Assembly: GCA_013538855.1 (NCBI GenBank)
Contig: JABXJS010000184.1
Span: forward strand, 1-36,865
From: Herpetosiphonaceae bacterium
Lineage (GTDB): Bacteria > Chloroflexota > Chloroflexia > Chloroflexales > Herpetosiphonaceae
Direction of reading: 5' to 3'
DNA length: 36,865 bases
Shown: in pieces, positions 1-36,865 of the stretch
How positions within the stretch are numbered: position 1 is the first letter of the stretch
Layout: every line of letters starts with the position of its first letter
Translations under genes and position numbers: made by a program
Notes under the pieces: generated by a model
Database searches by the model: none
What the model saw: only the letters and a program-made list of their open reading frames with translations
What the model was told of the DNA's origin: nothing

Positions 1-81
1 CTGGGGTTTCTGGCCGCATGTTTCAATTGTCTGTTGCAGATCACCCATGGCACGCTCTCATTCCTTGATTTCGTGATTTGA

Positions 82-351
82 ACTAGCAACACTGGTTATG
101 ATATATCCGTCAAGCGGGGCATTTCGGGCACTACGGTTGCAGCACTCAGCGCAACAACACCAGCAGCAACGCTGACAACCCAGACGTGGACCGCCGGTCA
201 TCTTCTGCGCCAGATTGGCAGCAGTGGACCGCATACCCAGTGCACATTTGCGGTTGAGCTGCACACATGGCCGCGGACACGCGACGGCTACAGCCGCATT
301 CGAGCCTACGAGGCGCACGATACGGCCGCCTTTGCCCTGGTACACACCTAG
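82..351 (+). pseudogene. Orphan 3' gene remnant, no start codon
   Basis: An open frame of about 90 codons runs from just after an in-frame TGA at 79-81 to a TAG at 349-351. Its second half uses GC-ending codons like the real genes of this window and is followed 24 bases later by a perfect hairpin, so it may be the true tail of a gene. I see no ATG, GTG or TTG in frame after the upstream stop, which suggests a frameshifted or decayed gene whose 5' part lies in another frame or outside the window. I do not recognise the family. Confidence 0.3.
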
Positions 352-374
352 CCAGTAACCTCAGCCTAACCCAA

Positions 375-414
375 CGCCCTGAGCCATTGCCTTTCTAAGC
401 AATGGCTCAGGGCG
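375..414 (+). terminator. Perfect 16-bp stem, 8-nt loop hairpin
   Basis: Arms 375-390 and 399-414 are exactly complementary (16 bp) around the loop CTTTCTAA. It lies 24 bases after the stop of the plus-strand remnant. There is no T-run, so it is a terminator-like or transcript-end hairpin rather than a textbook intrinsic terminator. Confidence 0.6.
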
Positions 415-501
415 CTACATAGCACCATATCCTCATCCTTATAGCTTAAATTCCGGGTATCTGTATGGTTACAGGTTTATTTTTAGATTGTATACCTAAT
501 A

Positions 502-541
502 CTCCTGTTCCCCTTGCTGAATAAAGCAAGGGGAACAGGAG
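502..541 (-). terminator. Second perfect 16-bp stem, 8-nt loop hairpin
   Basis: Arms 502-517 and 526-541 pair perfectly around the loop TGAATAAA. It lies 20 bases beyond the stop of the TauE-type exporter gene on the minus strand and probably ends the sulfur operon transcript. The geometry (16 bp stem, 8 nt loop) is the same as the hairpin at 375-414, though the sequence is different. Confidence 0.65.
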
Positions 542-561
542 CAAAGGGTGACACGGCGCTT

Positions 562-1317
562 TTACGCTATCAAGAGCGGTACATTGATGGCCAGCAGCAC
601 CACCGCCAGCACAACAACCATACCAGCAAAGCCTTGGCGCAGCCGACCAACCGGCACCGTGCGCGCCAAGGCTGAGCCAACACGTAGACCAAGCAGGCCA
701 CCGGCGATAATCACAAGGATCAGCATCCAGTCCAAACCGCCATCGCCCAGATGGCCCAGCAGGCCAGCGGCGCTGTTAAGGCTGATCACCACCAGCGATG
801 AGCCAACGGCATCGCGCATGTTCATGCCCAGCAAAAACACCAGCGCTGGCACAATTAAAAAGCCGCCACCAACGCCCAAGAAGCCAGTCAGAAAGCCCAC
901 CGCGACACCGCCAAGCACGATGCTCATCCACGTAGCGGGAGCCTGCCGCTCGTGGGCCTGTGGCGCACCACCGCGCAGCATCAGCATTGCGATCACGAGC
1001 ATCAGCCCGGCAAACAGCACCAGCAGCAGCGCGCTCGGCAGCAATCGCGATAGCCGCGCTCCAGCATAGGCCGCACCAAGGCCAACCACACCAAACAGCA
1101 GCGCCGCCCGCAGGCGCACATGGCCATGACGACTATGCATCCACGCACCAATCAGCGCATTTGTGCCCACGATCGCCAGCGAGGTCCCCACGGCGGCATG
1201 GGCATCCTGGCCCAACAGATAGACCAGCGCAGGCACAGTCAGTATCGAGCCACCGCCACCAAGCATCCCGAGCGCTAGCCCAATCACCACACCAATCAGC
1301 GGAGCAAGCAGATTCAT
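562..1317 (-). CDS. Sulfite exporter TauE/SafE family membrane protein
   Basis: The 251-residue protein is almost entirely hydrophobic and carries the two internally repeated signatures of the TauE/SafE (DUF81) family: a glycine-rich GMLGGGGSILTVPALV stretch near residues 17-32 and a second GFLGVGGGFLIVPALV stretch in the C-terminal half. Such proteins are thought to move sulfite, sulfoacetate or other sulfur oxyanions across the cytoplasmic membrane. The start at 1317 is chosen because it overlaps the stop of the upstream rhodanese gene by ATGA (1314-1317), giving translational coupling; an in-frame ATG at 1395 would overlap the rhodanese gene heavily. The gene is last in the minus-strand sulfur module and is followed by a strong hairpin. 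The substrate here is probably sulfite or thiosulfate, an inference from the neighbours. Confidence 0.9.
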   Translation of the reverse strand: MNLLAPLIGVVIGLALGMLGGGGSILTVPALVYLLGQDAHAAVGTSLAIVGTNALIGAWMHSRHGHVRLRAALLFGVVGLGAAYAGARLSRLLPSALLLVLFAGLMLVIAMLMLRGGAPQAHERQAPATWMSIVLGGVAVGFLTGFLGVGGGFLIVPALVFLLGMNMRDAVGSSLVVISLNSAAGLLGHLGDGGLDWMLILVIIAGGLLGLRVGSALARTVPVGRLRQGFAGMVVVLAVVLLAINVPLLIA

Positions 1318-1664
1318 CGCCGCCCCCGTGATCCACGCTCGATCGGCAGACCATGGCGAGACCAGGCAAGCATCCCGCCCTGCATATTGAAGCACGTGAT
1401 CCCTGCCTGCTGGAGCATCTGCGCAGCCATGCTCGAGCGGTTGCCCGAGCGACAGACAACCACAAGCGGCTTATCCTGCGGCACCTCGGCCATGCGCTGC
1501 GCAAGCTGCCCCAGCGGGATAAGCTGACTGCCAGAAACATGCGCCTCGGCATACTCGCTGGTCTCACGTACATCAAGGATGTTGACCTCGCGCAGCTGTG
1601 CATGCACCTCCTGCACCGACATCTCCTGCACCGCCGAGCCAAATCCAAATAAACGCTTTAGCAT
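1314..1664 (-). CDS. Single-domain rhodanese (sulfurtransferase)
   Basis: This 116-residue protein is one complete rhodanese domain. It contains the LDVRETSEYAEAHV substrate-side motif and the active-site loop CRSGNRSS, whose cysteine would carry the persulfide. No signal peptide is seen, so it should be cytoplasmic. The start at 1664 has a good ribosome-binding site (AGGAG, 8 bases upstream); a longer in-frame start at 1703 lies upstream of that site and is rejected. It overlaps the exporter gene by four bases, and it lies downstream of the MBL-fold/rhodanese gene, separated from it by a structured tandem repeat. A likely role is to pass sulfane sulfur between the MBL enzyme and downstream acceptors. 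Confidence 0.9.
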   Translation of the reverse strand: MLKRLFGFGSAVQEMSVQEVHAQLREVNILDVRETSEYAEAHVSGSQLIPLGQLAQRMAEVPQDKPLVVVCRSGNRSSMAAQMLQQAGITCFNMQGGMLAWSRHGLPIERGSRGRR

Positions 1665-1715
1665 ACATGAGTCTCCTGTTATAATTATGTCAATAAAATA
1701 CAAGTTATATCAATT
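1665..1715 (-). promoter_or_regulatory. AT-rich putative promoter of the rhodanese-TauE pair
   Basis: On the minus strand this short AT-rich stretch holds TTGATA, then 18 bases, then CATAAT, close to a sigma-70-type pair, just upstream of the AGGAG ribosome-binding site. It lies between the tandem repeat and the rhodanese start, which would let the last two genes be transcribed separately. It also contains TTATGTCAA (plus strand 1685-1693), a 9-mer that recurs in three other intergenic places. Confidence 0.35.
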
Positions 1716-2003
1716 CACCTTGGATCGAGTACAGGGTCGAACCCCGCCGGGGGCGTGCGGCTGCGCCCCACACCGCCACCATTCCAGCGCTTCCACCGTG
1801 TATTGCTCGTTCACCCTGCATCGAGTGCTGCGGAGAACCCTGCCGGGGGCGTGCGGCTGCGCCCCACACCGCCGCCATTCCAGCGCTTCCACCGTGCATT
1901 GCTCGTCCACCCTGCATCGAGTGCAGGGTCGAACCCCGCCGGGGGCGTGCGGCTGCGCCCCACACCGCCGCCATTCCAGCGCTTCCACCGTGCATTGCTC
2001 GTC
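1716..2003. repeat. Three tandem copies of a structured 96-bp repeat
   Basis: Units begin at 1716, 1812 and 1908, each exactly 96 bp. Unit 3 begins with the perfect hairpin CCCTGCA-TCGAG-TGCAGGG; in units 1 and 2 this stem carries mismatches. All units contain a second short stem (GGGGCG paired with CGCCCC). Because 96 is a multiple of three, several frames stay open through the array on both strands. I read it as intergenic repetitive DNA, not a gene. It sits between the stop of the MBL gene and the promoter of the rhodanese gene. Confidence 0.9.
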
Positions 2004-2021
2004 CACCGTAGCCGCAGCACA

Positions 2022-2045
2022 GGGGCCGAGGTATACCTCAGCCCC
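2022..2045 (-). terminator. Inverted repeat after the MBL-rhodanese gene
   Basis: The 24-base stretch is an inverted repeat (GGGGC, one mismatch, GAGGTA against its complement) starting 15 bases past the stop of the MBL-fold gene. It could attenuate or end that transcript before the tandem repeat. Confidence 0.45.
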
Positions 2046-2059
2046 CAATATTCCCGATG

Positions 2060-3487
2060 CTAGCTCAGCATTGATTGGGCGCTCGTAGGATAGCGCGCCG
2101 CCTGCCAGCCAGCAAAGCCATCACACATCTCCTGAACTTGGCTCCAGCCGTTAGCGGTCAGCAGGCTTGCGGCAATCGGCGAGCGCCCGCCACTTTGGCA
2201 GTAGACCAGCACCGGTCGATCACGGGGTATCTCGTTAAGCCGCATCGCAAGCTGACCAAGCGGGATATTCTGGCTCTGCGGCAGATGGCCAGAGGCGTAC
2301 TCGCTGGGCGTGCGCACATCCACCAGGGTTGCATCCCGCTGCTGTAGCTCGGCGTACACCCGCTCAGCAGGCTGGCGTGCAAACGTTGTCAGTGGCTCGC
2401 CCGCAGCCTGCCAGGCGGCGATTAGCGCTGGCGCGCCAAGGCCGACAAGGTTATCAAGGCCGATGATCAGCAGCTCTGTGTGCAGCCGGTGCCACGTCTC
2501 TGGCTCTGCGATAAGCGCAATCGGCTGTGCATAGCTGAGCAGCCAGCCCGCCCAGGTGACAAACGCATCGCCAACCGGAATGTTGATTGAGCCAGGAATA
2601 TGTCCGCTCGCGTATAGCGGGGCGCTGCGGGCATCAACCAGCTGGACACCAGACTCGCGGAGATGCTGCAGGTCGTTGAGCGTGAGCGCTGCTGGCAGCG
2701 CACTCGGGCGCAGGGCCGGGCCAAGCTTGTTAATACGCTTCATCTGGGCAAAGTACGGCGGCGGGGTCGGCTGGTCGCGCAGCACATTGGCCACAAACTC
2801 CTGCTCATCGTCGATCTGCAAGGCCCAGTTGGTAAGCCGCTCGTAGCCGAGCGTTGTCTGCGGCACAGCCCCAAGCGCACGGCCACAGGCGCTCCCTGCG
2901 CCATGGCCCGGCCAGATTTGCAGATGATCTGGAAGCTGCTTGAAGCGCTGAAGCGAGTGGAACAGCTGGCTGGCTCCGGCCTCCATCGTACCGGCGATGC
3001 CAGCGGCGCGCTCTAGCAGGTCCGGCCGCCCAACATCGCCAACAAAGACGAAATCGCCGGTGAACACACCGATAGGCTGCTCGGTATGCGCTGCATCCGT
3101 CACCAAGAACGCGATATGCTCAGGCGTGTGGCCTGGGGTATGCAGCACGTTCACGCGCACATTGCCGACCTTAATCAGATCGCCATCGTGCAGCAAGATG
3201 GCATTGGCCGCCGCGGCAAAGGCGTACTGCCAGTCGGCCGGGCCAGCGCCGGAGAGGTACAGCTGTGCGCCAGTGCGCTGAGCCAGCTCGTAGGCCCCCG
3301 ATACGAAATCGGCGTGAATGTGCGTCTCGGTGACGCCAGTGATGCGCACACCTTCGCGCTCGGCAGCCTGGATGTACAGATCAATGTCGCGGTTTGGGTC
3401 GATGATCAGCGCTTCGCCGGTAGCCTGACAGCCCAGCATATAGCTCGCTTGAGCTATCGTATCATGATAGAATCGGCGTAGTAACAT
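2060..3487 (-). CDS. MBL-fold hydrolase with two C-terminal rhodanese domains
   Basis: The 475-residue protein starts with a metallo-beta-lactamase-fold domain of the persulfide-dioxygenase/glyoxalase-II type (about residues 1-235). Visible metal-binding motifs are THIHADFVSG, HTPGHTPEH, a GD-FVFVGDVGRPDLL segment and WPGHGAGSACG. Two rhodanese domains follow. The first (about 255-345) has no evident active-site cysteine; the last (about 370-475) keeps the CQSGGRS loop. Such fusions oxidise glutathione- or thiol-bound persulfide to sulfite and exchange sulfur through the rhodanese. The start at 3487 has GGAGG eight bases upstream. Sulfite made here would be handled by the downstream rhodanese and the exporter. 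The THxHAD motif with Phe instead of the last His is, from memory, usual for this subgroup. Confidence 0.92.
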   Translation of the reverse strand: MLLRRFYHDTIAQASYMLGCQATGEALIIDPNRDIDLYIQAAEREGVRITGVTETHIHADFVSGAYELAQRTGAQLYLSGAGPADWQYAFAAAANAILLHDGDLIKVGNVRVNVLHTPGHTPEHIAFLVTDAAHTEQPIGVFTGDFVFVGDVGRPDLLERAAGIAGTMEAGASQLFHSLQRFKQLPDHLQIWPGHGAGSACGRALGAVPQTTLGYERLTNWALQIDDEQEFVANVLRDQPTPPPYFAQMKRINKLGPALRPSALPAALTLNDLQHLRESGVQLVDARSAPLYASGHIPGSINIPVGDAFVTWAGWLLSYAQPIALIAEPETWHRLHTELLIIGLDNLVGLGAPALIAAWQAAGEPLTTFARQPAERVYAELQQRDATLVDVRTPSEYASGHLPQSQNIPLGQLAMRLNEIPRDRPVLVYCQSGGRSPIAASLLTANGWSQVQEMCDGFAGWQAARYPTSAQSMLS

Positions 3488-3529
3488 TCGGAACCTCCAC
3501 AAGAGAATACGTTTTTGTGCTCCACTCGC

Positions 3530-3562
3530 TTAGATGCGCCCTGGCAGCATTTGGTTACATTG
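3530..3562 (+). promoter_or_regulatory. Bipartite motif copy 1
   Basis: TTAGATGCGC (3530-3539), 15 bases, then TTACATTG (3555-3562). The same two boxes with identical spacing recur at 3600-3632 and, inverted, at 23760-23792. This looks like a two-box recognition site for a regulator or alternative sigma factor. Confidence 0.6.
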
Positions 3563-3599
3563 CGGCACCCAGCTGGATCACGAGTGGCGCTCTACATCG

Positions 3600-3632
3600 T
3601 TAGATGCGCACCATGACGAAAGCGTTACATGG
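3600..3632 (+). promoter_or_regulatory. Bipartite motif copy 2
   Basis: TTAGATGCGC (3600-3609), 15 bases, then TTACATGG (3625-3632). It is exactly 70 bases after copy 1 and points towards the hybrid kinase gene. Confidence 0.6.
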
Positions 3633-3822
3633 AGGATCGTTTGACTGCTTGCACGAGATTTGCACATTGAATGCACTGATATCTCATGCTAGGATAGCAA
3701 ACAACGCGTTTATGGTAGAGGAGTTTAGCGGTTGTGAGGAGATGGAGATCACGCTGCTAGTCGGCTCTTCTATGCGTACCCATGGCCTTAAAGACGTGCG
3801 ATTATCTTTAAAGGAACTGCGC

Positions 3823-6048
3823 ATGAGCACACCTAGCTCTCCCGAGCGCCCAACGTCGAACGAACGGCTACAGCAGCTAGCTGATATATCGCGGCTATTC
3901 ACCGAAATGGTGCTTGATCTTGACACACTTCTGGAAACAATCGTCGAGGCAGTCAGCCGGTTGCTTGGCGACAGCTGTGCGATCCGCATCCTCTCCGATG
4001 ATGGCGAGGTCTTGCTGCCAGCGGCCATCTACCACCCAAACCCCGCGACGTGCGCCTACCTGCGCGATATGCTGAGCGCCACCACACATCAGGCCAACGA
4101 GGGGCTAAGCGGCCAAGTTGTAATCAGGGACTCGGCTGTCTTCTTACCGCATATCACACTCGAGCAAAGCCGCGCCACGATTAAGCCAGAGTACCTCCCA
4201 TATATCGAGCGCTACCATGTGCACAGCATGATTCTGGTGCCGCTGCGTAATCGCGGCCGTCTTATGGGCACGCTGGGCATCGGCCGCGATATCACGCCAG
4301 AGCCATATCAGGAGAGCGACGCCGTTTTCTTGCAAGATTTGGCCGACCGCGCCGCCATGGCGCTGGATAACGCCCAGCTCTATGCCCATGTCAGCGCTGC
4401 CAAGCAGCACTTGGAGCAGCGCGTCGCCCAGCGCACCAGCGCGCTCAGCGCCGCCAACGAGCAGCTCAAGCGCGAGCTAGAGCGCCGCGAACAGCTCGAA
4501 ACGATGCTTGAGCAGCTTAACCGCCGCCATCGACTCATCCTCGACTCGCTGGGCGAAGGATTAATCGTGCTTGATCGTGCGGGCCACCTGACCTTCGCCA
4601 ACCCGGCCGCGCTTGGCATGCTCGGCTGGTATATGGATGACCTGCTCGGCCAACGCAAACACGAGGTGCTGCACCACTCGCGGCCCGATGGCTCACCCTT
4701 CCCGCGCGCCGAGTGCCCGATGTGCGCCGCCATCGAAGATGGAACCGTCTACCACAGCACCGCTGAGTTTTTCTGGACTAAAACAGGCCACGCCTTCCCG
4801 GTCGAGGTGATGATGACACCGCTGGTCGATGGCGCAGAGCGGCTCGGCGCGGTCATCGTCTTCAGCGATATCACCCAACAGCGCCAGATCGACCGCGATC
4901 TGCGTGAGGCTAAGGCGGCGGCAGAGCAGGCCAACAAGGCCAAGAGCGAGTTTCTGTCACGTATGAGCCATGAGCTACGCACGCCGCTCAACGCCATCCT
5001 TGGCTTCACCCAGGTGCTGCAGATGGATGCGCTCAGTGAAGATCAGCAGGACAGCTTACACCACATCCTCAATGGTGGCCGCCACCTGCTCAACCTGATC
5101 AACGAAGTACTCGACCTTGCGCGCATCGAGTCTGGCAATATGACGCTCTCGCCAGAGCCAATCCTCGTGCGCCTAGCGGTGCTAGAGGCGGTGGACACCA
5201 TGCGCGTGCTCGCCGCCGAGCGCGCAATCACCCTCAGCCTCGACATCGATGCGCTCGACGAGCACACGATCATCGCCGACCAGCAGCGGCTTAAGCAGGT
5301 GCTTTTTAACCTGCTCTCGAATGCGATCAAGTACAACCGCGCCAACGGCCAGATTATGGTCAGCGGCCAACTCACCGCCAATGCGACGCTGCGCATCGCA
5401 ATCAGCGACACCGGCTGTGGCATCGATCCAGCCTATGCCGCCAATATGTTCAAGCCCTTCGAGCGACTTGGTGCGCAGACCAGCGGGATTGAAGGCACCG
5501 GCCTAGGCCTGGCACTGAGCAAAAATCTGGTCCACGCCATGCACGGCCAGCTCGACTACATGAGCATCCCTGGCGCAGGCACAACCTTCTGGCTGGAGTT
5601 CCCGCTCAACACCAGCAGCACAGCCGAGGAGCAGCGCCCAGCCAGCACCGACCAAGTCCAGATCAAGCCCCACACGACAACCATCAATGTGCTGCTGATC
5701 GAGGACAATCTATCGAACCTGCGGCTGATTGAGCGGCTGCTGCACCCGACGCTCGGCTTCAACATCACGGCGGCGATGCAGGGCCAGCTCGGGCTGGACC
5801 TGGCGCTGCAGCATCAGCCGGACATCATTTTGCTTGACCTGCACCTGCCCGACATGCACGGCGAGGACGTGCTCAAGCGCCTGAAGCTCGACTCGGCAAC
5901 TACAGCCATTCCCGTCGTGGTCATCACCGCCGACGCCACGGTGCGCCAAAGTGACCGGCTGCTAGGTGGCGGCGCGCACGCCTACCTAGCCAAGCCGCTG
6001 GACGTCCCACTTTTTCTCACCACCATCAATGATATTCTCGGGCTGTAG
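3823..6048 (+). CDS. Hybrid histidine kinase (GAF-PAS-HisKA-HATPase-REC)
   Basis: The 741-residue protein has, in order, a GAF sensor (about 15-190), a coiled coil (about 190-240), a PAS domain (about 242-360), a HisKA dimerisation domain with the phosphoacceptor H383 in MSHELRTPLN, an HATPase_c domain (N box NLLSNAIKYN, G1 DTGCGI, G2 GTGLGLAL) and a C-terminal receiver with phosphoacceptor D672 in LLDLHLP. No membrane segment is seen, so it should be a cytoplasmic sensor whose ligand would bind GAF or PAS. The start at 3823 has AAGGA eight bases upstream; longer starts at 3742 or 3604 are possible. A promoter-like pair and two bipartite motifs lie upstream. It diverges from the sulfur module, and there is no adjacent DNA-binding partner, so phosphotransfer probably goes through its own receiver to a distant protein. 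Confidence 0.92.
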   Translation: MSTPSSPERPTSNERLQQLADISRLFTEMVLDLDTLLETIVEAVSRLLGDSCAIRILSDDGEVLLPAAIYHPNPATCAYLRDMLSATTHQANEGLSGQVVIRDSAVFLPHITLEQSRATIKPEYLPYIERYHVHSMILVPLRNRGRLMGTLGIGRDITPEPYQESDAVFLQDLADRAAMALDNAQLYAHVSAAKQHLEQRVAQRTSALSAANEQLKRELERREQLETMLEQLNRRHRLILDSLGEGLIVLDRAGHLTFANPAALGMLGWYMDDLLGQRKHEVLHHSRPDGSPFPRAECPMCAAIEDGTVYHSTAEFFWTKTGHAFPVEVMMTPLVDGAERLGAVIVFSDITQQRQIDRDLREAKAAAEQANKAKSEFLSRMSHELRTPLNAILGFTQVLQMDALSEDQQDSLHHILNGGRHLLNLINEVLDLARIESGNMTLSPEPILVRLAVLEAVDTMRVLAAERAITLSLDIDALDEHTIIADQQRLKQVLFNLLSNAIKYNRANGQIMVSGQLTANATLRIAISDTGCGIDPAYAANMFKPFERLGAQTSGIEGTGLGLALSKNLVHAMHGQLDYMSIPGAGTTFWLEFPLNTSSTAEEQRPASTDQVQIKPHTTTINVLLIEDNLSNLRLIERLLHPTLGFNITAAMQGQLGLDLALQHQPDIILLDLHLPDMHGEDVLKRLKLDSATTAIPVVVITADATVRQSDRLLGGGAHAYLAKPLDVPLFLTTINDILGL

Positions 6049-6182
6049 CTGGTGATGGACTAGCGCTGTGGTTAACCGCACCGTGGTTCTGGCGTAGAGT
6101 CTGCGCTGGTGCCGACCCTAACGGCTACCCATCGCTCGCCCTAGCGCCCACACATAGACCAACATTCTCGGGCTGTAGCTGG
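6034..6182 (+). repeat. 19-bp direct repeat bounding a small insertion at the kinase 3' end
   Basis: ATTCTCGGGCTGTAGCTGG, which contains the kinase stop codon, occurs at 6034-6052 and again at 6164-6182. The 111 bases between them separate the stop codon from the likely terminator and include element A of a dispersed repeat (CGACCCTAACGG at 6113-6124, CTAGCGCC at 6141-6148). Confidence 0.75.
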
Positions 6183-6183
6183 G

Positions 6184-6209
6184 GGAAGGGCGAGCCACTG
6201 CGCCCTTCC
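6184..6209 (+). terminator. Hairpin ending the hybrid kinase transcript
   Basis: GGAAGGGCG and CGCCCTTCC form a 9-bp stem with an 8-base loop. It directly follows the second copy of the kinase-end direct repeat, so it was probably next to the stop codon before the insertion. Confidence 0.5.
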
Positions 6210-6689
6210 GCAGAGCGACTGGCGTTACGCCCCAGCACGAGCACACGTTAGGGTGTTAATCTGTGCACCGAAACATGCACGAATGAACGATACGCCCATC
6301 TCGACAACGCCCGCCGCTTCTGCTACACTCTCCGCATCCGTTCCCCTTCGACCAAGTAGGCATGATGGCAGCTGTGGTGCGTCCTTACACTCCGCAGCAC
6401 CAGTATGCGCTAGCTGTGGGCTGCAGAAAGAATTAGGATGTCGCCGTCATCGCCCATCTTTGCCCTGCTGGCGCTGTGTGCCCACGCCCAAGGCCATCCC
6501 CCCCGTTTGGAGCTCCGCCAGCAGGGCGTCACCTTGCGCGACCTGATCACCACCTATTCTATTCTATGCCTACCCGCAAAGCAGCGGTTGCCCACGCGCT
6601 GATCCTGGTCGAGACGCAGGGCACCGCCGCCGTGATCATTCCGGATATCCTTGCTCGTCTGGATTCTTTCGTCACAGGAGGGTACCCCG
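6210..6689. other. Gene-poor stretch before the PqqD-like gene
   Basis: No well-supported gene is visible in these 480 bases. A 54-codon frame at 6438-6602 begins with ATG preceded by a weak AG-rich site, and its start (MSPSSPIFALLALCA) has a hydrophobic run. A second, overlapping frame (6566-6736) has no ribosome-binding site. Either could be the wreck of an older gene ahead of the PqqD-like protein. Confidence 0.3.
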
Positions 6690-7796
6690 ATGACCTACCC
6701 GAAACGGATCGCGACCGTCCATGCCGAACAGCTTGATGCAGAGCTCTGCCTCTACGACTGGCAGCGCAAGCACGTCCACACGCTCAACCCGACAGCGGCC
6801 GCCGTCTGGGCGCGCTGCGACGGAGCGACCAGCCCAGCCCAGCTCGCCGCCCAGCTCCAGACCCTGCTAGATGTGCCGCAGGCCGCCGAGGTGGTGCAGG
6901 CCACTCTCCAGCAGCTAGCAGCGGCACACCTGCTGGAAGAACCCGAGGCCCTGGGGCTGGAAAGGAAACACATAAGCCGCCGCCAGCTGCTTAAGCTGGG
7001 CGTGGCCGCCGCCCTGGTGCCGCTGGTCAGCTCGATCGTCGCGCCCACCCCGGTCGCGGCGCAGTCCCCAACCGGCTCGCAGACCTTCAATTTTACCGGT
7101 GCCGAGCAGCAGTTTATCGTGCCGCTGGGCGTGACCGCCGTGACGATTCTGGCCTCTGGCGCACAGGGCAGTAGTAATGACAGCACAGCGATGGGTGGGA
7201 TCATTCAAGCCACTATCCCCGTCACACCTGGAGAGACGCTCTATGTCTATGTTGGTGGGCAGGGAGCTATTACTTCTGGTGGATTTAACGGCGGCGGCGC
7301 TGGTGGTACAGGAGGCGTCATCGGCAGTGGCGGAGGAGGGGCCTCGGATGTGCGACAAGGAGGGAATGGGCTTACTAATCGGGTGGTGGTCGCCGGTGGT
7401 GGCGGCGGTAGATGTCTAGATGGACCTGGCGGGCATGGTGGCTATCCCAATGGTCAGGGCAGCATTGGTGGCCCACAGAGTGGCGGTGGCGGAACCCAAA
7501 CCAGTGGTGGCACCGGTGGAACTGGGAATAACGGCGGAGCCAATGGGGCGGCTGGAACATTGGGGACTGGAGGCATGGGCGGCGCTGGTCCTGCGGTGGG
7601 TAGTGGTGGCGGCGGCGGTGGTGGTGGGTACTATGGCGGTGGTGGCGGTGGCGGTGATGGTGATAACAATGATACTTCCGATGGTGATGGCGGCGGCGGC
7701 GGCGGGTCGGGGTACGTGATCCCCACGGCCACGAATGTTTCCGCTACCACTACTGGCGGGAACCTAGGCGATGGGCAGGTGATCATTAGCTGGTAG
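6690..7796 (+). CDS. PqqD-like domain / Tat signal / glycine-rich secreted protein
   Basis: The 368-residue protein has three parts. Residues about 5-85 form a PqqD-like domain (HTLNPTAAAVWARCDG and a following helical LAAQLQTLL segment). Residues about 94-125 are a twin-arginine signal (ISRRQLLKLG, a hydrophobic stretch, then AQS). From about 130 a beta-rich start (QTFNFTGAEQQFIVP) leads into a long Gly/Ser/Asn-rich tail with a final GQVIISW strand. PqqD domains bind ribosomal peptides for modifying enzymes, so their presence on a putative exported protein is odd. The start at 6690 has AGGAGG upstream; a longer start at 6651 precedes that site and is rejected. A strong hairpin follows. No radical-SAM or other maturation gene is adjacent. 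The function is unknown; an extracellular or cell-surface role is inferred. Confidence 0.8.
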   Translation: MTYPKRIATVHAEQLDAELCLYDWQRKHVHTLNPTAAAVWARCDGATSPAQLAAQLQTLLDVPQAAEVVQATLQQLAAAHLLEEPEALGLERKHISRRQLLKLGVAAALVPLVSSIVAPTPVAAQSPTGSQTFNFTGAEQQFIVPLGVTAVTILASGAQGSSNDSTAMGGIIQATIPVTPGETLYVYVGGQGAITSGGFNGGGAGGTGGVIGSGGGGASDVRQGGNGLTNRVVVAGGGGGRCLDGPGGHGGYPNGQGSIGGPQSGGGGTQTSGGTGGTGNNGGANGAAGTLGTGGMGGAGPAVGSGGGGGGGGYYGGGGGGGDGDNNDTSDGDGGGGGGSGYVIPTATNVSATTTGGNLGDGQVIISW

Positions 7797-7798
7797 GT

Positions 7799-7847
7799 CT
7801 ATTGGCGGGAGGGAAGCGCGTTGTATGCTTCCCTCCCGCAGCAATAG
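7799..7847 (+). terminator. Long hairpin after the glycine-rich protein gene
   Basis: GCGGGAGGGAAGC (7805-7817) pairs perfectly with 7827-7839. After a 2-base bulge the stem is extended by CTATTG (7799-7804) with CAATAG (7842-7847). It begins 2 bases after the stop codon and lacks a T-run. Confidence 0.65.
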
Positions 7848-7867
7848 GCGGTTTCTCCTGCATAAAA

Positions 7868-8047
7868 CGTATGGGCCAGCACCAGCGCTGCTGCGTGCAC
7901 GCAACCACGTGGGCCAAAACACACGGGCATCTTTCCAAAAAACAACCTCCAAACCAGTCGAAGAGTGTAGCCTCCAACGCGCCTGCTGCGTAAATACAAC
8001 ACAGCGTGCTGCCAGCTTGGCGCACACCACGCAAAGGAGGTTAACCC
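7868..8047 (+). promoter_or_regulatory. Duplicated leader of two-TM gene 1 with possible RBS pairing
   Basis: These 180 bases resemble the 184 bases at 8465-8648 in front of the second paralogue. AACCTCC (7944-7950) is perfectly complementary to GGAGGTT (8036-8042), which contains the ribosome-binding site, so the leader could fold and hide it. The second leader keeps CCTCC (8569-8573) opposite its GGAGG. Confidence 0.35.
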
Positions 8048-8782
8048 ATGGATAAGTATTTGCCAGGCTTTGGCCCCAAAAAAGGACCTTGGGGTGGCTT
8101 CGTGCTTGCCATCATCTTCCTGCTGATCGCGCTATGGTCCTTCAAGAATCAAAGTGGCTACTGGTATGTGCTATGGGGTTGTTTAGGGCTACTTAGCATA
8201 TGGTTTGGCATCAACGATCTCAAAGCAAAGCGCGTCGAAGAGCAGACCTTGCGCTACGCAGCACCAATGGCGCAAGCAGAGATTACAACAATCTGCATGG
8301 ATTATTTCGACACAAGCGATCATGATCTCGCTGCCAACCGTCAGGGCCGTCTCTCACAAGACCAGCTAGAGCACGTTCAGGCTAATATCTCGCATCTGTT
8401 CAAAGATGTCACGATTAGCCCGCTGCGCTGGTCCGACCGCGCCATGGGGCAGCGCTTGCTTGAACGTGCGGGCCAGCAGCAGCGCCGACGCGTGCGCGCA
8501 ATCGCGAGCGCACAACCACCGACGCAGCTTGTTCAAACAACAGCCGCCCAAGTAGTCACATACTGTAGCCTCCGCTGCGTCTCCTGCGTAGAGAATACGA
8601 TCAACCCACGCGCGAGCATACTGCGCAGCGCACAAAAGGAGGCCCGCAATGGCGGTGCAACGGCCGGGCTTCGGCCCCAAGAAAGAACCGTGGATAGGCT
8701 TTGTTGGTGCAGTCGGACTGCTGCTTATAGCGCTATGGTCGTTCAGGACGCAGAGTGGCTACTGGTTTTTGCTATGGGCTAG
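8048..8782 (+). CDS. Truncated two-TM paralogue with read-through tail
   Basis: Residues 1 to about 130 match the next gene closely: PGFGPKKxPW, two membrane segments (about 18-32 and 38-55), LRYAAPxxQA, DLAANRQG, then SPLRW. After SPLRWSDR (near 8435-8445) the similarity stops and the frame runs into what is clearly the duplicated leader of the second gene, giving about 110 residues of unrelated Cys/Arg-rich tail. The natural C-terminal part (about 65 residues in the paralogue) is missing. The ribosome-binding site AAAGGAGG is strong, so a chimeric protein may be made, but I regard it as a decayed copy. I do not recognise the family; the architecture suggests a membrane-anchored protein with a cytoplasmic C-terminal domain. 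Confidence 0.6.
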   Translation: MDKYLPGFGPKKGPWGGFVLAIIFLLIALWSFKNQSGYWYVLWGCLGLLSIWFGINDLKAKRVEEQTLRYAAPMAQAEITTICMDYFDTSDHDLAANRQGRLSQDQLEHVQANISHLFKDVTISPLRWSDRAMGQRLLERAGQQQRRRVRAIASAQPPTQLVQTTAAQVVTYCSLRCVSCVENTINPRASILRSAQKEARNGGATAGLRPQERTVDRLCWCSRTAAYSAMVVQDAEWLLVFAMG

Positions 8783-9251
8783 CTTTGGCGCGCTCAGCCT
8801 ATGGAGTGCGCTCAGCGAGCGCCGCGAGCAGCAGGCCGAAGTACACGCCTTGCGCTATGCCGCACCAGTGCCACAGGCCCAACTCACGCACATTGCTATG
8901 AGCGGGCTTGGTGGCCAGCCGGACGATCTCGCGGCGAACCGCCAAGGCATGCTCACCCAACGCCAACTGGCCAAGCTTCAGAGCGTGATTCCCCGCCAGT
9001 TCAAGCATACAGACATGAGTCCAGTGCGCTGGGTCGAAGGGGTGGTCAAGCTGACCCCACGTGGTGGCAAAAGACCAGCGAGTGTCAACGTCGGCCGCGT
9101 CAGTATTCCTGTGCTCAACACCACCTACCTCAACGCATTTAAGCGCGGAGTGCCCTATCGCGTGTACTATGTCGAGGTCACCTACCGCTACGGATGGGCC
9201 AGCGGGCGCTACAACACATTAGTCGCCGCCGAGGCGCTGAGCGACGGCTAA
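8649..9251 (+). CDS. Two-TM membrane protein of unknown function
   Basis: This 200-residue protein is the intact member of the tandem pair. It has a short N-terminus with PGFGPKKEPW, two membrane helices (about 16-31 and 38-54), then a soluble part of about 145 residues that includes LRYAAPVPQA, DDLAANRQGMLTQRQL and a basic, beta-rich end (VPYRVYYVEVTYRYGW). AAAAGGAGG lies just upstream of the start. I know no family for it. Its first 135 residues and its upstream region are duplicated just before it, so the pair arose by partial tandem duplication. A role at the membrane is all that can be inferred. Confidence 0.75.
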   Translation: MAVQRPGFGPKKEPWIGFVGAVGLLLIALWSFRTQSGYWFLLWASFGALSLWSALSERREQQAEVHALRYAAPVPQAQLTHIAMSGLGGQPDDLAANRQGMLTQRQLAKLQSVIPRQFKHTDMSPVRWVEGVVKLTPRGGKRPASVNVGRVSIPVLNTTYLNAFKRGVPYRVYYVEVTYRYGWASGRYNTLVAAEALSDG

Positions 9252-9291
9252 ACCACAACCGCGCGGCGCTGCAAACCCCATACCAGCGAGA

Positions 9292-9309
9292 ATATGCCAC
9301 ATGGCATAT
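9292..9309. promoter_or_regulatory. 18-bp palindrome between gene clusters
   Basis: ATATGCCA and TGGCATAT form 8-bp arms around CA. It lies 40 bases after the two-TM gene and 91 bases before the glycan operon and could be an operator or a weak terminator. Confidence 0.4.
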
Positions 9310-9351
9310 ACCACCTCTAGCCACCTGGCAGACGCTCCAGCAGGTGAGTTT

Positions 9352-9388
9352 CACTATAGTGAGCACAGCACTTGTACTCACACTATAG
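9352..9388 (+). promoter_or_regulatory. CACTATAG repeats before the glycan operon
   Basis: CACTATAGTG (9352-9361) is itself a palindrome, and CACTATAG recurs at 9381-9388, 29 bases later. CTATAGTGAG and CTCACACTATAG also form an imperfect inverted repeat. The block ends about 12 bases before the first operon gene, so it is likely to hold an operator or promoter for the operon. Confidence 0.4.
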
Positions 9389-9400
9389 AGGGACTTACCG

Positions 9401-10408
9401 ATGGATGCACCCACCCCCTACCAGCCAACGATCGCCGTTATTCCTGCATTCAACGAGGCGCGCTTTATCGGCAGCGTAGTGCTAGCCGCGCGCGCCTACG
9501 TCGATCAAGTCATCGTCGTTGATGATGGCTCGACCGACCAGACCGCCGCCATCGCCTGCAAGGCTGGCGCGGTGGTGGTGCAGCACCAGCAGAACCGTGG
9601 CAAGGCGGCGGCGGTCAACAGCGCCTTCGCCTACGTGCGCCAGCTCAACCCGCTCGCCGTCGTGATGCTCGACGGCGATGGCCAGCACCATGCCAGCGAC
9701 ATTCCCAGCGTGCTCGCGCCGATCTGCCGTGGCGAGGCCGACATCGTGGTTGGCTCGCGCTACTGCGGCATCCAGAGCAGCATCCCCGCCTACCGCAAGG
9801 TGGGCCAGTTTGGCCTGACAGCTATAACCAACCTCGCCTCCGGCGTGCAGGTCAGCGACTCGCAGAGCGGCTTTCGGGCCTTCTCGCGGGCGGCGCTGAC
9901 GACGCTCTCCTTCACCGGCGACGGCGGCTTCTCGATCGAGTCCGAGATGCAGTTCCAGGTGCGCGACCACGCGCTGCGCATCACCGAAGCGCCGATCAAC
10001 GTGACCTACGCCGAGAAGGCCAAGCGCAACCCCTTTGCACAGGGCTGGCAGGTGCTGCGTGGCATCGCTGGCATGGTGCGCCAGACGCGCCCGCTACTCT
10101 TCTGCGCCGCCGTCAGCGCCATCCTGCTAAGCGTGGGGCTGATCTGGGGCTGGGCGCTGATCAGCAGCTACAGCGCGCGCCAGGCGATCGACCCCCTAGC
10201 TGGGCTGCTGACGATCCTGCTGACCGTGTTTGGCGTGGTCGTGCTCTTTGCCGGCGTAGTGCTACACGCCACGCGCGCGATGCTGGTGCGCGTCCAGCAC
10301 ACGCTCGCCGATCATAGCGGCAGTGTACAGATGGACAACATCCGCAGCATCAGACTTCCCGAGCGTGAGCAGCGCCGCGACGACGTGCTGATCCACACCC
10401 AGGCCTAG
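9401..10408 (+). CDS. GT2 glycosyltransferase, dolichyl-phosphate mannose synthase-like, with C-terminal TM pair
   Basis: The 335-residue protein has a GT-A fold of family GT2: VIPAFNEA at 14-20, DDGSTD at 41-46, the acceptor/metal motif DGDGQH at 91-96 and VGSR near 117. Two membrane helices (about 233-255 and 268-290) end it, as in polyprenyl-phosphate glycosyltransferases. It would transfer a sugar from a nucleotide donor to a polyprenyl phosphate at the inner face of the membrane. The start has AGAGGGA upstream. It is the first gene of the glycan operon, 30 bases before the second GT gene. The sugar cannot be told from sequence. Confidence 0.88.
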   Translation: MDAPTPYQPTIAVIPAFNEARFIGSVVLAARAYVDQVIVVDDGSTDQTAAIACKAGAVVVQHQQNRGKAAAVNSAFAYVRQLNPLAVVMLDGDGQHHASDIPSVLAPICRGEADIVVGSRYCGIQSSIPAYRKVGQFGLTAITNLASGVQVSDSQSGFRAFSRAALTTLSFTGDGGFSIESEMQFQVRDHALRITEAPINVTYAEKAKRNPFAQGWQVLRGIAGMVRQTRPLLFCAAVSAILLSVGLIWGWALISSYSARQAIDPLAGLLTILLTVFGVVVLFAGVVLHATRAMLVRVQHTLADHSGSVQMDNIRSIRLPEREQRRDDVLIHTQA

Positions 10409-10438
10409 CCAACGTTTGTGCAGAAGAAGGAGCAGCCA

Positions 10439-11458
10439 ATGCGCGCCAGTATCATCATTGTGAGCTACAACAGCGCGGCCGATCTGCACGCATGCCTGGA
10501 CTCGGCCATGCGCAACGTGCAGGACGACGACGAGATCATCGTAGTCGATAACGCCTCGGAGGACGGCAGCGCCGCGCTTGTGCGCAGCGAGTATCCGCAG
10601 GTGCAGCTGATCGAGAACAGCAACAGCGGCTATGCCGGCGGCAACAACCTGGGGGCCAGCGCCGCCAGCGGCGAGTACCTGGTGTTTCTCAACCCCGATA
10701 CGGTGATGATGCCGCAGGCGCTCGACGCGCTGCTTGCGCCGCTGTGCGTTGACCCAACGGTTGGCCTCGCCACGGCCTGCCTGGTGCATCGCGCCAACCC
10801 GCAGCTGATCAACACCTGCGGCAACACGATGCACTACACGGGACTGACCTACTGTCGCGGCGCAAACCAGCCGCTGGAGCGCTATCAGCAGGACTGCGAG
10901 GTTGATTCGGTGTCAGGAGCGGCCTTCGCCATTCGCAGCAGTCTGTTTGCCCAACTCGGCGGCTTTGATGAAGGCTTTTTTATGTATGTCGAGGACAGCG
11001 ACCTCTCGCTGCGCGCGCGGCTTGCTGGCTACAGCTGCCGCTACGTCGCCGCCGCCGTAGTGCAGCACGACTACAGCATGGCCTACTCGCCGCGCAAGGC
11101 ATTCTATATCGAGCGCAACCGCTACCTGATGCTGCTGCAGAACATCACGCCGCGCACGCTGCTGGCGCTGCTGCCGGGCCTGCTGCTGGGCGAGGTTGTC
11201 ACCTGGGGCTTTTTGCTGCTGAAGGGGCCGCGCTACTGGGCAGTCAAGGGCCGTGTGTACCGCAGCCTGTGGCAGCAGCGCCGCAGGCTGACCCGTCGCC
11301 AGCAGCGCAGCCAAGAGCGCGAGCGGGCGATCATCGGCCAGCTCACCTACCGGCTCGAGTTTGCGCAGATCGCCAGCCCATGGCTCGCAGCGCTGGCCGG
11401 GGCGCTATTTCACCCGCCCTTCAAGCTGGCCCAGCTGCTGCTGCGAGGTGCACGATGA
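10439..11458 (+). CDS. GT2 glycosyltransferase, rhamnosyltransferase (WbbL)-like
   Basis: The 339-residue protein shows the WbbL-like GT2 pattern: IIIVSYNS at 5-12, VDNASEDG at 36-43, GYAGGNN at 64-70, NPDT at 85-88 and the catalytic-base segment FMYVEDSDLS at about 181-190. A membrane-associating hydrophobic stretch follows near 241-263, then a very basic Arg/Gln-rich region. Members add rhamnose or another deoxysugar to a lipid-linked acceptor. AGAAGGAG lies upstream of the start at 10439; the ATG at 10418 lies before it. The stop overlaps the next gene by ATGA. Confidence 0.88.
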   Translation: MRASIIIVSYNSAADLHACLDSAMRNVQDDDEIIVVDNASEDGSAALVRSEYPQVQLIENSNSGYAGGNNLGASAASGEYLVFLNPDTVMMPQALDALLAPLCVDPTVGLATACLVHRANPQLINTCGNTMHYTGLTYCRGANQPLERYQQDCEVDSVSGAAFAIRSSLFAQLGGFDEGFFMYVEDSDLSLRARLAGYSCRYVAAAVVQHDYSMAYSPRKAFYIERNRYLMLLQNITPRTLLALLPGLLLGEVVTWGFLLLKGPRYWAVKGRVYRSLWQQRRRLTRRQQRSQERERAIIGQLTYRLEFAQIASPWLAALAGALFHPPFKLAQLLLRGAR

Positions 11459-11904
11459 AGATCGGCATTGTCTGCTCACACGGCGGCCACTGGAGCGAGA
11501 CCTGTGCACTGTTCGACAGCTTCGCCGAGTACGATGTGTTTGTCGCGACCTATCACAGCCCACGTGCCGACGATGTACGGCGGGTGGCGCGCGCCTACTT
11601 CACCAAAGACATCGGCACCAGCGTCTGGCGGATGGCACGGGCCAGCATCTGGGCGGCACGCATTCTCATCCGCGAGCGGCCTGATGTGATCGTCAGCCTG
11701 GGGGCCGAGATCGCCATCCCGTTTTTCTATCTGGCCAAGCTAATGCGAATCAAGACGCTGTTTATCGAAAGTTGGTGCCGCACCGCCAGCGTCTCCAAGA
11801 CCGGGCGGCTGGTCTACCCCGTTGCCGACGAGTTCTGGGTGCAGTGGCCAGCGCTGGCCGCCAGCGCCGGTCCCAAAGCGCAGTACAGAGGAGCAATACT
11901 ATGA
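11455..11904 (+). CDS. Alg14/PssD-like glycosyltransferase membrane subunit
   Basis: The 149-residue protein matches the Alg14-type family: a nucleotide-fold start MKIGIVCSHGGHWSE, a middle RERPDVIVSLGAEIAIPFFYLAK segment and the IESWCRTASVSKTGRL stretch near 104-120. In yeast Alg14 anchors the catalytic Alg13 to the membrane; bacterial equivalents (PssD/PssE, CpsF/CpsG types) add a sugar to the first lipid-linked residue. It overlaps the gene before by ATGA at 11455-11458 and the gene after by ATGA at 11901-11904, which suits equal expression of both subunits. Confidence 0.85.
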   Translation: MKIGIVCSHGGHWSETCALFDSFAEYDVFVATYHSPRADDVRRVARAYFTKDIGTSVWRMARASIWAARILIRERPDVIVSLGAEIAIPFFYLAKLMRIKTLFIESWCRTASVSKTGRLVYPVADEFWVQWPALAASAGPKAQYRGAIL

Positions 11905-12419
11905 TTTTCGTGACCGTTGGAACACGCCCAGAGGCGTTTGTGCGCTTAGTGCAGGCGGCCGACACGCTGGCAGGCTGGATTGATGAAGCGGTGATTGTGC
12001 AGCTCGGCAGCACGTCCTACCAGCCGCTGCACGCCATCGGCCACAGCTGGATGAACGATGCGACGTTCCGCGCCCATATGCAGGCGGCACGCGTAGTGAT
12101 CAGCCATGCCGGTGCGGGCACGATCATTCAGGCACTCAACGCTGGCAAGCCGCTGGTGGTGGTGCCACGCAGCAGCTGCTTCAACGAGAGCAGCGACGAT
12201 CATCAGCACGAGCTGGCGCAGGCGCTCCACGCCCGCCGCCAGGCGATTATGCTGACCGACGTGCAGCCGCTGACGCTCTGGGATGCCATCACCTTCAGCT
12301 CGGCCCAGCCGATTGCACGCCTTGGTGCGCCACTGCTGCGCGCGGCGTTGAGCGACCGCCTCGTCGCCTGGGAGATGGACAAGCCAATCAAGTATGCTTC
12401 GCTTGGGCGGAAGGGCTAG
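11901..12419 (+). CDS. Alg13/PssE-like glycosyltransferase catalytic subunit
   Basis: The 172-residue protein is the donor-binding half of a GT-B enzyme (GT28 C-terminal type): MIFVTVGTRPEAF at the start, QLGSTSY, VISHAGAGTIIQALNAGKPLVVVPR near 65-93 and a DDHQHELAQAL segment. It should pair with the Alg14-like product just upstream to form one glycosyltransferase at the membrane. GAGGAG lies 8 bases before the start, and the genes share ATGA. A distinctive residue set for a given sugar is not visible. Confidence 0.88.
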   Translation: MIFVTVGTRPEAFVRLVQAADTLAGWIDEAVIVQLGSTSYQPLHAIGHSWMNDATFRAHMQAARVVISHAGAGTIIQALNAGKPLVVVPRSSCFNESSDDHQHELAQALHARRQAIMLTDVQPLTLWDAITFSSAQPIARLGAPLLRAALSDRLVAWEMDKPIKYASLGRKG

Positions 12420-12422
12420 GCC

Positions 12423-13559
12423 ATGCGCATCTGTATGCTTATCTCCACGCCGCTGCCAGCCCGCGAGGGCATCGGCTTCTATGCCTGGAACCTGGCGCAG
12501 CAGCTGCGCGCCCAGGGCCACAGCGTGCACATCATCACCCGCGGCGAGCGCGGCAAGCCTGGACACGAGCAGGTTGCGGGCGTCACCATCTGGCGACCGA
12601 CGTTCTGGCCACTCTATCCCTTCCACGTCGATGTGCACAGCATGTTCGTCGCCAAGGTGCTGCGCATGCTGGAGCCAGAGCTGGATGTCGTGCATCTGCA
12701 CACGCCGCTGGTCAAGCTGCCGCCGACCACGCTACCGGTGCTGGTGACGGTGCACACGCCGATGAAGACCGACGCCGCCGCGATCCCGGCCGACACGCTG
12801 CTGGGCTGGCTGGTCAAGCTGCAAGCGCCCTTCAGCGTGCGGCTGGAGCAGCAGCTGCTGGCGCGCGCCACCACGATCACAGCGGTGGCACACAGCGTCG
12901 CCGACGAGCTGGCCGCCTATAGCATCCAGCCCGACACGGTGGCGGTGCTTGGCAACGGCGTGGACACAGATCTATTTCACCCAGCTGCGGTGCAGCCAGC
13001 AGCGCAGCCATACTTCTTCACCGCCGGGCGGCTGGCCCCGCGCAAAGGCCTAGAGGACCTGCTCGCCTGCGCCGAGCTAGTGGTCGCCCAGCAGCCAGCC
13101 TACCGCTTTCTCATCGCCGGAGCCGGGCCGCTTGAGCGCCAGCTGCGCCAGGAGGTTCAGCGGCGTGGGCTGCAGGCGCACGTTCAGCTGCTTGGCCATA
13201 TCAGCGATCGTCAGCGGCTGGCCGAGCTGTATCGCGGCGCAAGCGCCTATGTGCATCCGGCGCACTACGAGGGGCTGCCGACCGTGCTGCTGGAGGCCAT
13301 GGCCTGTGGCACGCCGGTGGTGGCCACGGCCATCAGTGGCGCGCTCGACGTGCTTGACGGCAGCAACGGCCTGCTCGTGCCGGTACGTCAGCCACACCAG
13401 CTAGCGGCCGCCCTGCTCAAACTGATCGCCCAGCCCAATCTACGCCAGCAGCTCGGCGCGCAGGCGGTCGCAACCATTCGCGCCCGCTATGCCTGGAGCA
13501 GCGTCAGCCAGAGCTATCTTCGGCACTATCAGTCGATCATCAAGGAGCGCTCCGTATGA
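12423..13559 (+). CDS. GT4 family glycosyltransferase
   Basis: The 378-residue GT-B protein has the usual GT4 pattern: an N-terminal glycine loop (PAREGIGFYAWNLAQQL), HLHTPLVK and VTVHTP in the acceptor domain, GNGVDTDLF near 178, FTAGRLAPRKGLEDLL near 197-212 and the donor-binding EGLPTVLLEAMACGTPVVA with its E-x7-E pair near 280-298. It is probably a retaining transferase acting on a growing lipid-linked glycan. It starts 3 bases after the Alg13-like gene and overlaps the next gene by ATGA. Confidence 0.9.
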   Translation: MRICMLISTPLPAREGIGFYAWNLAQQLRAQGHSVHIITRGERGKPGHEQVAGVTIWRPTFWPLYPFHVDVHSMFVAKVLRMLEPELDVVHLHTPLVKLPPTTLPVLVTVHTPMKTDAAAIPADTLLGWLVKLQAPFSVRLEQQLLARATTITAVAHSVADELAAYSIQPDTVAVLGNGVDTDLFHPAAVQPAAQPYFFTAGRLAPRKGLEDLLACAELVVAQQPAYRFLIAGAGPLERQLRQEVQRRGLQAHVQLLGHISDRQRLAELYRGASAYVHPAHYEGLPTVLLEAMACGTPVVATAISGALDVLDGSNGLLVPVRQPHQLAAALLKLIAQPNLRQQLGAQAVATIRARYAWSSVSQSYLRHYQSIIKERSV

Positions 13560-14746
13560 AAAAGATCTGTCTTGTTGCCAGCGGCCTACAGCCACACACG
13601 CTGCGGCTCCAGCCCTGGCGCTATCTTCATCAGGTCGCCTTCGAGCTAGCGCAGCGCGGCCACACGGTCACGCTGATCAGCGATGGCCCCGCCAGCGGCC
13701 CAGACGAGGAGCTGGCGGGCGTGCCCATCCAGCGCATCGCCACGGTGACTAACCCACGCTGGGGGCACAATACCCAGCTCGAGGCCGCCCTGCGCACCAA
13801 CACGCCCGACACGGTGATCTGGCATCTGGGCAAGACCAGCTTTTTGCACCAGCGCTTTCGCTTGCCTGACGTGACGAACCTGGGCATCTTCACCAGCCCG
13901 CTCTACCACATGAGCGAGCTAGCGGCGCTGGGGCTGGTGCGGCTGATCAAGGGCTACGAGCTGAGCGCCGTCCACGTGCTCGGCACGCTCATCCCGCGCC
14001 AGGTGCTGCGCCACAGCTTGAGCCGCAACCTGCTGGATGGACTGGTAGTGCAGACCGCGACCACACGCACACGGCTGATCGAGCTAGGGCTAGAGCCGCA
14101 CGAGGTCACGGTGATCTCGCCGGGCATCGACGATGGCTGGTATCAGCAGCAGGCCGACGAGAGCCTGCGCGCCAATCTTGGGTTCACCAGCCAGGACAAG
14201 GTGATTGTGTACTTCGGCGCGCCGTCGTCGCTGCGCGGGCTGCACACGCTGCTGCGCGCCTTTGCCATCGCCCGCCAGCAGGACGCCCAGCTCAAGCTGC
14301 TGATCCTCAGCCGCCGCCACGCCGACGAGTTGATCAAGGAGGATGCCCAGCTCGGCCGCCTGCTCAACGATCCAGCCATCGCCGCACACGTCCACCTGCG
14401 CAGCGGCTACCTCTCAGCCACAGCGCTGATCCACCACGTCGCCGCAGCCGATGTTGTGGCCCTGCCGTTCGAGCTGGTGCCATCCGATGCGCCACTGAGC
14501 CTGCTGGAGGCCCAGGCGCTCGCCAAGCCGATCATTACCACCGATACAGCCTGTCTCAGCGAGCTGACCAGCGTTGGCTGTCGCTATCTGGCCCAGCCGG
14601 CCGATGTGCCCTCGCTGGCACGTGCGATCCAGCGCGCCACGCAGGGCGCACGCAGCACACTCAGCGGACATCACATTACAGCGCCGCCGATCCGTCGGTG
14701 GCGCCAGGTAGGTACAGAATGGTCACACTTCATCCAAAGTCGCTAG
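13556..14746 (+). CDS. GT-B glycosyltransferase (GT4-like)
   Basis: The 396-residue protein has a GT-B layout: a glycine-poor N-terminus with YLHQVAFELAQRGHTVTLISDG, a linker with ISPGIDDGWY near 188, VIVYFGAPSSLRGLHTLLRAF near 217 and a C-terminal donor site PLSLLEAQALAKPIITTD near 315-332, which keeps the second glutamate of the E-x7-E motif while the first is replaced by a Pro/Ser-Asp context. It is more divergent than its neighbour. It overlaps the gene before by four bases and the next by about 28 bases. Confidence 0.82.
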   Translation: MKKICLVASGLQPHTLRLQPWRYLHQVAFELAQRGHTVTLISDGPASGPDEELAGVPIQRIATVTNPRWGHNTQLEAALRTNTPDTVIWHLGKTSFLHQRFRLPDVTNLGIFTSPLYHMSELAALGLVRLIKGYELSAVHVLGTLIPRQVLRHSLSRNLLDGLVVQTATTRTRLIELGLEPHEVTVISPGIDDGWYQQQADESLRANLGFTSQDKVIVYFGAPSSLRGLHTLLRAFAIARQQDAQLKLLILSRRHADELIKEDAQLGRLLNDPAIAAHVHLRSGYLSATALIHHVAAADVVALPFELVPSDAPLSLLEAQALAKPIITTDTACLSELTSVGCRYLAQPADVPSLARAIQRATQGARSTLSGHHITAPPIRRWRQVGTEWSHFIQSR

Positions 14747-15402
14747 CGCAGCGCCAGCAGCGCGGACGGATGGTCTACATCACCGGCTGCGATGGCGCGG
14801 GCAAGAGCACACAGACGACTCTGCTAGGCCAGCGCCTGGCACAGCAGGGGCGCCGCGCCCGTCGGCTGTGGCTACGCTTTCCATTTCGCCTTAGCCTGCT
14901 CCTGCTGGCCTACGCCCGCCTGCGTGGCCTCAGCTGGTCGGAGACCCACGGCAGCGTGCGCCATGGCTACTGGAACTTTCAGGCCGCGCCGCTGCTGCGG
15001 CGGCTCTTTCCGGCGGTGCTCTGGCTCGATGCCGCCAGCGCCAGCCTGCGCGCGATTTACTGGCCGCTGCTGCGCGGCGAGACGATCATCTGTGAGCGCT
15101 TCGCGCTGGACATGCTCGTCGATCTGATCGTCGCCACCAATGACGAGAGCCTGCTGCGGCGCTGGCCGGGCCGCTGGTTCACGCGCCTGATCCCACGCGA
15201 TACGCTGATCATCGTGCTCGACGCCGATCCGGAGACGCTGCGCGCGCGCCGTAGTGATCTGGCCACCGATCACCGGCTCGCCGCGCGCCGCCAGGCCTTT
15301 CAGCTGCTTGCCGCCACCTATAACCTGCCGCTTATCTCCAGCGCCCTGCCGCTGGAGACGGTGCAGGCCCAGATTTGTTCTCTCATGGAGGCCACCGAAT
15401 GA
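14719..15402 (+). CDS. Thymidylate-kinase-like P-loop protein
   Basis: The 227-residue protein has a Walker A loop GCDGAGKST at residues 23-31, an ICERFALDMLVD segment in the place of the DRY/DRF motif of thymidylate kinases, and VLDADPETLRARR, typical of the LID-side region of this family. It is not likely to be the housekeeping Tmk, since it lies inside a glycan operon and is divergent. Thymidylate-kinase-like proteins occur in other polysaccharide loci, with unknown role. The start at 14719 has AGGTAGG upstream; in-frame ATGs at 14698 and 14770 are alternatives. Its stop overlaps the next gene by ATGA. Confidence 0.75.
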   Translation: MVTLHPKSLAQRQQRGRMVYITGCDGAGKSTQTTLLGQRLAQQGRRARRLWLRFPFRLSLLLLAYARLRGLSWSETHGSVRHGYWNFQAAPLLRRLFPAVLWLDAASASLRAIYWPLLRGETIICERFALDMLVDLIVATNDESLLRRWPGRWFTRLIPRDTLIIVLDADPETLRARRSDLATDHRLAARRQAFQLLAATYNLPLISSALPLETVQAQICSLMEATE

Positions 15403-18296
15403 CAACGCGCACCAAAGGCTACGCCAAAATAACCCAGCCGCTCGCTCAGCGGGCGGTGCGCTGGCCCGCCGCAGCGCTGCTCTCGCACTGGCTGTTCCAA
15501 AGCCTGACGTATATGGATGCGACAGAGCGCTGGTTTAAGCTGGCGCTTGATGCCGCGCTCACAGCCATGCTGAGCCTGCTGCTGCTGCGCTGGCTGCCGC
15601 TGTGGCCGACGCTGCTGCTGGCCTGGGTCGCCGCCCACACCGTGAACATGCTCGCCAATGGCCACCTCTGGGGCGTGCTCAAGCACTACGGCTACACCCA
15701 CTGGAGCTACGCCGAGTTTCAGCGCTACACCCAGCAGCTGGCCCAGGCCGCCGCCAGCGAGCCAAGCATCAGCGCGATCATCGCCTACGGCAGCCTCGCG
15801 CGCACCGAGTGGTCGCCCAGCTCCGATCTTGATGTGCGCATCGTGCGCCGCGCTGGGATGCTCAACGGGCTACGCGCCTGCTGGTTCTTGCTGCGCCAGC
15901 GCAGCCGCGCCACGCTGGCCGGCTTTCCGCTCGATGCCTACGTTGTCGATAGCCGCAAAGCGCTGCAGCGGCTGGCCGCCGACGAGCACCCCATCTTGAT
16001 CTACGCTGCGCCGAAAAACGCCAGCGCCGCGCCAGACACCAACAGCCTCACCGGCGCACGCCGCTGGCTGACGACCTTTGGCGAGCTGCTGCTGTTTGTG
16101 GCCTGCGTGCTGCCAAGCATGGCCCTGTCAACGCAGGCGCTGCAGGAGCCGTGGAACACCTTCCGCCTCGCTCGCGCACAGATGTCGCTGGCCAGCAACC
16201 ACGTGCTGCCCTACGTCACCGCCGCCTCCGGCTACCGCAGCGAGCACATCGGCGGCGAGATTATCGCCAGCGCCCTCATCCGCTCCAGCGGCTGGCCGCT
16301 GGAGGCGCTGGCGCTGCTGCCGCTCGGCGCGCTGCTGCTGGCGCTGGCCTACTACGGCCTAAGCTATGCGCTCACCAGCTCGCGGCTGTGGGCGGCCGCG
16401 ATCACCCTGTTCGCCAGCTGGTACTACCCCGGCCTCTACAGCCAGTTTGGCACGCAGACGTATGCGTGGGTCTATGTGCAGTTTTTGGGATTTTTGCTCC
16501 TGCTCTGGCTGTGGCTCCAGCAGCGCACCCTGCTGCTGTCCGGCGCGCTCGTCGTTTTATTTATTGCGACCTTTTTCAGCTATCACACCACGCCGCTCTG
16601 GATGATCATGGCGCTGTTCTGCGCCGTGGCTGGCCGCCACATCCATGAGCGCAGCCAGGGCATCAAGCCGGTGCAGTGGGACTGGGCGCTGCCGCTGTTC
16701 TGCACGCTGTTCTTTTTTAGCTTCGACACGGTTGTCGTCGGTGATGGCCTTCGCCGCGCCGCCAGCGGCGAGTCGCACGAGTCGCTGTTCCAGTCGCTGG
16801 TCAGCAAGGTGCTCGCGCCCTTCCTCAACCGCACGCCGTCCGCGCTCGACCCGTTCGAGATCGCGCCAGTCAACCAGCGCCTGGCGACATGGAGCACGCT
16901 GGCGGTGCTGCTGCTGCTGACGCTGCCGGTGCTGCTCTGGTGTGGTCTGATGCTGCGCCGTGGGCTAAAGGCACGCTCCCTGAGCGCGCTCGTGCCCGAT
17001 GCACGCTCGATCTTCGTCTGGACCATCGTGCTGGTCGCGGTCGGCCACGGGCTGATCTACATGGCCTACGGCGCGCTCAGCTTCCGCGTGATCCCGCTGG
17101 CCTTCCCGCTGCTGCTGCCGCTGCTGTGGACCTCGACCAACGCCAAGCATGCCGCGCAGCTTATCGCCGCGCTCACGGTGGTCTGTGCCATCGTCGGCTT
17201 CACCAGCTTTGCGCCCACTGTTCAGCCCGCCGTCAGCGCGAGCCAAACCGGCCTAGCCGCCAAGCTGCTTCCCGCCAACAGGAAGATTTTGGCCGATGCG
17301 AATCTCTACGGCTCGCTCCAGCTTCAGGCCGCCTACGATCAGCGCGTGCTCGACTTCACCTGGATCAACGCGCAGAACTATGGCGCTGTGGTCACGGACC
17401 AGCCCGCTGACTCGTTCGACTATGTGGCGATGAGCACTGGCTCCGAGCCGCTGACCAGCTCGGGCTGGCAGTACTTCGCGCCCTGGCCCGCCGCCAGCAG
17501 CCAGTCCACCAGCACGCACAGCTACGACCAGATCTACGCCAGCGCGGCGCTGGTCGTGCTCCAGCCAAGCGGGCAGCCGCTGGCCAGCTACCAGCCGACG
17601 TCTGCTGATCTGGCGGCGCGTGGTCGCACGGGTTTTGCGGCCAGCATCACGCTGTGGCTCACGCTGATGCTGCTGATCGGCGTGCCGGGGCTGGCGCTGG
17701 CCTGGCTCGCGCAGCGCGGCGCGCTGGTTGGGCGCAGTGCCGATATTCGCACCATGGCTGGGCTGGCGGTGGCACTTGGCATCGCAAACCTGACGCTGCT
17801 TGGCTATGTGGCAAACTTCAGCCCGCTGGGGCTGCGCTCGGTGGTGCCGCTGGTGATCGGCGCGCCGCTGCTGGCGCTGCTCGGCCTGCTGCTCATCAAG
17901 CGCCAGCCGGTCGCCATCGCCAGCGTGTGGCTGCACTACGGCGCGACGCTGCTGCTCGTCTCGCTGCTCTGGGCCGCCATGGCGACGGCTGTGAGCGCGC
18001 AGCGCAGCGCCGCCAGCCCCGCCCAGAGCGAGCTGTTTATCACCCAGACTCAGCCCGATGCGCTGACGCTGACCGTCACTAACCCGACAGCGCAGCGCGC
18101 CGACTTCGAGCTGACCATCGCCGTTGACGGCCAGGTGCGCAGCCAGCAGCCGCTGCACCTTGCGCCAGGCGCGCTCAGCAGCCAGCAGTGGCAGGTCGAT
18201 CCCGCCCTGCTTGGCCAGCCCGCCACAATCACGCTGCTACAGCAGGGCCAGCCGCTGCGCACTTTGCACCTAGCCGCCCTGCGCCCAGGGATGTGA
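15399..18296 (+). CDS. Polytopic membrane protein with embedded nucleotidyltransferase domain
   Basis: The 965-residue protein begins with about three membrane segments (22-36, 50-66, 68-84), then a soluble minimal nucleotidyltransferase domain (about 105-205) with the active-site pattern GSLARTEWSPSSDLDV: G131-S132, D143 and D145, and a third acidic candidate D179 in FPLDAYVV. From about 225 follow many membrane helices with a large outer loop, resembling GT-C glycosyltransferases. After a soluble stretch (about 610-745) come four more helices, and it ends with a beta-rich domain (about 870-965). The start at 15399 overlaps the kinase-like gene by ATGA. A nucleotidyl transfer onto a lipid-linked glycan or its phosphate, followed by a membrane step, is a guess. 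I know no named family with this order. Confidence 0.8.
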   Translation: MTTRTKGYAKITQPLAQRAVRWPAAALLSHWLFQSLTYMDATERWFKLALDAALTAMLSLLLLRWLPLWPTLLLAWVAAHTVNMLANGHLWGVLKHYGYTHWSYAEFQRYTQQLAQAAASEPSISAIIAYGSLARTEWSPSSDLDVRIVRRAGMLNGLRACWFLLRQRSRATLAGFPLDAYVVDSRKALQRLAADEHPILIYAAPKNASAAPDTNSLTGARRWLTTFGELLLFVACVLPSMALSTQALQEPWNTFRLARAQMSLASNHVLPYVTAASGYRSEHIGGEIIASALIRSSGWPLEALALLPLGALLLALAYYGLSYALTSSRLWAAAITLFASWYYPGLYSQFGTQTYAWVYVQFLGFLLLLWLWLQQRTLLLSGALVVLFIATFFSYHTTPLWMIMALFCAVAGRHIHERSQGIKPVQWDWALPLFCTLFFFSFDTVVVGDGLRRAASGESHESLFQSLVSKVLAPFLNRTPSALDPFEIAPVNQRLATWSTLAVLLLLTLPVLLWCGLMLRRGLKARSLSALVPDARSIFVWTIVLVAVGHGLIYMAYGALSFRVIPLAFPLLLPLLWTSTNAKHAAQLIAALTVVCAIVGFTSFAPTVQPAVSASQTGLAAKLLPANRKILADANLYGSLQLQAAYDQRVLDFTWINAQNYGAVVTDQPADSFDYVAMSTGSEPLTSSGWQYFAPWPAASSQSTSTHSYDQIYASAALVVLQPSGQPLASYQPTSADLAARGRTGFAASITLWLTLMLLIGVPGLALAWLAQRGALVGRSADIRTMAGLAVALGIANLTLLGYVANFSPLGLRSVVPLVIGAPLLALLGLLLIKRQPVAIASVWLHYGATLLLVSLLWAAMATAVSAQRSAASPAQSELFITQTQPDALTLTVTNPTAQRADFELTIAVDGQVRSQQPLHLAPGALSSQQWQVDPALLGQPATITLLQQGQPLRTLHLAALRPGM

Positions 18297-18348
18297 TGAC
18301 GCTGCTGCGCGTGCGCCGTCCAGCGCTTTAAATGGAGAAAGACATCGT

Positions 18349-19620
18349 ATGACAACATGGATCAAACAGCGGCTCCATGACCGGCTAGTGCAGCAGACCA
18401 TGCTGCTGTTCACAATGCGCGTGCTCGGCACGGGGCTAGGCTTTCTCTTCTGGGTGCTGGCTGCACGCTTCATCAGCAGCGCGCAGATGGGCATCGCCTC
18501 CGGGGCTGTCGCTGGCACAGCGCTGCTGGCGAGTCTGGCGCAGCTCGGGCTAGGCTATGTGCTCGTGCGCCACCTGAGTCGCAGCGCCAACCCTGGCGCG
18601 CTCGTCAATCGTGCGCTGATCATCGTCGGCAGCGTGGCGCTGCTGGCGGCGACGGTGTTTCTGCTTGGGGCCAGTAGATGGTCGCCGGAGCTGCGGCCGC
18701 TGCGCACCACGCTGCTCACCAGCGCGCTGTTTCTGCTGCTGGTCGGCAGCACGGCGCTCTCGCAGCTGCTGCACTGGGTGTTTCTCGCCTGCCGTCAGCT
18801 CAACTACTCGCTGGCCAAGCAGATCTGTCAGTCGCTGCTGGCGCTGCTGCTGCTGTGGCTTTGTCGGCCGCTCGGCGGCTACCTGACCGTGCTGGTGGCC
18901 TATGTGGGAGCGACGCTGGCCGCGCTGCTGCTGGCCTGGATTGCCTTCTTGCCGCGCGTCATCCCGCGCTACGCGCCGCGCTGGCCTGGCACGCTGCGCA
19001 TTCAGCGCGCGGCGCTCTTCGAGGCCCTGCCCAACTACTGCGCCGACCAACTCCAGCGCGCTCCCGACACCATTTTGCCGCTGATCGCGCTGCACACGCT
19101 GGGGCCAAACGGCGGCGCTACCTTCTTCATCGTCTGGTCACTCGGCAGCAGCATGAGTTCGTGGGCCTGCGCGGTGGCCGAGTCGCTGCTGACCGAAGGC
19201 ATGCACACGCCAGCGCTGGTGCCACACTACGCCCGCCGCGCCACCAGGCTTGGCCTGCTGCTGATGACCGGCATGGGCTTGGCGCTCATGCTCGCCAGCC
19301 GGTCGGTCCTAAGCCTCTATGGCGTGACTTACGCTGGGACAGGCCGCTGGCTGCTGCTCGCCGTCACGGTCAGCGGCGTGCCCTGGGTCCTAAACTCGCT
19401 CCAGGTGAGTCGCCTGCGTATTGTGCGCCGCCACCGCGCCGTGATGGGCTTGATGCTTAGCAGCAACGGCCTCGGCATCGTCGTTGCTGGCGCGCTGATG
19501 GCCTACGGCATGGTCTGGGCTGGCCTCGGCTGGCTGGCGGTGCAGACCAGCATCTGCGCATTAACCTACCTCTGGCCGCAGCCCACCCCCGCCATGGCCG
19601 TCGAGCACAGCATCGGCTAG
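18349..19620 (+). CDS. Wzx-like polysaccharide flippase (MOP superfamily)
   Basis: The 423-residue protein is hydrophobic throughout, with about twelve predicted membrane helices. Its N-terminus (TMLLFTMRVLGTGLGFLFWVLAARFISSAQMGIAS) matches the start of polysaccharide biosynthesis/flippase proteins, where LxxRxLGxxxGxxFxxLxAR is usual. It would carry the lipid-linked glycan from the inner to the outer face. GGAG lies before the start. It is 52 bases after the nucleotidyltransferase fusion and is the last gene of the operon, followed by a hairpin. Confidence 0.87.
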   Translation: MTTWIKQRLHDRLVQQTMLLFTMRVLGTGLGFLFWVLAARFISSAQMGIASGAVAGTALLASLAQLGLGYVLVRHLSRSANPGALVNRALIIVGSVALLAATVFLLGASRWSPELRPLRTTLLTSALFLLLVGSTALSQLLHWVFLACRQLNYSLAKQICQSLLALLLLWLCRPLGGYLTVLVAYVGATLAALLLAWIAFLPRVIPRYAPRWPGTLRIQRAALFEALPNYCADQLQRAPDTILPLIALHTLGPNGGATFFIVWSLGSSMSSWACAVAESLLTEGMHTPALVPHYARRATRLGLLLMTGMGLALMLASRSVLSLYGVTYAGTGRWLLLAVTVSGVPWVLNSLQVSRLRIVRRHRAVMGLMLSSNGLGIVVAGALMAYGMVWAGLGWLAVQTSICALTYLWPQPTPAMAVEHSIG

Positions 19621-19662
19621 CCATCCACACAATCACCCTCGGCTACCTATCCACATCCACAC

Positions 19663-19695
19663 ACCAGGAGCGCCGTCATCAACAGCGCTCCTGGT
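19663..19695 (+). terminator. Hairpin ending the glycan operon
   Basis: ACCAGGAGCGC (19663-19673) and GCGCTCCTGGT (19685-19695) pair perfectly over 11 bp around an 11-base loop, 42 bases after the flippase stop. Confidence 0.65.
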
Positions 19696-19720
19696 CTCCA
19701 GACGAATGTTTATGCAAGTA

Positions 19721-19935
19721 TTTATGTCAATCCAAAAACATCGTACCGCAGATCCAGTGCAAGCGCGCACACAATGTTTTGATCAAGCAGCGCTGTGCTG
19801 TCCCGCCAGCGCTGCAGCCGTCAGTCCGCACAGCTCAGCGGCCCGCCCGCTAGCTGCCCCACGGCCTGCGTCGCGCCGCCCCCGCACCCACGTGCGATGG
19901 CCTCAGCCGTGCGCTAAGCCCGGATTTTATGTCAA
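19721..19935. repeat. GC-rich 195-bp block bounded by TTTATGTCAA repeats
   Basis: TTTATGTCAA occurs at 19721-19730 and 19926-19935, the two copies bounding a GC-rich block without a credible gene inside an otherwise AT-richer intergenic region. Short direct repeats of this kind suggest insertion of a small element or a slippage duplication. Confidence 0.5.
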
Positions 19936-19966
19936 CATCAATAAACTATACACACTGCGGCTGCTC

Positions 19967-19983
19967 GTGTATGCTACATACAC
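19967..19983. promoter_or_regulatory. Operator-like inverted repeat before the PAS/kinase-like gene
   Basis: GTGTATG and CATACAC are perfect 7-bp arms around CTA, 20 bases upstream of the start codon and close to a TATACA box (19948 region). The position suits repression of the gene at 20003. Confidence 0.5.
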
Positions 19984-20002
19984 CTAACCACAGGAGGCAG
20001 CA

Positions 20003-21901
20003 ATGCAGATTCCGCGTTCGATTGATCCGCAGCGCGTGTTCGATCAGCTACCGGTGGCCGTGCTAGCGGTGCAGCACGGGCGTGTGCTGTACGCCAACCA
20101 CGCCGCCCACGCCATGCTCCAGCAGCCGACGCTGGTCGGCCAGCCGCTCGCCACACTGCTGCCTGAGCTGACGCTGGAGCCGCTGCAGGAGCTTCAGCAG
20201 CACCCGGTGCCCATGCTGGCACGCTGCACGCGCATAACAGTAGATGGATATGTGATCGTGCTACGCTATGCGCTGCTTGATCTGCCGTCGCAGCGAAGCC
20301 ACCACCTCGGCCGCCTCCAGGGCCGCCTTGACCACATCCTTGAGCTGCATGCGCGCTTGCTCGATCTGCCGCCAGCGTGGCTGGGCGAGCAGCAGCGGGA
20401 GCCGCTGCGCGTATCGAACATGAACGCTCGCCGTCTTGCGCGTATGGTCGCTGGCATCCAGCGGCTAGGCGCTGCTGTTGACGACACTGCGCCGCCTGCG
20501 CCACTTGAGCTGCACGCACTGCTCGCCGATGAGCTCCAACAGCTGCGCGCGCAGCATCCTGCCCACATCCTGCTGGCTGAGCCGACCGCTGATCAGCCGC
20601 TGCCAATGGTGAGCGTCGCACAGGGCATTCGCACCATCGTGCGCGAGCTAGTGTCCAACGCCTGCGCCGCCAGTGAGCCGCAGCAGCCAGTGCTGGTGCA
20701 GGTTGAGCGCCGTGGGCCAACGGTGCACCTCAGCGTCAGCGACCAGGGGCACGGCTTTAGCACTAACCCATCCGCATCCGGGCTGCGCCCAATGCTCACG
20801 GTGTTTGGCCACGACTATGACCGTGCCGCCCTTGACGGTGCTGAGCTGGGCGCTGGTGTGGGATTAGCCATCGTTGGCTATTGGGTGCAGCGCCTTGGTG
20901 GCTGGCTTCGCGCAGAGTCGCACGCTGCTGGCACTGTATTGTATGTCGAGCTACCGCTCGCACCATTGGATGCGTGGCCCGACGGTACGAGCACCCTGGA
21001 GCTGACGCTGCCGCTGGTGTTGGAGCGCTTGCCGCTGGCGCTGCTGGTGGTGGACGCCAGCAATCATGTGCAGTGGGCCAACCGCGCTGGCGTCATCTAC
21101 GCCGGGCTGGAGCGAAACCCCCATAGCGACGGCAAGACGCTTGATCAGCGATGGATGCACGATCAGATCAGCCCCGGTCTTGCCCAGCACGATACGTGCG
21201 CCCTTGCAGACGCAGAGCAGCGTGTGCTCCATATAATCAACACGGCCCACGTGCTTGATAATCGTATAGTGGGCTATATCGTAAGTGGTGATCTGATCAA
21301 TCCCACCACGCCGATTAGAGGCTTTGCCTATCTGCTGCTGCTAGAGGCATGTGGGCCGCTGAGCGAACAGGCGCAAGCGCTGGTGGCGGCGATCCACACT
21401 GAAGCGGTGACGCTGCGTCGCTACATCGACGAGGTGTACTTCTTGTCGCCGTTTGTGCAGCAGCTCAGCAGCAAAGCCATGCGCTGGTATCGCCAGCGCA
21501 GGGGGCTGGTGCAGGCCGATCCTGACTTAGCTATACGCAAGTGCACTAAGGCGCTGCAACGCCTGGCCGAGAGCTATCTCAAGCGCAGAATCCACATGCA
21601 CATTGATGCGGCGTGCTGCTCGACGGCATTGCAGCTGGAGCATCTGCCGTATAGCGCGCTATGCGCCTACCTGCGCAGCGTGCCGGAGAGCGGCCGTGTT
21701 CAGCTCTGGCTGCGCGTCGAGCGCACGAGCTTTGAGCTAAGGCTGGCCCACACCGGGCCAGACCCCGACCTTACCCATGATGGGCACCTGCCGCTCATGC
21801 AGCTTGATCTTTTTGCCCGTGCATTTGGCGGGACGCTGACTGTTACGAGCACAGACAGCGGCACACAGCTGCGCGTTTGGCTGCCTGCGCCGCACTGGTA
21901 G
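20003..21901 (+). CDS. Duplicated PAS/histidine-kinase-like protein lacking phosphoacceptor histidines
   Basis: The 632-residue protein holds two PAS-plus-kinase-like halves. Half one: PAS (about 8-105), a helical DHp-like stretch, and an ATPase domain with a good N box (ELVSNACAAS near 215), G1 DQGHGF and G2 GAGVGLAI. Half two: PAS (about 345-430), a DHp-like stretch INPTTPIRGFAYLLLLEACG resembling the usual H-E-L-R-T-P region but with Gly where the histidine should be, and a weak ATPase-like end without N, G1 or G2 boxes. By hand alignment half one also has Arg at the histidine position. It may be a signalling scaffold or ATP-binding regulator rather than an active kinase. The start has AGGAGG upstream. 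It converges on the response regulator at 22092. Confidence 0.75.
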   Translation: MQIPRSIDPQRVFDQLPVAVLAVQHGRVLYANHAAHAMLQQPTLVGQPLATLLPELTLEPLQELQQHPVPMLARCTRITVDGYVIVLRYALLDLPSQRSHHLGRLQGRLDHILELHARLLDLPPAWLGEQQREPLRVSNMNARRLARMVAGIQRLGAAVDDTAPPAPLELHALLADELQQLRAQHPAHILLAEPTADQPLPMVSVAQGIRTIVRELVSNACAASEPQQPVLVQVERRGPTVHLSVSDQGHGFSTNPSASGLRPMLTVFGHDYDRAALDGAELGAGVGLAIVGYWVQRLGGWLRAESHAAGTVLYVELPLAPLDAWPDGTSTLELTLPLVLERLPLALLVVDASNHVQWANRAGVIYAGLERNPHSDGKTLDQRWMHDQISPGLAQHDTCALADAEQRVLHIINTAHVLDNRIVGYIVSGDLINPTTPIRGFAYLLLLEACGPLSEQAQALVAAIHTEAVTLRRYIDEVYFLSPFVQQLSSKAMRWYRQRRGLVQADPDLAIRKCTKALQRLAESYLKRRIHMHIDAACCSTALQLEHLPYSALCAYLRSVPESGRVQLWLRVERTSFELRLAHTGPDPDLTHDGHLPLMQLDLFARAFGGTLTVTSTDSGTQLRVWLPAPHW

Positions 21902-22091
21902 GCCGAACGACACCTGAGCATAGCACCACCATCAGCGTTGCATCTACATACCACCCCGTCCAGCGGCGAACAGCTGGCGGTTGCAGATCGTGCTGCAGAG
22001 ACAGGAAAATAGAATCATGGATCATCTGTTTGTTGAAGCGCGCAATTATGTCAAATACATCCTGATGCGCCTGCTCTGATTGCGGGACCAA

Positions 22092-23435
22092 TCAATCAGC
22101 GCTAAGGTGCAGCAGGCCCAGCTCGAAGGCGCGCACGGCGGCCTGCGTGCGGTCGGCGACGGCCAGCTTGCCGAGAATACGCTCGACGTGCACCTTGACC
22201 GTGCCAGGACTAATAAAAAGCGCCTGCGCAATCTCGCGGTTGGTCTGGCCCTGGGCGAGCAGCTGCAGCACCTCGTGCTCACGTGGCGTGAGGCTCTCGG
22301 CCAGCGCGCCCGTCGGCGCAGCATCAGTGGCGTCTTCGATGGCCATGAGCGCCGTGTGCAGCCGCGGCGCGGCCTGCGCGTCCTCCGCCGGATCGTGCAG
22401 GCGGTTGGCGCGGACCAGATCGAGGAACACCGCCACCACCTGCGGGTCGAACTGCGCCCCACTCTGCTTGGCGATCTCGTCGATGGCCGCCGCAGCGGAC
22501 CAGCGCTGGCGATAGGGCCGCTCGTGGGTCAGTGTATCGTAGACATCGGCGACGGCGACGATGCGCCCAACCAGCGGAATCGCTGCTCCAGCCAGTCCCT
22601 GCGGGTAGCCGCGGCCATCCCAGCGCTCGTGGTGGGTCAGCGCGATCGTCTCGGCCATGCGCAGCAGCGGCACGCTGTTGTCGTGATCCTTGAGAATGCG
22701 CGCGCCGATGGTGGTGTGCGCCTGCATCTGCTCGAACTCCGCAGGCGTCAGCCGACCGGGCTTCAGCAAGATATGATCAGGGATGCCGATCTTGCCAACG
22801 TCGTGGAGCGGCGCGGCACGCCGCAGCAGCAAGATGTCCTCCTCCGGCAGGTCAAGGGCGGCCCCCAGCAGCGCCGCCGTGCGCCCAACGCGCTGCGTAT
22901 GCTCGCCGGTGTTGTCGTCGCGGTACTCGGCGGCCAGCGCCAGGCGCGCAAGAATCTGAATGCGCGACTCTTCGAGGGCCTGGTTTTGCTCCAACACGCG
23001 CTCCTGCAGCAAGCGTCGGTGCTGCTCTAGCTGAAGGTAGAGCTGCCGGGTCTGCAGCAGATTGCCCACGCGCAGCGTCATCTCCGTAGAGTCAAACGGC
23101 TTGGTCAGGTAGTCGCTGGCCCCGCAGGCGAGGGCTTGCTGGCGTGCGGCCGGGGTGATGTCAGCGGTCAGCACAACAATCGGCACAAAGTTGCTGGGCG
23201 TAATGCACTGGCGTAGCAACGTCAGCAGCTGCATGCCATCGATGTACGGCATCATCAGATCAAGCAAAATCAGGTCGGGCTGAAACTCCAGGTACACGGG
23301 TAGCGCCTCACGCGGGTCATGCACAAGCCGCGCGCCGCTATAGCCCTTGCGGCCAAGCAACTGCTTGAGCAGCTGGGTGTTCGCTGGCTCATCATCAATT
23401 ATTAAAATTTTGGCGTTGGGAAATGCGATCTCCAT
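22092..23435 (-). CDS. Response regulator with REC, HD-GYP and LuxR-type HTH domains
   Basis: The 447-residue protein has a receiver (about 8-125; phosphoacceptor D59 in LLDLMMP, K112 in TKPF), a coiled linker (about 130-160), a complete HD-GYP domain (about 160-345; HD at 211-212 in [13 protein letters not shown] at 276-278) and a LuxR/FixJ-type helix-turn-helix (about 381-440; [22 protein letters not shown]). HD-GYP domains hydrolyse c-di-GMP. RpfG-type REC-HD-GYP proteins are common, but an added DNA-binding domain is unusual and would join c-di-GMP turnover with direct transcription control. GAAGGA precedes the start at 23435. The upstream region shared with the sigma gene carries an inverted repeat and one copy of the bipartite motif pointing towards this gene. 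Confidence 0.92.
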
Positions 23436-23828
23436 CCGGTTCCTTCTCCGTCGAAGTGACGGCCTGCGCAGAGCGCTGCATCAATCTATGCCCATGGGCC
23501 AGCGGTGAACAGCAACAGCACTTCTCGCGCGCAGTCTCACCGCAAGCACCACACACAGCACGCCCCTCCGCAGCACACAGCCACCAACCGGCTATGGCGC
23601 GGCGTGACTGAAACTGTCGGTGGCGGCGTGATTGCTTGGCCCACCATGGCGTGCTATCCACCTTGGGTAGCAGATGTGGAGCGATATAGCTGTATTGTAT
23701 GCATAGGGCGGCAGGTGTGCTATGGTACAAAGCTCCGCATCCAGGCACATACCGTTGTACCATGTAACCAGCGGTAGTCTCGGCGCATCTAAATCTATGC
23801 GCAGTAGTTGGTAAGTGAGGAGCAAGCG
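23436..23828. promoter_or_regulatory. Divergent control region of the HD-GYP regulator and sigma factor
   Basis: This 393-base gap has no credible gene. It holds an inverted repeat, ATGGTACAA (23722-23730) and TTGTACCAT (23755-23763), with 24 bases between; the right arm overlaps the bipartite motif copy at 23760-23792. A further inverted repeat, GCGCAT and ATGCGC, spans 23783-23802. Confidence 0.45.
23760..23792 (-). promoter_or_regulatory. Bipartite motif copy 3 (inverted)
   Basis: Read on the minus strand: TTAGATGCGC (23792-23783), 15 bases, TTACATGG (23767-23760). Both boxes and the spacer length equal copy 2 upstream of the hybrid kinase. It points towards the HD-GYP regulator, 325 bases away, and lies 36 bases before the sigma factor start. 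Confidence 0.6.
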
Positions 23829-24422
23829 ATGGAAAAACCTTGGGAGATCGATCTGACGGTTTACAGCGATGAGCTGGAGCTGCTGGCCGGGCTACGGCGG
23901 CGCGATCCGCTGGCATGCACGTGCCTGCTCAAGCAGTATGCGCCGCAGCTGTATCGGCTGGCCTCGCGGCTGATGCCCGACCATGCTGCGGCGGAGGATG
24001 TGCTGCAGGAGGGCATGCTCCAGGCCTGCACGCGCATCGACACGTTCGAGGGGCGCAGCTCGCTTGGCTCGTGGCTGCACCGCATCGTCTACAACGCTGC
24101 CCTGATGCAGCTGCGCCGCCCGGCACCACGCACCGTCTCGCTGCACAGCGCCGCCGAGCAGGCGGTGGCCGATGCCAGCCTGTTTGATCCCGGCCCAACC
24201 CCAGACCAGCACAGCCTCATCGACGAGCTACAGAGCCACATCGATGCGGCTGTGCGCACCTTGCCCGAAAACCTACGCCTCGCCCTCATCTTGCGCGATA
24301 TCCAGGGCATGAGCACGCGCGACGCCGCCCACGCGCTGGGCATCAGTGAGTCGGCGCTGAAGGTACGCCTCCACCGCGCCCGCCAGCACGTTCGTGAAAC
24401 ACTCAAGCACTATGTGGAGTAA
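23829..24422 (+). CDS. ECF-type RNA polymerase sigma factor
   Basis: The 197-residue protein has sigma region 2 (about 25-90: LLKQYAPQLYRLASRLMPDHAAAEDVLQEGML, with the core-binding DVLQE) and region 4 (about 130-190: LPENLRLALILRDIQGMSTRDAAHALGISESALKVRLHRAR, a helix-turn-helix for the -35 box). There is no region 1.1 or 3. The start at 23829 has GAGGAG upstream; an earlier in-frame ATG at 23808 precedes that site. I see no anti-sigma gene next to it: downstream lies the convergent RCC1 gene, so control may come from the divergent region with its inverted repeats. Confidence 0.92.
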   Translation: MEKPWEIDLTVYSDELELLAGLRRRDPLACTCLLKQYAPQLYRLASRLMPDHAAAEDVLQEGMLQACTRIDTFEGRSSLGSWLHRIVYNAALMQLRRPAPRTVSLHSAAEQAVADASLFDPGPTPDQHSLIDELQSHIDAAVRTLPENLRLALILRDIQGMSTRDAAHALGISESALKVRLHRARQHVRETLKHYVE

Positions 24423-24495
24423 TCGCGGCACGCGCTCCAGCTGGCAGCCACTGCGCGAAGCGCGCTAGACTCTGGCCGCTCATGGTCCACTGGCC

Positions 24496-27114
24496 TCAGC
24501 GCTGCACAACGGGCAGGAACACCTGCACCAGCGCTGCATCGTTATCAACGATTGTCACCAGCACGCTCGTCGTCGTAAGCGTGGCATATGTCAGCTGAAG
24601 GTTCACGCTGAAGGTCTCGTCGCCCTCATACACAGCATCATTGATCGTTGGAATAACGATGGTCGCGCTCTGCTGGCCCATGGGAATGCTGACCATAGCG
24701 TCGGCTATGCCGGTGAAGTCAGCAGGAGCCTGCGCCGTGCCATCGGTGGTGGAGTACGCAATCGTCGTCGTGATCACAGCAGGCGCATCAAGCGTGAGGG
24801 TTAGCGAGAACGCTGCGCCCTCCGCCACTGGCGCAGCGCCGCTCAGGCTCAAGCGCGGCATAAGCTGCACTGGCTGCGGCAGCGGATGATCGGTTGTGGT
24901 GCCATCGCCAAGCTGGCCCGCCACGTTCAAGCCCCAGCAGGACACGCCGCCCTGCGCCACCAGCGCGCACGTGTGGTACACACCTACGTCGATGGCAATC
25001 GCCGAGGTTAAACCGCTCACCAGCGTTGGTGTCAGCGCATCGGTGGTCGTGCCGTCGCCAAGCTGGCCATGGAAATTGCTGCCCCAGCAGCGTGCTGTCC
25101 CGTCAATCAGCACAGCGCAGGTATGATTATAGCCAGCCTTCAGCGCCAGCACATCCGTCAGACCACTCACCGCCACTGGCGTTGTACTGCTGGTGGTCGT
25201 GCCATCGCCAAGCAGCCCGGTGATGTTCTGGCCCCAGCAGCGCGCTGTGCCATCCGTCAGCACGGCACAGGTGTGATCAAAGCCCGTGCTAACCGCCCGC
25301 ACATGGTCCAGCCCACTGACAGCTACCGGCAGCGCGCGATTCGTTGTGGTCCCGTCGCCAAGCTGCCCAGCATTGTTGAATCCCCAGCAGCGCACCGTGC
25401 CGTCGGCTAGCACGGCACAGGTGTGGCCACCGCCAGCGCTCAGCGCCAGCGTGTCAGTTAGGCCGCTCACCGCCACCGGCGTATGCTGATCCGTTGTGGT
25501 GCCATCGCCGAGCTGCCCACCTGTGTTCCGGCCCCAGCAGCGCGCCGCTCCGTCGGCCAGCACAGCACAGGTGTGGGCACCGCCAGCGCTCAGCGCCAGC
25601 GTGTCAGTCAGGCCGCTCACCGCCACCGGTGTACGCTGATCCGTTGTGGTGCCATCGCCGAGCTGCCCATCCTGATTGTCGCCCCAGCAGCGCGCCGCTC
25701 CGTCGGCCAGCACAGCACATGTATGGTTGTTGCCTGCATCCAGCATCACCGGATTGGTCAGGCCGCTGGTCGCCACTGGCAGTGCGCGATTCGTCGTGGT
25801 CCCGTCGCCAACCTGCCCGTTGACATTGCGCCCCCAGCAGTAGGGCTGAAAGCGCTCGCGCAGCAGACAGGTGTGCAAGCCAGCGGCTGTGATCGACTGC
25901 GCAGTAAACACGGGCTGACGAAGGTTGCCAACAGCCACCGGCATGTGCCGATCCGCTGTCGTCCCATCGCCCAAGGTGCCATTTGCGTTTGCGCCCCAGC
26001 AGCGCGCCGTCCCGTCGGCCAGCAGCGCGCAGCCATGCTCCAGCCCCAGAGCGATCTGCACCGCAGTGTCAAGATCGCTCACCGCCACTGGCGTGTGCCG
26101 ATCAGTCGTCGTTCCATCGCCAAGCTGGCCGTGATTGTTGCTGCCCCAGCAGCGTACCGTCCCATCAACGCGCACGGCGCAGCTACTTTTGAACGCACCA
26201 TGAATGGCAACCACCGCATCGAGGGTGCTCACCGCCGCTGGCGCGTGGCGCTCGGTTGTGGTGCCATCGCCAAGCTGGCCATTGCCATTGTTGCCCCAGC
26301 AGCGCACGCTGCCATCGGCCACTAGCGCACACGCATGATCATAGCCCACGCCCAGCCCTGTCACCTCGGCCAGACCGCTCACCGCCACCGGTGTGTGCTG
26401 ATCTGTCGTCGTCCCATCGCCAAGCTGGCCATGAGTATTGCTGCCCCAGCAGGCCACCGTCCCATCGCCACGCAGTGCGCAGGTAAATAGATGCTGGGCG
26501 CTGATGGCGATCACATTCGTGAGACCGCTCACCGCCACCGGCGTCAGCCGCTGCGTGGTGGTGCCGTCGCCGAGTTGCCCGTAGAGATTACCGCCCCAGC
26601 AGGCCACCGTTCCATCGCCAAGCAGTGCGCAGGTGTGATCAGCAGCGGCAGCGAGCATCTGCACATTGCTCAGACCCACGACCGGCACCGGCGTGTGGCG
26701 ATCATTCGTCGTCCCATCACCGAGCTGCCCGTACTGGTTGAGGCCCCAGCAGCGCACTGTCCCTGCCGCCAGCACGGCGCAGGTATGGTTGGAGCCGCCA
26801 GCGACCATCTGCACTCCAGCAATGGCGCTGACGCTCACAGGGTTCGTACGATTTGTCGTGGTGCCATCGCCCAGCTCTCCGTTGCCATTGCGACCCCAGC
26901 AGCGCAGCGTCCCATCGGTCAGCAGCGCACAGCTGCTGTAGCCGCCGCCGCTGACCTGCGGGTGGCCGGACGCCCCCGGTGATACGCCTGGCGCAAGCTG
27001 GACACGGGCCACCGGCCCCACCGCCAATGTGTTCAGCGGCGGCAGGCTACCAAGCAGCAGCCCAATAATCAGCACTCCCAGCTTCAGCCATAATCTACGT
27101 TCCAACTGCGGCAT
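24496..27114 (-). CDS. Secreted RCC1-repeat protein (7+7) with Calx-beta domain
   Basis: The 872-residue protein has an N-terminal signal peptide (about 1-32, ending in LAVG), then fourteen repeats of about 50 residues with the core HTCAVLADGTxRCWGxNxxGQLGDGTTT, then a Calx-beta domain (about 750-855: FSLTLTLDAPA, YSTTDGTA, DETFSVNL) and the end FLPVVQR. RCC1 repeats form seven-bladed propellers. A longer, odd linker lies between repeats 7 and 8, so this is probably two propellers in tandem. Each repeat keeps two cysteines, likely disulfide-bonded outside the cell. AGGAG precedes the start at 27114. Repeats 9 and 10 are nearly identical in DNA, a recent duplication. Likely a cell-surface or matrix protein; its ligand is unknown. 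Confidence 0.92.
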   Translation of the reverse strand: MPQLERRLWLKLGVLIIGLLLGSLPPLNTLAVGPVARVQLAPGVSPGASGHPQVSGGGYSSCALLTDGTLRCWGRNGNGELGDGTTTNRTNPVSVSAIAGVQMVAGGSNHTCAVLAAGTVRCWGLNQYGQLGDGTTNDRHTPVPVVGLSNVQMLAAAADHTCALLGDGTVACWGGNLYGQLGDGTTTQRLTPVAVSGLTNVIAISAQHLFTCALRGDGTVACWGSNTHGQLGDGTTTDQHTPVAVSGLAEVTGLGVGYDHACALVADGSVRCWGNNGNGQLGDGTTTERHAPAAVSTLDAVVAIHGAFKSSCAVRVDGTVRCWGSNNHGQLGDGTTTDRHTPVAVSDLDTAVQIALGLEHGCALLADGTARCWGANANGTLGDGTTADRHMPVAVGNLRQPVFTAQSITAAGLHTCLLRERFQPYCWGRNVNGQVGDGTTTNRALPVATSGLTNPVMLDAGNNHTCAVLADGAARCWGDNQDGQLGDGTTTDQRTPVAVSGLTDTLALSAGGAHTCAVLADGAARCWGRNTGGQLGDGTTTDQHTPVAVSGLTDTLALSAGGGHTCAVLADGTVRCWGFNNAGQLGDGTTTNRALPVAVSGLDHVRAVSTGFDHTCAVLTDGTARCWGQNITGLLGDGTTTSSTTPVAVSGLTDVLALKAGYNHTCAVLIDGTARCWGSNFHGQLGDGTTTDALTPTLVSGLTSAIAIDVGVYHTCALVAQGGVSCWGLNVAGQLGDGTTTDHPLPQPVQLMPRLSLSGAAPVAEGAAFSLTLTLDAPAVITTTIAYSTTDGTAQAPADFTGIADAMVSIPMGQQSATIVIPTINDAVYEGDETFSVNLQLTYATLTTTSVLVTIVDNDAALVQVFLPVVQR

Positions 27115-27713
27115 GACATACTCCTAACATACTAGGTCACCCTGTCACAAAAAAACGAACAATGGCACAGAATCATTCAGCAGCACACATTGAACTGCTG
27201 GCCAAGTATGCTACTCGATTGGTCCTCCGTGTGATTGCCCAAAACCAGGCCCAGGGCAATCCCCCCCCACCGAGCGGGACGCCGAGCCGCAGGCGCTTGC
27301 AACATACCAGCCTGCGCTTAACCACAACGCTGCATTTCAGCATATAAACACGTATGAGCGCCGCTCGTGCAGGCCCAGGAGGCTTGAGGGGAAGCTGCGG
27401 TTGGAATGGGTGTTAGTGTACCACACCAATGGCTACAATCTGCCCCGTTAGGCAGCGCCAGTAACTAACAGCGTGCCACACAGTACAGGGTAGCGGCGCT
27501 AGACGGCGCAATGCAGAAGGCATATGGGGCTGCGCGGTCGTTATAGAGCAAGAAAAAGCGCCGTGCTCGCTCGCGCGCCACGCTGCGCGCCCTGGCTCCG
27601 TTGTCGACCCTAACGGGTACCCGCGCCCGTCCTTTGGCCTAGCGCCGAGCGGCCCCGCCATCCAGCCCGGTGCGCGGGGTGCCCTTTGGGCCGTTGAGCA
27701 GTGGGCTAGGCGC
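27115..27713. other. Gene-free 600 bases with dispersed repeat element B
   Basis: No credible gene is seen. Near the RCC1 gene there is a T-rich tract on the minus strand and GTGACAGGGTGAC, a short direct repeat that could belong to its promoter. Element B at 27605-27646 (CGACCCTAACGG, then CTAGCGCC) matches element A behind the hybrid kinase. The part next to the hypothetical gene is GC-rich with many short stems, such as GCCC-TTT-GGGC. Confidence 0.5.
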
Positions 27714-28652
27714 TCACTCGCCGTACTCGTCATGCTCGCCAAAAAGAATGGCGCGGATGGGCCAGTCCTTGGAGTCCATATCGCCACAGTACATGCGCAA
27801 ATGCCCGGGAACCGCAGCATACGCGCTGCGCAGGCGCTCTTTCGCTGCTGGCGCAGGGTCACGCTGATAGTCAGCGAAGGCGGCTCTGCATGTTTTGAGC
27901 GCGCCAGGTGCACCATTGAGGATTGCCAGCACATCAGCGATCTCTTTGCTGCGCTCGCCTGGCTCAATGGGCCAGTGGCCCTGCACGCTGCGCCAGCATC
28001 CAAGGCCCTCTATCTCTACCCAGCTGCCATCAGCCACGCTGGTGCCCACCTCGCCGCGCTCCAGCTGCTCGATCAGCGTCGCCGTCGAGAGCAGATCACC
28101 AGCCATGCGCAGCTGACACATCCCATCAGCGTAGATCGCGCCAGGGGTAAGCACATAGGATGCGCCATCGCGCAGCAGCAGCGGCACACGGCGGCCGAGG
28201 ATGTCCGCGCCGTCGGCGGCCAGGCGCTGAAAGTACTCATCGGCGAGGCCGAGCTTGGCAATCCGCGCCTTGCTATTCGGGCCAAACGGCCGCGACGCCT
28301 CGCCCTCTAGATCAACCAGCTCAGCGCGCTGTGGGTTGAGCGCAGTCACCACAGCCTCGACCTGCTCAACGAGGTCGGCGACGCTGAGCTGCCACTCGGC
28401 GGCGTCTACCTTGCAGAAGCCAAGATTATGGACCGAGACATGGGCACCGAGCGGCGGCTGGAGCGCGATCCAGCCTGTCTGCGCCTTGCGCCGAAACAGC
28501 GCGAGATCGAGCATATCCCAGCAGTCGACCACGCCATCGGCGTAGACGCCCAGCAGATCAAAGTAGTAGCCTCGATTGTTGATAAAGCTCGGCAAACCGC
28601 GGCCGTAGGTCTTGCCCAGCGGCTGTGTGCGCACAATCGGCCAACTCTGCAT
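27714..28652 (-). CDS. Conserved-looking hypothetical protein
   Basis: The 312-residue protein starts MQSWPIVRTQPLGKTYGRGLPSFINNRGYYF. It has no signal peptide or membrane helices. The start at 28652 has GGAGG nine bases upstream; an in-frame ATG at 28730 precedes that site. Visible are aromatic-rich segments (GVYADGVVDCWDMLDLALFRR near 37-57), DLVEQVEAVVTALNP, a second block (RRVPLLLRDGASYVLTPGAIYADGMCQL) that echoes the first in its YADG motif, and an acidic C-terminus. The echo suggests two related halves. I do not recognise a family and give no function. It diverges from the monooxygenase-SDR operon. Confidence 0.7.
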   Translation of the reverse strand: MQSWPIVRTQPLGKTYGRGLPSFINNRGYYFDLLGVYADGVVDCWDMLDLALFRRKAQTGWIALQPPLGAHVSVHNLGFCKVDAAEWQLSVADLVEQVEAVVTALNPQRAELVDLEGEASRPFGPNSKARIAKLGLADEYFQRLAADGADILGRRVPLLLRDGASYVLTPGAIYADGMCQLRMAGDLLSTATLIEQLERGEVGTSVADGSWVEIEGLGCWRSVQGHWPIEPGERSKEIADVLAILNGAPGALKTCRAAFADYQRDPAPAAKERLRSAYAAVPGHLRMYCGDMDSKDWPIRAILFGEHDEYGE

Positions 28653-28847
28653 ACAATGCCTCCATAGTGTTTGGGCTATGCGACAATGCCCATCATAGAA
28701 GAACTTAGCGCTGTCCACAAGCATCTGCACCGCTCTAGCGCTATGTTCAGACGAAAAGCAGGCTCCAATCTGCGCAACCTATGCGATACTTTAACGGAAC
28801 CCTGCGTACCCGCGCAGTTGGCCTCCCTGAGAAAGGACGACACACCT

Positions 28848-30344
28848 ATGACCACCGACCACGTCGATGTGCTGATTGTCGGAGCGGGCCTCTCCGGCAT
28901 CGGCGCAGCCTACTATCTGCAAACCCGCTGCCCTAATCGAAGCTACACAATTCTTGAGGGCCGTAGCGCGATTGGCGGCACCTGGGATCTCTTTCGCTAC
29001 CCTGGCGTGCGCTCCGACTCGGATATGTACACGCTGGGCTACTCGTTTCGCCCCTGGCACAACCCCAAGGCTATCGCCGACGGCCCCGCCATCCTCGACT
29101 ATCTGCACGAGACCGCCGCCGCCTACGGCATCGACCGCCAGATTCGCTTCAACCACCGCGTGCGCCGCGCCGCCTGGTCCTCCGCCGACGCCCGCTGGAC
29201 CGTTGAGGCCGAGGTTGGCCCCGCCAAGCAGGCAGTGCGCCTCACCTGCAACTTTCTGTATATGTGCACCGGCTACTACGACTATGCCCAGGGCTACACG
29301 CCGGACTGGCCGACGCTGGCGCAGTTCGACGGCGAGGTCATCCATCCGCAGCACTGGCCGGAGCACTTCGACTACACCGACAAGCGCGTGCTCGTGATTG
29401 GCAGCGGCGCAACAGCGGTGACGCTGGTGCCAGCGCTGGCCGCCAAGGCCGCCCACGTCACCATGCTCCAGCGCTCGCCGACCTACGTCGTATCCATGCC
29501 GGAGCAGGATAAAATCGCCAACTGGCTGCGCCGTCGCCTGCCGCAGCGGCTGGCCCACGGCATCGTGCGCTGGAAGAATGTGCTGCTGGGCATGTACTTC
29601 TACAATCTTATGCGGGCGCTGCCAAAGATGAGCAAGCGCACCTTGATCAAAGGCGTGCGCCAGGAGCTTGGGGCCAGCTACGATGTGCAAACGCACTTTA
29701 CACCACGCTATAACCCATGGGATCAGCGCCTGTGCCTCGTGCCAGATGGCGATCTCTTCGCCGCGCTCCGCTCCGGCAAGGCCAGCGTTGTCACCGCCGA
29801 GATCGACAGCTTCACGCCCAGCGGCGTGCGCCTGCGCTCGGGCCAGGAGCTAGCCGCCGATGTAATCATCACCGCCACTGGCCTGGTGATGAAGCTGATG
29901 AGCGGCGTGCAACTGCTCGTCGATGGCCAGCCGGTGGAGCTAGCCAGCACCATGAGCTACAAGGGCATGATGTATAGCGGCATCCCCAACCTCGCCTCGG
30001 CCATCGGCTACACGAATGCCTCGTGGACGCTGAAGTGCGAGCTGACCTCGCGCTACGTTTGCCGCCTGCTCAACTACATGGATCGCCACGGCTATGTCCA
30101 GTGCATGCCGCTCAAGCACGACACGAGCGTCAGCGCCGAGCCAGCGGTCAATCTGACCTCCGGCTATGTCCAGCGCGCGCTGGCAGCGCTGCCGCGCCAA
30201 GGCTCGAAGCGGCCATGGAAAGTCTATCAGAACTACCTGCTCGATATGCTGATGTTCCGCTTCGGCTCGGTCGATGATGGCACCATGGAGTTTTCACGCA
30301 CGCCGATCCGCAGCCTGACCGCCGCCAAAGGCGGTGCCGCATGA
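28848..30344 (+). CDS. Flavin-dependent monooxygenase, EthA/Baeyer-Villiger type
   Basis: The 498-residue protein has an FAD Rossmann motif GAGLSG at 12-17, the Baeyer-Villiger fingerprint FDGEVIHPQHWP (F-x-G-x3-H-x3-W-P) near 161-172, and an NADPH Rossmann motif GSGATAVTL near 184-192. GTWDLFRYPGVRSDSDMYT near 43-61 is typical of the EthA-like branch. It would insert oxygen into ketones or oxidise sulfur or nitrogen groups using NADPH and O2. The start at 28848 follows AAAGGA by about 10 bases; the open frame extends upstream to 28671 but without conserved sequence. Its stop overlaps the SDR gene by ATGA. Confidence 0.92.
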   Translation: MTTDHVDVLIVGAGLSGIGAAYYLQTRCPNRSYTILEGRSAIGGTWDLFRYPGVRSDSDMYTLGYSFRPWHNPKAIADGPAILDYLHETAAAYGIDRQIRFNHRVRRAAWSSADARWTVEAEVGPAKQAVRLTCNFLYMCTGYYDYAQGYTPDWPTLAQFDGEVIHPQHWPEHFDYTDKRVLVIGSGATAVTLVPALAAKAAHVTMLQRSPTYVVSMPEQDKIANWLRRRLPQRLAHGIVRWKNVLLGMYFYNLMRALPKMSKRTLIKGVRQELGASYDVQTHFTPRYNPWDQRLCLVPDGDLFAALRSGKASVVTAEIDSFTPSGVRLRSGQELAADVIITATGLVMKLMSGVQLLVDGQPVELASTMSYKGMMYSGIPNLASAIGYTNASWTLKCELTSRYVCRLLNYMDRHGYVQCMPLKHDTSVSAEPAVNLTSGYVQRALAALPRQGSKRPWKVYQNYLLDMLMFRFGSVDDGTMEFSRTPIRSLTAAKGGAA

Positions 30345-31186
30345 GCAAGCCACCACTGCGACTGGCTGGCCGCACCGCTGTTGTCACTGGCGCAGCCAGC
30401 GGAATTGGGCGCGCTGTGGCCAGTGCGCTAGCGCTGCGCGGCTGCAACCTAGCGCTGGCCGACAAAAACAGCGGCGGCTTGACCGAGACAGCCGAGCACA
30501 TCGCCAAGTATGCCGTTCAGGTCAGCTGCCACGCGCTTGATGTTGCCGATGCCGCCGCCGTGGCGCAGTTTCCCAGCGTGGTCACAGCGCAGCATGGCGG
30601 TGTCGATGTGCTGGTCAACAACGCCGGCGTCGCGCTCGGCGGCACCTTCGAGCAGCTGAGCGACGAAGAGTTCGAGTGGCTGTTCGCGATCAATTTTCGC
30701 GGTGTCGTGCGCATGACCCGCGCGTTCCTGCCGCTGCTCAAGGCTAGCGATGATGCTCGCCTTGTCAATATGTCAAGTATCTTCGGTATCGTGGCCCCGC
30801 CAGGCCAGACAGCCTATGCCGCCAGTAAGTTCGCCGTGCGCGGCTTCTCCGAGGCACTGCGCCAAGAGCTACAGGGCACAGCGGTTGGTGTCACCGTGGT
30901 GCATCCTGGCGGCGTAGCCACAGCCATCGCCAACAGTGCCCGCATCGCCGCAGCGCCGGGCCTGCCCAGCGCAGAGCTAGAGCGTGAGCGTGCAGCGTTT
31001 AACGCTCTGCTGCGGCTGCCGCCAGCGGTTGCCGCGGAGACAATTGTGCGCGCGATTGAGCAGCGCAAAGCCCGTGTAATCGTCGGCAACGATGCCAAGC
31101 TGATGGCGCTGATCGAGCGTATTATGCCCGTCTCGTACTGGTCGGTCATCGGTCGGCTGATGCAGCTAGCGCGGAAGCGCAGCTAG
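30341..31186 (+). CDS. Short-chain dehydrogenase/reductase
   Basis: The 281-residue classical SDR has the cofactor loop TGAASGIG at 16-23, the NNAG motif near 90, the catalytic Ser in NMSSIFG and the YAASK active-site pair near 158-162. The C-terminus has an extended, basic end. The ATGA overlap with the monooxygenase gene suggests the two act on one substrate: the SDR could make the ketone from an alcohol or use the product. Pairs of EthA-like monooxygenase and SDR are known in actinobacteria. Confidence 0.93.
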   Translation: MSKPPLRLAGRTAVVTGAASGIGRAVASALALRGCNLALADKNSGGLTETAEHIAKYAVQVSCHALDVADAAAVAQFPSVVTAQHGGVDVLVNNAGVALGGTFEQLSDEEFEWLFAINFRGVVRMTRAFLPLLKASDDARLVNMSSIFGIVAPPGQTAYAASKFAVRGFSEALRQELQGTAVGVTVVHPGGVATAIANSARIAAAPGLPSAELERERAAFNALLRLPPAVAAETIVRAIEQRKARVIVGNDAKLMALIERIMPVSYWSVIGRLMQLARKRS

Positions 31187-31224
31187 CGTGTCTATAGCTG
31201 CCGTAAAGTCCCATCAACCATTAA

Positions 31225-31256
31225 TATACTGTTAATTTCGTGTGCTCTATACTGTT
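31225..31256 (+). promoter_or_regulatory. Repeated TATACTGTT boxes before the peptidase gene
   Basis: TATACTGTT occurs at 31225-31233 and 31248-31256 in an AT-rich stretch directly before the secreted peptidase gene. Each TATACT is a good -10 box; no clear -35 box is seen, so activator help or tandem promoters are possible. Confidence 0.4.
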
Positions 31257-31292
31257 CCGCGTAGGCTTCTAATGAAAGGAACATGGTCACGT

Positions 31293-32204
31293 ATGACACG
31301 CACGCGCTGGATGTTTCTTACCATGGTGTTGATGTTCGCACTGTTGGTCGTTCCTACGCGCCACGCCTCGGCGGCCGTCGCCTGGCCCGTGATTAAAGCG
31401 GGCAACACAGGCGAAAGCGTCTGCACATTGCAGGCGATGCTGCGCCAAGCTGGCTACACGGCTGTCAGCTACAACTGTAGCTTCGACAGCGCCACCACCA
31501 CTGCTGTGAAGCAGTACCAGACCGCCAATGGCCTCACGTCAGATGGCATCGTCGGAACAAACACCTGGGAGTCGATCACCAGTCGCTCATCGTCGCTGGT
31601 GCAGCAGGGCAGCAACAACCTTGTGGTCAACGCGCTCCAGCGCCAGCTCAAGAACAACTATGGCTTCAATCTCACCATCGATGGTGCCTTCGGCAGCGGC
31701 ACCAAGGCCAAAGTTGTATCGTTTCAGAAGGGCGTGAACCTCAGCGCCGATGGTGTCGTTGGCCGCAACACCTGGTTCCAGCTGATCTCTGGCGATACGG
31801 CGCGTATCCGCCACAGCAGCGCCCTGTCACAGCTCAACGGTGCTGGCATCAGCGTAACATCATCAGGTGTCGTTACCGCAGATCGCACGACCAACCCATC
31901 CACCTCGCTAGAGCAGATGCGCCAAAACACCGTCAGCGGCCTGATCAGCTTCAAGAGCGCCTCGGGCTGCGCGGTCACCGTCACCGGCGGCACCGAGAAC
32001 TACATCCACTCCGGCGGCACCTACAGCCACTGGACCGGCTACAAAATCGACATCTCCTACACTACGTGCGTCACCAACTACATCCAGGGTCACTTCACCT
32101 ATGCTGGGCAGCGCAGCGATGGCGCGGCGCTCTACAAAGACTCCGCTGGCAACATCTACGCCAATGAGTCCTTCGCCGGTCACTGGGATATTCTGTACTA
32201 TTAA
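31293..32204 (+). CDS. Secreted protein with two PG-binding domains and an M15-like peptidase domain
   Basis: The 303-residue protein has a signal peptide (about 1-28, ending HASAAVA), then two peptidoglycan-binding domains of type 1 (about 32-92: VCTLQAMLRQAGY, FDSATTTAVKQYQ, DGIVGTNTW; and about 105-165 with the same pattern). The C-terminal part has GTYSHWTGYKIDI and, at the very end, AGHWDILYY. These fit the zinc ligands of M15/VanY-type peptidases (S-H-x2-G-x3-D and H-W-D), so it probably cuts peptidoglycan cross-links or stem peptides outside the cell. ATG at 31272 is an alternative start; AAAGGA favours 31293, although its spacing is long. Followed by a strong terminator. Confidence 0.85.
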   Translation: MTRTRWMFLTMVLMFALLVVPTRHASAAVAWPVIKAGNTGESVCTLQAMLRQAGYTAVSYNCSFDSATTTAVKQYQTANGLTSDGIVGTNTWESITSRSSSLVQQGSNNLVVNALQRQLKNNYGFNLTIDGAFGSGTKAKVVSFQKGVNLSADGVVGRNTWFQLISGDTARIRHSSALSQLNGAGISVTSSGVVTADRTTNPSTSLEQMRQNTVSGLISFKSASGCAVTVTGGTENYIHSGGTYSHWTGYKIDISYTTCVTNYIQGHFTYAGQRSDGAALYKDSAGNIYANESFAGHWDILYY

Positions 32205-32225
32205 GCCCAAGTACGCTTGAGCATG

Positions 32226-32256
32226 CAGCGGCCGTGGAGCTATTCCACGGCCGCTG
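32226..32256 (+). terminator. Intrinsic terminator of the peptidase gene
   Basis: CAGCGGCCGTGGA (32226-32238) and TCCACGGCCGCTG (32244-32256) form a perfect 13-bp stem with the loop GCTAT, followed by TTTGGTT. Confidence 0.8.
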
Positions 32257-32315
32257 TTTGGTTGCCAATGGTGTAGGAAGCGCCTTCCACACGCCAGCCA
32301 CGGCGCTACTCGCCG

Positions 32316-32951
32316 CTAGTCGAGCGCACGCGCGACCGTAAGGCCCTGGACCTGGAGCGCGCCAGCCTGGCGCAGAGCGACGGCGCAGGCGCTCAGCGTG
32401 GCCCCAGTGGTCAGCACATCGTCGATCAACAGCACACGCGCTGGCGGCGGCGGGCCATGCCACGTGAACGCAGCCTGCACATTCACAGCCCGCTCGGCCT
32501 TGGAGCGGCCCACCTGCTGGCCGGTATCGCGCAGGCGCTGCAGCTGGTCGCAGACTGGCAGCCGCCAGCGCTGGCCAAGGTGCTGGGCCAGCAGCGCCGC
32601 CTGGTTAAAGCCGCGCTCGCGCAGGCGCGCCCGGTAGAGCGGCACCGGCACCAGCGCAGCTGGCTCCCAGGGTAGATGCGGCTCCAGCAGCTGTGCCAGC
32701 GCCATGCCAAGCTGGCGCTGCCCCTGATATTTGAAGGCGTGAATCGTCTGGCGCACAATCGAGGTGAAGGCATACACACCCTGGACACGCTCCAGCGGAC
32801 TATCGGCAGGCAGGCGGCGCAGGCGCTGTGGCGGCGCGAGCGGCACGCAGGCGGCCATACAGCTGGCGCACAGCCCAGCGCCACGGCGGCGACAGGCGAC
32901 GCAGTGCGGCGGATAGATCCAGCTTAGCAGCAGCTCAAGCAGGTTGTGCAT
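32316..32951 (-). CDS. comF: ComF family phosphoribosyltransferase-like protein
   Basis: The 211-residue protein has the ComF layout: an N-terminal zinc ribbon (CVAC at about 17-20, CASC at about 28-31), a middle AFKYQGQRQLG segment with VPVPLYRARLRERGFNQAALLA, and a C-terminal PRPP-binding loop VLLIDDVLTTGATL. ComF is needed for DNA uptake in naturally competent bacteria, acting in the cytoplasm with the ComFA helicase; a wider role in nucleotide salvage has been suggested. AAAGGAG lies six bases before the start. No other competence gene is near. Confidence 0.92.
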   Translation of the reverse strand: MHNLLELLLSWIYPPHCVACRRRGAGLCASCMAACVPLAPPQRLRRLPADSPLERVQGVYAFTSIVRQTIHAFKYQGQRQLGMALAQLLEPHLPWEPAALVPVPLYRARLRERGFNQAALLAQHLGQRWRLPVCDQLQRLRDTGQQVGRSKAERAVNVQAAFTWHGPPPPARVLLIDDVLTTGATLSACAVALRQAGALQVQGLTVARALD

Positions 32952-33514
32952 TGCAGGCTCCTTTCATTGCAGCGGCTTCTGGCAAGGTAGATGCAAAACG
33001 CCCCGTGGTCCACACGACCACAGGGCATAGATTGGCGAGTGCTCTCTCCAGTGTGCGATTCTCACTGGCAAAGGCGGTCTCGCGTGGATTAGCTGGCAGC
33101 AGAAGGCGCATATGTGATGCCTGCTATCGCGAGTGGCTGCGTACCCGCCAGCCGCCGACAAAGCCCGTAACGATTAATACGACCCTCACGGTGCTGGATA
33201 CCTGGGGCACGTAGCTCGTGCAGGCCAATCTGTGTCCGATAATCCCTTAGCCATCCTTAGGCGCGTGCGCGATGTTGATACCGAACCAGCACAGAAGTCC
33301 AGCAGGATACACTGCTCAAAACCGCCAGTTATGGCTACTCCCACTCGTGCAGTCATCATTGTCAGTCTGCTCCTGCACCCAGGACTGCGGGCCGCACGTG
33401 CGGCAGCGGTGGACGGCCGTCCATGCCCGCCACCTGATGAGCTGGATTCAAGCCGATACAGCTCGGCTAGTGCTTCCCGTTGGCACTTTGTACCGGTGAT
33501 GATCACGATGGTGA
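32952..33514. other. Gene-poor stretch upstream of comF
   Basis: An imperfect hairpin (GCCCCGTGGTC at 33000-33010 with GACCACAGGGC at 33016-33026) lies in the comF leader. A 58-codon minus-strand frame (33111-32935) overlaps the comF start by 17 bases; it has no good ribosome-binding site and is not called. A plus-strand frame ending at 33214 has a CxxCYREWL string, but no convincing start. The rest shows nothing recognisable. Confidence 0.4.
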
Positions 33515-34192
33515 CTACATACAAAACCCGATACCGATGCTTGTCCCCTGCACATTGGCGTAGGTCGCCTGAAAGAGCGTGATCTGAAGCACGTGAAGCC
33601 AGTGCGCATGGGCCAGTTCGTTCTGGAGGTCCCACGGCGCGGCGTAGAGCTGCTCCCAGAGCTGACGACCTTCCACGGAGTCAATCGCCGCCCCATTCAG
33701 CGTCGTGATACGTCCCGCAAGCTCCAGCCCCATCGCCTGGTTGGTAGCGGTATCGGGCGGCGCTGGAATGCGCACGTGCAAGAGGCCATACTTCTGTAGA
33801 GGACCGACCAGTCCATACACAACGTCCGCTGGATTGACGCCCCAGGTGGCTGCTGGCACCACTCTGCGCAGGTGCTGGAGGCAGGCGGCCAGTGTGCCGA
33901 GCAGGTGGGGTGCAGAAAACGCGGTCTCCATCAGGCATGGCACCGACCACGCGCGCACCCGGTCGAGCCAGGGCCAGATCCGCTCATCGTGGATGTCAGA
34001 ATCCTGCATTGTCTCCACGCCGTAGCGTTCGCCAACGAGCGCGGACAGCAGCCCGCTCGGTGGTGCGGCATCCAGCATGGGCGGAAGCGCAGGCAATGTC
34101 TCGATAGCGCACGGTGGGATCGGATAGGGACTGATCGGCAGCCCAAGCTGGAACAAGCGGCGGGTCGTGGGATTCGGCAGATCGGTGGGCAT
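33515..34192 (-). CDS. Hypothetical protein
   Basis: The 225-residue protein begins MPTDLPNPTTRRLFQLGLPI and has AGGAGG directly upstream of the start at 34192. It has no signal peptide, membrane helix or known motif. It is rich in Pro, Ala and Leu, with a more hydrophilic helix in the middle (LLGTLAACLQHLRRVV) and an amphipathic end (WDLQNELAHAHWLHVLQITLFQ). The frame stays open upstream to 34426, but only without a start signal. It lies at the edge of the accessory region and may have come with it. No function can be given. Confidence 0.6.
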   Translation of the reverse strand: MPTDLPNPTTRRLFQLGLPISPYPIPPCAIETLPALPPMLDAAPPSGLLSALVGERYGVETMQDSDIHDERIWPWLDRVRAWSVPCLMETAFSAPHLLGTLAACLQHLRRVVPAATWGVNPADVVYGLVGPLQKYGLLHVRIPAPPDTATNQAMGLELAGRITTLNGAAIDSVEGRQLWEQLYAAPWDLQNELAHAHWLHVLQITLFQATYANVQGTSIGIGFCM

Positions 34193-34515
34193 GGTACCTC
34201 CTACGAAGGAAAGGCTGGATACGTGACGATGCACGCCGCACGGTGCAACGACTCCGCGTGCGTCGATCATACAGCACCACGCACCGGCACTGATCCAGCA
34301 TGATCGCGGCTGTTCGACCGCGATTGGCCTTTGATAGCCAAACGCTAGCGGCTGATGACAATTCGGGTGACGTGCCAACACCAGAAGGTAATCCATCGGC
34401 GTATCTGCCCAACCTGTTGCGCACACTAGGCCGGTACCCCAGCACCCTCGTTGTTTGATCGGGCTTGAACGCGTACAATCGATCAGTGTTTCTGTACGGT
34501 CGTTAAGGCATAGCC
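34193..34515. other. Intergenic stretch without a gene
   Basis: These 323 bases are GC-rich up to about 34490 and then change sharply into AT-rich sequence. I see no gene here; the change of base composition marks the edge of an acquired segment. Confidence 0.5.
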
Positions 34516-34774
34516 ATGAATGAAGTTTTTATGACCAGTATTTTGATATTTATTCCGGAAGCGATAACCATTGATCAACTACAAATTTTTTTCATGAAGA
34601 AGACGGAATAGAATGCGGATATCAAGAATATCCTATGATTAATGTAGCATACAATGGTATTGCAGTATTAATATATAAATAAAAAACCTCGATGAAGCTG
34701 AAAAATATCTGAGTAACTGGATTAATGTATGGTATGAGATCAAGATATGTAATCGTTCAAGGGGTCTGAAGTAA
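34516..34774 (+). pseudogene. AT-rich small gene broken by two frameshifts
   Basis: ATG at 34516 follows AAGG by seven bases and opens a 31-codon frame (MNEVFMTSILIFIPEAIT...). The reading then continues in a second frame from about 34593 (HEEDGIECGYQEYPMINVAY...) to a TAA at 34678-34680, and in a third from about 34682 (KNLDEAEKYLSNWINVWYEIK...) to TAA at 34772-34774. Both breaks are at homopolymers (T7 near 34586-34592, A6 at 34681-34686), and each needs one extra base. Put together it is one small acidic protein of about 86 residues. The base composition is far more AT-rich than any neighbour, so it was probably acquired. It could be a small immunity-type or phage-type protein; I recognise no family. 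Its end overlaps the IS66 remnant. Confidence 0.55.
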
Positions 34775-35275
34775 CGTCGGTGGTGGCGTTCCCGTCCAGT
34801 GGGCATTGACCGCTTCGGTCAAAAAGGTCAGCAGCTGCCGGTGCTGTCGCTTGCAGGTCGCGATCACGGTCAGCATCCGCTCGACGGAGCGGGCACCCTC
34901 AGTGCTTTGCGACCCAAAGCACCGTTTGCGCCACACCACCGCTGGCCGCAGCGCCCGCTCCGCCGCATTGTTCGTCGGCTCGACGCCCTCCTCGCGCACA
35001 ACCGTCCACAGCGCGGCCTCCAGGCTCCCCAGGTCGCGGCTAAAGGCCCGCGCTTTCTCATAGGGCACGGCCTTCCCACGCTCCAACCAGTCGTGGAACG
35101 CATCCTGGACCGGCTGCAGCGCCTGCTGCAGCTGCGCCCGATCCAGGGCACCCGTACGATAGCGGTGCCACAGCGCAAACAGCTGCTCCGTATCCGTGAG
35201 TCCTTCGGCACCCCAGACGTGGATCGGGCCGTCGCGGGCGTAGTCCGCAACGCGCCGGATGTCGCGGATACCGAA
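34757..35275 (-). mobile_element. IS66-family transposase (TnpC) C-terminal remnant
   Basis: About 170 codons are open and match the end of IS66 TnpC: an LFALWHRYRTGALDRAQLQ helix region, then EGVEPTNNAAERALRPAVVWRKRCFGSQS, which holds the last catalytic Glu, and ERMLTVIATCKRQHRQLLTFL. The N-terminal two thirds of the transposase and the TnpA/TnpB genes are missing, so it is a dead fragment. Upstream of about 35275 the frame changes. Confidence 0.85.
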
Positions 35276-35396
35276 TGCCGCGTGGTTTGCGCTGATCGAC
35301 CAGCTGGGTCAGCTGCGCGGACAGGACCTCAAGGCTGAGCGCAAACGGGACATCGGCAGGCAACGGCAGGGCAAACGGATGGGTGGTAGACTGCAT
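35276..35396 (-). mobile_element. Possible ISAs1-type transposase N-terminal fragment
   Basis: In a different frame from the IS66 piece, a start at 35396 reads MQSTTHPFALPLPADVP... and then a helix with LSAQLTQLVDQRKPRGIRYP. The D-x-R-x-x-R-G-x-R-Y-P-like string near the end recalls the N-terminal domain of ISAs1/H-repeat transposases. It stops being similar exactly where the IS66 part begins. It may also be a frameshifted stretch of the same IS66 gene. Confidence 0.4.
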
Positions 35397-35825
35397 ACGA
35401 CACCGTTCTGGGCATTGGTTGCTTTGACACCACCATGCGACCAAAAAGGTGTCAGTGTGTTTTTAGCCGTCCCTGCTGACTTTGCACATGCCCTGATTAA
35501 ACGCACCTGTTGCTTGCACAATCCCTCCTTGAATATATATTTCCGACTGGGCATGGCCGCTGTGGACAGCGGGCTGCGCCGGTTGAGCAGCAATCAGCTG
35601 CGCTTGGCATCAGCGCCAGCAAAGCAGCACACGCACGCATGGCCGCTCAGCGCCGCAGGCCAAGCCTATGCACGACGACCGCTCAACCAGCACGGCTAGC
35701 CATCAAACATTGTACGCTACCGACCCTGGAAGCAACGACGAGCATGCGTGCGCCTCCAGCCGCTGTGCGCCGACAGTTGATAAAAGTGCCCTGGCACGGC
35801 CGCCATAGTTCTTGGCCTTGCTTGC
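35397..35825. other. Gene-free stretch with dispersed repeat X
   Basis: No gene is supported. The part 35581-35690 is repeat X (GGCATCAGCGC at 35606-35616 and CTATGCACGACG at 35666-35677), which recurs with equal spacing at the end of the window. Confidence 0.5.
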
Positions 35826-36048
35826 CTAACGCATGAGGACGAACAGAAAGCCGCGATTGGGACGGGTAAACATCGCCGTCACGCTACGTGCCTGATCCAG
35901 CGTCAGCGTGCAGGTGAGCGCCGTGCCGGAGCACGCACCAGCCCAGCCAGCGCACGTCGCGCCGACATCCGCCGTCCCATCAGCATCACCAGCGTGCCGT
36001 GATCAAACGAGGCAGTCCAGGTGGTGCCGCTGCGGCTGAGCCGCGCCT
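35826..36048 (-). pseudogene. Degenerate tail of a secreted repeat protein
   Basis: Minus-strand sequence reads, with one frame change, SGTTWTASFDHGTLVML and then GWAGACSGTALTCTLTLDQARSVTAMF, followed by RPNRGFLFVLMR and a TAG stop (35828-35826). This is the pattern of bacterial surface-repeat domains (FxGWSGxCSGTGxCTVTMDxxxSVTATF) and of the short hydrophobic-plus-Arg end also seen in the RCC1 protein. No start or signal peptide remains. Confidence 0.55.
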
Positions 36049-36619
36049 AGACCTTCAGCAGGCTGCGGAAGCCCCTGGAGGCGTAGTATGAGGGCGCGCC
36101 GTTGTGATACACAAAGACCATGCCGTAGCGCCGATCGGCAAACAGCGCACCGCCAAGCGCGCGCACCGCGGCAGGGGTATGAATCCAGCTCGACGTTTTT
36201 GTGTCGAACTCCTCCAGGTCTTGCAGCGCACGATACTGGTCTGCATCTAGCAGCTCGACGCCCATCGCGGCGGCCAGATCAAGCGCGCTATCTTTGGGCG
36301 GATGGTCCTTGCGCGACTCGAGGGCTTCGCGGTCGTAGCAGAGGCTGCGGCGGCCTTTGGGAGACTCTGGCGCACAATCAACAAACAGATATGCGCCGGT
36401 CTGCTGCTCCTGGCCGACAACATCTGGCTCGCCACCGGTGCGCTCCATCGCGGCGAGCGACCAGAGCTTGGCCGGGCTGGCATCGAGCCGCGCCTGCACG
36501 CTGGCCCACGCAAGGTCTGGATGGCGGTGCATATTGTGCTCAAAGCGCGCCTGCAGCACGCTCAGCAGCTCCTCGCGCTCGCTCGGCGACAGGGCCATCT
36601 GCTCGCTGCTCGTGTTCAT
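36047..36619 (-). CDS. DUF4256 family protein
   Basis: The 190-residue protein matches the DUF4256 family over nearly its full length: LxxRFExNMxRHPDLxWxxVQARL at the start, KLWSLAAMERTGGEPDVVG near 56-74, CAPESPKGRRSLCYDREALESRK near 86-108, AAAMGVELL, FDTKTSSWIHTPA and the end GALFADRRYGMVFVYHNGAPSYYASRGFR. The family has no known function; it is a cytoplasmic protein of usual length here. GGGAGG lies nine bases before the start. It stands alone, flanked by direct repeats X and Y. Confidence 0.9.
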   Translation of the reverse strand: MNTSSEQMALSPSEREELLSVLQARFEHNMHRHPDLAWASVQARLDASPAKLWSLAAMERTGGEPDVVGQEQQTGAYLFVDCAPESPKGRRSLCYDREALESRKDHPPKDSALDLAAAMGVELLDADQYRALQDLEEFDTKTSSWIHTPAAVRALGGALFADRRYGMVFVYHNGAPSYYASRGFRSLLKV

Positions 36620-36759
36620 ACGCGAATACCTCCCTTAACTACCAAAGACTTCAGAAGAATACCGTTTAGATTTGCCCATCGCGCATCATGCGGGCGAACG
36701 CAGTCGCTCCTCGGTCGCCCTACTCCATATGCTCACCGCTGGCATAGTGCGCCATCCTG

Positions 36760-36865
36760 CGGCTGCTTAACCAGCGCGGTTCGGCATCAGCGCTGGCCAT
36801 ACACGCGGCGTGCGTCAGGCCATCGCCGACCTGCGCCTGCGGCTATGCACGACGGGCGCTCAGCC
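36760..36865. repeat. Dispersed repeat Y (direct copy of X)
   Basis: GGCATCAGCGC at 36783-36793 and CTATGCACGACG at 36843-36854 lie exactly 60 bases apart (start to start), as in repeat X at 35606 and 35666. X and Y are in the same orientation and bound the DUF4256 gene and the degenerate secreted-protein tail. The repeat may run past the end of the window. Confidence 0.6.

Follow-up and report, generated by a model that had tools for sequence, protein, structure and literature searches.

What does a nucleotidyltransferase (NT) domain do in the same chain as a membrane protein of the GT-C type? This question is raised by an ORF of 965 codons on the forward strand of a 36,865-nucleotide stretch of Herpetosiphonaceae DNA (the window), which begins with an ATG at 15399 and whose stop ends at 18296. 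The length of this ORF and the residues G131, S132, D143, D145 and D179, as named in a first-pass annotation made from the DNA letters, are borne out by its sequence. With regard to its anatomy, the product is very probably a two-module protein, in which an NT module (residues 1 to about 204) is followed in one chain by a GT-C module (from about residue 219). Both folds are already known and the architecture is their combination. The parts of the protein are placed as follows:

15399..18296, +, fused NT and GT-C protein, 965 aa
15465..15689, +, membrane anchor of the NT module, residues 23-97
15690..16010, +, minimal nucleotidyltransferase domain, residues 98-204 (motif, model, structure and Pfam matches)
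15789..15794, +, G131-S132 of the GSX10DXD signature
15825..15833, +, D143-x-D145
15933..15935, +, D179, third of the acidic residues, where strand 178-184 begins
15981..15983, +, D195 codon (GAC), aligned with the in-frame TAG stop of the three Herpetosiphon genomes
16053..17207, +, GT-C membrane core, residues 219-603 (model, structure matches)
17208..17600, +, predicted non-membrane region, residues 604-734, of low model confidence (model)
17601..18014, +, C-terminal helices, residues 735-872, weakly conserved (29-30%)
18024..18287, +, C-terminal Ig-like beta-sandwich, residues 876-963, 22-26% identity to Herpetosiphon

The window protein contains an exact GSX10DXD signature (GS at 131-132, ten residues, then D143-x-D145) in addition to D179. 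The same signature is the active motif of MntA and is required for its adenylyl transfer (PMC7641770). It is considered to be more than a chance occurrence because the 109-aa NT region, when searched alone, matched the Pfam families Polbeta (E 2.5e-5) and NTP_transf_2 (E 7.5e-4), with both matches lying slightly under the curated cut-off (20.3 against 21 bits for PF01909 and 24.8 against 26.9 bits for PF18765). The best NCBIfam match was MntA, far below cut-off, while Pfam returned no match of the domain to the LicD family or to PF14907, and a profile of the NT part found no relatives among PDB sequences. An AlphaFold2 model of residues 1-207, built on a four-sequence alignment, had a mean pLDDT of 75, with blocks of the NT domain mostly at 77-91 and the motif loop at 54. 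Its elements (helix 104-119, strand 124-130, strand 144-150, helix 154-173, strand 178-184, helix 185-194, strand 199-203) follow the order of an NT domain, and the DxD runs into the second strand with D179 on the third, as in the NT fold when judged at strand level. Foldseek placed PDB entry 2rff first (E 2.9e-3) and also matched the MNT entries 8xeh and 8xeo; VIA-align gave a Z score of 10.3 for 2rff, with MNT and ANT enzymes at 8-10. The top PDB matches were minimal nucleotidyltransferases, MNT antitoxins and aminoglycoside nucleotidyltransferases. The earlier proposal of an intact minimal NT active site is supported in this way by both sequence and predicted fold.

The domain thus shares with the minimal nucleotidyltransferases (PF01909, PF18765; MntA, HI0073, 2rff) the GSX10DXD motif with a third acid, the predicted fold and the domain size. 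It differs from the MNT proteins in having a membrane hairpin in front, a glycan operon around it, a GT-C fusion, no HEPN partner seen and sub-cut-off Pfam scores. MNT proteins are proven protein adenylyltransferases (PMC7641770), and with MNT antitoxins among the nearest structures and MntA as the best NCBIfam match, albeit far below cut-off, it could be proposed that the NT, like MntA or glutamine synthetase adenylyltransferase, puts AMP on a partner (GT-C part, kinase or flippase) and thereby regulates glycan output. However, no HEPN (HepT) partner was found among the genes searched, the neighbours being a kinase, glycosyltransferases and a flippase, and a regulator would need neither a conserved membrane anchor nor a kinase neighbour in a pathway operon. 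Such protein adenylylation is on the whole considered unlikely.

The first-pass annotation had viewed the NT domain as embedded in a GT-C protein, between its membrane helices. This view is contradicted by three Herpetosiphon species in which the NT, with its own helices, and the GT-C protein are encoded by separate genes. The glycan operon is shared by pHAU01 of H. aurantiacus, by H. geysericola and by a third, Herpetosiphon-like genome of the same genus (G005). Its ten genes have the order GT2, GT2, Alg14/PssD-like, PssE-like, GT4, GT4, thymidylate-kinase-like, NT, GT-C and flippase, and are colinear between the window and Herpetosiphon, each gene being 39-65% identical. The H. geysericola contig ends within the second GT2 gene, and pHAU01 has an additional hexapeptide-transferase gene before the flippase. 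A survey of the homologues' neighbours, as suggested earlier, found the same glycan operon, with kinase, NT and GT-C together and in the same order, in the three Herpetosiphon genomes. In all three, the NT and GT-C genes are adjacent, in the same frame and nine bases apart, with the NT stop TAG lying in the sequence TAGGAG, of which AGGAG is a ribosome-binding-site sequence six bases before the GT-C ATG. As Herpetosiphon has them as separate in-frame genes, the window protein is seen as the one-piece form of two linked genes, and the helices N-terminal to the NT domain are part of the NT module, not of the GT-C module. It should also be noted that the H. aurantiacus NT gene (CP000876.1, about 118914-119570; L054 18915-19571) is missing from the annotation table, its site in pHAU01 being a gap between the consecutive tags Haur_5091 and Haur_5092.

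The Herpetosiphon TAG aligns with D195 of the window protein, and the flanking distances match within one codon. The fused form was found in one genome only, as would be expected if the fusion were a sequencing or assembly error in what are really two genes as in Herpetosiphon. Yet the frame is open, with no indel against two Herpetosiphon sequences and one codon of difference from the third, and position 195 is GAC, several substitutions away from TAG, in a linker that differs along its whole length. An error of this kind is therefore judged extremely improbable.

The three Herpetosiphon NTs are 41-42% identical to that of the window, and all four sequences keep the G, the S and the three D residues unchanged (n = 4 for this conservation argument). 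The earlier note had allowed that homologues might all lack the acidic residues; all three were found to keep them. Between Herpetosiphon species the NT gene showed a dN of 0.16-0.29 and a dS of 0.93-1.16, with dN/dS well below 1, and purifying selection on the gene is shown at the level of these sequences. The spacing of the motif is one residue short (GSX9DXD) in two of the three Herpetosiphon NTs, those of G005 and H. aurantiacus, and all three stop soon after the third strand with a C-terminus shorter than in the window. Both features count against a catalytic reading.

In the model, the anchor of the NT module consists of a shorter helix (23-37) followed by a predicted hairpin (41-62 and 68-86). 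Its identity of 46-49% compares with 39-42% in the NT domain, and it contains the conserved motifs SHWxFQS, TER, AHTxN and NGHxWGVLKH. The conserved polar residues suggest that the anchor may do more than hold the domain in place; recognition of a membrane-bound substrate would fit this conservation. An anchor whose conservation equals or exceeds that of the NT domain, together with the drift in motif spacing in two homologues and the shortened Herpetosiphon NTs, could also point to a non-catalytic domain that binds a nucleotide or nucleotide sugar and either gates the GT-C part or scaffolds the glycosyltransferases. Pure binding would not, however, demand that the G, the S and the three acids be invariant at 41-42% identity, and a sensor or scaffold of this sort is regarded as rather improbable.

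The remainder of the protein had been called GT-C-like, and this was confirmed by the predicted structure. The full-protein model, built from eight sequences, was of moderate quality (mean pLDDT 65), with blocks of the GT-C core mostly at 80-90 and residues 604-734 poorly modelled. Over residues 221-610 the nearest structures were STT3, AglB, PMT4, ArnT, PglB, AftA, EmbB, DPY19 and AftB, with Z scores for the core of 15.8 for STT3 (319 residues), 13.8 for AglB, 12.7 for PMT, 12.6 for ArnT and 12.6 for PglB; alignments to known GT-C structures spanned 257-364 residues. The window protein therefore shares the membrane core (219-603, best Z 15.8) with the GT-C enzymes STT3/AglB/PglB, PMT, ArnT, AftA/AftB and Emb, and its operon also contains a polyprenyl-phosphate-sugar synthase-like GT2. 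It differs from these enzymes in its extra C-terminal helices and beta-sandwich and in matching no GT-C Pfam family; a GT-C sequence profile found no relatives among PDB sequences, including the solved GT-C proteins. When acids of the first outer loop were compared, E250 and E282 were found to be kept in four close sequences, but not in the GT-C homologue of a further genome (G234). GT-C proteins start in the cytosol. Since the NT domain directly precedes helix 219-244, it should by this modelled topology be on the cytosolic side, which bears on the earlier note's question of whether the domain is cytosolic and derives from the GT-C fold.

The glycan operon context was likewise borne out by the neighbouring genes, which are listed below:

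9401..10408, +, GT2 like polyprenyl-phosphate sugar synthases (AglJ-like), may make the GT-C donor
10418..11458, +, GT2 glycosyltransferase
11455..11904, +, Alg14/PssD-like glycosyltransferase subunit, start inferred from homologues
11901..12419, +, PssE-like glycosyltransferase subunit, start inferred from homologues
12423..13559, +, GT4 glycosyltransferase
13556..14746, +, GT4 glycosyltransferase
14698..15402, +, thymidylate-kinase-like P-loop kinase, start tentative, stop overlapping the NT start (ATGA; GAATGACAA)
18349..19620, +, Wzx-like flippase (Polysacc_synt)

The first GT2 matches AglJ (E 3e-45); polyprenyl-phosphate sugar synthases are the usual donor makers for GT-C enzymes. Just before the operon, at 8048-9251, lie two overlapping ORFs with near-identical "PGFGPKKxPWxGFV" beginnings, apparently tandem duplicated small membrane proteins, the first of which had no Pfam match. 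Elsewhere in the window, the product of the gene at 6651-7796 oddly combines a glycine-rich domain of the ALK/LTK type with a PqqD-like domain at its N-terminus and a weak match to a TAT signal, and an 872-aa protein with RCC1 repeats and a Calx-beta domain is encoded at 24496-27114 on the reverse strand.

The kinase (14698-15402) matches Thymidylate_kin (E 9e-7) and thymidylate kinase structures, and its P-loop is intact. Four Chloroflexota relatives of this kinase carry PF14907 (NTP_transf_5) in the same chain, other relatives being without it. The fusions are located at:

L043 9582-11393, PF14907 fused to a thymidylate-kinase-like domain
L044 6906-8825, PF14907 fused to a thymidylate-kinase-like domain
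L045 2227-3954, PF14907 fused to a thymidylate-kinase-like domain
L050 8308-10110, PF14907 fused to a thymidylate-kinase-like domain

As in the window, an NT-type domain is coupled in these fusions to a related kinase; they differ in that the NT domain belongs to another family, no membrane helices were found and the kinase is in the same chain. The idea that full-length PF14907 proteins are generally accompanied by such a kinase was dropped when no such kinase motif was found near the 30 loci that had full-length PF14907 matches. In G234 (L041 7323-11248) a GT-C homologue and a related kinase flank a type I phosphodiesterase gene (PF01663), located where the NT would be, and no NT gene was recognised within the 20 kb examined. 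The kinase-NT pairing is thus not universal, as seen in G234 and the 30 PF14907 loci, and this counts against cooperation of the two proteins.

The earlier note had suggested that the domain might attach a nucleotide or phospho-group to a lipid-linked glycan or might sense nucleotide sugar; with the kinase as a neighbour, catalysis is considered somewhat likelier than sensing. The reading that is tentatively preferred, from conserved residues and by analogy, is that a catalytic NT and the kinase may modify a lipid-linked glycan with a nucleotidyl or phosphodiester group, ahead of export and the GT-C step. This is proposed because the catalytic residues are conserved, the domain is anchored, a kinase is its neighbour and parallels exist in PsmK/PsmN and FKRP. 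In lasso peptide clusters, PsmK phosphorylates and PsmN then adds a hexose to the phosphate (PMC9266682), so that in pseudomycoidin biosynthesis, as proposed here, an NT-family protein follows a kinase and acts on the phosphorylated product; there the substrate is a lasso peptide and the setting is not a glycosyltransferase operon. That phospho-ribitol can be passed to a glycan by an NT fold is shown by FKRP, which like LicD and fukutin builds a glycan phosphodiester (PMC6965139). The window NT is without a LicD-family match, although a mechanism of that type is conceivable, and FKRP belongs to a eukaryotic secretory pathway. A further parallel could be drawn from the kinase/NT order of pseudomycoidin biosynthesis and the fusion of kinase relatives to PF14907 domains, namely that the domain is an unusual, PsmN-like sugar-phosphate transferase that adds a sugar to a phosphate installed by the kinase. 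However, the window NT scores with the Polbeta/NTP_transf_2 group and not with PF14907, and the chemistry of PsmN itself is not settled, which makes this reading very doubtful.

For the preferred reading of a catalytic NT acting on a lipid-linked glycan, we infer the cytosolic side, the catalysis, the substrate, the cooperation of the kinase and the order of events. The minimal NT would sit on the cytosolic side of the membrane, anchored through its own helical hairpin, would bind metal through D143, D145 and D179 and would use a nucleoside triphosphate or an NDP-linked donor. With a phosphorylated substrate possibly supplied by the thymidylate-kinase-like protein encoded just upstream, it may modify a polyprenyl-linked glycan, or a phosphorylated precursor of that glycan, with a nucleotidyl group or another group in phosphodiester linkage. 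The glycan would then be exported by the Wzx-like flippase, and the GT-C active site, predicted on the outer side of the membrane, would add a sugar after flipping, with a polyprenyl-phosphate sugar made by the GT2 at 9401 as the probable donor.

The anchored NT was found in four of 301 Chloroflexota genomes, all of one family. Because five of the eight other family members searched were without a match (two of the five being incomplete genomes), the operon is regarded as accessory. When the NT profile was run against the 301 genomes at E 1, only weak matches were obtained beyond these four; one (L087) was antisense to a lysine 2,3-aminomutase-like gene, and the others inspected lay at or near soluble nucleotidyltransferases. 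A match on an Azospirillum plasmid (E 5) was attributed to chance. Searches of a contig collection found no relative of the whole protein and, for the NT profile, only two Herpetosiphon records, although with their narrow peptide patterns these searches are weak evidence of absence. The GT-C profile gave nothing new in 199 genomes of the class of G234. No curated model matches the anchored NT family above cut-off. The earlier statement that this domain order belongs to no named family holds, with no curated sequence family fitting it and no description of the architecture in the literature covered, which was incomplete.

The occurrence of natural split and fused forms makes the association of NT and GT-C unusually well supported, and one carrier of the operon is a species in culture whose genome is complete (H. 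aurantiacus, on pHAU01). It is conceivable, and put forward with some reserve, that a new membrane-bound NT family, paired with a thymidylate-kinase-like kinase, decorates lipid-linked glycans at the cytosolic face with nucleotidyl or phosphodiester groups and is joined to a GT-C protein working on the same glycan at the other face of the membrane. Should the NT prove catalytic, bacteria would possess a small membrane-anchored enzyme, falling outside every curated family, that attaches groups of the phosphodiester type to lipid-linked glycans, and a kinase/nucleotidyltransferase module open to testing would be tied to a GT-C enzyme.
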